Positions 1-64,000 of a stretch of 64,000 bases of DNA are shown one piece after another. The first letter of the stretch is position 1. Each line of letters starts with the position of its first letter. The notes beneath the pieces were generated by a model. That model saw only the letters and a list, made by a program, of their open reading frames with translations, was not told the origin of the DNA and ran no database searches. This DNA is from Isoetes taiwanensis (Eukaryota; Streptophyta; Lycopodiopsida; Isoetales; Isoetaceae): positions 9,898,406 to 9,962,405 of the forward strand of contig JAJEKV010000010.1 in the NCBI GenBank assembly GCA_021234155.1, read 5' to 3'. The translations under genes were made by a program, and so were the position numbers.

Positions 1-29
1 TCGCACCAATTTACAAAGCGGTGATAAGC

Positions 30-1538
30 ATGACCCTTCTAATTATCGCATGATCATGGTAAGTTCCATATTTTCAAAGCTCTTAGCCGCTTCCGAGAAG
101 CGCTTGACATCATGGGCGTAACATACCGGTGTAATGCGTCTTTGGGACATGCGTGCTTTCGTCCATGCCATTCTACAATAGACCATATTTTTACATTGCG
201 CAACGAAGTTTGAAACAAGACCTCTATATATGCTTTGTAGATTTTACTTCTGCTTTTGATACAATACCACGCGAGCTTCTTTGGCAGCGCTTGCAGGCAC
301 TTGGGGTTCCACAAGATCTTCAAAATGCAGTTTATCGGCTCTATGAAAGGGTTTTTGCTAAATTTCCAGCATCAGGTACTCAAATCACTAGCAATATTGG
401 AGTTCGTCAGGGTTGCCCTTTATCTCCTACACTCTTTGGCTTGTACATTGATCAATTGGAAGAATGGCTTGATAATCATGGCGGCGGAGGTCCACATTTG
501 GCACACTATATCATTAGGCAACTTATTTATGCTGATGATGTTTCACTTCTGGCACATACCACTGCTAGTATGCATCAACATTTACATGCTCTGCACAGTT
601 TACGTGGAGAACACAGTCTCAAGTGTTAATCGCAAAAGACCAAGCTTTTGGTAGTTCAATCTTCTCGTCACAACGTTCCCCTATGCACTATGATAGCCGC
701 TGGGTTGAAGTTGTAGATAGCTACAAGTATCTTGGTGTAGAATTCTCGTAAGAACACACTCGGGAACGATTGTATTACCAAGCCGGTGGGTCACCGGATG
801 GAGAGCGATCTATGCAATGCAAAACAATTGTTTTCGCGCAAAAATTCATGATTGGCCACGGAAAGCCCACTTGTTTCGGGCTTTGGTAGAGCCTGTTTTA
901 CTGTATGGTTCTGAAGTGTGGGGGCCTGCCATTAGTGCTAGTGCTTGGGAGAGCTTGGAGCGGGTGCAAAAGTCCTTTCTCATTTACAGCCTTGGAGTTA
1001 AAACAATGGTGCCCTATGCTATTCTTTTACAAGAGACAGGTTTTTGGCCTCTTCAACATTCTAACATAAAGCGCCATCTCCACTATATCTGCAAGGTGCA
1101 CCACATGGATGATGTTAGGTATCCTGTTCTTGCACTTGCCATGGCTGAATCTCCTCAGCGTTTGAAACAATGTTGGAAAGAGCATTGCACTACATGGTTT
1201 TCCGTTGGGTCAGTAACAACGAGAAAACCGCCTCGATGCTTGCCGGGCCTGATCCCGAGCTTTTGCAACAATATCTTAATGGTCGTTTTTCTCAAAAGAT
1301 ATGGGACGCAGTTACTTTGGCCCAAGTGAAAACTGGTCATTATCATGCACACATAAATCCCACTTTAGCACCAGGGCCCCAAGCTTATTTGCTTGCTTCA
1401 TTGTCTAGGAAAAAGCTTGTAGCTATTGCATCAATTCGCATGGGGTCCCACAGGCTATGGATTGAGACAGGTAGATGGGAGCGGCTGCAATTGCCGCGAA
1501 GCGAGACTATGTGCTCGCTTGCCGCCATGTGTTATTGA
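30..1538 (+). pseudogene. LINE ORF2 remnant: reverse transcriptase and C-terminal region
   Basis: Three pieces in different frames together cover most of a non-LTR reverse transcriptase. The piece 153-629 holds motif A (FVDFTSAFDTIPR), motif B (GVRQGCPLSPTLFGLYID) and the catalytic YADDV. The piece 817-1,329 holds the post-RT region (LVEPVLLYGSEVWGP, GVKTMVPYAILLQETGF), also seen in the LINEs at 15 kb and 26 kb. The reading continues in another frame from about 1,205 to 1,538. At least two frameshifts plus a damaged stretch near 630-815 rule out a working enzyme. The family primes reverse transcription at a nicked target; function here is lost. Confidence 0.8.
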
Positions 1539-1828
1539 AGATGAAAGGCATACTCTTTTACGAGTTGCCCCGCTTTTGAGATAGTTCGAATCATTTTTCG
1601 ACCTTAGCATTCCATTCCACGCCCACAACTTCTCAACCAAGCACCATCCGTGCATGACTTGGCATTATACATACTTGAGGTTCTAGATAAACGCCCGCAA
1701 TTACCGAGCCCCCAAAGAGTCATTATCTAAGCTTGTCTAGTATCATCATTACTGCAAAGGTTTTTCCCTTGAAAACCTTTCGAGGCAGGGGTTTTTTAAT
1801 CCTAGTAGTAATGATTGTACTAGCCCAT

Positions 1829-1905
1829 TGTATGGGTCCCATGACCTATTGGTCTTCGTGGACGTTAAAAAAACTATTCTATTCTATTCTATTCTTTAAC
1901 TTGCC
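1829..1905 (+). repeat. LINE 3' UTR block and (ATTCT)n tail
   Basis: A conserved 3' UTR block ends at GTGGAC (about 1,858-1,863). A short A run and tandem ATTCT units follow to about 1,895. The same block followed by short repeats occurs in reverse at 9,100-9,161 and 25,259-25,320. A microsatellite rather than a poly(A) tail marks the 3' end of this family. Confidence 0.75.
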
Positions 1906-3069
1906 TTTGTTTCCTGCCATCAACAAAACAGGTTTTATGAGCATAAAAATCAGCAATCCAATGAAGCCAACAACAGAATAGAGACCTTTTTTCTGATCAG
2001 CCAAGAACTTATCAAATTGCAACATATCATGATCATCAAGGTGGTATCTACCATTCTCAGGGTTGTACGTTAAAGATGCTAGTGCTATTACAGAATCTAA
2101 TGAGATTGATTGACTATCTGATAGGTCAAAACTGTACCACGACCTCCTAGCAGCTTTATGCTCTTTATACCAAGCCAAATTAAGCTCAATGCAGTAAGGG
2201 GGTCTGTTCACCAAGTCTACTGACTCTCTAGTTTCTTTCCATGCCCTCCCAAGTTTTCTGCGCCTACTAAGCACTCTTCCCAAATACCACACCTGCATGA
2301 CGTCATTCTTATTTCTGTTTCTTAGCTCTTTCTTGCTACTGGAATCCATCTCGAAGTAGATTGCACAATCTGACCCAATACCAAGAGAGGTTGCAGCATT
2401 TATGAACTTGTCTTCAGGGCGTACTAGTGACTGTATCTTGACCTTTGTCAATCTATCTTTGGAAAGCCATGGATTACCATTCAGCTGGCTAACCAAAGTA
2501 CCTTTACATATAAGTTTATTATCAATCATCACATTTTTATCAATTTTTGTGGTGGATGGTGCTTCTATCTCATCCACCATGGACTCAAAGGTATGCCTTA
2601 ACTCCAATTCTGATGTAACCTCATTGGGAAAGTCATTGTTGATTGCGGAAATACCATCACACTCTGCTTCTAAATTCACATCATCCGACTCATCTCCAAC
2701 AAAGGTTGTGTCTAATTCCTTGAAGTAGTCTTTGTTGAAGAAATCTTCGTGCTTCCAAGGGCTGCTCCACCAAGTATCCTCTCCAACTTCCTCACAATTG
2801 ATTCCTACTCGTGCACATAATTCTGATGCATGGTGCAGACCTGCCTCTAATGCTTCCACAATCATGTCATCCGTGCTTACAAATGTGTAATCGGCCAAAT
2901 CACACCTCAACTCATTGCCTTCCCCATCTAACTTCTTCTCGAAAACTTGCCAAATGTTCTCCTGCTTGGCATGGGCTGCAGGGAATAGAAATTGTCCAAG
3001 TGATTGAAATTCTGCCACTCTATTCAGAGCACTTGCACTCTCAAGTACATCAGCACACAAGGCCCCCAA
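1879..3069 (-). CDS. Hypothetical protein, 396 codons, C-terminus replaced by LINE tail
   Basis: One long open frame on the minus strand with protein-like composition, acidic in its first half and with a likely membrane helix near the C-terminus (GLYSVVGFIGLLIFMLI). I do not recognise the family. The frame opens at a TTG with no clear upstream ATG; the first Met codon is roughly 80 codons in (TDDMIVEAL), so an upstream exon is possible. The last codons (NRIE, stop) come from the ATTCT repeats of the LINE on the other strand, so the original C-terminus was cut off by that insertion. It could be a truncated host gene or a DNA-transposon accessory gene. Confidence 0.5.
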   Translation of the reverse strand: MGALCADVLESASALNRVAEFQSLGQFLFPAAHAKQENIWQVFEKKLDGEGNELRCDLADYTFVSTDDMIVEALEAGLHHASELCARVGINCEEVGEDTWWSSPWKHEDFFNKDYFKELDTTFVGDESDDVNLEAECDGISAINNDFPNEVTSELELRHTFESMVDEIEAPSTTKIDKNVMIDNKLICKGTLVSQLNGNPWLSKDRLTKVKIQSLVRPEDKFINAATSLGIGSDCAIYFEMDSSSKKELRNRNKNDVMQVWYLGRVLSRRRKLGRAWKETRESVDLVNRPPYCIELNLAWYKEHKAARRSWYSFDLSDSQSISLDSVIALASLTYNPENGRYHLDDHDMLQFDKFLADQKKGLYSVVGFIGLLIFMLIKPVLLMAGNKGKLKNRIE

Positions 3070-4660
3070 AATGGAATCAATATGATTTTATTTTTATGGC
3101 CAAATCTATAAAGCAGTACATGTTAGTAGGTTCAAAAGTTTACAAACCATGTCTGGTTATCTAATATGGTTCATCAATATATTTTTCTAAGGTGATAAGC
3201 CAATATTGTTTTGTGACATGGTATTGAAACATGGCAATTTTAATTGGTATCTGTAACAACTTAAACTATATGATATGTACTATTATTTAGGATGTCAAGT
3301 TTAGTAGACTGGTATTTGATCACATCTATCTTCTTTAGTATATTGACATGGTAATTTTAAGCGCATAATTATCATGATGTTTTATGGTGATTAACCACCA
3401 ATACACAATGTGATAAATGATATTGGTTTATTTATGATAATATGACTTTTTTTACCCTATTTTTCTCCATAGTACTAAAAGATAACTATTTCACTTAGTT
3501 TTTCTAATAAATTAAAATGTCTGATACAAACTAATGCTTAGTATTTCAAGTTTAATGGAATGGTTTTTAATCGAATCTATCTTCCTCGATATATTGACTC
3601 GGTAGATTATTCAATTATTTTGTAGCTATTAATGGACAACATTTAACGTGGCAAATTGACATGGTTTAAATTTGTTAATATTATTTTTTTCTATAATTTT
3701 GAATACAATTTTGAAAGGCCTAGTTTTTAATATATGATATTTAATAACACAAAATATGATATTTAATAGCACTTCGTGTGTGACATTTAGTGATATGATA
3801 TTGGAGCATGATATTTATCCTTGATATATTAGCACAATGAACATAATACTTTAACACAAAGTAAGATGCTAAATTTTGAATGATTATTGATTGATAAAAT
3901 TTATTTATAAAACAATCTTACTCCGATAATTATCATTGTTTTTATTTTTTTAGGAGAAAAAAAGACAACGTTTGGAAGTAATTTTTAAACATTCTCATAA
4001 GGACAGATTGCATAGATGAAACAACTCTTTCAACGCAAATATTCTCCTAGGGAATTTTATAAAACCTAGAACAAATACAAAATCTAATAAATTTATGGAA
4101 CATCTACTGCTGCCTTCGTCATCTGGGAAGTTTTCTAGCTTAAATCCCCAGGGGCATGAGGCACTGCGGGTGTACACAATCAAGGGAATCTTGTACAAGT
4201 TAGGCACCCGATCATGGGCGATGATAAGATCATCGTTAACGGTCCTTAAGCTCAAATCTTATGGGCCATGATCGATTGCAAGGTAGTAGGGGTAATCTTG
4301 AGCTAGTAGTCCGGCTCAATGAGGTAATTAGAGGGGTGGTCCCCTAAAACCACAAACTTAATAACTAAACTAACGCAATGTGCTAATTGTGCAGGCCAAT
4401 GAAGGGAACATGGAGGAGGGAGCATGTTACGAGAAGATAGGGGTCATAAATTTTAGACTTAACTATAAACTCCTAAACTTGTTAGTTATTAAGGCTATAT
4501 AATTTTTGTATAAGTATATAAATGTAGCCTTACAATTGACGTCATAAGTAATTAAGAGAAAGTTGATATTTTCAACAAAGTTAAGTTCCTATATGCTTGT
4601 TGTGAGTTTTTGCAAGGTTGATGCAGGTTCGTCACATTATCGTAATGCTGACAACATTAT
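3070..4660. other. AT-rich stretch without a recognised gene
   Basis: Very AT-rich DNA with repeated short phrases around TATGATATTTAATA and 'ATTGACATGGTA'. An 86-codon frame at 3,995-4,255 (-) is open but resembles nothing I know. Nothing else is supported. Confidence 0.5.
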
Positions 4661-4662
4661 GT

Positions 4663-4675
4663 TAAAGGGGGAGAA
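4663..4675 (+). other. Polypurine tract before LTR 1
   Basis: The run AAAGGGGGAGAA lies directly before the TGTGACG start of LTR 1. This is the standard position of the plus-strand primer at the right end of an LTR retrotransposon, so it suggests that LTR 1 was once a 3' LTR. Confidence 0.6.
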
Positions 4676-5774
4676 TGTGACGTTTCCTTAAAATATACGC
4701 TATAAATACGTATATTTCTAGGCCATGTCACTACAAGCCTACTTTAGTAGCCCTGCACCCACACATGGACCCACCCAATTGGAGCCATGCGGCATGACTT
4801 GACAACCCATAAATGGCCAAACCCTAACCCTAGGCAATTTTTCTGGCTCCCACAGTCTTGAAACCTTGTTCACGCTCAAAACTCTGTTTCGAGAACCGTC
4901 TGTTGTGGCATAGCCTAGCACATTAGCCTCCTGAGCGTGTGCACATCCGAAGGAGCGGAATCTACTTCCAACCCTTCGAAGATCATAGAGACGCTGGGAG
5001 CAGGAGGGAGATCTTCAAGAGAAGGTATTTGGAATAGAGTCTTTGGTAAATCACCTGGAAGTTAGGGTTCCAGGTGGGTTAGCTTTTTGTATCTCCAGTA
5101 GATCCATTCTAGGAGCTTCAGTCTAGATCTTGAGCCCTAATCAATGAACCCTAAGTGTAAATTAGATGCATATGATTAGGATTAGATGTTGTTCTCATTA
5201 TTTATCATTGTCCCAGAGCTAATTTATGATGTTTTAGTATGTTGACTATGTTTCTCTTCTTTTGATGCACATGTTTGGTATTTCATTGGATTATGTTGTC
5301 ATTGTCTAGCACTATATTCACATAGAGTATTTTGTTTGCTTATGCTTATGCTTATATCTTTGTATCCAAGATTCCAATGTATTTTCATGCATGCAGTGGC
5401 AGCCAGGGATCCCCACTTAGTCACGAGGACTAACTCCAGTGGGTGCATGTGCAGCGAACAAGCAAGGCAATTTGGATGGCATCAATGTAGTTGAGGATCG
5501 TGGTTGTGATCTTAGAGTTAGAAAGCTTTTGTTTAGCTTGCTTAGCAGTGTTTATGCATATACATTGAGAGTATTGTGGATAGTACATCCTTTGAATTTG
5601 TACATCCTTGATGGATAGTGGGAATTATATTGTATCTCAATGAGGATGGATTTCTAGTAATAATTTAAGTTTCAATTGTGCAAAAGGAAGATTCAATTCT
5701 TCACCACCATTAATAAGCTAAGTTTTGACAAGATCCCGAGTTGCCTGGAGGGTCAACTCAGCAAGCTCGTCACA
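4676..5774 (+). mobile_element. LTR 1 of an LTR retrotransposon (about 1.1 kb)
   Basis: The segment begins TGTGACG and ends CGTCACA, a perfect 7-bp terminal inverted repeat with TG..CA ends. It is preceded by a polypurine tract and followed two bases later by a tRNA-type primer-binding site. A TATA-like CTATAAATACG lies about 25 bases in, early for an LTR promoter. I found no second copy of this LTR in the window, so the boundary rests on the flanking signals. Confidence 0.65.
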
Positions 5775-5776
5775 GT

Positions 5777-5789
5777 TGGTATCAGAGCA
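5777..5789 (+). other. Primer-binding site 1 (initiator-Met tRNA type)
   Basis: TGGTATCAGAGC matches the plant LTR-retrotransposon site that pairs with the 3' end of initiator methionine tRNA. It sits just after the CA end of LTR 1. Confidence 0.75.
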
Positions 5790-6075
5790 ATGTTGGATCC
5801 TTGGGTGTTGATATTATGATCTGTGGATTACAGAGAGATCTAAAAATGCTATCCTCAGGAGGAGTAGTATTTAGAGGCTTCGTGGTTACCATATTTAGAG
5901 GCTTCGTATTTAGAGTCTCCATATAAGCAACGAGAGCAACTCTTGATGATGTTGAGGTACGGATTAGTGAATAAGTTGGCATTGCATATTAATTCTATAA
6001 GTTGTTGGAGGATTGCTTCACCAAATCAATGATCGCCCATGAGGACATGGGTTAAATTTTAGAAGGGGACGAGAC
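5790..6075 (+). other. Short internal remnant between two LTRs, with polypurine tract 2
   Basis: Only about 300 bp lie between the first primer-binding site and the second LTR, so nearly all gag-pol coding sequence is missing. The frame at about 6,004-6,054 (KLLEDCFTKSMIAHEDMG, stop) ends just before AGAAGGGGACGAGAC. This looks like the end of a polyprotein followed by a polypurine tract. The phrase TATTTAGAGGCTTCG is repeated at 5,869 and 5,892. Confidence 0.45.
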
Positions 6076-7343
6076 TGTAACGGTCCTGGCCACCTGATGG
6101 CCACCTGATGGGTCAATATACGTATTTATGTATGTATATACATATTCATGGCATGTATGCAGCATGAGACCAGGGTTTTATCTCTTTGGAGAAAGGAATG
6201 TTGCAGAGCATGAAGGCAGGGAGCAATTCTGTGCAGTTTTAAAGCCCAAACTTTGGAGCGTCATATCTCGGCGACCCCAGATCCTTTTCAAGTGATTTTT
6301 CTTTTTCTGAAAATATCTTCAAGTAAGCTTTCCAGAATGGGTGTAATCAGCTGAAACACGTCCATATGCAAAAGTTATGATATAAAGTGTGATGCTGGGT
6401 CAGAATTGACTGCACTATGTATGTTCTTCTGCAGTTTGATTCTTGGAGCTAGAAGGCGATCTTTTGAGGTGCAAGCAATTGTAAGGGGTTTAGAGGTCTA
6501 TACATGAAGAAATTCTTAGGTGGGGTTTTGCTTTTGATTAGTTGAGATGCTATGAGCTGCCATGATTAGTCCGTACATGATTTTTGCATGTGCATATGAT
6601 AAATTATAAAATGGTTGGAGACTCATAAGGCTATGGAAGTTAACCAGTCATTTGGAAACATATCTGGAAAGGCTAATTCTAAGTCAAGAAGGTGTGAAAT
6701 TACTTGAGAGGTGTCGAGATAGTGATATGGTTATGGTAGCTCAGGGGAGTGGCCTTGAACGTTGGTCTTGGTGGACTAGCATGGGTGTGTGAGATTGGCG
6801 AAATAATGGCAAGACAAGGCATATAAATTGGCAAAGACATCAATAATATCTTATGAGATATTATCTAAAAGTTAAGGATTGGACGATTTTGGCTTATAAT
6901 AGGAAGAGCCGAAATAGTAAAAGGGAATCGTGCCTCTTAAAAAATAGGTGCAGCATCGGATTTATAGAAGGACAGCATCGAATCATAGGGGACAACTCCA
7001 ACGGCTGCTGTGCAACTTTCGGATCATCACCAACAGGCTGCATCGAAACTTTAGAAGGCAACACCATCGACCACCAATCAGCATCCGGAACGTCTCCATC
7101 CTAGCTGCTACTGTCGGATCTGCTAGAACCAGTTTTGCCCGCCTAATTCTTCTGCTGATAATCCAGATCCTTGCTTTGAAGTCTTGCCATTGCCTTCTGC
7201 CTTGTGGTTAGTTTGCCAGATCTCAACACCGGTTGGCCCAGTTGGGTAGAGAACTGCCATTAATTGTCTTGAGTTGTGAATCTGTTTCTAGTTTTAGTGA
7301 ACTAGAGCCGGTTCAGTCTGAGCTATTGTTGTAGCTCGTATCA
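6076..7343 (+). mobile_element. LTR 2, different family (about 1.27 kb)
   Basis: The segment starts TGTAACGG right after a polypurine tract and ends ..CGTATCA just before a second primer-binding site and a gag frame. Its sequence is unlike LTR 1. The left end has a direct repeat GGCCACCTGAT (6,089 and 6,101). The right end is placed by the primer-binding site, and the inverted-repeat match at the ends is imperfect. Confidence 0.55.
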
Positions 7344-7345
7344 AT

Positions 7346-7358
7346 TGATATCAGAGCC
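7346..7358 (+). other. Primer-binding site 2
   Basis: TGATATCAGAGCC differs at one base from the common TGGTATCAGAGC site for initiator methionine tRNA. It lies 40 bases before the gag start, the usual arrangement. Confidence 0.65.
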
Positions 7359-7386
7359 TGACAATTTTGCACTGGTAAAAACATTT

Positions 7387-8377
7387 ATGGCATCCAATTC
7401 AGGACCAACAGATGCAGAGACTTACTGGAAAGCAATTACCTCAGCTTATACAGCGGCAAACCAGATGGGAATTTCCATGCCTGAATCTCAAGAAGAGGCT
7501 ATCAGGAAATTAGAGCATCTGGCGATTGCACTGGGTTATGTAAGTAATGAATTGTTGCAGAATATGAGAACCCCTGTACCTCCGCTACCTTCTGAACCTG
7601 CTCCCATAAATCCGCCTCCTCCCAATGAAGAAGAAATTCTTCCTGGCAAGAAGAATAAGTGCAAATGGTTGGAAAAGTCCGACATGCCTTCTTTCCGTGG
7701 ATATCCTGCTAAGCCCGCATAGGTTATCGGATTTCTGAGCACTTGGGAGTCGTTTTTGAAGAGAGTTGAAGCAACGGAGGAAGAAAAGTTAGGCGTTATG
7801 GATATATATTTAAAAGGCACTGCGCAGTTATGGTGGCAGGGAAGAAAGAGACTCGATCCAGTAATAAGTAATTGGGATGATTTTAGGAAGGAGTTTGAAG
7901 CGCAATACCTGCCTCCAGATTATTACCAAGTAATCCAAAGAGAATGGGATCATATTCAGCAAACAGAGAAGGAGACTGTGAATGGTTTCACTATGAAATT
8001 CAATCACTTGGCTGCGCAGATGAATAACATGGACTCAGGAATTGACGTGAAAATACATCAATGGATTACGTACGGATATCTTCAGCGAGGTTAGCTACTC
8101 TAGGCCCAAGGACTTACGAGATGCCATAATTTATGCATCTGCTTCTGAGTTGAAAATTAATCCAAAAGCAAAAAGAAGTTATGCATGGCAGTCATACACC
8201 AGCCCAGATGACGAGAACGAGGGAAAACAGAAAAGGAGAAAGGAAGTGGATGTGGAAACCCCTGAGAATGCATCTGAGCAAAAGAAAGGAAATATGGTTA
8301 AGTCCAGGGAAATACGTTGTTTTCGTTGTGGTGGAAATCACTATCAGAGATATTGCCCTGAGAATAAAGCTGTTATA
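7387..8377 (+). pseudogene. Ty3-type gag remnant with CCHC zinc knuckle
   Basis: ATG at 7,387 (MASNSGPTDAETYWKA) opens a gag frame. The proline-rich stretch ends near 7,680, then the capsid-type core follows (LKGTAQLWWQGRKR, WDDFRKEFEAQYLP, EWDHIQQTEKETVNGF), typical of retrotransposon gag. A basic linker and a zinc knuckle CFRCGGNHYQRYC (about 8,319-8,357) follow. The frame is broken by one in-frame TAG at 7,720 and a frameshift near 8,050-8,090. No protease, RT or integrase can be recognised after it, so this element was cut down to LTR plus gag. Gag would form the particle that holds the RNA. Confidence 0.8.
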
Positions 8378-8796
8378 AGGTCTGGATACTTCTGGAGATA
8401 TGCCCACACAAAGAAAACTACCATAAAAAATCAAAGAACTCAAAGAATTTCTTAACAAAGCATATCATTTATGATAATATTGGCAAACCTTAAGCTACAT
8501 TGTAAAGATCAAGCCAACAAAATTATAAACTTCAGATACCTTGGCACCCTGTTTCAATTGGGACTTGGTGGAAAGGGATTCCAAAATCAAAGCAAATGCC
8601 CCTTCTCTAGAAAGAAACAATGTTTCTCTGGGCTCACCTATCTTGCCCTTTTTTCATCTCTGCTATTAAGTCAAAATCTCTAAGAAAATCTATAATATTT
8701 ATTTTAGAAGCTGAAAATGAGAGCTCTCTAAGTTATGGTTTAATTGATTTCATGTGTTATTTTTTATGGTTCAAAGCTTGTGCCCCTAGGATGTAC
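8378..8796. other. Stretch after gag, no recognised gene
   Basis: Only short frames are open (for example 8,471-8,683 +), without recognisable protease or RT motifs. It is probably decayed element sequence. Confidence 0.4.
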
Positions 8797-9035
8797 CATG
8801 CCACCTGGTTGGCTCCAACATGCCACGTGGGCTCTATCATGCCAAGGTGGCTCAAACATGCCATGTGGGCTCCAACATGCCACCTAGGCTCCGAATGTCA
8901 AAGTGGCTCAAACATGCCACCTAAGCTTCAACATGTCAAGGTGGCTCAAACATGCCACGTGGGCTCCAACATGCCAAAATGGCTCAAACACGCCACCTAG
9001 GCTCCAGCATGCCAAGGTGCCTCCAGCATTCCAAT
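8797..9035. repeat. Degenerate tandem repeat of about 20 bp with G-box copies
   Basis: About eleven imperfect units of the form GGCTCCAACATGCCACGTGG / GGCTCAAACATGCCAAGGTG. Two units hold the palindrome CACGTG (8,824 and 8,957), the G-box core bound by plant bZIP and bHLH factors; other units have CACCTAGG or CATGTGGG variants. Confidence 0.8.
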
Positions 9036-9099
9036 TCAAACATTAATGGCCTAAAAATGCCTTTTCTAATGATTTTTTTTTTTAGGTTTAACTTGTTTG

Positions 9100-9940
9100 G
9101 TTCAAGAGTAGAATAGAATATGTTTTTATTGTCCACGGAGACCAACTGGCCTATGGGACCCAAACAAAGAGAGAGCAGCAAGCGTATTACTACCATGATT
9201 AAAAAACCCCCGCCCCGAAGGGTTTTGAGGAAAAAACCTTAGCAGTAATAAGGATGCTGCTATACTGTACAATCGTATATGACAATTCAATGCTGTACCA
9301 GAGGACACAACTGAGTTCGTGTATCTATAACCTCCTAGAGGTATGATCCCAACAAGCCCACAGAGGCATGTTCAACAGCTCATGCAAGGGGTGGTGAGGC
9401 GCAATTAACTGAACATCCCGTGCCTGGATATGATCAAACGCTGGGCAGGCCCGAAGGCCGTGACATTCATCCTCAATGACGTTCTGTTGGCAACATTGAC
9501 AGATCCTGTCCTCAAGTCCCTCCCGAGTCCATTGCCCTGTCTCAATGCGGAGGCGGTGTGCACCCATACGAATGGAAGCTATCCGTCTGCGCTTCTTCAT
9601 GGGCAAATGCGTGTGCAAGTATTGTTGTGGGCCTTTTGCGAGCATGGGGTTGACTTGCTGCCTGTAGTGTGCCATTTTAACATGCAGCAGGGCGTCTGCA
9701 TCCCAGAGCTTGGCAAGGAAGCTAGCATCTAGGTACTGCCGCAATGCATTGTGCTTCTTCTTTGTCTGTACCTGCCCCCATCTGTGTGCCTGTACATTCC
9801 AACGTGAGAACCACTGAGCTTGCTTGTCCTTCCAACAGGCTTTAAGGCGATGTGGACCCATAGCTATTACCAATGCAAGGTTGGGCAATCGGGCATCACC
9901 CATACCAACTAAACTACTTTCTGAAAGTAAGGAAAGCACA
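9100..9940 (-). mobile_element. 5'-truncated LINE, same family as 1-1,905
   Basis: The minus strand reads C-terminal ORF2, then a 3' UTR with the family block (GTCCACGGAGACC..GGCCTATGGGACC on the plus strand, 9,131-9,161), then an ATTCT-rich tail at 9,100-9,130. The coding part stops abruptly near 9,940 at a point well inside ORF2, the usual 5' truncation of LINE insertions. I could not identify a clear target-site duplication. Confidence 0.8.
9325..9939 (-). CDS. LINE ORF2 C-terminal fragment, uninterrupted
   Basis: About 200 codons remain open and match the post-RT region of the LINE A family (ARLPNLALVIAMGPHRLKACW, KLWDADAL, HLPMKKRRRIASIRMGAHRL). Near the end is a zinc-binding-like pattern CQCCQQNVIEDECHGLRACP (C-x2-C..H-x4-C). 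There is no catalytic RT part, so it has no known activity alone. The open frame probably only reflects a young insertion. No promoter is evident. Confidence 0.7.
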   Translation of the reverse strand: MLSLLSESSLVGMGDARLPNLALVIAMGPHRLKACWKDKQAQWFSRWNVQAHRWGQVQTKKKHNALRQYLDASFLAKLWDADALLHVKMAHYRQQVNPMLAKGPQQYLHTHLPMKKRRRIASIRMGAHRLRIETGQWTREGLEDRICQCCQQNVIEDECHGLRACPAFDHIQARDVQLIAPHHPLHELLNMPLWACWDHTSRRL

Positions 9941-9990
9941 TGTCCTTTGTCATTTTTAATGTATTCGGCAATTAGTTATTTCAATTGTCA

Positions 9991-10122
9991 TATAAAATCT
10001 GCTTTGTGCACTTGTCGTTAGATATGAATTTCCCCAATTATCGTTGGTTCTTACATTATAAAATCTGCTTTGTGCACTTGTCGTTAGATATGAATTTCCC
10101 CAATTATCGTTGGTTCTTACAT
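9991..10122. repeat. Direct tandem duplication, 66-bp period
   Basis: Two almost identical copies, each beginning TATAAAATCTGCTTTGTGC (9,991 and 10,057), lie back to back. They look like a recent local duplication. Confidence 0.9.
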
Positions 10123-11069
10123 AATTGCAAATGGAGCTTTAGGGGGTTTACTTCTGATGTGTAATGATAAATTAGGGTATGTTTGTCTATAAATAAGGCA
10201 CTAATAAAGCTAGAAGAATTAGGGAGGTCATAAAGAGTGGATAGCAATAGCTAAAACATCAGTTGTGATCACATGTTGCGATCACATGCTGCCATTGTAG
10301 GGACCATGTTAAATTACCAAGTAATGAAGAGACGAGACAACCTGAAATCCGATCACTAATGTATTTTACAATGTCTATACTGTGTTTTCAAAATGTTTGC
10401 AGATATCAAATCGAGTTGAGTGCACATTGCAAGACTTACATTATTTCCGAGTTCCATTACTTAGGATATAAAGTAGAAGCAAGTAGTTCCTAATCCATGC
10501 ATTTGGACCCATTACAGGAACTTTCTTTCTGAATTCTAGCATTGTTTATTTCATACAAAATCAGCAAGGCCAAGAGCTTCATATCTGAGAGTTACAGCAT
10601 TACAATCTCATTGTCCTTTTGTGATCATCAAAAAAGCTTTTTTCTTGTCTTTCTAGCTTTAGTTCATGCTATGACTACCAGTATTTTAAACATCTATAGC
10701 AGGTATCTCCTTGCCAGCCAATATTACCAAGGTTAAAGATGGATCTTAGCATTTGTATCATCCATCACTTGTCACGTTAGATACAATTTTACCTGCTGTA
10801 AATCACAGGAAACATCAGATAGAACCAAAGAAATGTAGAATGGAAGAACGTGATTGCGCATAATACCGAAGAGTCATTTAATTGGAGATCATTCTCGCTA
10901 AATTCTATGGTGCCAACAACACACGAACGATGTTAATCTTCCACACATTCGTTTTGTTTGTGTTGAGTCGGTCAAGTTACTTACTGTTCAACCCACAGGA
11001 TTCGGTTTAGATTCGAGCATTCAGATGCTTCAAAAAGCCAAAAGACATTAAGAAAGAACTGCAGTTTTT
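10123..11069. other. Intergenic, no recognised gene
   Basis: AT-rich sequence with only short frames. A TATA-like CTATAAATA sits at 10,190, but no convincing coding region follows it. Confidence 0.4.
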
Positions 11070-12180
11070 TAAAACATGCACGTCCATATGGCTCTAGTAC
11101 TGTTTCTTTGAGGGTTCCTAACTCAGGTGTATATCAAGACATACGTGTACTAACTCAGAGGCTGGGCAATAAAATCTGATATCAATGCTAGAAATGAGAG
11201 CTTCAAACCAAGATCAAGACGCCAAGCAAATGCGAGTCAAACAACAAGTTACACTTTTAAGAAGTCACCAAAACTGTCTGACACGCACCTCATGTAAATC
11301 AAAAGATCGAAATTCTAAGAATCCAAAACCCGCTGCAGGCACGAAATGAAGCTTCAAGATCGGATAATTTTTCTGACCTAAACCGCTTGACTATCGCCCT
11401 TTCTTCTTCTTGTGTGTCATTCAACCACCATGGTGTGAAGACACCGAGGCGAGCTGTGTAAAATAAATACTGGGATGTGCAGGGTGGAAAATATGTACCA
11501 TCTATAAATGCAAGTTAAGAAAAAAGAAGACTTAACGAAGACACTTTGTTTTAAACATGCACGTCATATGACTCTAGTACTATTTCCTTAAAGGTTCCTT
11601 CCTGAAAGAAAAACAGAAAAAGAGGAGAGCATCTTCGCAGAATCATAAGCAGTTCTTCAAAAGGAGGGGAAAAGCAGACGCAATTTCCTACTTGGCCCCA
11701 ATCACTAGAGCATTTGGGTTTAACAGATTCCGCTTTTAAAATTTATGTCTCTAGGTAGCATTCTGTTTGCTTTTAAGCTGTATATCAGAGATAATTGTGC
11801 TAATTCAAACGATGGGCAATAAAATCTGATACCAATGCTAGAAATGAGCGCTTCAAACCAACCAACACAAAATCAGGACACTTGGATGCCAAACCAATGC
11901 GATTAAAACAACAAAAATTTACACATTTACAAAGTCACCAAAACTGTCAGACACTCGCCTGATGGAAATCAAAAGATCGAAAACCGAGGAACGAGGAATC
12001 CAGACGTTGCTGCTACCAGGAGACAAAGCTTCAACTTCAAGACCGGATTTACTTCCTGGCCTAAAAGCGCTTGACCTAAAACCATTGCCACCGACCTGCA
12101 CGATTTTCGGACGTGCAGGGAAGAAAATGTTTACCATCTATAAATGCAAAGGGAGACTTAACGAAGACCTTGAGGTATAT
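11070..12180 (+). repeat. Tandem duplication of the promoter region of the Gly/Pro-rich gene
   Basis: Copy A (about 11,070-11,552) and copy B (about 11,553-12,180) begin with the same phrase (AAACATGCACGTC, CTCTAGTACT). Both contain GGGCAATAAAATCTGAT, GTCACCAAAACTGTC and CCATCTATAAATGCAA in the same order. Copy B carries an extra stretch near 11,600-11,740. Both copies keep the TATA sequence, but only copy B is followed by the gene. Confidence 0.8.
12138..12147 (+). promoter_or_regulatory. TATA box of the Gly/Pro-rich protein gene
   Basis: TCTATAAATG lies about 80 bases before the chosen ATG, consistent with a transcription start near 12,170 and a 5' leader of about 50 nt. The same sequence at about 11,500 in the upstream duplicate supports its being a functional unit. 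Confidence 0.6.
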
Positions 12181-12220
12181 AAAGGGCAAAGATGGATGCA
12201 TTGTTTATGCAAGGGAAGAT

Positions 12221-12520
12221 ATGGAGAAGCATGGAGCGTTCCTTATAGGGATGATGATAACAATGGCCTTGGTAACCAACATTGCCATGGCTCAAGGACC
12301 TGGAGGTGGCGGTTGTGGTGGCGGTGGCGGTCCTGGTGGCCCTGGCGGTGGCGATCCCGATGGTCGTACTCCTATAGGCCCTCCTGGTGGCTCTAGCCAT
12401 AGAGGTCCTGGTGGCCCTGCTCGTGGTGGTCCTGATGGCCCTAGTCCTAGAGGACCAGGAGGCCCTAGTGGTCAAGGAGGTCCTGGTGGCTCTGGTGGCT
12501 GGTTTCCTAGCATCCCTTAA
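12221..12520 (+). CDS. Small secreted Gly/Pro-rich protein, 99 aa
   Basis: The ATG at 12,221 was chosen because it starts directly on a signal peptide: MEKHG, then a hydrophobic core to about residue 21, then a cleavage site AMA before QGPGG. The longer frame from 12,113 would bury the signal. The mature 75 residues are mostly Gly, Pro and Ser in irregular GPGG/GGP repeats with one Cys, ending GGWFPSIP. Such proteins are usually cell-wall or extracellular; that is family-level inference. The TATA box is about 80 bp upstream. I saw no intron. Strong Gly/Pro bias makes homology calls unreliable, and the exact role is unknown. Confidence 0.75.
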   Translation: MEKHGAFLIGMMITMALVTNIAMAQGPGGGGCGGGGGPGGPGGGDPDGRTPIGPPGGSSHRGPGGPARGGPDGPSPRGPGGPSGQGGPGGSGGWFPSIP

Positions 12521-13655
12521 AGCTCATGTATTGGTGGCCTCGTGGTGGTGGTCCTAGCGCCCCTCACAACCCTTATAGTTCATGTATTTGTCGTACATAA
12601 GTATATAGTATAGTTTATGTAGCAACAAGATGTGACTGTGTATATTTCTAAATGTACGGTCATATACATATGTATTATTATATCGTATATATGATCATTA
12701 TTGTAGCAACAAGATTTCACGTCATGGTTGGCATGGATGAGGCACACAAGGATTTTCATTAATCATTAACAATAGTCTCATATCTTGAGGCTTAATTTTG
12801 TGTAGAAGAGTAACTTTTTGGTTGAAATTTTGCGTGGAAGACATGTCGACGTACGTTAGTGCGAACTTAATTTTTGTTAGGTAAAACAATTAGTGCCAGG
12901 TGGGAAATATGAGATTAGCGAATAAGGCAAATTTTTATATAGCAAAACTGTGCGGTACTTAGAAAACACAAAAGAGGACAATGGATGCGTCAAATTATAA
13001 TCTCATTTACCATGTTCAAGCAAGTCAACAATGAAAAGCCATTAGCCCTATTAACGGTTTGGCTTGAACATAAATTCCGCGATGATGAACTTAGGCTATG
13101 TTAGCAGAAAAATGCTCATCCAGCTTACAATCCTAGCCCTACAGCATAAGTGGTCGGATGGACCTCGTATGCCTGTACCCTTTAGCCCACGTCTGGCATT
13201 GGATGACCTCTTGCACTGGAGTCAAAGAGTTGACATCCTCATCAACAAACTACGCCATTGAGAAAGCTATGCCCAATGTTATAAAGCAGAACAATAAAGA
13301 GAACACAGATGAACATGAGAATGTTGGAGCAATCCAGGCTACCGAACATGAAAGCTCGATCTTGGAGGATTCAAGAATAGATGTTAAGACAATAGTGATG
13401 CAATGCAAAGACTATTACATATAATATTAGTTAACACATTTAGTATACATGTGCCTAGAAGCTAAATTCCTTCATGATCCATCTAATAATGTTGAACTAG
13501 AACAGAATCTTCAATGGCAGTTGATCCAATGGTTTTCCATTTACTTCATGAAAATCCGTTGGCCTTTTTTCACGACTTCCTTTCTTTTGGGGACTCCTTC
13601 AAATCTGCCATCTTCTAGTAAAGATTCTTCCAGTGCTATCGGGATATCAAATTGT
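12521..13655. other. 3' flank of the secreted protein gene and intergenic DNA
   Basis: Just after the stop is a further GGTGGTCCTAGCGCCCC stretch, then AT-rich DNA. Short frames at 13,064-13,424 are open but not recognisable. Confidence 0.4.
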
Positions 13656-13656
13656 T

Positions 13657-14015
13657 AAAAAGAAAGAAGAAAAATGTAGGGAAAAAATGAGCATGGGAAA
13701 AGCAAAGGAAGGTAAAAAGGGGGAACGAAAGGGAAAAATGGCACAGGGAAAAGGGGAAGAGGGAAAGGGTGGGGAGAAAAGGAAAGGGGAAAGGAAAAAG
13801 TTCAACAGGAAAAAGGAAGGGAAAAAAGGAAAGGGGAAAAGAGAAGGGAATCGGTTGGGGGGGGAGGGGGGGGGGAGGGACGGGTGTGAAAAAAGAAGAA
13901 AAATGGAAAAACAAAAAGGGAAAGTGTGTAAGAAAAAACGAGAAAAGGGAAAAAGAAAAAGGGAAGTGTGTAGGAAAAACGAGGAAAAGGGAAAAGATAA
14001 AGGGTAAAAACAGGA
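13657..14015 (+). repeat. Polypurine tract 1 (G/A-rich, about 360 bp)
   Basis: The plus strand is almost pure G and A, built from GGGAAAAAGG-type units, with a G-rich block near 13,856-13,878. Long apparent ORFs on both strands here are composition artefacts. It could form triplex or G-quadruplex DNA. Confidence 0.85.
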
Positions 14016-14103
14016 TAGAGAACGGCGTCAAATGCTTAAAAAATGGAGTACTTTTAACTTATTCTCTCATTGATATAATGTATCATTTACATGCCCCCAA
14101 CTT

Positions 14104-14133
14104 ATGTCTAGCATCGCTGGGCAACACTCCTAG
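14104..14133 (+). mobile_element. Degenerate Helitron-like 3' terminus
   Basis: GCATCGCTGGGC followed by AACACTC and CTAG (14,130-14,133), then T. The right hairpin arm GCTGGGC is intact and the left arm has decayed. It aligns with the clearer terminus at 14,928-14,955, including the preceding CAACTTATG. Confidence 0.45.
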
Positions 14134-14235
14134 TCTTATATGGTGCCCTAATTTGGACGGCTAAGATCATCAGATTGCATCTAAATGCCAAGATTTATCA
14201 CACGACTTCCCACCACCGTGATTAGTGATGCTGGG

Positions 14236-14815
14236 AAAGGAAAAAGGGAGGAAAGAAAAATATGATCAGCAAAAAGGCACGAGGAAATAGGAAAAAGGGA
14301 AGAGAAAAAGGTCATGGGGAAAAAGGGAAGTGGAAAAAGGTAAGGAAAAGGGAAAATGAAGAGAAAAAGGGCATGGAAAAAGTGAAAGGAAAAAAGAAAA
14401 AAAGGAGAGAGAACGGGCACAGGGGAAAGGAGAAGAGGGTGGGAAAAGGAGGAAAAGGGGCACATGAAAAAGGTGGAGAAAATGGAACGGAAAAAAGGTG
14501 GAGAAAATGGAACGGAAAGAGAAAAGATAAAAAAAGAGGGGAAAGGAAAGGGAAAAAGGGGAAGGGCAGGGGAAGCATGAAAAAGGCAAGGGAAAAGGTC
14601 TGTCAGAATAAGAAAAAGGGAAAGGTAAAAAGGAAAAGGGGAAAGCAAGGAGAGGGGAAGGGGGTTATAAACAAAAAAGGAAAGAGAAAAAAAGAAAACC
14701 TGTGGAAAAATGTGAAAAAAAAAAGAGAAAAGGAAAAAGGAAAGTGTGTATAAAAATTAGGAAAAGGGAAAGAAAAAAGAAAAAAAATGGGATAATACAA
14801 AAGGCAAAGGAAAGA
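14236..14815 (+). repeat. Polypurine tract 2 (G/A-rich, about 580 bp)
   Basis: Nearly continuous G/A sequence of GGAAAAGGGAAA type, including the tandem phrase GGTGGAGAAAATGGAACGGA (14,471 and 14,494). It matches tract 1 in style. Confidence 0.85.
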
Positions 14816-14832
14816 GGAAATGGCCTCTTATA

Positions 14833-14868
14833 GCCCAACAACGTTGGGCTTGGTTTCTAATATACTAG
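14833..14868 (+). mobile_element. Helitron-like 3' terminus (hairpin plus CTAG)
   Basis: A perfect 7-bp stem, GCCCAACAACGTTGGGC (14,833-14,849), is followed 15 bases later by CTAG (14,865-14,868). The base after CTAG is A, not the expected T, so this end is less certain than the next one. Confidence 0.45.
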
Positions 14869-14927
14869 ATTTATAAAAAGAAGTCTGAGCTAAACAGGTT
14901 TTCATCCACCCATGTTCCAAACTTTAT

Positions 14928-14955
14928 GCCCAGCAATGTTGGGCACCATTACTAG
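14928..14955 (+). mobile_element. Helitron 3' terminus
   Basis: Hairpin GCCCAGCAATGTTGGGC (14,928-14,944), then ACCATTA, then CTAG followed by T. The layout equals that at 22,046-22,073 and, in reverse, 54,751-54,778, including the spacer ACCATTA/ACCATAA. The matching 5' end was not found. Confidence 0.65.
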
Positions 14956-15055
14956 TAACTTTTCTAAGCTTTAGGGTTTGGGCAAGAACATTCCAGAATT
15001 GATTAGACCTCACCCATAACTGTTTTTTGAACTTCCAGTTATTTCAACAAAATCA

Positions 15056-15112
15056 ATGCCTGGTTTAGTGTTAAGGATAAGGGGTTTGGAGGCCACAGAC
15101 CAGGGTTTGAAT
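15056..15112 (+). promoter_or_regulatory. tRNA-like A and B boxes (possible SINE head)
   Basis: TGGTTTAGTGTTAAGGAT (15,060) resembles a pol III A box, and GGGTTTGAATCTC (15,104) matches the B box consensus GGTTCGAATCC with few mismatches. Their spacing of about 45 bases fits a tRNA-derived promoter. LINE coding sequence follows directly. No full tRNA fold was established. Confidence 0.4.
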
Positions 15113-16093
15113 CTCCCAAACAACATGAAAAGTTTTAAAGGCCTCTCCTTCAGTTACCGAGGCCAGAATGTGGAAGTTGCATCCACATACAAATATTTGG
15201 GTGTGGAGTTTCCTTCTACTATGCACTTGGACACATCCATACGGCTACGAGTGACGGCAGGCTGGAAGGCACTATATGCAATGCAAAACAATAGTCATAG
15301 TGAGGAGTTGTATGATTGGGCCTATCAGTCACACCTGTTCAAGGTCTTAGTGGAGCCTGTCCTTTTATACGGGGTGGAAGTATGGGACCCAGTAGTATCA
15401 CTTGCTACTTGGAATGACTTGGAGCAGGTCCAGAAAGCCTTCTTAGTAAGAGCACTAGGGGTGAAGTCCACAGTCCCATATCAAATTCTACTGCAAGAGA
15501 CAAGATTCTTGCCTCTTCAGAAGGCGGCCCTTGATCGCCACATTGTCTATTTTCAGAAGGTGGTCAATATGGATGATGCTCGTCTCCCTAAACTAGCTTA
15601 TGTCATGGCAATGGGGCCGCAGCGCCTCAAGGCCTGCTGGAGGAAAAAGAGAGCTCAATGGTTGGCTAGATGGAATGTGCAGGAGCACAGGTGCATACAT
15701 GTGCAAACAAAGGCAGATCGCCATAGCTTGAGGCAATATCTTGACGCTTGCTTTCTCAGCAAGCTTTGGGATGCCAAAGCCCTTGAACAAGTCACGACAG
15801 CACACTACCAGCGCCACATAAATCCCACATTGGAACGAGGCCCGCAATGCTACCTGCGTACCCACTTGCCCATGAAAAGGCGCAGACTCATTGCCTCCAT
15901 TCGCACAGGGGCACATCATCTTCGAATTGAGACGGGCAGATGGTTTGGTGAGTCACGCCAGGACAGGCTCTGTCAATGCTGCCAAATGGGAGTCATTGAG
16001 GATGAATCTCATACCCTTCAAAGTTACCCAGCATATGATCAAATTCGGACACGTTATGCTGAGTTGGTCAGGTCTGGCCAGCCTTACATGTGA
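15056..16093 (+). CDS. LINE ORF2 C-terminal region, intact 345-codon frame
   Basis: From about residue 25 the frame matches the LINE A family post-RT region: SYRGQNVEV, YKYLGVEF, LRVTAGWKALYAMQNN, LVEPVLLYGVEVWDP, LPMKRRRLIASIRTGAHHLR. It ends with the zinc-like CQCCQMGVIEDESHTLQSYP, where the last Cys of the pattern is replaced by Tyr. The catalytic YADD part is absent, so it is a fragment. The first 25 residues come from the tRNA-like head. The frame is unusually well kept for a truncated element. The conserved 3' UTR block and tail are missing, so the 3' end was lost later. Confidence 0.7.
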   Translation: MPGLVLRIRGLEATDQGLNLPNNMKSFKGLSFSYRGQNVEVASTYKYLGVEFPSTMHLDTSIRLRVTAGWKALYAMQNNSHSEELYDWAYQSHLFKVLVEPVLLYGVEVWDPVVSLATWNDLEQVQKAFLVRALGVKSTVPYQILLQETRFLPLQKAALDRHIVYFQKVVNMDDARLPKLAYVMAMGPQRLKACWRKKRAQWLARWNVQEHRCIHVQTKADRHSLRQYLDACFLSKLWDAKALEQVTTAHYQRHINPTLERGPQCYLRTHLPMKRRRLIASIRTGAHHLRIETGRWFGESRQDRLCQCCQMGVIEDESHTLQSYPAYDQIRTRYAELVRSGQPYM

Positions 16094-16755
16094 CATTGAG
16101 CACAGCATCCATACGGGTGCTGGGATCATATCTTCAGAAGGTTATGGACATGCGAGATCAGCTATGTCCTCGGGCACACACTTGACATGTATATATACAT
16201 TGATGTACACTTGTACAGTTTGACAGCATTCTTATTACTGCCACGGTTTTTAAGTGCTTCAAATGTATCACGTACAATCTACTTTGTTAATTTGGAATTC
16301 TCCGGCATGGCCAAAAACATTTTTGGAATTTTTTTTTAATCGATTTCATAAGATTTGGAGGGTTTTGGCCGCCTGAAAAAATTTAACGGTATCCTAAAAA
16401 TCGTTTATGGCTTCTCCTGTGATTTCAAAATTTTTAGATTTTGGGGTTGGCCTATGCATGCGGAGCCTTTAGCGGCTCTTCCTGCAGCTGTCGAGGCGGC
16501 ATGCATCATCACAAAGCAGAGTTTGATTACAGTGGGTCTAATTTTTCCAGGTTCTGGCTTCTGGCTTGCTCCGGCATTTCTATTCTTGCTCCAAACTATC
16601 AGAGCCCCTTCTCACGCCCTTCTACTCTACCCATGCATGCCTTCGATGCCTCTAATTCAATCCTAGCTATGGCCGATTTGCTTATCTGCGGCACATGATG
16701 CTCGCAGTGTGTATTTTTTGAGATTTTTTCCTGCCCATTTGTTCGTCTGACTGTT
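16094..16755. other. LINE 3' flank, then probable 5' region of the RCC1-like fragment
   Basis: Decayed LINE 3' UTR runs to about 16,250. From 16,300 to 16,755 no repeat or gene is clear; it may hold the upstream region of the RCC1-like first exon and the unlocated Helitron 5' end. Confidence 0.35.
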
Positions 16756-17134
16756 ATGGCGCATGCTGTGGAAGCTGGAGCTAGCTTATCTTCTTCTTTC
16801 GGAATTGGGTCTTCGAGAAATCCCTCAGGATCGAAGCGTTTGGGTGCTTTCACAGGTAAAACAGTGTGTTGCATTAAGGGCTTGAGATTATGGATTTGGC
16901 CGTAGGGTTTCTCTACTGTAGGGTTTCTCTGCTCTGAGAACTATCAGAAGGAGGCATTTGTCTTTCTTGCTAGGTTATTCATCCAGCTATGGAGATATAA
17001 AGATAATCATTAGCTATTTGATTGTATTTCTTATGATTGATATCCTGAAGGCCTTTTGTTGATGTAGATACAGGGGAATTGGCATCATGGGGAGCTCCCA
17101 AATTTGGACAGCTTGGTCAGAAGGACATCTCTGA
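16756..17134 (+). pseudogene. RCC1-repeat protein, first two exons (captured fragment)
   Basis: ATG at 16,756 starts a 100-nt exon (MAHAVEAGASLSSSFGIGSS..) ending CACAG before GTAAAA. An intron follows to GATGTAG, and a 67-nt exon (17,068-17,134) ends at GTAAGT. The splice phases agree, and the junction gives an Asp codon. Exon 2 reads LASWGAPKFGQLGQKDIS, the SWG..GQLG signature of an RCC1 blade. RCC1-type proteins form seven-bladed propellers of about 350 or more residues; only the first blade start is here. No further RCC1 repeats follow, so the gene is a fragment. Confidence 0.6.
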
Positions 17135-18776
17135 GTAAGTCCATTCTGATGAAACTTTTTTATAGAATGTAACACCTCTATTTTTGTGTTTCCAAGCCAA
17201 TTCCCAGGTTCCTCTAGCACCTTCTGTTCTTCTATTTAGGTGAATTGATTGTCCTAGCCTATGCCCATGTGCCACAACTGCATCCTATGTCAAAGGCTAC
17301 TCATTTCTCAGAAAGATATGGTTCAATAGCAAAATTATTTACCATCTGTTGGTTTTGTCTATTTACTTACATCCTGCATATGGTTGCTTAAATCCTTTGC
17401 TTATACATTTCAATGCTTGCCTGTATAAAAGTCGTCCGCAGCCTTATCCTGTTTGTTGGCTTGGGAACAAGGGGTTGTTAATTGTTAGATTTCGATTAAA
17501 ATACAATAGTGCATGTGTTGAGTTATAACTGTGCATGTTTTGGGTTGTGTGAGGTGTGTGGCCAGTGTGCATTGCAGTGTTACGCTCAGCTTAAAATAGG
17601 TTCCTTACTTGGCACATGCATGCATGGTTTACAAAGGTTGAGTCATGTATGCAAGATATATAAAACAAAGTTTGTTTTAGTTTTAGTATGTGGCTGTTAG
17701 GGATTTGACTTGCAGTTTGGTATAGTTAAGTGCATAGAGCATGCAGCGACTGCTTCATTGCTCTTAACGTCACAAATCACATGGTCAACGTCACAAATCC
17801 CATGGTGTATACATCATTCTCAGGCATTTGCAACAATATGCTCCAAAGGCAGTGCATAAGGCCAGGTTAGGCATCAGTTTTTAAGATCTTTGTGCTGCCA
17901 ATCTTTGCATCATGAAACTAGGAGGTCTACAACAGGGAGAAATGATGGTGTAAGTGATTTGTGCTCTGGACTTGGTGCTTTTGGACTTTGCACATCTGCA
18001 GATATGGTATGGCTTAGCCACAAGATGTAAGAAACACATTGGTATGGCTTATGCACAAGATGTAAAAAGCACATTTCCCTCTTAATTATTGCAAACATTC
18101 ATCTGACAGATATGGTGCACAATTGATTTACTTAGGAGTGCTAGAGGTTTTTTTGTCATTCGTTAAGTCCTTCTGATACATGGAATATTCCAGACAATAA
18201 ATATATTGTCCAAACATTCTGAGCTGGGTTTTGTGCGTGTGTTGCTACAAAGATTTCAGATTTCGTGCTTTTACAGAATGGGAGGGAGATTCTCATTACC
18301 GAGCCTCCATTTTTGCAACTACACAGAGCTATGAATGATTCAATTAGCAGACAAAATGAGTACTCAGATCAAGGCAAGGAAATTGAGCATTGAAAGTGGC
18401 TAACATTTATGTGGATATTGGAAGCAGAGCCAATAAGATAAGCTCCAAGCAACCATTGCAGAAGCGAAAAGCTGGCAAGCTACCTCTGGAATAGGCACTT
18501 CCTAATGTTGATATACTGCGACAATATTTAAGGTGAGACCCTGGCAGTGGCAGCCATTTAAGTTCTTCAAGCCTGACTTCTTTTCACAATCAAGGTGAGA
18601 TATTGCAAAAAAGATGGGACTTCAAAGATAGAGGCTGCAATCCTATGCAGAGCTCCTTGGGAGTCTATGAGGAACGAAGAGTTTATGGCAAACGAGCCCT
18701 GCAGGTCTGTTTTCTGCTTCCAGAAACAAAGAAGTAATAGGTTTGCACTTTCTGAACATATACTAACGTAGGTAAC

Positions 18777-18985
18777 TTGGAGTTAGTGCGTGAAGGTTAT
18801 CGCTATTTCCAATCTATGTGTAAATGGTGTTTCCAGATCTCCAGATCCAAATATCTGCATGAATTGACCTTTTGGCACGAGCAGGATGCTTCAATGAGGC
18901 TCACAAATTGCTCCAACTTACTCTGCAGCCTAATCCTGTTGGCTGGAGAGAGCTTCTGAGTATATGTAAAATCTATGAGCTTGGC
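18777..18985 (+). pseudogene. PPR protein fragment (E-motif region)
   Basis: One frame gives LVREGYRYFQSMC. A shifted frame from about 18,872 gives LARAGCFNEAHKLLQ, TLQPNPVGWRELLS and CKIYELGKG. These match the end of a plant PLS-class pentatricopeptide protein, where the last repeat passes into the E motif. PPR proteins bind organelle RNA. A frameshift or stop separates the two parts and the middle (normally HYACMVDLL-like) is degraded, so it cannot work. Confidence 0.65.
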
Positions 18986-19512
18986 AAGGGAGTTGTACAT
19001 TAGGTATGTCAAATTCAAAATTTTGTGAGCTTACTGTCTAGATTTTGGAGTATAACATTTGAAAAAGCTCTTAATTCATGTAGGTTCATTATCCAAGCGA
19101 TAAACATTGAATTTCAAGGCAGCATGAATGAGCATTGGGGAAGGCCAAATAAAATTACCTTCTTTAGCATGCAGATTCTGCCTCTTTTTCAGAGGGTAAG
19201 ACATTTCATGACGACGCCATTTGTTGTGGCGTTGAATCTGATGTTTATGAACAAACAAACAATCAAGGTCAAGTTTCATATCTATTTGTAGTTCCGCAGC
19301 CATCTCATGCATTTGAAAGCACCATGTTAACACCCGAGTATGCAGCAAAACACCATTGAGATCTCTGACATGCATAAGAGGCTCTTTTTGGGTTGCCTGA
19401 AGGAAAAGCAGCATTGGAAAAACCTTTTCATTTATCGCTACCACTGCTTGGCTTGGTTTATTAGTGAAATTATTGTATTTGTGTGTGCAATGCTGGGCAT
19501 TGTAACTATTGT

Positions 19513-19919
19513 TCATATTGCAGTTGAGATGGCACCCATTGCTAAGGTATTTGATCCCTTACTTTCTTGAGTCACAGATTGCTTTCACTCTGCACATATT
19601 AGGTACCCTCCGTTAGTTCCATTTTCCTTATTTTGTTATATGGAAAGGATGTTACTAAGAGTAATGTTCTTTATGAAACATTTCTGGTTGAATCAGTGGA
19701 TGGAGATGTGCATTTCTTTTTGCATGCCAATTACTTTCCATTTGATTTGTCTTCAATATAAGAATAAATTTTGTTTTCGGCTTAAAGACTCAATTTATTA
19801 AGTTTTAACAGGTTGGAGGACTTCAGGATGTGGTCACAAGCCTTTCACGAGCAGTGCAGGAATTGGGGCATAACGTGGAAGTTATAGCACCAAAATACGA
19901 CTGTCTAAAGTACAATTAC
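19513..19919 (+). pseudogene. Starch synthase III fragment (start of the GT5 catalytic domain)
   Basis: The exon ending at 19,546 reads IVHIAVEMAPIAK and is followed by GTATTT. The next exon (19,812-19,919, 36 codons) follows TTTTAACAG and reads VGGLQDVVTSLSRAVQELG then HNVEVIAPKYDCLKYN, then GTAAGG. Joined at the splice site they give K-V-G-G-L, the ADP-glucose binding signature of starch and glycogen synthases; the flanks match class III. Starch synthase III elongates amylopectin chains in plastids and exceeds 1,000 residues, so this is a small captured piece. No other exon was seen nearby. Confidence 0.85.
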
Positions 19920-20751
19920 GTAAGGATTTGCATATGCACATGATTTAAATTTCATTAGTCAACAACAATTGGTTCCTGTGCCTGAGGGATAAATATTACA
20001 GCTGTTTGAGTCAAACATGAGGCAGGTTCAATGTTATGCTGGCCGTGTATGATTAAGGTTGAGAAAGGTTATTAAAGACTTTATAAACGCTTTTTATTGA
20101 AAAGTAACTATGGCATATGGCTCCCAAGATCCCAAGAGAATACGCCAGGTTAAATTGCATGCGACAAGTCATCCAGTGTTTGTTGGTTGCACAGTGGGCT
20201 AGCATGTTTTAGCTGAAATGTTGGGTGTTTAGAGGTATCTCCATGAGTTAGATGTAAAAGATGTATTTATCATTATTTTGGAAAATATGGAAATGGAGTT
20301 TTCCAAGCTTAGATCCATTTAGTTCAATTTTGTAGGTTCATAACTGTGATCGTTTCGGCTTAATATCAACCCTTATTTAAGAAGAGTTGGACAAAAGAAA
20401 TGTTTGTTGTGGCTATAAACTTATTGCATTGCAACGCAACATTGTTAGACAGCTCATGTAATACAACATTACAAAACATTCTTTATAGTGATGCCTCATT
20501 TTGTATTGCATCACCCAACTTACGAATACAACATTGCAAAACAATCTTTATATAGTATATTGTTGTGAACATCTCATCAAATTGCAATATAATGCTTCAC
20601 ATTAACTTGATGTTGTAGGTCTAAAATCTGGTTTCATTTGGTCACAATAAGATTCTCGCTCAGGGATCATAGATGCAACCTTTGTACCACAAGAAAATAT
20701 GTTAATTCCAGCCTGAATAGACGATGCTGACGCTGTCCATTTTATTGGCAG

Positions 20752-20953
20752 GTTTATAATGCCCTCGGATTTACATTTTTTAGTAGTTAAAATGTTGAGC
20801 AAGCAATTGTCCAGTATGAAAAGGCAGTAGCTTGGAATAACTTACGGAATGCTTAGTGGGCGAAGGCATTGAAGGCCTATGAACAGACATTGCAATTTGA
20901 TCCTAACAACAAGGTCGCACTAGCACGCGAGATAAACATCGTTTCAATGAAGG
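20752..20953 (+). pseudogene. TPR protein fragment, PYG7-like
   Basis: After an acceptor TTGGCAG the frame reads VYNALGFTFFSS, stop, NVEQAIVQYEKAVAWNNL, then (after another stop) WAKALKAYEQTLQFDPNN KVALARE, with GTATTC at the end. These are two TPR helices with the NALG, AWNNL and FDPNNKVA phrases typical of the chloroplast photosystem I assembly factor PYG7. Two in-frame stops and missing residues show decay. The assignment to PYG7 rather than another plastid TPR protein is from motif memory only. Confidence 0.6.
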
Positions 20954-22045
20954 TATTCTTTCTGTTGATGGAAATGAGACCTTGAAGTATCGTAACCTTG
21001 AACTAATGATCAGAAAATAAATTCCTGTTTATGCATTTGCAAGAAATGCCACTGTAACAAAATAAGAGGCGTCCACACAAATAACTAGCATAGCATCATC
21101 ACTGCATGATATAACAAACTCTAAGCTTTGTCGAGATGCCAATGCAACAACATAGCCAGCTTTGTATAAGATAGGCTCTTTTGAACATCACAAGTTATAT
21201 AGAACATAGAGCAAATATGTATCATCATGATCACCAAATATTATCAATAAATCCATTGAGACTTTTTTGACATTTCTAATGTGCACAAGGAAATATCCCC
21301 TTTAAACGTAGGCCAAATGTTATGTTTTGCTTGCATATATTCTTGCAATCAACATGGAAGTTAATTGCACTTAACATTTCACATTGGCATTTGAAGGGTT
21401 TGGGTTACACCACATTTATCAATGTCTTACAACATTGCTAGACAAGATGTTTTTGAATTCAACATACTTTGCGATAAACAGATGCGACATCCATGTCTTC
21501 ATATCCAATTTATAGCATTGAAAGATCATCGCCAAACTCTTCTGTAGTTTTGTATGACCAAAGTAAACATGTCTTTTAATAATCGTGCAACTTTATATTG
21601 TTATTTAAATGAGCATTACATTCTTATTGAAACTTCGCCTTTGGAAGTACATTGTATGTTGCATTATCACATTACACCTATCCAGATGTTTCTTTAATCC
21701 TATGGGAAGCGCATTCCCCTCTCAATATTGCAAACATTAATGCTTCAAAAAACATAGGAAGTGGATTCCCTCTCAATATTGCAAACATTGGTCATGTATA
21801 TATGGCTTCTTTTCAATGGAATATCCACTCTAAACTTAGGCCAAATGGAAGATAACTAGAAGATTCTTGCTAAGCCCTCCAATGCCAGTAGTTGCAGTGG
21901 AAATGCCAATTTGTTGTAGATGCAATACATGTGGTGAGAATGCATATTTTGTGCTCCAATGTTCCTCCTACAATCCTCACATGCATATTTTCATGCTCCA
22001 AATCTTTATTTAGCAATAAACAACCACCTTTCAGATTGTTACTAG

Positions 22046-22073
22046 GCCCGGCAACGCCGGGCACCATAACTAG
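22046..22073 (+). mobile_element. Helitron 3' terminus of the gene-carrying element
   Basis: A perfect GC-rich hairpin GCCCGGCAACGCCGGGC (stem 7, loop AAC), spacer ACCATAA, then CTAG (22,070-22,073) followed by T. This is the standard Helitron end: hairpin, CTRR, insertion before T. Confidence 0.75.
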
Positions 22074-22985
22074 TATTGATTAGATCTACAACCACTTAAT
22101 GGAAGGTAGATAAAGCCGCCCGTTGTTTTGTTGCCTGGCATAATTTTAGTGAATTTCATGTCCTCAGTACATAGTTTAGTGGTCGGATCCTTAGTTTCAA
22201 AGCCCAGTGGTTGTCTCCTACAAAAAAATTCCAAGAGATGGTGACCAAGGGCATATGATTTTTGTTAGTAGATGGTTGAGTATTGCTCAAAACTTTATGT
22301 CGGAATGCCAAACTTAGAAGATTTTTGAATCTTGGCAAGCTTACTTAGAAAGCTTCAAGATATCAAATTTGAGTGTAGCAAAGAAATAAATTTTTATTTG
22401 GTATTTGTATGATACCATAGAGATGAGTGAGATAGTAGAATGCAAAATCTTGTCAAAAGTTTGTGAAATAGACTTAAACGTTTTGCCTAATCCAAAGGTT
22501 TTTCACCGTAGATTGATTGAGCTTTCCATTTTTTCAAAGCTATGCATCACGATTGTTTTATCTCTTTAGCTATGTTCTTTGCTTCTAATGCTCAATTATT
22601 ATATTTCATTTGATCATGTTTTCATTGTCCAACACTTATATCTGTGTCCTTATTATCAAAGATTCCAAGATATTTACACGTATGCGGGAGATCTTTACAA
22701 AATCTACAAAGCAACAATACATATCTTGCCGTTTAATTTAGTTGACATCTATGAAGGCAGCAACGTGAGAGTATGATCTATGATACCAAACCACACATGT
22801 GAACGAGAAGCCTACTATGGTTTTTGTTCAAGACAAATTCAAATTCAATTGAATAGATTAAGAACCTTTTTTCTTCCCATAAACGATTTCAATAGTCTAG
22901 TATAAATTACTATTCCAAAGTGATTGACCAATTAGTTATATTTATTTTTACTTTATTTATGTTCTTAAATGTAATTTTATGTACA
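22074..22985. other. Intergenic, no recognised gene
   Basis: AT-rich sequence with short frames only. I see no domain, repeat or regulatory motif I can support. Confidence 0.4.
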
Positions 22986-22989
22986 CAAA

Positions 22990-23560
22990 TGACAACGTTC
23001 TTTATATCAGAAGCTGGTGGACGTTGACATTGTCCCCCTTCGGATTGGTTGGCAGCTTCGTCTTTCCCCTCCTCAGTGGAAGCGAATATGGTCTTGCACT
23101 TGGGACAAATTGCTTCATCACAAAGTTTCTACCTTGTGGTGGCAGATCCTTCATAGATGCCTGCGGGTTAATGTGGGCCTCCATAAGTTTGCTCTCAATA
23201 TTTCAGAACTTTGCCCATTGTGTAAGCGGCAACCTCAGACTCTCGAACATTGTTTTTTACTCAGCGATCAAGTCCGGCCAGTTTGATTGTGGTTACCATC
23301 TCTCTTTTATATGGTCTTGACTAGCCAACGGGTGCTTCTTGCTATCTATCCCTCCACTTGGAACAAGTTGCAGCAGCAAGCTTTTCATTTAGCGTCAGAT
23401 TGATTGATGATCTGGAAAAGGCAGTGGTGGTGTACCTTCAAGGGCTTAGCGATTACTGCTGACCAAGTTCTTCATGAGGCACAAGATAGATTGCTAAACA
23501 TGTACTTATGTTCACAACTTGCTTCTGAGAAGAAATGCTTGATTTTTGAGCAATTTTTGA
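22990..23560 (+). pseudogene. LINE-type zinc-binding RT domain (zf-RVT) remnant
   Basis: The frame 23,017-23,286 reads WKRIWSCTWDKLLHHKVSTL, then WWQILHRCLRVN and CPLCKRQPQTLEHCFLLS. This is the plant zf-RVT pattern that follows L1-type reverse transcriptases (W..L.H..L.., CPLC...E..EH.F). After a stop the similarity seems to go on to about 23,560 (STWNKLQQQAFHLASD). It is a different LINE lineage from LINE A and B. No RT core is attached. Confidence 0.6.
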
Positions 23561-23979
23561 GCATATAATTTCTTGCATCGACGGTTTGCTCCACTCAGTG
23601 AATTATCTTTGTCTGCTAAGATTTTATTCCTGCCTTTACAGTTATACATGTACTTTCTTGAGATATCGAATGAGGTTTAACATCCTTTAAAAAATAAAAA
23701 CCTCAATCGACTATCTTCTGAATCCAACCTGCTCCAAATCCATCTTTTTATGCAATTTTGTGAATTTCTAGTACAAGTCTAACAACTGTTTAACGACATT
23801 TGTGAAGTTTGGCTGCAAGTTTAACAACTGTCTAGATTGTAGCAATATCAAAAGTGTATACAACCATAGCATTAATTTTTTTGAGAATTACAATTTAAGA
23901 CACGTGACAGTGACTTGAGTCATTTATTGAATGGAGATAAGTATTTATGCATACATGAATGAAACATTCAGATTTCAAT

Positions 23980-24336
23980 TCATAAATTATTAGTATTGGT
24001 AGCCCAGATTGCACCATTACGTGACGCATAAATCACTAGATTTCCATCATTTTGCATGACGAGCCTATAGTTATCCTGTATGCCATTAGTATTGCTTGCC
24101 CATACTGGTTTGTTGAGGTTGTTGTACATTACTAAATTGCCATCACCTTGCATGATCACAAAGACACTAGCATACCCTTTACCATTTGTTCCAGTGGCCC
24201 AAAGCGGGTGCATATTTGAAGTGCGATAAAGCACTAGATTCAAATCATTTTGTAGCACGAGCTTGAAATCTCCATTTTGGGATACCAACGTCCCATTTAC
24301 TTCCAGTACACCATTTGCAAATAAGGTATCAGCCAT
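23980..24336 (-). CDS. GNA-type (bulb-type) mannose-binding lectin, 118 aa
   Basis: One B-lectin domain fills the protein. It contains three complete mannose-binding motifs QxDxNxVxY: QNDLNLVLY, QGDGNLVMY and QNDGNLVIY, plus the structural Trp phrases PLWATGTN, VWASNTN and IWATNTN. The start MADTLFANG (24,336) was chosen because the longer frame runs through the TATA sequence. There is no signal peptide, so it resembles the cytosolic one-domain lectins. Members bind mannose-type glycans and are often stress-related. The frame is intact and intronless. Its upstream DNA forms a tandem array. Confidence 0.85.
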   Translation of the reverse strand: MADTLFANGVLEVNGTLVSQNGDFKLVLQNDLNLVLYRTSNMHPLWATGTNGKGYASVFVIMQGDGNLVMYNNLNKPVWASNTNGIQDNYRLVMQNDGNLVIYASRNGAIWATNTNNL

Positions 24337-24354
24337 TCTACCCCTTGTTTGTTG

Positions 24355-25200
24355 ATGTATTAAGAACCCCATCTTATTTATAATGGATTGAGATAAGAAA
24401 CTTTCTTTTACCATTAATATAATAATCATATTGAGCATGATCATACGTTATCGCCCATATGATATATATTTAATGTAGATATTGCATGATGAATGAAATG
24501 GCTCACATCCTTCAATAAAACAATCACAAGTTTCTTCGTCTCAATATCATGGACCCCATCTTAGTTATAATGGATTGAAATGAAAAATTTCTTTCATGGA
24601 GCTTTCTTGTGATACATGCGACTGCACGAGATGTTGCATGATGGATAAAATGGCTTATGACATGCAATGTACGAGTTGTTGCATGACGGATAAAATGATC
24701 ATACATTATTGCCCTTATGTCATGGACCCCATCTTAGTTATAATGGATTGGAAAAAAAGTTTCTTTCATGGAGCTGCTCTAGATTGACTTCGTGTGATAC
24801 GTGCGAATGTATGGGGTAAAATGGCTTATGACATGCAATGTATGAGCTGTTGCATGACGCATGACGAATAAAATGGCTTACATCAATAAAACTATCATAA
24901 GTTACCTTCTCAATATCATGGACCCATCTTAATTCTAATACACTGAAATACACAAATTTCTTTTACCACAATATAATAATCATATGGAGCACGAGAACAC
25001 GCCAATTTCTTCTCAATATCATGGATCACATCTTAGATATAATGGAACAAGATAAGAAAAATTCTTTACTACAATATAATAATCATATCGAGCACAATTA
25101 TATGTTCTCTTCTTCTCAATATCATGGACTCCAATTTATTTATAATAAATTGAGATAAGAAAATCTCTCTTATCATACTAAAATAATCACATCTAGCACC
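24355..25200 (-). repeat. Tandem array derived from the lectin promoter region
   Basis: The phrase CCCATCTTA..TATAATGGA recurs at about 24,368, 24,553, 24,730, 24,925, 25,027 and 25,130, with periods of roughly 180-195 and then 102 bp. Accompanying phrases TCTCAATATCATGGAC, AATATAATAATCATAT and GGATAAAATGGCTTATG also recur. The unit nearest the lectin contains its TATA box. The same sequence flanks the LINE B insertions further right. Confidence 0.75.
24375..24382 (-). promoter_or_regulatory. TATA box of the lectin gene
   Basis: On the minus strand the sequence reads TATAAATA, 39 bases before the chosen ATG, which predicts a very short 5' leader. Related sequences recur in each upstream repeat unit, mostly decayed to TTATAA. 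Confidence 0.55.
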
Positions 25201-25371
25201 CTCCATCCTAGTGTATGGTAAAGTATGAAATGATTAGGAAAATTTCCTTCAAGCCTTAGGAAGGAAGGAAGGAAGGAAGGTTCTTTTATCGTCCGCGGAG
25301 GCCAATCGGCCTATGGGACCCAAATTACAGGGGTGCAGCAAGTCCGTTGCTACCCGAATTAAAAAACGCCC

Positions 25372-27733
25372 TTACGAGGGAAAACCCGTCGCAGCAACAA
25401 GCCTGCTGGCAGCTGTATAAATATACATATACACATGAATTTTCGGCACCTCAGATAGGCGCGGGGGGATAGAGGTGAGTCCGCAGACCCAAAACCTCAT
25501 GGAGGTAGGAGCCAAGGGATCAAACCGGACGGCCCAGTCTTGAGTAGCTTCGTCGCAATGTGCGTACCAGTGTCGCACCAAGAGGGCGTAGCGAGCCCGG
25601 ATCTGACTATAGGCTGGACAGCTTTGGAAGGCATGGCTTTCATCCTCAACAACCCCCAAAACAACACGACAAAGCCCGCCCCGGCGCTAGCTTCTCCAAT
25701 CCACCGACCCGTCTCAAGCCGAAGATGGTGGGCCCCTGTTCGAATGGACGCAATGATCCTGTGCTTCTTCATGGGCAACTGAGAACACAGGTAAAGCTGT
25801 GGGCCTCGAACCAGGGTGGGGTTTATGTGCTATTTATGGTGTGCCATCTTTACCTGTTCATGAGCATTGTGGTCCCAGAGCTTCCCCAGGAAACAAGAGT
25901 CCAAGTACCCCCTCAGCCTATCCCAGCCGGCGTCTGTGTGCACCTGGACGCACCTATGTGCCTCTACATTCCAGAGCGCCAACCACTGGGCTCTCTTGTC
26001 CTTCCAACAAGCCCTGAGTCGTTGCGGGCTCATCGCCACAGCGTAAGCCAAGTGCGGGAGCTGTCGCCCATGCTGGCCACCTTGTGGAAGTAAACAATGT
26101 GTCTATCGAGGGCCGCATGCTGCAAAGGCATGAATCCTGTCTCCTGCAATAAGATCTAATATGGAACTGAGGGCTTGACCCCAAGTGCCCACATCAAAAA
26201 TGCCTTCTGGACCTGCTCCAAGTCGTTCCAAGTCGCCAAAGACACCACTGGGCCCCACACCTCGACCCCATACAGAAGAAGTGGCTCCACCAGTGCCTGG
26301 AACAAATGTGACTGTTGGCCCCAGTCATACAGTTCTGCCCTGTGACTATTGTTTTGCATTGCGTACAACGCCTTCCAACCTGCGGTCACCCGAAGGCGAA
26401 TGGATGCATCCCAATACATTGAGGACAAAAATTCCACCCACAGGTACTTGTAACTGGGTGTGACCTCTACCATCTGCCCCTGGTAAGTGAGCGCCGGAGG
26501 TGCTGGATGACGTGAGGAGGATATGAGGACCACCTTAGTCTTGGCCAGGTTGACACGCATGTCCATCGCCTGGCAGAATGTGTCCAGGGCATCTAGGTGT
26601 GCCTGCATGCCCTCTGGTGTATGGGCCAAGAGGTCCACATCATCCGCATAGATGAGCTGCCGGATGACCTGGTGCAAGAGTCAGATCTGACCCCCCCCCC
26701 CATTGGCGGACAAGCCCGGACTTCCAACCGGGTCAATGTAAAGTCCAAAGAGTGTGGGTGAGAGAGGACAACCTTACCTAACTCCAATGCTGCTGGCAAA
26801 TGACTGTCCTTTCGGTTGCATGCGGCCTGTGCAGCTCTCCTACAGTCTGTACACTGCGTTCTGCAGATCCACAAGGAGCCCCAGATGGTGCAATCTCGCC
26901 TACAACTTTTCCTGAGGTACCGTGTCAAAAGCTTTTGCAAAGTCCACAAAACAGCAGTACAGGTCCTCCCGACGGTTCCTGTTGTCCTCGACCAGGGCCC
27001 TGAGTGTGAAGATATGATCAATGGTCGAATGCTCCGGGTCGGGCTTTTGCACGGGTAAGTGCCCTAATTTCCGCGCCTCACCTACCGTTACTTGCTGTTC
27101 GAGAATGCCCGCCAACAGCTTGGCAAACACTGAGCTGACCTCGATGGTTCGGTAATTGGCTGGACAGTGTGGGTCCTCTGCCTTGTAGATCGGAACAACC
27201 CTGCCTGTGGTCCATGACCGGGGAAAACCCTCTTGCAGCGCCCTGTTGAACAATGCAAAGAAGGGCACCATGGGCACCATGGGTCGCCTTCCCCATTAGC
27301 CGCAAAGTTGCAGCCCTCTTCGACATCTTCTTCTGTGATCACCAGTGGTGGGCCATGTTGCGGGGGCACATCTATCCGTGTTCCCGGGGGATCATAAAGC
27401 TGTTGCAGGTACTCCTCCCATTGCTCCGCCGTGATGTGCCACGTAGATTGTGCTGGCCTTTGGAGTACCCTGCGCCAGAAAATTCTCGGATGGGTGTCTA
27501 GTAGGCCTAACATTTCTCTTTGGTGCCTTGCCAGGTACCTTGCCTTTGTTTTCTTGAGGAAGGCGCGGTAATGGCTGGTGGCCTGAGCTCGCGTGTCCTG
27601 ATCCACGACGAGACGAAGTGCGCATTTGCGTTCCTTACATTCAGCATCAAACCATCTGTTACGCGGGAAGGTTCCGGCCTCTGATCTCTAGCGTGGGGGA
27701 GGTCTTCCAAAGCAGTTGTCTGCCCCTAGCATG
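25372..27733 (-). pseudogene. LINE A ORF2, linker plus reverse transcriptase (copy 1)
   Basis: From the 5' side: linker (GADNCFGRPP, RNRWFDAECKERK, TKARYLARHQREMLGLLDT), RT start (VVPIYKAEDP, NYRTIEVSSVFAKLLAGILE), motif A (CFVDFAKAFDTVPQEKL, near 26,930), catalytic YADDV (about 26,640), post-RT region (LVEPLLLYGVEVWGP) and a C-terminal zinc-like segment to 25,372. The pieces sit in several frames, so the enzyme is broken. A run of twelve C at 26,688-26,699 is one obvious indel site. Confidence 0.8.
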
Positions 27734-27806
27734 GACAATTCGAAATTTGAATTTGCTTAATGTATAAAAGCATGGATTGTAGGAGAATGAACTTTTCGAT
27801 TTCTAT

Positions 27807-28235
27807 ATGCACGTTGCAAATTTCAAAAACGAGGTTAGTACGGACGTTCGGCTCACACGAAGCGAATTGTGCTGGGGCATACAAATTGTACACCTTCATT
27901 TCGCGCCGTGCGATCTACGCAGTATGGAAGCTCCAAATGATGTGTGGATAAGGATCCAACTGACTCACGAATATGCTCCAGTCTTCAATCGCAAAAAAGG
28001 AGGTCTAAAAAATAAGAACTTAGACCTCGACGTGTTGTGTCTTGCAGGCTCAAAAAGTGTTGACATCTGGGCGGATGACAGTTTATATCCATTGGATCCG
28101 TTGAGTGGCAAGAAACCGTCATTTCAGGACGTTTCAAGTTTGTTCCGATTTTGTGGTGACGGTAACTCTGGCCTCCTAGGATATTGTGAGAGATTGAGAG
28201 AGGATGAAGGCATTCGTAATCGAATACGCCCTTGA
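27807..28235 (+). CDS. Unknown ORF in the inserted segment (copy 1)
   Basis: The 142-codon frame has ordinary amino-acid composition; an internal Met (MEAPNDVWIRIQLTHEYAP, from 27,924) is a plausible true start. Later phrases are LDLDVLCLAGSKSVDIWADD and FRFCGDGNSGLLGYCERLRE. A TATA sequence TGTATAAAAG lies at 27,759, about 165 bases before that Met. The frame is also open in unit 2 (37,640-38,089) but broken in unit 3. I do not recognise the family; it may be a captured gene or a transposon gene. Confidence 0.45.
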   Translation: MHVANFKNEVSTDVRLTRSELCWGIQIVHLHFAPCDLRSMEAPNDVWIRIQLTHEYAPVFNRKKGGLKNKNLDLDVLCLAGSKSVDIWADDSLYPLDPLSGKKPSFQDVSSLFRFCGDGNSGLLGYCERLREDEGIRNRIRP

Positions 28236-28650
28236 GATGAGCCGCCTCCGATAAGGAAGGGGAAATGTCCGTGAAGATGCTAATAAATGACATTATACTT
28301 TGCAATGTGAAGGGTTTATACATTCTTGAAGTACAAAGGTCATGGTGTTTGTGTTTAGATACTGCTAATACAAGAAGTCTTTGACTACTTTTAACAATAG
28401 ATTCCTTTAAAAATCTATAGCTATTTAAATTATAGCAAAAATGAGTCTTGAAACTCTTTAAGTAGTAGAAGAACTCTTTGACTAGTTATCCATTTGATGA
28501 CCATTTTTAAGAAAATATGATATGTGACATTCTTATATGCAAACATTCATAAAATTTATGAACATTGAAGGTCAAAGCCATCCTTGTTTAAAGAGGATCA
28601 TATGATGCAAAATCTTCATGCTGTAAGTAATTCCATATAAGAAATTACCG

Positions 28651-29500
28651 GTGTGATCCTTATGTAAAAAAGTAAATAGAAACACAAATATTGAACTTAC
28701 AACTTAGCGTAAACAAATAGCATTTTAATAAACCAACACTTTATATACTAACACTTTACACTTTAAATAAGATATTTATTTCTTTCCTTTTACTTGAAAG
28801 CTATTTTTTTCAAGATGGATCACACCAAGCTTAATAATACATATGCAAAAAAAAAAGGACACACTAAATTAGCATGGTGTGATCCACTTTCTTATTTGTT
28901 GTCAAATTAAAATTAAACACAAGTACTCATTCCTATTTGTATCTAAAATGCTTTACCACTCTTAAGTACATAAGTCATTATCCCTTTTCAAAGAGCATAT
29001 TATTTTTCAAGAAGGATCACACAAGTTTAATAGTACATATGCAACAAAAATGGAACACACTAAATTAAGATCGTGTGATCCACTTTCTTATTTGTTGTCA
29101 AATTAAAATTAAACACAAGTACCCCTTCTCATTTAATGCTTTACCACCCCAAGTGCATAAAGTTATTAGTCCTTTTGAAGAGCATATCTTTTTTTTAAGA
29201 AGGATCACATCAAGCATCCTATTTGCATCTAAAATACTTTACCAACTCTAGTAGTACATAAAGTTATTAGCCTTTTTTCAAAAAGCAAACACTTTATCAA
29301 TAAATGAGCACGTCACATATCCACACTTAACTTCAAATAAGACACATATATATTTCTTTTATTAAAAGATAATCAAAATAATTTTACTATAGGAAGTCAT
29401 ATTTTTCCAAAAAAAGATCACACCAAGCCAAATTTTGTATAAGCTAAAAAGGTTGGAATATACTAAATTGCATGGTGTGATCCACTTTCTTGTTTGTTGT
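28651..29500. repeat. Hairpin-bearing tandem array, period about 190-215 bp (copy 1)
   Basis: GGATCACACCA or close variants start at 28,817, 29,014, 29,202 and 29,416. The reverse complement TGGTGTGATCC follows about 60 bases later at 28,875, 29,072 and 29,473, so each such unit can fold into a hairpin. CACTTTCTTATTTGTTGTCA follows each right arm. An isolated right arm occurs at 28,651 and another at 30,239. Confidence 0.7.
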
Positions 29501-31064
29501 CAATAGATAATAACACCAAGTCCCTCATCAATAGTCTGCCATTTGCATATAAAATATGTATCATTCCAAGTTATATTATGTTTTATGAACTAAACTTTTT
29601 CAAAGAGGGTCCCAAAGCAAAATACAAACACTTAATCAATAAGCCAACACTTTACCAACAACCAAAGCTTTATTAAATAAGATTTTTATGTTATTTTATC
29701 AAACCTAACAATGTTTCCATATGTGACACTTTGAGTTAACTGATCCAAAGGCTCATGAAAGCGACATTTTATACAATATGTCTTTGGAGCTTTTGTGTCG
29801 TGGCATTAGTAAACACCTCTAATAGAGCAAATATTTTGTAACTCATTTTTTCAACAACCCTGGATGCACGTCTTATCAAACATTTCTTCATTGCAAGGAC
29901 ACCATTCTCATAAGGCTTGCACAATTAAACTTAAAAAAGAGATCATGGGACGACTTTCAAGCTCGGCTCCCACAACTTTACAACATAAAACTAGATGCCC
30001 ATTGCCCTGAATGTATATCTTGGAAAAGCATGTCTCTTATGTCCATATGTTAGACAACAACGATGCTAGTAATGCTTTTCCCTAGTCTCAAATCCCCGAC
30101 ATCTGATAAATATAGCCCAAAGAAAAATATTTGATTCAGTGAGTGAATATAAATCAAGAAGAGGGAAGAAAAAAGAACCAAGGATTACATGACGCGAAAT
30201 CTCACTACACATTTACAAAGTGCATATGCATTTTCGCATGGTGTGATCCATGTATTATTGAGGGTGCAAATTTGCAAATATCCTCCTCTTCAAATCCCTT
30301 TCCCCCTCCCCTTCCCTTTTTTTTTTTTTTGCAATACACTATCCATAGCATTTATTTTGAACCCTATAGTTCTACCTATTCATTATGCGTATGAATGTCG
30401 CTACCGGGCGATGTAACTCCATAGTCACCCTTCGTTAAGGATAGCATTCTCACCCACGAGCCTATGGATAGATATCCTTCCACCGTCGATCGACGGTCGT
30501 TGAATTGTAAGAATGAATGGCGAGAGCAATACGATGAATGGGAAGAGTGAAAAGTAGGAAAACTTCGTAATGAAAATTTGGGTAGTAAAACATGGCATGT
30601 AACGTATATGTTTGCTTGTCCGCACGCCTACGCCGTTGTTGCTTAACTCTATGCTCCCCACAAAAACACGGACACTATTGGAGACTTGGATTCCAAATGA
30701 AGAGCCGGGCGGAGAGGATGCACGCTAAACGCTAATGTGAACAATGGAAATCTTGGTGCCAAAATTTGATAAGGTGGTTGGTGCATGTGGGCATGTGCAC
30801 AGTAGCCGGGAAAAGTAGCCATTATTTTGGTCCGCGATACGATTTTTGAAAAATGCGGGCCATTAATGTGGTTGCAATGAATGCACACACATGTCCTATG
30901 AAATTTCGCCATGTGGATGCCAAGTAAGCCTGCTCCTCTTTCTACTTGCCAACTAATACTGACTTTGGAAAAAAATGCGCAAACATCATTGGTCGCGAGA
31001 AACATTACGTGGAATTCTGGCATCCAAGATATGGGCCATTTTGAGACCCCAAATCCGCCCTAAT

Positions 31065-31492
31065 GTTGTGCTGCTATATGTCATCATATAGATCGACATA
31101 CGGTCCATCATGTCCACCTCCGGGTGGCTGTGATAGAAGGGACTCTCTGCATGGAAAAAGTAGCAAGCAGCTAGGAAGAGAGGATCGCCGCCAGGGTGGT
31201 GCACCCGGACCCACAAGTAGCGGTTATGTCTGTCGGTCTTCTGGAGGGAAACCAAATGTTCCAAGGCTACCCGGTAGTAGCAGGCAACCCCACCGTGCCT
31301 ACGTCTCCCTGTACAACCATTGAACACTGAAAAATGCTGGTACCCTGGCAGATCGGGCAGCCTGTGGCCTGGGTGTTCCCATGTCTCCATGAGGAAGATG
31401 AGGTCCATGTCCACAACTACTGAATTGAGGCTATCGCCCTTCTGCCACAGGAAACCCCGACAGTTCCAGACCACCACCTGGAGGCACAATTC
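31065..31492 (-). pseudogene. LINE A ORF2, endonuclease N-terminal half (copy 1)
   Basis: The frame reads LCLQVVVWNCRGFLWQKGD then DLIFLMETWEHPGH, LFLAACYFFHAESPFYHSHP and DRMSIYMMTYS. N in VWNCRGF and E in LMETW are the first metal-site residues of APE-type endonucleases, which nick the target. The frame starts directly after the ORF1 stop, in the same frame and with no ATG. It is cut by the foreign segment before the GDFN motif. Confidence 0.75.
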
Positions 31493-33140
31493 CTATTGAG
31501 CGATCGGAGATGCTTGTGTAGTGTGTATCACGGAAGGACCAGCAGCGGGAGCAGACTGAGTTGCGGGGGCAGATTTCAGACAAGCAGAAGCGGAGGCAGC
31601 AGGGGCAGCATTTGGCTGAGCGAGAGCAGACCGAGTTGTAGGGGCAGATTGCGGAGAAGCAGGAGCGGAGGCAGGAGGGGTAGCATTTGGCTGAGCAGGT
31701 GCAGCTGTAGCATTTGGTCGACGGCGGGCGTCCCTGACCCTGGCGAACTCCCGCCTGCGGGCCTCCTGTTGCACTGGAGTAAGATCCCGGCTCACATACA
31801 GAGATGTTCCCTTCAGTAACTTGCCCTGTCGCAGTATGGCCTCTCGAACTTGTGCATCCGCAACCGTGAACACCACGACTCAGCTGTGGCCTGGGCGCTG
31901 GACCCCACGCCGGGCTGGTCACGTAACCTGAACAGGTCCTGGACCAGGAAACGTCATACGCCCAAGGATCTGTGTGTGTGTATCTTCTGGGTGAGATTCT
32001 CTCCCAGCTCTTCCGGCAGGCCACGAACTACCAGGTTGTGGCTCCGTCGCCTGCGCTCACGGAGCTCAGCGTCCGATGAGGGCACTGGCCCACTCTGGCC
32101 TGGTGGCGGCATGCGTGATGATGGTGCGGCAGGGCGGGGCTGCGGCTGTCAGCGTTCAGGTTGATCAGGTGACCGCGATTGACGTCTTGCAGGTTGTTGG
32201 GCTCGCGGTACTAGTGTGTCATGTGCTGCGGCTTCTGTTCTCTGAAGTCTAGAGCTCAGCTCTTGCAAGGCTTGGTCCTGTCTTGCCATCTCCCGCGTGC
32301 AGTGACGCCATTGTTCATGCGCCTCTGCATGGAGGCCCTTGCCTTGCTGGGCAACGACAGATTGAAGCTCTTGCATTTCCCGGTCCCGTGCCAAATCCTT
32401 CTCCCGAAGAGCGCTCAGTGCTGCCTGGTTAACTTCCAAGTCGGCCTGCAACCTCTGTCTTGCAGCGGTAGCCTCCTCAACTTCCAACTGGAGTGTGGCA
32501 TGTGCTCGCCGTGCCATGGCATTGGCCTAATCGACCTCGATGCAGAGCTGAGACGTGATTGCAAGTGTCTCGCGCTCTGCCCGGTCCCTGTCCTGTCTCG
32601 TAGCGTCCAGGGTATCCACGCGAGCCTGCATGTCTGCGAGCACCTGCCGGTCTTGCTGTCTCTCAAAGTGCACCAAGCCGATGCTGTCATCCACCTGGCA
32701 TGCTTGGGTCTCCAACTCAGTGATCTGTTGTTTTGCTATCATTAACTGTCTGCGCAACACCTGGGATGTTGCAGACTCCACCTCCGTCTCCAGGCCCACA
32801 ATGCGGGCACTGTTGGCCTCAACCCGGCGGATGCCGACCCAACATTTTGCCAATGGAGGGGCCCCTGTGGGGCCTGCGCAGCCAATTCCCGTCTGTCGAG
32901 CCGGCCTGGTTGTGTGGGTCTTGGCCCCGGCCTCCTTCTTCATGGAGGATGTCTCTCCCTTGCCCATTGCGTCTGCACGGGGCCGCTTCCTTGGTGGCCC
33001 TTCCTGGTTTTCCCAGGCGGTCTCGGCCAAGCGTGAGGTCGGTGGGGGTCTTTGGGGTTTGCCCGGGGTGGGGTGCTGTGGTCCGTGGAAGCTCACCTGC
33101 TAGGGGTGAGTCCGGACACTTGAGCTGCTTCTGTGGCCAT
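31493..33140 (-). pseudogene. LINE A ORF1: coiled coil plus RRM-like part (copy 1)
   Basis: The ATG at 33,140 (MATEAAQCLDSP in units 2 and 3) starts a basic N-terminus (RKRPRADAMGKG). A long coiled coil follows (ANSARIVGLETEVESAT to about 32,150, with QQDRQVLADMQARVDTLDA), then an RRM-like region (NLVVRGLPEELGEN; VVVFTVADAQVREAILRQGK; GTSLYVSRDLTP) and a repetitive Pro/Ala/Ser tail (SAPTTRSALAQPNA). This is the L1 ORF1 layout, an RNA-binding trimer. There is one in-frame TAG within the coiled coil (about 32,527) and frameshifts; the final TAG is at 31,493-31,495. Confidence 0.75.
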
Positions 33141-33498
33141 GACTTGGGCTATGGCACGTCAAGCAAGGTTTAGGTAGGCTATGGCAGGGGCTTGTCAGGT
33201 CTGAAAGGGCTAAGATGAACAGGCATCTATGTATTTGGACGGGACTTATCCTACTAATAATTTATTGGTTCGGAAAACGAACCAGAATATTATTACTACC
33301 AAAGTTTTGGTTCCTACCTATATAAAAATGAAAGGGATAAATTCTTATATGCTTCTTTTTTGATCGGCCGCATATCCTACTATATTTTAAGTGAATAGGA
33401 AAAAATATTTTTTTAATCGGTATTTCTATGACGCGCCTAGGACTTTGCTGCATGTAGCCCCCATCTTATTTATAATGGACTGAGATAGAAAACTTTCC
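33141..33498. other. LINE A 5' region and spacer (copy 1)
   Basis: It contains a short hairpin TTGGTTCG-GAAAA-CGAACCA near 33,264 and a 63-codon minus-strand frame at 33,262-33,453. That frame is identical in all three units, which the recent duplication alone explains. From about 33,461 the lectin-promoter array sequence resumes (CCCATCTTATTTATAATGGA). Part of it could be the LINE A 5' UTR. Confidence 0.4.
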
Positions 33499-33506
33499 AC
33501 AATATA

Positions 33507-34821
33507 TTTTATTTATTTATTTATTTTATTAATCAAGCCATTTAGGCCCCCAGGCCTCTATGGCAAAAAAGGATTACAAAGTAGTACTTTGGCACTTAAT
33601 TCAGAGCGCCTTCAATGTCAAAATCTCTCATAAGAGTGAAAAGCTCAATTATATCTTCTCTTTCTTTCAAAAGATCTCTAAAATATGAATACAAAGTATG
33701 TGCAGGCATAAGAAAAAGTTCACCAAGTGTTAAGGCTACAATACCATAACGAGCCCTTACCTGTTCGTATGCTGTGCATTTCAAGAGTGCGTCTTCTTCA
33801 TCTTCAATAGCTGGTTCTAGACAACTTGGACAAAACCGCTCCTCATGGGGCGTGTCATCCCACCTACCAGTCTCAATTCGCAAATTATGAGACGATAATC
33901 TCATTTGCGAAATAAGCATGCGTTTCTTCCTGCTGATACATGAGAGTAGATAAGGCTGCTCTTTATACTCTGTCAGATCGTTTAGATTAGTCAAGTAAAA
34001 CTTCTTTTTCACATCCTTATCTTCGTCTACTTGCCAAAGTCTGCGAATCGCCCGTGCAGCCACATAATCGTGTATTTCTTCAAATTTCTGAGACAAGGGC
34101 CAATTGTCATCACCAAGCCATTTCCTTGCCCATCGCTTGACATCGGCATACCAACCTTTTGTGCTATGCATAAGGGCTTGGTAAGGTAACCGGTCAGTGT
34201 CCATATCTAGAACTCTGTTAACAAAGGAGATAGTTCTGCACAATGCCTCTACCTCAAGAGGTAGCAGACCTGTTTCAGCCAACATCATGCAGTAAGGAGT
34301 TTGCACCTTGACTCCCAATTCACCTATCAAGAATCGTTTTTGGATCTTTTCTAGATTGCTCCACCCCTTTAAAGACAAGCCTGGCCCCCAAACTGGGCTT
34401 CCATAAAGAACCATTGTCTTAACTTGTATCCCAAAAAAGAGTTTCTTCAGTAGCCAATGTTCAAAATTATTGATTTTAGACAATCGATTCATCATCTTTG
34501 TAAAATGCTCTGAGACCACCTGATGCATGTTTCTGGGCTGCCAATGTCCACCTATAGTTATTTGACACTTCAATTCCCAAATACTTATAATTAGTGACCT
34601 GTTCAAGTGGAGCACCACCTACATAAAATTCTGTGGAATCCCGGCCCCCTATCACCATTATCTTTGATTTATTGGGATTTACCCTCATGCTTTTTTCTTC
34701 ACAAAAACCACATAATACATCTAGATGACGCTGCAGCCCAGCTGGGTTCTTTGAAATTAATACAATGTCATCAGCAAAAGGCAGAAGCTGCAAAGCATAC
34801 CTCCCCAAATGACCTCCCCAA
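33507..34821 (-). mobile_element. LINE B, 5'-truncated (copy 1), with 8-bp target duplication
   Basis: A second, distinct LINE. The minus strand reads from the RT palm (LPFADDIVLI) through the C-terminal region to an (AATA)n tail at 33,507-33,530. ACAATATA stands directly on both sides (33,499-33,506 and 34,822-34,829), a target-site duplication inside the promoter-array sequence. Near its 5' end CCTCCCCAAA occurs twice, ten bases apart or so. Confidence 0.8.
33596..34790 (-). pseudogene. LINE B ORF2 fragment (copy 1)
   Basis: The upstream part (34,883-34,476) has the catalytic FADD (LLPFADDIVLISKN) and KSMRVNPNKSKIMVIGG. A frameshift near 34,490-34,600 leads to the 340-codon frame 33,596-34,618, with LYGSPVWGPGLSLKGW, LGVKVQTPYCMMLAETGLLP, and a zinc-like FCPSCLEPAIEDEEDALLKC. 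RT motifs A and B are missing through 5' truncation, so it is inactive. Confidence 0.75.
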
Positions 34822-37639
34822 ACAATATAATAATCATATGGAGCACGAGAACACGCCAATGTCTTCTCAATATCATGGATCACATCTTAGATATAATGGA
34901 ACAAGATAAGAAAAATTCTTTACTACAATATAATAATCATATCGAGCACAATTATATGTTCTCTTCTTCTCAATATCATGGACTCCAATTTATTTATAAT
35001 AAATTGAGATAAGAAAATCTCTCTTATCATACTAAAATAATCACATCTAGCACCCTCCATCCTAGTGTATGGTAAAGTATGAAATGATTAGGAAAATTTC
35101 CTTCAAGCCTTAGGAAGGAAGGAAGGAAGGAAGGTTCTTTTATCGTCCGCGGAGGCCAATCGGCCTATGGGACCCAAATTACAGGGGTGCAGCAAGTCCG
35201 TTGCTACCCGAATTAAAAAACGCCCTTACGAGGGAAAACCCGTCGCAGCAACAAGCCTGCTGGCAGCTGTATAAATATACATATACACATGAATTTCCGG
35301 CACCTCAGATAGGCGCGGGGGGATAGAGGTGAGTCCACAGACCCAAAACCTCATGGAGGTAGGAGCCAAGGGATCAAACTGACGGCGTACTGAGTAGCTC
35401 GTGCAGTGGCAGACCAGGTCGCACCAAGAGGGCGTAGCGAGCCCGGATCTGACTATAGGCTGGACAGCTTTGGAAGGCATGGCTTTCATCCTCAACAACC
35501 CCCAGCGGGCAACACTGACAAAGCCTGTCCTGGCGCAGTTCTCCAATCCACCGACCCGTCTCAAGCCGAAGATGGTGGGCCCCTGTTCGAATGGACGCAA
35601 TGATCTTGTGCTTCTTCATGGGCAACTGAGAACACAGGTAAAGCTGTGGGCCTCGAACCAGGGTGGGGTTTATGTGCTATTTATGGTGTGCCATCTTTAC
35701 CTGTTCATGAGCATTGTGGTCCCAGAGCTTCCCCAGGAAACAAGAGTCCAAGTACCCCCTCAGCCTATCCCAGCCGGCGTCTGTGTGCACCTGGACGCAC
35801 CTATGTGCCTCTACATTCCAGAGCGCCAACCACTGGGCTCTCTTGTCCTTCCAACAAGCCCTGAGTCGTTGCGGGCTCATCGCCACAGCGTAAGCCAAGT
35901 GCGGGAGCTGTCGCCCATGCTGGCCACCTTGTGGAAGTAAACAATGTGTCTATCGAGGGGCATCTTTTTGCAAGGCATGAATCTCGCCTCTCGCAATAAG
36001 ATCTAATATGGACCTGAGGGCTTGACCCCAAGTGCCCACATCAAAAATGCCTTCTGGACCTGCTCCAAGTCGTTCCAAGTCGCCAAAGACACCACTGGGC
36101 CCCACACCTCGACCCCATACAGAAGAAGTGGCTCCACCAGTGCCTGGAACAAATGTGACTGTTGGCCCCAGTCATACAGTTCTGCCCTGTGACTATTGTT
36201 TTGCATTATGCATAACGCCTTCCAACCTCTGCGGTCACCCGGGCGAATGGATGCATCCCAATACATTGAGGACAAAAATTCCACCCACAGTACTTGTAAT
36301 GGCGGGTGTGACCTCTACCATCCGCCCACGTAAGTGGCCGGGAGGTCTTTGGATGACGTGAGGAGGATATGAGGACCACCTTAGTCTTGGCCAGGTTGAC
36401 ACGCATGTCCATCGCTGGCGGAATGTGTCCAGGGCATCTAGGTGTGCCTGCATGCCCTCTGGTGTATGGGCCAAGAGGTCCACATCATCCGCATAGATGA
36501 GCTGCCGGATGACCTGGTGCAAGAGCCGTATACCGCTCCCCCATTGGCGACAAGCCCGGACTTCCAACCGGGTCAATGTAAAGTCCAAAGAGTGTGGGTG
36601 AGAGGACAACCTTACCTAACTCCAATGCCGCCGGCAAATGACCGCCCTTTCGGTTGCATGCGGCCCGTGCGGCTCTCTCCCTACCATGCATACTCGCGTT
36701 ACGCCAGATCCACAAGGAGCCCCAGATAGTGCAATCTCGCCTACAACTTTTCCTGAGGTACCGTGTCAAAAGCTTTTGCAAAGTCCACAAAACAGCAGTA
36801 CAGGTCCTCCCGACGGTTCCTGTTGTCCTCGACCAGGGTCCTGAGTGTGAAGATATGATCAATGGTCGAATGTCGGGGTCGGAAGCCTGCCTGGGTAAGT
36901 GCCCTAATTTCCGCTGCCTCTGCCCAGCTGGTTACTTGCTGTTCGAGAATGCCCGCCAACAGCTTGGCAAACACTGAGCTGACCTCGATGGTTCGGTGGT
37001 GGTGGGCGGATTATGGGGTCCTCTGCCTTGTAGATCGGAACAACCCTGCCTGTGGTCCATGACCGGGGAAAACCCTCTTGCAGCGCCCTGTTGAACAATG
37101 CAGCAAGGACGGGCACCATGGGCTGCCTTCCCATTAGCCAGGCGCTGCAGCCCCTCTTCGACATCTTCTTCTGTGATCACCAGTGGTGGGCCATGTTGCG
37201 GGGGCACATCTATCCGTGTTCCCGGGGGATCATAAAGCTGTTGCAGGTACTCCTCCCATTGCTCCGCCGTGATGTGTGCCCGATTGTCTTGGCCTTTGGA
37301 GTACCTGCGCGTAAAAATTCGGATGGGTGTCTAGTAGGCCTAACATTTCTCTTTGGTGCCTTGCCAGGTACCTTGCCTTTGTTTTCTTGAGGAAGGCGCG
37401 GTAATGGCTGGTGGCCTGAGCTCGCGTGTCCTGATCCACGACGAGACGAAGTGCGCATTTGCGTTCCTTACATTCAGCATCAAACCATCTGTTACGCGGA
37501 AAGGTTCCGGCCTCTGATCTCTGGCATGGGGGAGGTCTTCCAAAGCAGTTGTCTGCCCCTAGCATGGACAATTCAAAATTTGAATTTGCTTAATGTATAA
37601 AAGCATGGATTGTAGGAGAATGGACTTTTCGATTTCTAT

Positions 37640-38089
37640 ATGCACGTTGCAAATTTCAAAAACGAGGTTAGTACGGACGTTCGGCTCACACGAAGCGAAT
37701 TGTGCTGGGGCATACAAATTGTACACCTTCATTTCGCGCCGTGCGATCTACGCAGTATGGAAGCTCCAAATGATGTGTGGATAAGGATCCAACTGACTCA
37801 CGAATATGCTCCAGTCTTCAATCGCAAAAAAGGAGGTCTAAAAAATAAGAACTTAGACCTCGACGTGTTGTGTCTTGCAGGCTCAAAAAGTGTTGACATC
37901 TGGGCGGATGACAGTTTATATCCATTGGATCCGTTGAGTGGCAAGAAACCGTCATTTCAGGACGTTTCAAGTTTGTTCCGATTTTGTGGTGACGGTAACT
38001 CTGGCCTCCTAGGATATTGTGAGAGATTGAGAGAGGATGAAGGCATTCAGAATCGAATACAGTTCCTTGAGATGAGCTGCTTCCGATAA
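37640..38089 (+). CDS. Unknown ORF in the inserted segment (copy 2)
   Basis: The 149-codon frame is the same as at 27,807-28,235 up to RLREDEGI, then ends QNRIQFLEMSCFR instead of RNRIRP, so the two copies differ at the C-terminus by small indels. The internal start MEAPND is at 37,757 and the TATA-like TGTATAAAAG at about 37,592. No known domain. Confidence 0.45.
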   Translation: MHVANFKNEVSTDVRLTRSELCWGIQIVHLHFAPCDLRSMEAPNDVWIRIQLTHEYAPVFNRKKGGLKNKNLDLDVLCLAGSKSVDIWADDSLYPLDPLSGKKPSFQDVSSLFRFCGDGNSGLLGYCERLREDEGIQNRIQFLEMSCFR

Positions 38090-38479
38090 GGAAGGGGAAA
38101 TGTCCGTGAAGATGCTAATAAATGACATTATACTTTGCAATGTGAAGGGTTTATACATTCTTGAAGTACAAAGGTCATGGTGTTTGTGTTTAGATACTGC
38201 TAATACAAGAAGTCTTTGACTACTTTTAACAATAGATTCCTTTAAAAATCTATAGCTATTTAAATTATAGCAAAAATGAGTCTTGAAACTCTTTAAGTAG
38301 TAGAAGAACTCTTTGACTAGTTATCCATTTGATGACCATTTTTTAAGAAAATATGATATGTGACATTCTTATATGCAAACATTCATAAAATTTATGAACA
38401 TTGAAGGTCAAAGCCATCCTTGTTTAAAGAGGATCATATGATGCAAAATCTTCATGCGCAGAAGTAATTCCATATAAGA

Positions 38480-39330
38480 AATTCGCCTGGTGTGATCCTT
38501 GCGTAAAAAAGTAAATAGAAACACAAATATTGAACTTACAACTTAGCGTAAACAAATAGCATTTTAATAAACCAACACTTTATATACTAACACTTTACAC
38601 TTTAAATAAGATATTTATTTCTTTCCTTTTACTTGAAAGCTATTTTTTTTCAAGATGGATCACACCAAGCGAATAATACATATGCAAAAAAAAAGGACAC
38701 ACTAAATTCGCATGGTGTGATCCACTTTCTTATTTGTTGTCAAATTAAAATTAAACACAAGTACTCATTCCTATTTGTATCTAAAATGCTTTACCACTCT
38801 TAAGTACATAAGTCATTATCCCTTTTCAAAGAGCATATTATTTTTCAAGAAGGATCACACAAGCGAATAGTACATATGCAACAAAAATGGAACACACTAA
38901 ATTCGCATCGTGTGATCCACTTTCTTATTTGTTGTCAAATTAAAATTAAACACAAGTACCCCTTCTCATTTAATGCTTTACCACCCCAAGTGCATAAAGT
39001 TATTAGTCCTTTTTAAAGAGCATATCTTTTTTTAAGAAGGATCACATCAAGCATCCTATTTGCATCTAAAATACTTTACCAACTCTAGTAGTACATAAAG
39101 TTATTAGCCTTTTTCAAAAAGCAAACACTTTATCAATAAATGAGCACGTCACATATCCACACTTAACTTCAAATAAGACACATATATATTTCTTTTATTA
39201 AAAGATAATCAAAGTAATTTTACTATAGGAAGTCATATTTTTCCAAAAAGATCACACCAAGCGAATTTTGTATAAGCTAAAAGGTTGGAATATACTAAAT
39301 TCGCATGGTGTGATCCACTTTCTTGTTTGT
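38480..39330. repeat. Hairpin-bearing tandem array (copy 2)
   Basis: Copy of the 28.65-29.5 kb array. Here the arms are longer: GGATCACACCAAGCGAAT pairs with ATTCGCATGGTGTGATCC with one mismatch, because the GCGAAT/ATTCGC ends are kept. Units 1 and 3 mostly carry altered bases at exactly these CG positions. Confidence 0.7.
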
Positions 39331-42300
39331 TGTCAATAGATAATAACACCAAGTCCCTCATCAATAGTCTCCCATTTGCATATAAAATATGTATCATTCC
39401 AAGTTATATTATGTTTTATGAACTAAACTTTTTCAAAGAGGGTCCCAAAGCAAAATACAAACACTTAATCAATAAGCCAACACTTTACCAACAACCAAAG
39501 CTTTATTAAATAAGATTTTTATGTTATTTTATCAAACCTAACAATGTTTCCATATGTGACACTTTGAGTTAACTGATCCAAAGGCTCATGAAAGCGACAT
39601 TTTATACAATATGTCTTTGGAGCTTTTGTGTCGTGGCATTAGTAAACACCTCTAATAGAGCAAATATTTTGTAACTCATTTTTTCAACAACCCTGGATGC
39701 ACGTCTTATCAAACATTTCTTCATTGCAAGGACACCATTCTCATAAGGCTTGCACAATTAAACTAAAAGAGATCATGGGACGACTTTCAAGCTCGGCTCC
39801 CACAACTTTACAACATAAAACTAGATGCCCATTGCCCCTAATGTATATCTTGGAAAAGCATGTCTCTTATGTCCATATGTTAGACAACAACGATGCTAGT
39901 AATGCTTTTCCCTAGTCTCAAATCCCCACATCCGATAAATATAGCCCAAAGAAAAATATTTGATTCAAAGTGAGTGAATATAAATCAAGAAGAGGGAAGA
40001 AAAAAGAACCAAGGATTACATGACGCGAAATCTCACTACACATTTACAAAGTGCATATGCATTTTCGCATGGTGTGATCCATGTATTATTGAGGGTGCAA
40101 ATTTGCAAATATCCTCCTCTTCAAATCCCTTTCCCCCCCTCCCTTCCCTTTTTTTTTTTGCAATACACTATCCATAGCATTTATTTTGAACCCTATAGTT
40201 CTACCTATTCATTATGTATGAATGTCGCGCCAATATGTAACTCCATAGTCACCCTTTCGTTAAGGATAGCATTCTCACCCACGAGCCTATGGATAGATAT
40301 CCTTCCACCGTCGATCGATCGGTCGTTGAATTGTAAGAATGAATGGCGAGAGCAATACGATGAATGGGAAGAGCCGAAAAGTAGGAAAACTTCGTAATGA
40401 AAATTTGGGTAGTAAAAACATGGCATGTAACGATGTTTGCTTGTCCGCGACATCGCCTGCCGTTGTTGCTTAACTCTATGCTCGCCCCCACAAAACACGC
40501 ATACTATTGGAGACTTGGATTCCAAATGAAGAGCGAAAGGCGAGAGGATGCACGCTATTGCGGCTTAATGTGAACAATGGAAATCTTGGTGCCAAAATTT
40601 GATAAGGTGGTTGGTGCATGTGGGCATGTGCACAAAGAGCGGAAAAGTAGCCATTATTTTGGTCCGCGATACGATTTTTGAAAAAATGCGGCCATTAATG
40701 TGGTTGCAATGAATGCACACACATGTCCTATGAAATTTCGCCATGTGGATGCCAAGTAAGCCTGCTCCTCTTTCTACTTGCCAACTAATACTGACTTTGG
40801 AAAAAAATGCGCAAACATCATTGGTCGCGAGAAACATTACGTGGAATTCTGGCATCCAAGATATGGGCCATTTTGAGACCCCAAATCGCCCTAATGTTGT
40901 CTTTGCCGCTATATGTCATCATATAGATCGACATACGGTCCATCATGTCCACCTCCGGGTGGCTGTGATAGAAGGGACTCTCTGCATGGAAAAAGTAGCA
41001 AGCAGCTAGGAAGAGAGGATCGCCGCCAGGGTGGTGCACCCGGACCCACAAGTAGCGGTTATGTCTGTCGGTCTTCTGGAGGGAAACCAAATGTTCCAAG
41101 GCTACCCGGTAGTAGCAGTAACCCCAATCGCCCTACGCCTCCTCGCAGACAACCATTGAACATCGAAAAATGCCGGTACCTCAGCAGACGGGGCAACAGG
41201 GCACTGGTGTTCCCATGTCTCCATGAGGAAGATGAGGTCCATGTCCACAACTACTGAATTGAGGCTATCGCCCTTCTGCCACAGGAAACCCCGACAGTTC
41301 CAGACCACCACCTGGAGGCACAATTCCTATTGAGCGATCGGAGATGCTTGTGTAGTGTGTATCACTAAGGACTAGCAAACGAGGGCATCGAAGGCTTGGC
41401 AGATTTGGACAAGGTAAGCCCGGCAAGCAGGGCAAAGCATTTGGCTGAGCGAGAGCAGACCGAGTTGTAGGGGCAGATTGGGGGCGAGGCGAGAGCGGAG
41501 GCGAATGAGGGGTAGACTGGCGAATGCGTGCAACAGCGGGTCGACGGCGGCAGGCCCCCGACCACTCGCGAACTCCGCTGCGAACCTCTGTTACCTTTGG
41601 GAGTAAGATCCCGCTCATTACGCCGCAGATGTTCCCTTGAATCCCTGTCTCCGCCGCAAGATGGCCTCTGAACTTGCGCATCCCACCGTGAACACCACGA
41701 CTACCAGGGCACGGGCGCTGGACCCCCACGGGCTGGTCAATGCAGACCTCGGGAACAGGTCCCGACCAGAAACGTCATACGCCCAAGGATCTGTGTGTGT
41801 GTATCTTCTGGGTGAGGATTCTCCCAAATCTTCCTAAGCCGCCACTTCTACCGGGTTGGCCCGGGCGTTCGGCTGCCCGCGCCACCGGAGCTACGATAAG
41901 GGCACCCCCACTCGGCACAGTGGCGGCATGATGGTGCGCGTAGTGTATGTGGCTGGCGTGGGTCAGTCGCGTTCGGGGCCGATTGGACCGCGTTGACGCC
42001 TTGCGAGGTTGTTGGGCTCGCGGTACTAGTGTGTCGTGTCTTTGCCGGCCCCGTTCTCGAAGTCTAGAGCTTCGGCTCTTGCAAGGCTTGGTCTGTCTTG
42101 CCATCTCCGCGTGCAGTGGCGCCATTGTTCATGCGCCTGCATGGAGGCCCTTGCCTTGGCCGGGGCAACGGCAGATTGAAGCTCTTGCATTTCCGGTCAG
42201 TGCCAAATCCTTCTCGGCTTCGGTCTTTGGTTAACTTCCAAATTACACGCAGCCTCCGTCTTCAGCGGTAGCCTCCTCAACTTCAAACCGGGTGTGGCAT

Positions 42301-43306
42301 GTGCTCGCCCGTGCCATGGCATTAGCCTAATCGACCTCGATCGCGGAGCTGAGGCGTGATTGCAAATGTCTCGGCTCGCCTTGGTCCCCGCTGCCTCGTA
42401 AGCGTCAGGGTATCCGCGCGAGCACGCGTAATGCGAGCACCTACGATCTTCTTTGTCTCTCAAAGTGCACCAAGCCGATCTTTGTCATCCACCTGGCATG
42501 CTTGGGTCTCCAACCGATGGATCGTTGTTTTGCTATCATTAACTGCCTTGCAAACACACGGGATGTTGCGTACTCCACCTCCGTCTCCAGGCCCACAATG
42601 CGGGCACTGTTGGCCTCAACCCCAGCTTGGATGCCGACCCAACGTTTTGCCAATGGAGGGGCCCCTGTGGGGCCTGCGCAGCCAATTCCCGTCTGTCGGG
42701 CCGGCCTGTTGTGTGGGTCTTGGCCCCGCCTCCTTCTTCATGGAGGATGTCTCTCCCTTGCCCATTCGCGCCCGCGACGGGGCGCTTCCTTGGTGGCCCT
42801 TCCTGGTTTTCCCTGGCGGTCTCGACTGCGTGGAGGTCGGGTGAGGGTCTTTGCCGGGTTTGCCCGGGGTGGGGTGCTGTGGTCCGTGGAAGCTCACCTG
42901 CTAGGGGTGAGTCCAGACACTGAGCTGCTTCTGTGGCCATGACTTGGGCTATGGCACGTCAAGCAAGGTTTAGGTAGGCTATGGCAGGGGCTTGTCAGGT
43001 CTGAAAGGGCTAAGATGAATAGGCATCTATGTATTTGGACGGGACTTATCCTACTAATAATTTATTGGTTCGGAAAACGAACCAAAATATTATTACTACC
43101 AAAGTTTTGGTTCCTACCTATATAAAAATGAAAGGGATAAATTCTTATATGCTTCTTTTTTGATCGGCCGCATATCCTACTATATTTTAAGTGAATAGGA
43201 AAAAATATTTTTTTAATCGGTATTTCTATGACGCGCCTAGGACTTTGCTGCATGTAGCCCCCATCTTATTTATAATGGACTGAGATAGAAAACTTTCCAC
43301 AATATA

Positions 43307-44611
43307 TTTTATTTATTTATTTATTTTATTAATCAAGCCATTTAGGCCCCCAGGCCTCTATGGCAAAAAGGATTACAAAGTAGTACTTTGGCACTTAATT
43401 CGAGAGCGCCTTCAATGTCAAAATCTCTCATAAGAGTGAAAAGCTCAATTATATCTTCTTTTTCTTTCAAAAGATCTCTAAAATATGAATACAAAGTATG
43501 TGCAGGGCATAAGAAAAAGTTCACCAAGTGTTAAGGCTACAATACCATAACGAGCCCTTACTCGCTCAGATCTTTTGTGCATTTCAAGAGTCGTCTTCTT
43601 CATCTTCAATAGCTGGTTCTAGACAACTTGGACAAAACCGCTCCTCATGGGCGGTCATCCCACCTACCAGTCTCAATTAGAAATTATGAGACGATAATCT
43701 CATTTGCGAAATAAGCATGCGTTTCTTCCTGGCGATACATGAGAGTAGATAAGGCTGCTCTTTATACTCTGTCGATCGTTTAGATTAGTCAAGTAAAACT
43801 TCTTTTCACATCCTTATCTTCGCCTACTTGCCAAAGTCTGCGAATCGCCCGTCGCGTACACATATAATGTATTTCTTCAAATTTAAGACAAGGGCCAATT
43901 GTCATCACCAAGCCATTTCCTTGCCCATCGCTTGACATCGGCATACCAACCTTTTGTGCTATGCATAAGGGCTTGGTAAGGTAACCGGTCAGTGTCCATA
44001 TCTAGAACTCTGTTAACAAAGGAGATAGTTCTGCACAATGCCTCTACCTCAAGAGGTAGCGCCCTGTTTCAGCCAACATCATGCAATAAGGAGTTTGCAC
44101 CTTGACTCCCAATTCACCTATCAAGAATCGTTTTTGGATCTTTTCTAGATTGCTCCACCCCTTTAAAGACAAGCCTGGCCCCCAAACTGGGCTTCCATAA
44201 AGAACCATTGTCTTAACTTGTATCCCAAAAAAGAGTTTCTTCAGTAGCCAATGTTCAAAATTATTGATTTTACACTGATTCATCATACTGTAAAATGCTC
44301 TGAGACCACCTGATGCATGTTTCTGGGCTGCCAATGTCCACCTATAGTTATTTGACACTTCAATTCCCAAATACTTATAATTAGTGACCTGTTCAAGTGG
44401 AGCACCACCTACATAAAATTCTGTGGAATCCCGGCCCCCTATCACCATTATCTTTGATTTATTGGGATTTACCCTCATGCTTTTTTCTTCACAAAAACCA
44501 CATAATACATCTAGATGACGCTGCAGCCCAGCTGGGTTCTTTGAAATTAATACAATGTCATCAGCAAAAGGCAGAAGCTGCAAAGCATACCTCCCCAAAT
44601 GACCTCCCCAA
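43307..44611 (-). mobile_element. LINE B, copy 2
   Basis: Same truncation point and the same flanking ACAATATA (43,299-43,306 and 44,612-44,619) as copy 1. The longest frame, 44,044-44,673, joins LPFADDIVLI to LYGSPVWGPGL without the frameshift seen in copy 1, but its first residues come from the flanking array. The 3' half is broken into short frames. Confidence 0.8.
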
Positions 44612-47431
44612 ACAATATAATAATCATATGGAGCACGAGAACACGCCAATTTCTTCTCAATATCATGGATCACATCTTAGATATAATGGAACAAGATAAG
44701 AAAAATTCTTTACTACAATATAATAATCATATCGAGCACAATTATATGTTCTCTTCTTCTCAATATCATGGACTCCAATTTATTTATAATAAATTGAGAT
44801 AAGAAAATCTCTCTTATCATACTAAAATAATCACATCTAGCACCCTCCATCCTAGTGTATGGTAAAGTATGAAATGATTAGGAAAATTTCCTTCAAGCCT
44901 TAGGAAGGAAGGAAGGAAGGAAGGTTCTTTTATCGTCCGCGGAGGCCAATCGGCCTATGGGACCCAAATTACAGGGGTGCAGCAAGTCCGTTGCTACCCG
45001 AATTAAAAACGCGCCTACGAGGGAAAACCCGTCGCCGCGACAACAAGCTTCTTGGGCAAAAATATAAATATACATATACACATGAATTTCCGGCACCTCG
45101 AGATAGGCTGGGGGATAGAGGTGAGTCCACACCCAAAACCTCATGGAGGTAGGAGCCAAGGGATCAAACCGACGGCTGCATCGAGTAGCTTCGTGGGCGC
45201 ACCGTGTCGCACCAAGAGGGCGTGAAGAGCCCGATCCGACTATAGGCCGGATGTACTTTGGAAGGCATGGCTTTCATCCTCAACAACCCCCACGGCAACA
45301 CCGACAAAGCCCGCCCCGGCGCAGCTTCTCCAATCCAATCGGACCGCCTCAAGCCGAAGATGGTGGGCCCCTCGCTCAATGGGACGAATGATCCCGGTGG
45401 CTTCTTCATGGGCAACCGAGAACACAGGTAAAGCTGTGGGCCTCGAACCAGGGTGGGGTTTATGTGCTATTTATGGTGTGCCATCTTTACCTGTTCATGA
45501 GCATTGTGGTCCCAGAGCTTCCCAAGGAAACAAGAGTCCAAGTACCCCCTCAGCCTATCCCATCAAGGCGCCTGCCTGTGCACCGGGCGCACCTATGTGC
45601 CTCTACATTCCGTGCGCCAACCACCGGGCTCTCTTGTCCTTCCAACAAGCCCCGAAGTCGCTTCTTGGGCTCATCGCCGCCGCCAGAAGCAAGGAGAGCC
45701 GCCGCCCATGCTGGCCACCTTGTGGAAGTAAACAATGTGTCTATCGAGGGGCGCATGCTGCAAAGGCATGAATCCTGTCTCCTGCAATAAGATCTAATAT
45801 GGAACTGAGGGCTTGACCCCAAGTGCCCACATCAAAAATGCCTTCTGGACCTGCTCCAAGTCGTTCCAAGTCGCCAAAGACACCATCGGGCCCCACACCT
45901 CGACCCCATACGTAAGAAGTGGCTCCACCATTGGTTCGAACAAATGTGATCATGGCCCCACCATACAGCCGCCTGTGACTATTGTTTTGCATTGCATACA
46001 ACGCCCAACCTCAAGCGGTCACCAAGGCTAATGGATGCATCCCAATACATTGAGGACAAAAATTCCACCCACGTGTACTTGTAATCGGGTGTGACCTCTA
46101 CCATCCGCCTGGGTAAGTGAGCCGAGGTGCCGGATGACGGAGGGAGGATATGAGGACCACCTTAGTCTTGGCCAAAGTTGACACGCATGTCCATCGCCCG
46201 GGCGTAATGTGTCCAGTGGCATCTAGGTGTGCCTCGCATGCCCTCCGTGTATGGGCCAAAGGGTCCACATCATCCGCATAGATGAGCCGCCGGATGACCT
46301 GGGTGCAAGAGTCAGATACCGGCCCCCCATTGACAAGAAGCGGACTCCAACCGGTCAATGTAAAGTCCAAAGAGTGTGGGTGAGAGGACAACCTTACCTA
46401 ACTCCAATGCCGGGCCGGCAAATGATCGGCCCTTTTCTTGCATGCGGCCCGCGCGGCTCTCCCATACCAGACACCGCTCGCAGATCCACAAGGAGCCCCG
46501 ATGGTGCAATCTCGCCTACAACTTTTCCCCTGCAGGTACCGCGGTCAAAAGCTTTTGCAAAGTCCACAAAACAAAGAAGATGCGGTCCTCCCCGACGGTT
46601 CAAGTGTCCTCACTGTGGTCCCGAAAGTGTGAAGATATGATCAATGGTCGAATGTCCGGGTCGGAAGCCCCGCCGGGTAAGTGCCCCATTTCACGCCTCG
46701 CCCAACCGGGTTACTTGTCGTTAGAATGCCCGCCAACAAATTTGGCAAACACCGAGTCAACCTCGATGGTTCGGGAATTATCGGGCGATTAATGGGCCCT
46801 CTCGCCTTTGTAGATCTAAACAACCCCGCCTTTGGGTCCATGACCGAAAACCCTCTTGCAAATACTGCTGAACAATGCAAACAGGGATCGCACCATGGGC
46901 TGCCTTCCCATTAGCCGCACCGCAGCCCCTCTTCGACATCTTCTTCCTCGCGGATCACCAGCAGGGCCATTGCTGCGGGGGGCACATCTATCCGTGTTCC
47001 CTTGGGATCATAAAGCTGCTGCAGGTACTCCTCCCATTGCTCCGCCGTGATGTGCCACGTAGATTGTGCTGGCCTTTGGAGTACCCCGCGCCAGAAAATT
47101 CTCGGATGGGTGTCTAGTAGGCCTAACATTTCTCTTTGGTGCCTTGCCAGGTACCTTTGCCTTTGTTTTCTTGAGGAAGGCGCTGTAATGGCTGGTGGCC
47201 CGAGCTCAGCGTGTCCCCGATCCACGACGAGACGGCGCGATTTGCGCTCCTTACATTCAAAGATCAAACCATCCGCTACGCCGAAAGGTTCCTACCGACT
47301 CGATCTCGGGCGGGGGAGGTCTTCCAAAGCAGTTGTCTGCCCCTAGCATGGACAATTCAAAATTTGAATTTGCTTAATGTATAAAAGCATGGATTGTAGG
47401 AGAATGGACTTTTCGATTTCTATATGCACGC

Positions 47432-47722
47432 TTGCAAATTTCAAAAACGAGGTTAGTACGGACGCTCGGCTCACACGAAGCGAATTGTGTCAGCATACAA
47501 ATTGTACACCTTCATTTCAAGCCCCGTGCGATCTACGCAAAGATGGAAGCTCCAAATGATGTGTGGATAAGGATCCAACTGACTCACTTAATATGCTCCA
47601 GCCTTCAATCGCAAAAAAGGAGGTCTAAAAATAAGAACTTAGACCTCGGCGTGTTGTGTCTTGCGTGCTCAAAAAGTGTTGACATCTGGGATGATGATGC
47701 TTTATATCCATTGATCCGTTGA
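47432..47722 (+). pseudogene. Unknown ORF of the inserted segment, broken (copy 3)
   Basis: Contains KMEAPNDVWIRIQLTH and NKNLDLGVLCLACSKSVDIW, so it is the copy of the 27.8-kb ORF. Small indels shift the frame near 47,590 and again before LYPLIR, and the C-terminal third is lost. Confidence 0.55.
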
Positions 47723-48259
47723 GTGGCAAGAAACCGCTATTTCAGACGCTTCAAGTTTGTTCCGATTTTGTGGTGACGGTAACTCTCGGCCTCCTAGGAT
47801 ATTGTGAGAGATTGAGAGAGGATGAAGGCATTCGTAATCGAATACTGCCTTGAGATGAGCCGCCCGATAAGGAAGGGAAATGTCCGTGAAGATGCTAATA
47901 AATGACATTATACTTTGCAATGTGAAGGGTTTATACATTCTTGAAGTACAAAGGTCATGGTGTTTGTGTTTAGATACTGCTAATACAAGAAGTCTTTGAC
48001 TACTTTTAACAATAGATTCCTTTAAAAATCTATAGCTATTTAAATTATAGCAAAAATGAGTCTTGAAACTCTTTAAGTAGTAGAAGAACTCTTTGACTAG
48101 TTATCCATTTGATGACCATTTTTTAAGAAAATATGATATGTGACATTCTTATATGCAAACATTCATAAAATTTATGAACATTGAAGGTCAAAGCCATCCT
48201 TGTTTAAAGAGGATCATATGATGCAAAATCTTCATGCGCAGAAGTAATTCCATATAAGA

Positions 48260-49110
48260 AATTCGCCTGGTGTGATCCTTGCGTAAAAAAGTAAATAGAA
48301 ACACAAATATTGAACTTACAACTTAGCGTAAACAAATAGCATTTTAATAAACCAACACTTTATATACTAACACTTTACACTTTAAATAAGATATTTATTT
48401 CTTTCCTTTTTACTTGAAAGCTATTTTTTTCAAGATGGATCACACCAAGCTTAATAATACATATGCAAAAAAAAAGGACACACTAAATTGCATGGTGTGA
48501 TCCACTTTCTTATTTGTTGTCAAATTAAAATTAAACACAAGTACTCATTCCTATTTGTATCTAAAATGCTTTACCACTCTTAAGTACATAAGTCATTATC
48601 CCTTTTCAAAGAGCATATTATTTTTCAAGAAGGATCACACAAGCGAATAGTACATATGCAAACAAAAAATGGAACACACTAAATTAAATCGTGTGATCCA
48701 CTTTCTTATTTGTTGTCAAATTAAAATTAAACACAAGTACCCCTTCTCATTTAATGCTTTACCACCCCAAGTGCATAAAGTTATTAGTCCTTTTAAAGAG
48801 CATATCTTTTTTTTTTAAGAAGGATCACATCAAGCATCCTATTTGCATCTAAAATACTTTACCAACTCTAGTAGTACATATAAAGTTATTAGCCTTTTTT
48901 CAAAAAGCAAACACTTTATCAATAAATGAGCACGCCACATATCCACACTTAACTTCAAATAAGACACATATATATTTCTTTTATTAAAAGATAATCAAAG
49001 TAATTTTACTATAGGAAGTCATATTTTTCCAAAAAGATCACACCAAGCTTAATTTTGTATAAGCTAAAAGGTTGGAATATACTAAATTAAAGATGGTGTG
49101 ATCCACTTTC
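48260..49110. repeat. Hairpin-bearing tandem array (copy 3)
   Basis: Third copy of the GGATCACACCA / TGGTGTGATCC array. Several inner arm bases differ (for example AATTAAATCGTGTGATCC and AATTAAAGATGGTGTG), which weakens the stems. Confidence 0.65.
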
Positions 49111-52100
49111 TTGTTTGTTGTCAATAGATAATAACACCAAGTCCTCATCAATAGTCTCCCATTTGCATATAAAATATGTATCATTCCAAGTTATATTATG
49201 TTTTATGAACTAAACTTTTTCAAAGAGGGTCCCAAAGCAAAATACAAACACTTAATCAATAAGCCAACACTTTACCAACAACCAAAGCTTTATTAAATAA
49301 GATTTTATGTTATTTTATCAAACCTAACAATGTTTCCATATGTGACACTTTGAGTTAATCGATCCAAAGGCTCATGAAAGCGACATTTTATACAATATGT
49401 CTTTGGAGCTTTTGTGTCGCGGGCATTAGTAAACACCTCTAATAGAGCAAATATTTTGTAACTCATTTTTTCAACAACCCTGGATGCACGTCTTATCAAA
49501 CATTTCTTCATTGCAAGGACACCATTCTCATAAGGCTTGCACAATTCGCTTAAAAGAGATCATGGGACGACTTTCAAGCTCGGCTCCCACAACTTTACAA
49601 CATAAAACTAGATGCCCATTGCCCTGAATGTATATCTTGGAAAAGCATGTCTCTTATGTCCATATGTTAGACAACAACGATGCTAGTAATGCTTTTCCCT
49701 AGTCTCAAATCCCCGACATCTGATAAATATAGCCCAAAGAAAAATATTTGATTCAGTGAGTGAATATAAATCAAGAAGAGGGAAGAAAAAAGAACCAAGG
49801 ATTACATGACGCGAAATCTCACTACACATTTACAAAGTGCATATGCATTTTCGCATGGTGTGATCCATGTATTATTGAGGGTGCAAATTTGCAAATATCC
49901 TCCTCTTCAAATCCCTTTCCCCCCTCCCTTCCCTTTTTTTTTTTTGCAATACACTATCCATAGCATTTATTTTGAACCCTATAGTTCTACCTATTCATTG
50001 CGTATGAATGTCGCGCCGGCGATGTAACTCCATAGTCACCCTTCGTTAAGGATAGCATTCTCACCCACGAGCCTATGGATAGATATCCTTCCACCGTCAG
50101 ATCGATCGGTCGTTGAATTGTAAGAATGAATGGCAGAGAGCAATACGATGAATGGGAAGAGCTGAAAAGTAGGAAAACTTCAGAATGAAAATTTGGGTAG
50201 TAAAAACATGGCATGTAACGTATGTTTGCTTGTCCGCACATCGCCTCGCCGTTGTTGCTTAACTCTATGCTCGCCCCACAAAAACACAGACACTATTAAC
50301 GACTTGGATTCCAAATGAAGAGCGAAGGCGGAGAGGATGCACGTTGCGGCGCTAATGTGAACAATGGAACTAGGAAGAGAGGATCGCCGCCAGGGTGGTG
50401 CACCCGGACCCACAAGTAGCGGTTATGTCTGTCGGTCTTCTGGAGGGAAACCAAATGTTCCAAGGCTACCCGGTAGTAGCAGTAACCCCACCGCGCCCTA
50501 CGCCTCCCTCGGCACAACCATTGAACACCGAAAAATGCCGGGTACTGGCAGATCGGGCAGCTGCGGGTCTGGTGTTTCCTAATGTCTCCATGAGGAAGAT
50601 GAGGTCCATGTCCACAACTACTGAATTGAGGCTATCGCCCTTCTGCCACAGGAAACCCCGACAGTTCCAGACCACCACCTGGAGGCACAATTCCTATTGA
50701 GCGATCGGAGATGCTTGTGTAGTGTGTATCACGGAAGGACCAAAGATGGAGCTGATCGAAAGGCGGGGCAGATTTCGAGACAAGCGGCGAGGCAAGCAGG
50801 GGCAGATTTGGGTCGAAAGGCGAGAGCGACCGAAGTTATGGGGCAGATTTCATGAGAAGCGTGGAGCCGAGGCGTGAGGGGTAGCATTTGCTGGCAGTGT
50901 GCAACAGAGCATTTGGTCGACGGGCGGGCGCCCCCGACCAGGCGAACTCCCCGTCACCGGCCTCCTGTTGCACTGGAGTAAGATCCCGGCTCACATACAG
51001 AGATGTTCCCTTCAGTAACTTGCCCTGTCGCAGTATGGCCTCTCGAACTTGTGCATCCGCAACCGTGAACACCAATGACTACCAGGGCATTTGGAACCCC
51101 ACGGTGAATCCGCGTAACTCAACAGTCCTCGACCGAGAAACGCCATATCTTCAAGAATCTGTGTGTATCTTCGGTGAGATTCTCTCCGGCTCTTAGGCGC
51201 AGGCCGCGAACTACTGGGTTGGGCTCGTCAGCTTCGCGCCACGGGAGTTCGGCGTCCGTCGAGGGCACCGCCCACTCGCCCGGTGGCGGCATGCGCGATG
51301 ATGGTGCGGCAGGGGCCGCTACCGTCGGCCGCTCAGTTGATCGGTGACCGCGATTGACGCCTTGCAAAGTTGTTGGGCTCGCGGTACTAGTGTGTCATGT
51401 CTTTGCGGCTTACGTTCTCACGAAGTCTAGAGCTCACTCTTGCAAGGCTTGGTCCCCGCTTTGCCATCTCCGCGCGGTGATGCCATTGTTCATCGCGCCT
51501 ACGATGGAGGCCCCTTTACCTTCTTTGGGCAACGATGATTGAAGCTCTTGCATTTCCCCGTCCGTGCCAAATCCTTCTCCCCGAAAGGCTTCGCTTTGCC
51601 TCGGTTAACTTCCAAGTCGGCCTGCAACCTCTGTCTTGCAGCGGTAGCCTCCTCAACTTCCAACTGGAGTGTGGCATGTGCTCGCCGTGCCATGGCATTG
51701 GCCTAATCGACCTCGATGCGGAGCTGAGACGTGATTGCAAGTGTCTCGCGCTCTGCCCGGTCCCTGTCCTGTCTCGTAGCGTCCAGGGTATCCACGCGAG
51801 CCTGCATGTCTGCGAGCACCTGCCGGTCTTGCTGTCTCTCAAAGTGCACCAAGCCGATGCTGTCATCCACCTGGCATGCTTGGGTCTCCAACTCAGTGAT
51901 CTGTTGTTTTGCTATCATTAACTGTCTGCGCAACACCTGGGATGTTGCAGACTCCACCTCCGTCTCCAGGCCCACAATGCGGGCACTGTTGGCCTCAACC
52001 CCAGCTTGGATGCCGACCCAACGTTTTGCCAATGGAGGGGCCCCTGTGGGGCCTGCGCAGCCAATTCCCGTCTGTCGAGCCGGCCTGGTTGTGTGGGTCT

Positions 52101-52683
52101 TGGCCCCGGCCTCCTTCTTCATGGAGGATGTCTCTCCCTTGCCCATTGCGTCTGCACGGGGCCGCTTCCTTGGTGGCCCTTCCTGGTTTTCCCAGGCAGT
52201 CTCGGCCTGCGTGAGGTCAGTAGGCTGTGCTGGGGTTTGCCCGGGGTGGGGTGCTGTGGTCCGTGGAAGCTCACCTGCTAGGGGTGAGTCCAGACACTGA
52301 GCTGCTTCTGTGGCCATGACTTGGGCTATGGCACGTCAAGCAAGGTTTAGGTAGGCTATGGCAGGGGCTTGTCAGGTCTGAAAGGGCTAAGATGAACAGG
52401 CATCTATGTATTTGGACGGGACTTATCCTACTAATAATTTATTGGTTCGGAAAACGAACCAAAATATTATTACTACCAAAGTTTTGGTTCCTACCTATAT
52501 AAAAATGAAAGGGATAAATTCTTATATGCTTCTTTTTTGATCGGCCGCATATCCTACTATATTTTAAGTGAATAGGAAAAAATATTTTTTTAATCGGTAT
52601 TTCTATGACGCGCCTAGGACTTTGCTGCATGTAGCCCCCATCTTATTTATAATGGACTGAGATAGAAAACTTTCCACAATATA

Positions 52684-54001
52684 TTTTATTTATTTATTTA
52701 TTTTATTAATCAAGCCATTTAGGCTCCCAGGCCTCTATGGCAAAAAAAGATTACAAAGTAGTACTTTGGCACTTAATTCAGAGCGCCTTCAATGTCAAAA
52801 TCTCTCATAAGAGTGAAAAGCTCAATTATATCTTCTCTTTCTTTCAAAAGATCTCTAAAATATGAATACAAAGTATGTGCAGGCATAAGAAAAAGTTCAC
52901 CAAGTGTTAAGGCTACAATACCATAACGAGCCCTTACATGTTCGTATGCTGTGCATTTCAAGAGTGCGTCTTCTTCATCTTCAATAGCTGGTTCTAGACA
53001 ACTTGGACAAAACCGCTCCTCATGGGCGGTCATCCCACCTACCAGTCTCAATTAGCAAATTATGAGACGATAATCTCATTTATTGAAATAAGCATGCGTT
53101 TCTTCCTGGCCGATACATGAGAGTAGATAAGGCTGCTCTTTATACTCTGGCGATCGTTTAGATTAGTCAAGTAAAACTTCTTTTTCACATCCTTATCTTC
53201 GTCTACTTGCCAAAGTCTGCGAATCGCCCGTGCAGCCACATAATCGTGTATTTCTTCAAATTTCTGAGACAAGGGCCAATTGTCATCACCAAGCCATTTC
53301 CTTGCCCATCGCTTGACATCGGCATACCAACCTTTTGTGCTATGCATAAGGGCTTGGTAAGGTAACCGGTCAGTGTCCATATCTAGAACTCTGTTAACAA
53401 AGGAGATAGTTCTGCACAATGCCTCTACCTCAAGAGGTAGCAGACCTGTTTCAGCCAACATCATGCAGTAAGGAGTTTGCACCTTGACTCCCAATTCACC
53501 TATCAAGAATCGTTTTTGGATCTTTTCTAGATTGCTCCACCCCTTTAAAGACAAGCCTGACCCCCAAACTGGGCTTCCATAAAGAACCACTGTCTTAACT
53601 TGTATCCCAAAAAAGAGTTTCTTCAGTCGCCAATGTTCAAAATTATTGATTTTACACTGATTCATCATACTATAAAATGCTCTGAGACCACCTGATGCAT
53701 GTTTCTGGGCTGCCAATGTCCACCTATAGTTATTTGACACTTCAATTCCCAAATACTTATAATTAGTGACCTGTTCAAGTGGAGCACCACCTACATAAAA
53801 TTCTGTGGAATCCCGGCCCCCTATCACCATTATCTTTGATTTATCGGGATTTACCCTCATGCTTTTTTCTTCATAAAAACCACATAATACATCTAGATGA
53901 CGCTGCAGCCCAGCTGGGTTCTTTGAAATTAATACAATGTCATCAGCAAAAGGCAGAAGCTGCAAAGCATACCTCCCCAAATGAGCTCCTAACCCTCCAA
54001 G
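52684..54001 (-). mobile_element. LINE B, copy 3, with a longer 5' side
   Basis: The 3' side matches copies 1 and 2 (ACAATATA at 52,676-52,683, then the AATA tail). On the 5' side the sequence goes past the truncation point of the other copies into more LINE coding sequence (LGGLGAHLGRYALQ) and is cut by the CACTA terminus at 54,002. The right ACAATATA is missing. Confidence 0.75.
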
Positions 54002-54004
54002 CAC
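53060..54004 (-). CDS. LINE B RT fragment, longest open frame (copy 3)
   Basis: The 314-codon frame runs from GAHLGRYALQLLPFADDIVL through VLYGSPVWGSGLSLKGW, LGVKVQTPYCMMLAETGLLP and WARKWLGDDNWPLSQ to about YLTNLND. It then shifts frame; the zinc-like C-terminus is in 52,773-53,051 (FCPSCLEPAIEDEEDALLKC). It is the best preserved of the three LINE B copies. It has catalytic FADD but lacks motifs A and B, so it is inactive. Confidence 0.7.
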   Translation of the reverse strand: MLGGLGAHLGRYALQLLPFADDIVLISKNPAGLQRHLDVLCGFYEEKSMRVNPDKSKIMVIGGRDSTEFYVGGAPLEQVTNYKYLGIEVSNNYRWTLAAQKHASGGLRAFYSMMNQCKINNFEHWRLKKLFFGIQVKTVVLYGSPVWGSGLSLKGWSNLEKIQKRFLIGELGVKVQTPYCMMLAETGLLPLEVEALCRTISFVNRVLDMDTDRLPYQALMHSTKGWYADVKRWARKWLGDDNWPLSQKFEEIHDYVAARAIRRLWQVDEDKDVKKKFYLTNLNDRQSIKSSLIYSHVSARKKRMLISINEIIVS

Positions 54005-54310
54005 TACAAGAGAATGAAGGTTTTTTGTCAGAAAAATCGTCAGATGGTCTTCACAAAACTGACAACTGTCCAGATCCTACTGGCTGACGATTTATCTGAC
54101 GAATATTATCTGACGATTGAGTGTCAGAAAAATCGTCAAAATTTTCGTCAGGAAAATCGTCACAATTTTCGTCAACAAAATCGTCAGAAAAATCGTCCAA
54201 ATTTTCGTCAGAAAAATCGTCATAAAAGTCGTCACACTTTTCGTCAAAAAAATCGTCATAATTTTCGTCAAAAAATTCGTCATAATTTTCGTCAAAAAAA
54301 TCGTCTACTT
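54002..54310 (+). mobile_element. CACTA (En/Spm-type) terminus with subterminal repeats
   Basis: CACTACAAGAGAA starts at 54,002 and matches the CACTACAAGAAA-type end of plant CACTA transposons. It is followed by a dense array of TCGTCA units on alternating TTTTCGTCA and AAAATCGTCA backgrounds to about 54,305, the usual transposase-binding subterminal region. The base triplet before it is AAG, a possible 3-bp target duplication. The partner end (CTTGTAGTG) was not seen to the right, so the element is truncated or runs beyond a later insertion. Confidence 0.7.
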
Positions 54311-54750
54311 TTTCATCTTTTGCGAGGGGTCTGTTTGCATTTTGTTCTAATTTGCATTTTGTTTGCAATTCTGAATTTTGTATCGATTTGCACTTCGTCT
54401 TCATTATCTATTTAGTAATGTGCCTGAGTTTAACATGAATGTAGACTACAGGTTATGAATAAATCAGAGCATCTGTAAAACAAAAACTCCTTTATTTAAT
54501 TGTAATCATAGTTACATGTAACAATCTTTACAATGCCAACAAGTATAATGTGGCATGTTGCTTCTTCTTCAAAACATGTTCTATATTCCTAAACAAGTAG
54601 CCTGCAACCTGCAACCTGCAAAATAGTCATTCACAATTATAAAGCAATACCTCAACAATTACCCACCTGTAAAAGAGTATGCTGCAATACACCAATGCAG
54701 ACCTCCATTTCACGTAGCTCACCCTGTACAAAGAAGAATTCTATTACATA
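54311..54750. other. AT-rich interior next to the CACTA end
   Basis: Contains repeated TTTGCATTTTG phrases and CTGCAACCTGCAACCTGCAA (near 54,600). No gene recognised. Confidence 0.4.
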
Positions 54751-54945
54751 CTAGTAATGGTGCCCAGCGTTGCTGGGCAGAAGTTGGTAACCTGTAAATG
54801 ATAATCCAACGAATTCACTTTGGAAACCATGGATTTACTTCTCTATCTATAGTTCTCATTGTGCCAATCATTTTGGAAAACATGGATTTGCTTCTCTACC
54901 CATAGTCTTCATTGTGCCAATCATCATGATAGACAAATAAAGAAA

Positions 54946-55161
54946 GAAGTTTTCTTCTTTTAGCATCATTGTAATATTATTGGAATTAATACATTGATCG
55001 TACCATGTATGCTTATCAGTTTCTCCGAATTTCTAGAGTACCAGATAAAGGAAGAAGTTTTCTTCTTTTAGCATCATTGTAATATTATTGGAATTAATAC
55101 ATTGATCGTACCATGTGTGCTTATCAGTTTCTCTGAATTTCTAGAGTACCACCTGCTTTTG
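54946..55161. repeat. Direct tandem duplication, 108-bp period
   Basis: GAAGTTTTCTTCTTTTAGCA begins at 54,946 and again at 55,054; the copies differ at only a few bases. Just before it, a shorter 61-bp duplication of TTGGAAAACATGGATTTGCT occurs at about 54,821 and 54,882. Confidence 0.85.
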
Positions 55162-55536
55162 TAAGGGGTGGTAAGGAATTGCCAATTTGTGTTGTTAATA
55201 TTATGGTTTTTACTTGTAGTTTATTGGGATCATATTTTGCTTATTGATTTCTTGCGACAGTTTTTGTTCCCTAGTTGCTTGATTTCATAATCACGTGCTC
55301 ACAATTATGTTTATTTATTCCTGGACTTTATGTGTTTTTATCATGATTTAAGCTTTTTTTTTTTGAGTAGATTTGGAGGTTAGTTATAAATTTTCCACAT
55401 GATTATTATAAGTATAAATTGGGAAGTGCTAGCATATGGCACACTTGTTGCAACAATGTGTGCTTTTATTATATGTGATTAAATAATGCTTTAACATTAT
55501 GAACCTGTATACAGTATTATTTACAAAAGAAAATTA

Positions 55537-56200
55537 GCCTCTTGAAATCCAAGAAGCAAAGAATTTAGATTGTTTCAAAGCTTTTGTGCGCTTAGGGGGC
55601 ATGTTTGTAGAAGCAAATCGGGAGGCATCTTTGCAATAATCATAAATCAAGTGATTGCTCCTAACCCATTTAAGTCTGTTAAATATTGTTGAACTTGTCA
55701 CCTGATAAGTCTCCACCAATCTCATGTCGAATTGCTGCAAACACCTATACGGTCACTGGTGCATTTGCATGCATCAATGTCTGTAGGAAGCATTAAAGGG
55801 AGCAAAACTCCACTTGATCTTCTCAAGGCCATTTCTGGTTGCCCAATCGTCTGCATTTCAAAGCCTAGAATAAACCCCATGGGCTGAGTTAACGGCTCAT
55901 CATGGTTGTCTATTTCTGAACATATTTGTTGAATTATGCGCGAAGAAATACATTAGATGTGCTTAAAATCATAAAATAAAATTTCAAATTAGCCCAGAAA
56001 AAGAATTAAATAGGCCATACATAGTGGGAAGTCACTATCTCAGCAAATTCTCCAGAAACCAATTTGATCTTCATCGTGAAGTGCCCAAATAAAAAATTGT
56101 CCTTGGATTCAAAACCAGCTCTAGATGCTTGATCCGGGACCAATCGCACGATCTTATTATCATCCGGATATCTCACATTATCGGGGCCCATCGGCATATT
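55537..56200 (-). pseudogene. Xyloglucan endotransglucosylase/hydrolase (XTH) fragment
   Basis: Exon 56,021-56,200 gives GFESKDNFLFGHFTMKIKLV then SGEFAEIVTSHY before GTATGG, the GH16 strand before the active site. From about 55,920 the C-terminal part follows in shifting frames: LTQPMG, NADDWATRNGLEKIKW, SFAPFNASYRH, then LKWVRSNHLIYDYCKDASRF to MPPK. These are XTH hallmarks. The exon with the catalytic DEIDFEFLG was not found. Frameshifts and a stop after NASYRH confirm a dead copy. XTH proteins cut and rejoin wall xyloglucan. Confidence 0.8.
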
Positions 56201-56992
56201 TTGTATCAAACTCAAGTTTGATTTAATGGGAAAAAGGATGTTTGTATGTCGCAAAGGCTGGTCGCAACAGGATCAAAATTTTATGAAGTTCTTATGCCCT
56301 GTTTAGATCCAAGAAGATGAAATCAAAGACAAAATTGATGCAAATAAGGTTATATGTGGCCTCTAACTATTTTCCTCTTAGCTCCGCGATACATATTCCA
56401 AATCAGTGGAAAATAACCAAGAAGTTGGATATAAAAGAAATATGAAACGTCTATTTCTGTGTTGGCATACATCGAATGTGTATTTCATTTCCAGTCAGAG
56501 ATGCTATGGCTAAAATCAAGAAAGTTACTGCAAAAAATGATTCAAAACTCTGGCCATGCTGCCTTTACATTATAGCTTGAAATAAGGTTTACCCTGCTTT
56601 TTCATGTCTGATTGGCAATAGCATCTTGAAGCATGTATCTTGTCATATCAATTGTGCATGGAGAGCAGTGCAAAGTCTGCAGAAAGCCGTAATTCACCTT
56701 GATTTTCCTCCTTGGATTTCCAGTTTACATATTCATCTAATGGTGTCCATCTTTGTGTGCCAAATGAAAACTTCCATCTGTTTGCCACTTTGAAAAGGCA
56801 AATTCATGCCCTCTGAACCATGAATTAATGGGGTGGCTTTGACACTCTAGGTCAATTACTCTCTTCAGCTGATCCGCAAAAAGTATATATCCTGGTAATA
56901 TGTTCGGCTTCGAAGTGATCGTGTAAAATAACAGAGACTTAACTGAAAGATGGTCAATAGATTACAAAGCAATATAAGTTACATAACCTACC

Positions 56993-57475
56993 TCGTCTTT
57001 TCCAGTTAAGATAGGCTTGCCATGAGGAAGCTCGGCAACAATGCATGCTATAGACCACATGTCAACAGCATCATCGAACCCAAAAACAATTTTGAAGGTC
57101 TGTGGAAAACTTATGATCACCTGTACCACAACGTAATAGGGAAAACTTATGATCACCTGTACCACAACGTAGTGAAAACAACATTCTGATCGCCTTGGAA
57201 ACATCTTGCAAGTCCAAAACCAGGAAGCTTCAAATTTCTATAGTTGGCAATCAATGGATGGATCCTGGAAAAACATGAAACCCATAAAACTAAACACATC
57301 TCCAAAAAATTAGAAGTTTCTAGAGATTAAGCAGTTTCCAACATTAGAATGTTAATATACACATTGCAATTTCAATATCCAGATGTAAGACTTGGTTAAT
57401 GTGGCAGTAATGAAGGCCTATTAGAAGCTGTTCCATATAGCACTGCTTTGGAAGTCCATATTCAAGAAGTCGCAT
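56993..57475 (-). pseudogene. C-type cyclin-dependent kinase (CDKC-like) fragment
   Basis: Three blocks lie in order on the minus strand: LPKQCYMEQLLIGLHYCHIN then QVLHLDI (57,365-57,470), NLKLPGFGLARCF (about 57,200-57,245), and FDDAVDMWSIACIVAELPHG then KPILTGKDE before GTAGGT (56,993-57,101). These are kinase subdomains VI, VII and IX, closest to plant CDKC. The catalytic HRD is HLD and the DFG is GFG, and the parts between are missing or shifted. A 37-bp tandem duplication (57,104 and 57,141) disturbs the T-loop region. CDKC phosphorylates RNA polymerase II; this piece cannot. Confidence 0.7.
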
Positions 57476-57544
57476 TTAATTAAAGTGGGACAAATCTCGA
57501 ATTTTGGGACTCAGACTGAAAATGGGACTCATATAAAGAGAATT

Positions 57545-57850
57545 CAGACTGAGGGGGAGGGAGAGGGGGCACATCTTGATAATGAGAAGGGTAGGAGGAG
57601 AAGGAGGGAGGAGCCACAAATTGAAGAGAGGAAGGGCTGTTGGAAGAAGGGGCAGGGGCAAAGGGGAGGGAGGGGAGGAGAAAAAAGGGCAGGAGGACGA
57701 GAGGGGATACTAAGGGGAGGGGGGGGGAAGGGGCAGGGAGAGGGAGAGGTGGGAGAGGCAAAAGAGGAGGGGAAGAGGAGGGGGGATGGGGGGAGAGGGT
57801 AGAGAGGAGCAAAGGGGCGGAGAGGCAGGGGCAAAGGGGGGCAAGGGTCA
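57545..57850 (+). repeat. Polypurine tract 3 (G-rich)
   Basis: Nearly pure G/A with many runs of four or more G (for example 57,713-57,729 and 57,779-57,795), which could form G-quadruplexes. The ORFs predicted through it on both strands are composition artefacts. Confidence 0.8.
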
Positions 57851-58001
57851 CTCCCCACCCCCTCCAAAATAATAATAATATTAAATAAATATATAATTAT
57901 TAATAAATAAATAGCTATATATATATGCATTAATAAATATAAGTATAAACAATTTAAATTATTATTATTATATTAAATATAATTACAATGAAATGTTTTT
58001 A

Positions 58002-58019
58002 CTCGCCTCGCGAGGCGAG
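58002..58019. repeat. Perfect 18-bp palindrome
   Basis: CTCGCCTCGCGAGGCGAG reads the same on both strands and lies at the sharp boundary between an AT-rich stretch and GC-richer DNA. Its core TCGCGA recurs in the palindrome array at 60.3 kb. Confidence 0.8.
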
Positions 58020-58309
58020 AATGGGCTTGGTTCAGAAAGCCCACTCAGAGAGGGCCCCATTCGTGGGTCCATACAACACTTTCTGCACCACAACCAGCTA
58101 CAAAACAAAATGACAACACAGTGAAAACATGCGCAACTTTTCAAAGCAAAAACATCCAAAACAAAAAGGTTATATAGAAAAACAAAAGGTTATATAGAAG
58201 GGGAAGGGTCACGACCTCGGCATCAGGCGAGACGGCATCAGACCTCGGCATCAGACTTTTTGATAAAGATTATATTGGAGCGAACCTGCCAGACCGTTTG
58301 ATGATTTGT

Positions 58310-58735
58310 CCATGCTTCCTATTGATGATTCCATGGCTATGGCAGAAAGAAGCTATGGCATCGACCCTATGGCTATGGCATCCGTGCTTCCTATTGATGA
58401 TTTGTGTTTGTTGTCCATGGCTATGGCAGAAAGATCGACAAGCAGTATTTATGCTCAGACATCTAAGATCTGCATCTGTGCCTGCACGACACCTCCACCA
58501 CGAGCAACTGTTGCCTTTTTCTGGGAAGCAGCAACCATTATCTTGGGAAGCGACAGTAGATCCGATAGAAGTAACTATGGCGACCTATAGTGATGATTTA
58601 CCACAGACAAGACTTCAAGAACAGCTATGGCGGCCGCTTAGGGATTCAAGAACGGGGCTATGGCTACCGTTTATGCCTCGTTTATACAGCTATGGCGGCC
58701 GCCTTAGGGATTCAAGAACGGGGCATAATCTCGCC
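58310..58735 (+). repeat. CTATGGC-rich repeats including a 66-bp duplication
   Basis: CTATGGC(A/G) occurs about ten times. The block CAGCTATGGCGGCCGC..TTAGGGATTCAAGAACGGGGC occurs twice (58,622 and 58,686). Just upstream, GACCTCGGCATCAG is repeated at about 58,214 and 58,239. Frames are open (58,298-58,747) but repetitive; I do not call a gene. Confidence 0.55.
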
Positions 58736-59379
58736 ATTTTAATGTGAGTAACAGATTCAAGATTTCGCATTTAGGCTTACATTCGAGGTTCTTCTTCAAC
58801 CAGCTCCAGAAGTGAGGATGAAAATGCCGCTGAAGCCAGTTCCAGTTTCATGCCCTTAGATCTTAGTCTTTCAGTTTCGAAACACATGTAAGCCTTAATA
58901 AAGCTTCATCCCTGTTTATGCAAAAGACTCATATTAAAGAAAGCGCATTTTTATTCTGATACAGAGCCGGCCATGAAGGGGCACGAAACAAGCTTACCCT
59001 AGGTTAAGGCGCACAGAAGCATCTTCGGCATCTCCAGAACCTTAAGCTCCAGCATTTCGGTATCTCCAGAGCCTTAAGAACCAGCATAAGCTTTTCATAT
59101 CTCACATCTACAGCATGATCCATGCATCCTTTGTTCTGTTTTTTTCAATCTTAACAAGGGAGGTATGGTTATGCCTCAAAATCGCCCTTGCTTCTCTGCC
59201 ATGCCATCGCAAGAGAGACGTAGCTAGATTCAGCAGATTTGCAGCACTCTGGAAGCAGGATTAGAGCCAGGAAGTAGGATTAGAGCTTGATGCCATAGCC
59301 AGGATTTTGGGCGTTCTCCGTAGCCACGAACAGACCCAAAGGTATGTACCAAATTTTAAATTTCAAGTATAGGCGGGAA

Positions 59380-59830
59380 AAAAAGGCGGGGTAAACATTA
59401 ATATATTAAAAAGGGTAAACATTAATATAAAAAAAAAGGCGGGGTAAACATTAATATATTAAAAAGGGTAAACAGGAGAGGGTCCATTTGTTTTTTATAC
59501 GTATACCTAGAAAATACATAGCATATAGTGTCCATTGGAAAAAATATATAAGATAAAACAATAAACTATTATGTGATAAAACAATAAACTAAGATGAGAA
59601 AAAATAATAAACTATGGTGTTTTAGAACTGTATTTTCTATGTTTTAGAACTATGGTGTTTTGGCATTTAGAAAATACATATTGTATTTATTAGAAAATAT
59701 ATAGGATAGGATATTGTATTTATTAGAAAACATTGACCTACTAAAAAGGGGAAAAGGCGCCTGGGGTCTATCTTTGGTCTATGTATACATAGAAAATGCA
59801 TAGGTATGGTGTGCACTTAGAAAATACATA
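59380..59830. repeat. AT-rich direct repeats
   Basis: GGGTAAACATTAATAT recurs four times around 59,390-59,480 in a 33/66-bp pattern. AGAAAATACATAGGATATGG-type phrases recur five or more times from 59,507 to 59,840. Confidence 0.7.
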
Positions 59831-59984
59831 GGATATGGTGCAATTAATAATGATTTGCACTCTATGATATTGGAGGTAGAAAACTATGTTTGTAGGCAAG
59901 TAGGTTCGCCACATTTGTTGTATGTTTGATCACATTTGAACAAAGGTATAGTATTATGATATGATGTTTCATTTTTATCTCCTT

Positions 59985-60480
59985 GGACCTGTTGTGTTTT
60001 TCACTCTAAATGGCCTTAGACCTGTGTTTTTCATCTTGAGGAGCCTTAGACTTGCGTTTTTTTATTTTGGAGGGCCTTTTTGAACCTGCATTTTTCACTC
60101 ACTTGAAGCCGCCTTTCGACTCGCTGAGTCGAAAAGACCCTCAAATCTGTTTTTTAAGCTTTTGAGTGCCTTTCTCGACTTCATGAAGTCGAAAAGGTCT
60201 TCCCCCTAAAACCTGCGTTTTTGCTTTGGCTGCCTTTCTCGACTCATGAAGTCGAAAAGGCCTTTCTCGACCCCTAAAACTTGCGTTTTGCTTTTGTTGC
60301 CTTTCGACTCGCGAGTCGAGAAAGGCCTTCGACTCTAAAACGTTTTTCGCTTTGAGCTGCCTTTCTCGACTCGCGAGTCGAGAAAGGCGTTCTGACCCCT
60401 AAAACTTGTGCTTTTAAACTTTTCGGCTGCCTTTCTCGACTGGGCGAAGTCGAAAGGCTCTCTCGACCTTTATTTTCCAA
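59985..60480. repeat. Array of palindromes around TCGACTCGCGAGTCGA
   Basis: Six units of 57-70 bp start with GCCTTTCTCGACT at about 60,111, 60,168, 60,232, 60,299, 60,359 and 60,429. Each has an inverted partner AGTCGAGAAAGG right behind it; the unit at 60,359 is a perfect palindrome of 30 bases. CCCTAAAACTTGCGTTTT links the units. More decayed units without the palindrome start near 59,985 (CCTTAGACCTGTGTTTTTC). Confidence 0.85.
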
Positions 60481-60833
60481 AAATGGCCCTAAGAACTGTG
60501 TTTTATTTTAATTGTTTTGCATGTACCATCACTTGACTAACTTGATTTTGTCTTTTGCAGTCCTTATCTCGACCAGATAGTACATGCTTGGGAGCAATGA
60601 AAAGACCAGTTCATTGAAGAAAGATGCCGAGAAGAGGGTGGTGACATCAGTTGGACATACAAGCACGTGGCCTATGAAGGAACTCTTCATGTTCATGAAG
60701 CACTAGGTGGTTCATGTGTGAAGAGGGTGTAATCATTGTGATAATACGACCACTATGGTCGCTTCACCCACTGTAATATATATTGTAATGAGCCCATTTA
60801 TAAATATAAGGTATCTCTGGTTTCTAGTTGGTG

Positions 60834-60868
60834 AATAAAGCTTGACGTCCTTCAAAAAAAAAAAAACT
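60834..60868 (+). other. AATAAA signal followed by an encoded A run
   Basis: GTGAATAAAGCTTGACG is followed about 20 bases later by 13 A residues (60,856-60,868). The spacing matches a polyadenylation site followed by a genomic poly(A), as in a retroposed transcript. The upstream 60,560-60,830 stretch would be its 3' part; no coding frame there is recognised. Confidence 0.45.
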
Positions 60869-61103
60869 AGTATTTTTTGGTGATTAAGTAAACAATTTGC
60901 TTAATTTTTGTTGGAATTTGTGATCTCTTGTCTACCCACCTAAGAAAATAGAGCCAAAATGTCTTGGTAAAGGAATTCACAGTAACAGACAAAAATTCGA
61001 ATTAAGGACAGTTTTCGGGTCGGAATGCTCCTTTTTGTGTAAAATAACAGAGTTCCGAAAAAAAGTGGGAATGGAATGAGTCCCACTTTAATTAAATACG
61101 ACT

Positions 61104-61950
61104 TCAAGCAAGTACTCCACAATTAAAACCATTGAATATTGACGAATACCGCATCAAATTAACGAAATATCAGACTTTGAAATCAGGCAAAATTACCCTG
61201 CTTTGGTGATCTTGTAAAGTTGTGTGCTTGGCTTTCTCATCTTCGTCAGGAACTGCACAGAAAAATAATCATTGAAAAACAAAAAGACAGTTGAATAGCA
61301 GTTCTTCAAAACGACAGTGTTCATGGACGACGAATTGGAAGCTTTCTAAATTAGCTCCAAATGATCTGAGACTCGTTCTTCAGGGTTCTAGGAGGCCGAT
61401 TTGGAGAAGCCCATGTGCTGCAGGTCATCTGGACCATCTAAGCAAGAGAACTCTAGCAAGCAGGGCCAAGTTCTGGATTTTGTTACAGGACACAGTTTGC
61501 ACTAAGAATTGCAAGGGATGCTTGCATGGTCCCGATTTTAACCTGGAAAATGTCTGGAAGCAGATGGTGCATCCAGATGTTGGTCTCGATCACGCAAACC
61601 TGCATTGAATTGGCCAGCTCCGTTGGGATTTTTAGTCGTGGTCATTTGAGCTATCTGGACCGTCCCATTCTTAGGTTAAATCGCAACCGCCCAATTTAGG
61701 GCGTGATGCACGACATACATCAAAACCTTATAATATAGGATCCAGCTATATATCATGCAACCAAATATTACTCTAGTTAGCAGTATAGCAGCATGCCAAA
61801 CCTACCTTCAAACTTTGGATAGAACTTTTTATTTGCATAAGTGGTGACACATCTGAAATTGTATTGCCTTTCTCGACTGTCATTTTCTGTAACAAGACAG
61901 AATTCTCTTACAACCTAGACATAAAGAGAAATTTCAAAGTGCGCAAGCAT
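61104..61950. other. Intergenic or intronic, no recognised gene
   Basis: A 105-codon frame at 61,291-61,608 (+) is open but unrecognised. A possible small minus-strand terminal exon (FLTKMRKPSTQLYKITKAG, stop; about 61,195-61,252) follows an acceptor CTGTGCAG. Confidence 0.35.
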
Positions 61951-61953
61951 CAC

Positions 61954-62562
61954 CTTAACTTGCTCAATCTTTTCAGAGATGTGGATTATTTCATTTGATA
62001 ATTCCTTAATACGCTCTTGATTGCCTTTGTACCTCTGCCATCCAATAAAAATTAACTTTTACGTGTCCACCTCTCAATAGACATGATTTCTTAATGATGC
62101 CACTTTCTTCTATTTAACTTACCTGCTGAATCTCATTTAGGCGTCCTTTAGCGGCACTATATTCAATGGCCTAAAAACAACCAGCAACAAATCAGAAATG
62201 AGAACTGCAATTTTGAAATCCCTGTCGGGAGGTTATTTGATACGGTTTATTTGCCAAAAAGCCACAGATTAATGGAACAATATGATAGTAACACTTGGTT
62301 AACAAACGCTGGCCTCTTGAACGGAAGGAAAGCTTTTTTATTTTCTAACATGGAAACAGCATTAAATGTTGCTCACAATGTTACGAATCTAGAAAGCTTG
62401 TTACAACCAAAATCAACTTGGAGCAAGAGACATGGCTCTGATGCATGTAAAGTATTTACCAGAAGAACACAAGTACAATAAAAAAAAGGGGGATCTGCCA
62501 TTATTTACCATCATAGCCTGTGCTTCCACCTTCTGCCACTGTTTCATCTGCCAAACCATCAC
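61954..62562 (-). pseudogene. Coiled-coil gene fragment, IFT57-like (three candidate exons)
   Basis: On the minus strand, exon 62,123-62,170 (AIEYSAAKGRLNEIQQ, after TTTTTAG, before GTAAGT) and exon 61,954-62,034 (RYKGNQERIKELSNEIIHIS then EKIEQVK, after GGCAG, before GTGATG) are both phase 0. Joined, they resemble the C-terminal coiled coil of IFT57, an intraflagellar transport B-complex protein. A further phase-0 candidate (62,509-62,562, VMVWQMKQWQKVEAQAMM) lies upstream. The last donor could be GTGATG only if weak. Whether this is an active gene extending off-window or another captured piece is open. Other coiled-coil proteins are possible. Confidence 0.35.
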
Positions 62563-63084
62563 CTGCTTGGAAAAAACCTGTAATGCAAAAACACGGAGGG
62601 GGAGGAGACGAATCCTTGCACTGACCGCTGCCATTTTTGCATAGCCCAAACCGTCCTTTGCCTAGTTCTTCCTTCTGCCATTGGCCTGGTCCATCCTCCA
62701 TCTGCTAGGCCCTGCCTATGATTCAACTGGGTGCTCTGAAGCCGTTCATTGCCATATTCTTCTCTCTGCAATATCCATTTGCTGCTAAAACCGAGCCGAT
62801 CTGCCATGCTGTTCTGCCCTATCCGATGCCATGAGCCATTTCTTTGTTTTCGTCCTTTCTGCCATGCCGTTCATGCCCTTATATTTCATTCTTTTGTTTC
62901 TAACCTCTTTCGTCCATATCCTATCCATCTTCGTTCCCAGTCGTGGATCCGGCAAGCCATGCTACCACTCGATGTTTGATGCGACCGCTTGGAGGCCATG
63001 GACAAAATCCATTTTTGACCTAACCCAATATGCCCTAAATCGACCTTGAAAGTTTTCAAAGGTCAGACATTACCATTATTAGTT
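62563..63084. other. Intergenic, no recognised gene
   Basis: Moderately GC DNA with repeated CTGCCAT/TCTGCCAT phrases (for example 62,674 and 62,804). Short frames only. Confidence 0.35.
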
Positions 63085-63105
63085 TTTTTTTTTTTTTTTT
63101 TTTTG
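63085..63105. repeat. Poly(T) run
   Basis: More than twenty T in a row, followed by GCAATAAAGC. On the minus strand this is a poly(A), possibly the end of a retroposed sequence. Confidence 0.75.
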
Positions 63106-63822
63106 CAATAAAGCAAGGAAAACCATCAAATTTTTGTAAAGGTCATGTATAACCTTATGACACTTAGGAAGCCAAATAGTTACCTACACCAGCAATTCTA
63201 GGGCAGAATTCAGATTCAATTTTCTTGTCAAATGTCATACTCCCAAATAGAAAGCATTTTGTATTTCTACAATATTACTTTTGTCAACCATTAAAACCAT
63301 GTGCGGGGTTTGAACCGCTATTTGTGCTTTGTGATGCTAAAGAGCATTCTCAAGCATTTTGCCAAATGCAGCTACAAGCACGATATACCGGCTAAAAAAC
63401 TAAAAGGCACTCTAACGTTTTTGAAAAACAATATACGATATCCATTAAGGATCATGAAAGTTTGAAGGGTCAAATATTCCCCATTATCCATTTTTTTGCC
63501 AAATACAAGGCCTTAGAGTTATTCCCTAAGTAGTATTATTATTTGTTATCCATATCATCTTCTTGTTTCTATCCATGCCATCTTTCAATCATTTGAAGGT
63601 CCATGTGTACCAACCTTGTCATATGTCTTGTTTCCAAGTGGGCATCCAGCTTAGGAACTTGTAAAAATCCTATACTGAATTTTCTCATATGGTTCATCAT
63701 TCCTTATAAATTTCAATAAAATACATTCAACTTATAGATATCATAGCTAGCATGCAGTCGTTTGACAATTCAAAGACTATAGTCTTTTTAGAAGATAGTG
63801 GCAACAAACCTACAATACTAGT
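63106..63822. other. AT-rich stretch without recognised gene
   Basis: No domain, repeat or promoter that I can support. A B-box-like GGGTTTGAACC at 63,307 lacks an A box. Confidence 0.35.
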
Positions 63823-63825
63823 TGG

Positions 63826-63958
63826 GGATGGAAATTTTCAGATTGTTTTCCTCCAAAAACTTAATCAACTTGGTTAAATAATACATCATTGCGGATGGAA
63901 ATTTTCAGATTGTTTTCCTCCAAAAACTTAATCAACTTGGTTAAATAATCATTGCACA
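63826..63958. repeat. Direct tandem duplication, 67-bp period
   Basis: GGATGGAAATTTTCAGATTG starts at 63,826 and at 63,893; the copies are nearly identical through CTTGGTTAAATAAT. Confidence 0.9.
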
Positions 63959-64000
63959 GGTCGAGCGGTTAGCTTTTGAAAATATCAAATTTCATCTACA

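Follow-up and report, generated by a model that had tools for sequence, protein, structure and literature searches.

A stretch of 64,000 nucleotides from the lycophyte Isoetes taiwanensis (the window) contains a complete non-autonomous Helitron, which occupies positions 16278-22073 of the plus strand (5,796 bp) between an A (16277) and a T (22074) and has the structure A|TC...hairpin...CTAG|T. The element is delimited by aligned ends, paralogous empty sites and a sister copy (L025), it belongs to a family of copies, and its interior contains nested pieces, several of which correspond to donor or related gene loci. With high probability the element inserted in one event, and its mosaic interior was built over several rounds of acquisition.

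An initial annotation of this DNA described a Helitron-like element with gene fragments starting at 16756. The true start lies 478 bp further left, where the common TC start expected by that annotation is found at 16278, and the identity of the element as a gene-capturing Helitron is supported by its ends, the copy family, the empty sites and the gene loci. The base preceding TC is A in all 13 aligned 5' ends. At the other terminus CTAG is present in 26 of 29 aligned 3' ends, a T follows in 28 of the 29, and the flanks differ between copies; because the aligned rows were retrieved through their resemblance to the ends of the window copy, TC and CTAG are partly given by construction. The paralogous empty sites are continuous across the joined flanks of 16278-22073 at 91-92% identity. 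TC/CTRR ends, insertion between A and T without target duplication, and a short hairpin close to the 3' end, which together characterize canonical plant Helitrons, are thus all found in this element.

The 5' terminal region (16278-16506, plus strand; TCTACTTTGTTAATTTGG...) is defined by shared match boundaries in a genome search, where many among the 40 scored matches span query positions 27-28 to 255-257 (window 16276-16506). The 3' region (21286-22073, plus strand) is common to the 3'-end family and absent from the PYG7-like donor gene discussed below. It closes, just as first described, with a hairpin at 22046-22062 (plus strand; GCCCGGC-AAC-GCCGGGC, a 7-bp stem with an AAC loop), followed by ACCATAA, the terminal CTAG (22070-22073, plus strand) and T at 22074. 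Folded as single-stranded DNA, the last 40 nucleotides reach -9.8 kcal/mol (z -4.0), whereas 200 shuffled versions average -3.9. No open reading frame of at least 250 amino acids is found within the element on either strand.

The 3' terminus is shared by a large family. A 29-nucleotide pattern of this end (up to 2 mismatches) yields 2,490 matches in the 1.66-Gb genome (1,295 + 1,195) and none in a reversed control; in a separate similarity search, 40 matches were scored of 426 candidates. Among the copies fetched, looked for as the initial annotation suggested, 13 align at their 5' ends. The sister copy L025 is 97% identical, possesses both ends, is embedded in flanks different from those of the window copy and lacks 20666-21965. 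The element was presumably mobilized in trans by the Rep-helicase of an autonomous partner. A candidate is provided by a 1,667-codon Rep-PIF1 helicase frame at one of six fetched Rep-domain loci (150 of 1,813 candidates scored in the genome search), downstream of which an identical 29-nucleotide end lies; we estimate that such an occurrence has a chance expectation of roughly 4%. This locus shares about 60 bp with the 3' end of the element, and no 5' end matching that of the element was found there.

The first captured piece (16507-16888, plus strand) comes from an FtsZ gene, of which it comprises exon 1 (ATG at 16756, 34 codons to 16857) together with 5' sequence, and it matches the loci L033, L034 and L035. 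FtsZ is encoded at L035, to which L033 is 94% identical. Positions 16554-16888 are 95.5% identical to L033 and L035, and 16507-16888 are 90.6% identical to L034. The exon at 16756 (MAHAVEAGASLSSSFG...) had been read as RCC1-like; RCC1 as its source is rejected, since the FtsZ locus matches instead. We take this exon to be N-terminal and probably transit-peptide-coding. Some copies carry divergent patches in the FtsZ piece, and hypermutation was considered as a cause; C>T plus G>A changes account for 7/22 (L025), 15/29 (L006), 8/14 (L038), 10/44 (L039) and 5/16 (L009) differences, counts that are not conclusive.

What stands of the RCC1 assignment is a weak resemblance of the second exon (17068-17134, 23 residues), which is embedded in intron-like sequence at 17009-17226 on the plus strand. 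With 14.8 bits and an E-value of 0.045 it scores under the cut-off of 21.7 for the RCC1 repeat (PF00415). The RCC1-like piece recurs in siblings bearing FtsZ and, at 97% identity, in L046, another Helitron-like copy, the plus frames of which give no RCC1 match. A genome search for RCC1 (119 matches; 150 of 244 candidates scored) revealed no RCC1 gene as donor of this exon and no match near the DNA relatives of 17009-17226, including C1039, C1032, C916, C1063 and C1094, five loci devoid of the siblings' other parts, one of which is the fetched copy L046. The adjoining stretch (17227-18137, plus strand) is common to the sibling copies by copy comparison; positions 17220-17435 are also present at L047 with 91.7% identity, and the three plus frames of L047 contain no Pfam match.

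The next piece derives from a PYG7-like gene and is divided into two parts, both on the plus strand. Of the left part (18138-18186), positions 18138-18176 correspond to 7227-7265 of the donor L054 (92%, coding orientation), and the right part (20610-21285) covers the last exon and 3' flank of the gene (L054 7785-8557, coding orientation) in two pieces of 85-89% identity. The donor gene (L042/L054) was identified through a 94-amino acid exon and longer fetched sequence; a 47-amino acid query had given 16 matches, of which 15 were taken as Helitron copies, with the donor (C908:18638362) among these. With the help of this gene the proposed TPR fragment is confirmed, including its acceptor site ttggcag|GTTTAT. 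The full donor exon scores 69.3 bits against a cut-off of 27.8, whereas TPR_1 and TPR_2 remain under cut-off in the window copy, where a peptide alignment reveals an in-frame stop and the loss of 5 codons in the last exon from 20752. The donor stretch 7186-8557 is unbroken in the copies L005, L007 and L010; in the window it is split by 18187-20609.

The interrupting sequence (18187-20609, plus strand) is a nested module composed of PPR and starch synthase III (SSIII) fragments. Only 2 of the 13 copies aligned at their 5' ends possess it; the other 11 hold donor-like PYG7 sequence in its place. In a search with the module (40 of 335 candidates scored), most of its length is matched only by the window, L025 (97%) and L026 (82%, from 18724). 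The PPR fragment (18783-19250, plus strand) is corroborated by the PPR gene L050, the open frame of which contains several PPR repeats, with 84.8% identity over 18783-18979 and 87.6% over 18984-19142; PPR-related copies are found at L031, L032, L041, L049 and L051. By itself, the 46-amino acid PPR peptide of the window matches no Pfam family. The SSIII fragment (19508-20252, plus strand; exon parts 19508-19546 and 19812-19919) is recognized by PF08323 with 38.1 bits (33.9 in a second search; cut-off 22.7) and corresponds to the gene L045, which encodes CBM53 and Glyco_transf_5 domains, at 91.3% identity over 19508-20047 and 79.8% over 20045-20252. Its splice sites AAG|GTATTT, ttaacag|GTTGG and TAC|GTAAGG are likewise borne out. 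Since the SSIII piece begins at the identical donor base (L045:702) in L027, L028 and L029, these three share one SSIII capture.

All named fragments lie on the plus strand. The element carries intron-bearing internal host fragments with identifiable donors. Donors or relatives are at hand for FtsZ (L035), SSIII (L045), the PYG7-like gene (L054) and PPR (L050, a relative), but not for the RCC1-like exon. Each of the 13 copies that could be aligned at the 5' end harbours the PYG7 piece, 10 harbour the FtsZ piece and 2 the PPR and SSIII pieces. Three (L005, L007, L010) contain PYG7 in the absence of FtsZ, RCC1-like, SSIII and PPR pieces, and eight combine PYG7, RCC1-like and FtsZ pieces without SSIII/PPR. 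L046 matches both element ends and retains the RCC1-like piece, and it is devoid of PYG7 and FtsZ.

Because the copies differ in their fragment subsets and the PYG7 piece is split by the SSIII/PPR module, at least three steps are indicated. The following order would account for these patterns. In some copies the 1.37-kb PYG7-like piece (last exons and 3' flank) and the RCC1-like exon occur separately; other copies contain both, and there the first exon of FtsZ, preceded by its upstream flank, is added at the 5' side. In the lineage leading to the window copy and L025, an SSIII module shared with another Helitron lineage would then have replaced the central portion of the PYG7 piece; within this module, some of the SSIII sequence is substituted by the PPR fragment. 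PYG7 was not necessarily the first capture, since L046 bears the RCC1-like piece without PYG7 or FtsZ. The interrupted PYG7 piece argues for break repair within the element or recombination between copies rather than simple 3' read-through. Where the window copy has lost internal sequence that its siblings keep, neighbouring BLAST pieces overlap by 5 (17006-17010), 7 (17220-17226) and 4 bases (20922-20925), which may represent microhomology at deletions.

That one element carries all the pieces, as initially proposed, is correct, but their acquisition in a single transposition is extremely improbable. The common strand and the shared element would fit such an event, yet the gene loci reside on different contigs, 11 of the 13 copies carry either PYG7 alone or PYG7, RCC1-like and FtsZ together, and the module interrupts the PYG7 stretch. 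Single-event capture is refuted, except in the case that the partial copies arose by secondary loss and thereby regained a contiguous PYG7 piece. Even less credible, to the point of being negligible, is a group of decayed host genes or pseudogenes adjoining an unrelated Helitron 3' end; nothing but the first impression speaks for it, and it was rejected, as 13 copies share 5' ends and the empty sites enclose the entire interval.

That the module is old, and that most copies shed it in recombining with a PYG7-only copy instead of the window lineage gaining it late, is unlikely, yet this reading draws some support from L026, a diverged copy (84%) already equipped with the module, the PYG7 piece and most of the 3' end. 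Moreover, the window copy and L026 are separated from the remaining copies in an unrooted 3' tree (13 rows, without the donor and L025, which were dropped for coverage). In two 5' trees (10 rows each) the window copy and L025 stand next to L008 and L006/L011, and the trees of 5' and 3' segments are not congruent. However, L026 sits on a long branch, rates are unequal in L039 as well, and the donor-like PYG7 sequence in 11 module-free copies would demand early or repeated recombination. Stepwise assembly with late gain of the module is the preferred reading.

The donors FtsZ, SSIII, PYG7-like and PPR are nuclear genes whose products serve in plastids or other organelles. Judging from the arrangement of the exons, a chimeric RNA is possible, as an FtsZ first exon and a PYG7-like last exon occupy opposite ends on the same strand. 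A host chimeric gene, in which the element is transcribed, spliced from FtsZ exon 1 through later exons to the PYG7-like last exon and yields a product, is nevertheless very unlikely. Exon 1 is accompanied by about 200 bp upstream of the ATG and the last exon by a 3' flank, consensus splice sites are preserved at the SSIII and TPR exons, and chimeric Helitron transcripts are on record from maize (PMC4528327). Against it speak the short reading frames, the in-frame stop and 5-codon loss in the TPR exon and the lack of 20666-21965 in the sister copy. Very unlikely, too, is that the element constitutes an assembled chimeric transcription unit and that capture favours open, highly expressed genes of plastid function; if so, Helitrons here could spread plastid-targeting first exons.

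Among the papers listed in a literature search, none dealt with Helitron gene capture in lycophytes. Helraiser/Helibat (PMC4778049) has the same 5'-TC, 3' hairpin and CTAG-3', but 3' transduction there results from reading through beyond the 3' terminus. The fragments of the present element are internal, and end bypass alone is therefore insufficient to explain them. In insect Hel1 elements (PMC6544945), internal acquisitions likewise tell related copies apart, in line with a filler DNA model, and junctions show matches of 2-13 bp at the source loci; in our element no clear microhomology is evident by eye at six printed donor junction points (PYG7, SSIII). Close parallels are maize Helitrons, which in a published survey (PMC3288121) feature a CTAG 3' end, multiple unrelated gene fragments per element (0-12, with a mean of 3 in one group), nested Helitrons and stepwise capture inferred from related copies. 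Multi-fragment, stepwise-capturing Helitrons are thus already known, and the present element adds a case from Isoetes taiwanensis: a cleanly bounded, multi-donor Helitron in a lycophyte, for which gene loci, partial copies and empty sites are available and much of the assembly history can be read from a series of copies. With about 2,500 such 3' ends, the genome could reveal whether there is a bias in which genes are captured. Compared to the maize elements of that survey, the Rep-helicase partner here is a candidate, the host is a lycophyte, and a captured fragment has itself been broken by a module shared with another Helitron lineage.

The complete Helitron occupies 16278-22073 on the plus strand (5,796 bp) and encloses the interval first reported. 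In the searched genome (1,658,258,908 bases in 1,110 pieces), many copies start matching the query 16250-16900 at window 16276-16278 (best 40 of 779 candidates), and the last 174 bases gave at least 40 matches (best 40 of 426 candidates). Among copies picked for end alignment by similarity to the window copy, the 5' end reads TCTACTTTGTTAATTTGG, preceded by A, in 13 of 13 rows, and the 3' end reads CTAG in 26 of 29 (exceptions: L020 with TTAG, L028 with CTAT and L039 without a clean end), with T directly following in 28 of 29; TC and CTAG recur partly by construction, as the queries contained both, an effect that extends neither to the adjacent A and T nor to the flanks, which are unrelated. 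The shared 5' end thus replaces the start at 16756 proposed in the initial annotation. At three loci (L033, L038 and L040) the 3' rows are termini of other, adjoining elements, and the L038 copy itself halts at 22016, where its neighbour meets it. Accordingly, a clean 3' end accompanies the 5' end in 11 of 13 copies. The 3' hairpin folds more stably than 200 of 200 shuffles.

Joined flanks (16128-16277 plus 22074-22219; best 40 of 1,054 candidates) recovered the window's own halves, and 36 of the 40 scored rows represent a repeat (98% identity) that ends at 16251, 26 bases left of the insertion. A 345-aa frame at 15056-16251 resembles, by eye, a LINE reverse-transcriptase C-terminus. Two places among these best 40 span the junction and remain continuous with longer flanks: C1068:48572 (281/310, 91%), where 26 positions lie to the left of the junction, and C1044:1718460 (230/249, 92%), a weaker case since just 8 do so. 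This continuity shows that the Helitron entered once between A and T and duplicated no target sequence.

The first captured piece, 16507-16888, had been ascribed to RCC1, yet it matches FtsZ. Positions 16554-16888 are 95.5% identical to L033 and the FtsZ gene L035, and 16507-16888 is 90.6% identical to L034. Frames of L035 score 69 and 78.7 bits against the Tubulin/FtsZ profile, and 129.6 and 145.9 bits against TIGR00065 (FtsZ), as partial matches under the whole-protein cut-off. Together with the peptide MAHAVEAGASLSSSFGIGSSRNPSGSKRLGAFTG, the same in the window, L033 and L035, these profile matches identify the piece as FtsZ exon 1 plus some 200 bases of upstream sequence. That upstream region has further relatives in L062 and L063 (on C1030 and C13; about 85-88% to L033 and L035), probably other FtsZ paralogues or captures. 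An RCC1-like piece follows at 17009-17226, where the peptide DTGELASWGAPKFGQLGQKDISE scores 14.8 bits against the RCC1 profile, under the cut-off of 21.7.

The PYG7-like piece (20610-21285 and 18138-18176) derives from the donor L054, which carries TPR_1 (58 bits, one frame). None of the profile models returned names PYG7/Ycf37; we take the L054 order of membrane stretch, helical exon, two TPRs and tail to fit that protein. The starch synthase III (SSIII) piece, 19508-20252, is 91.3% identical to its donor L045 across exon and intron; L045 encodes CBM53 and Glyco_transf_5 domains, and in the PDB the 35-residue exon matches a plant starch synthase 4 (6gne, E 2.7e-08). Within the PPR piece (18783-19250), the peptide of 18863-19000 aligns to the end of the PPR gene L050.

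The copies carry differing subsets of these pieces. Thirteen have an aligned 5' end (L005-L011, L025, L036-L039 and the window). All of these hold the PYG7 piece, of which L025 retains a small part only; the FtsZ and RCC1-like pieces occur in 10, and the SSIII/PPR module in two, the window and its sister L025. Another Helitron-like copy, L046, matches both ends weakly and holds the RCC1-like piece without PYG7 or FtsZ; therefore, either PYG7 or the RCC1-like piece could be the earlier capture. The diverged copy L026 (84%) carries the module from 18724 onward as well as the PYG7 piece and the greater part of the 3' end; its 5' end is not recognisable. In L005, L007 and L010, donor stretch L054 7186-8557 (coding orientation) runs uninterrupted (94-95%); it has suffered an internal loss in the FtsZ-bearing siblings, and in the window 18187-20609 breaks it in the middle. 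The SSIII piece is also found in L027, L028, L029 and L040, the first three sharing the starting donor base L045:702. L028, whose 3' terminus is a degenerate form of the family's, matches window 18360-18613 at 97%, and 286 other bases, partly SSIII, replace window 18614-19507 with its PPR piece. The interrupted PYG7 stretch and the L028 comparison thus give the nesting as PYG7, then SSIII module, then PPR within the module. Elsewhere, at L030 (C913:1068500-1074500), a stretch matching window 18180-18613 is repeated in several copies.

Gene capture by a Helitron is hence upheld, while the differing subsets and nested pieces speak against the single pick-up initially envisaged. Because the captures are internal, read-through of the 3' end is insufficient, and filler DNA from break repair inside the element, and copy-to-copy recombination, fit better. 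At six donor junction points (PYG7, SSIII), visual inspection revealed no evident microhomology, a result that does not speak for filler DNA; short overlaps where sequence has been lost internally may be microhomology. Two 5'-segment trees place the window copy differently from one 3'-segment tree, a discrepancy consistent with copies exchanging sequence or evolving at unequal rates. Three of five pairs diverge at element 251-500 (about window 16528-16777), the captured FtsZ region: window/L025 by 7.8%, L011/L006 by 9.3% and L037/L038 by 6.4%; at most 2% difference is seen in 12/19, 12/15 and 12/17 of their 250-base windows, respectively. Two of these pairs have further divergent patches, and L037/L036 and L037/L039 show no excess there. 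In this patch, the divergent copies L025, L006 and L038 show no greater similarity to the FtsZ genes; the divergence may stem from polishing error, local hypermutation or exchange.

The window element contains no ORF of at least 250 aa on either strand and no Rep or helicase match in its three plus frames; presumably, it was mobilised in trans. Its 29-nt end GCCCGGCAACGCCGGGCACCATAACTAGT has 1,295 forward and 1,195 reverse occurrences in the genome (at most 2 mismatches; reversed-sequence control, 0). Rep domains (PF14214) are numerous: 150 of 150 scored, the best of 1,813 candidates, exceed the cut-off. Of six Rep loci examined, one (L060) bears the identical end, oriented like its Rep frame. 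There (L060/L061), a frame of 1,667 codons encodes Rep and PIF1 helicase domains and sits some 3.5 kb upstream of the end; similarity to the window is limited to the last 60 bases (93%). With 2,490 ends in 1.66 Gb, chance would place one such end in an estimated 4% of cases or so; this Rep-helicase is a likely, not proven, autonomous partner. At the Rep locus L057, an unrelated hairpin precedes CTAGT. At the Rep locus L056 (C1018:33465800-33474600), two ends have the same hairpin, GCCCGGCAACGCCGGGC, with another tail, ACACGTTTACTAGT, perhaps marking a sister family. Downstream of the Helitron, 24968-53989 comprises about three tandem copies (89-94% identical) of a roughly 9.8-kb unit with reverse-transcriptase-like frames by eye and no Rfam match.

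Among the titles listed in the open library searched, none concerns lycophyte Helitron gene capture or Helitrons in Isoetes or Isoetes sinensis; those listed include a bracken transcriptome and papers on other plants. The main text of the I. taiwanensis genome paper lacks the word "helitron" (PMC8566536), and that of a 2026 review of plant gene capture lacks "lycophyte" and "fern" (PMC13317346). A 2008 comparison described captured fragments as scarce in rice and Arabidopsis (PMC2575219). Maize Helitrons are reported to carry 0-12 gene fragments (mean 3 in one group), their stepwise capture being deduced from related copies (PMC3288121). Acquisition in steps is likewise reported in insects (PMC6544945), and chimeric Helitron transcripts are described in maize (PMC4528327). 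With its start, first donor and history corrected, the window element is a true, well-bounded instance of this known phenomenon.
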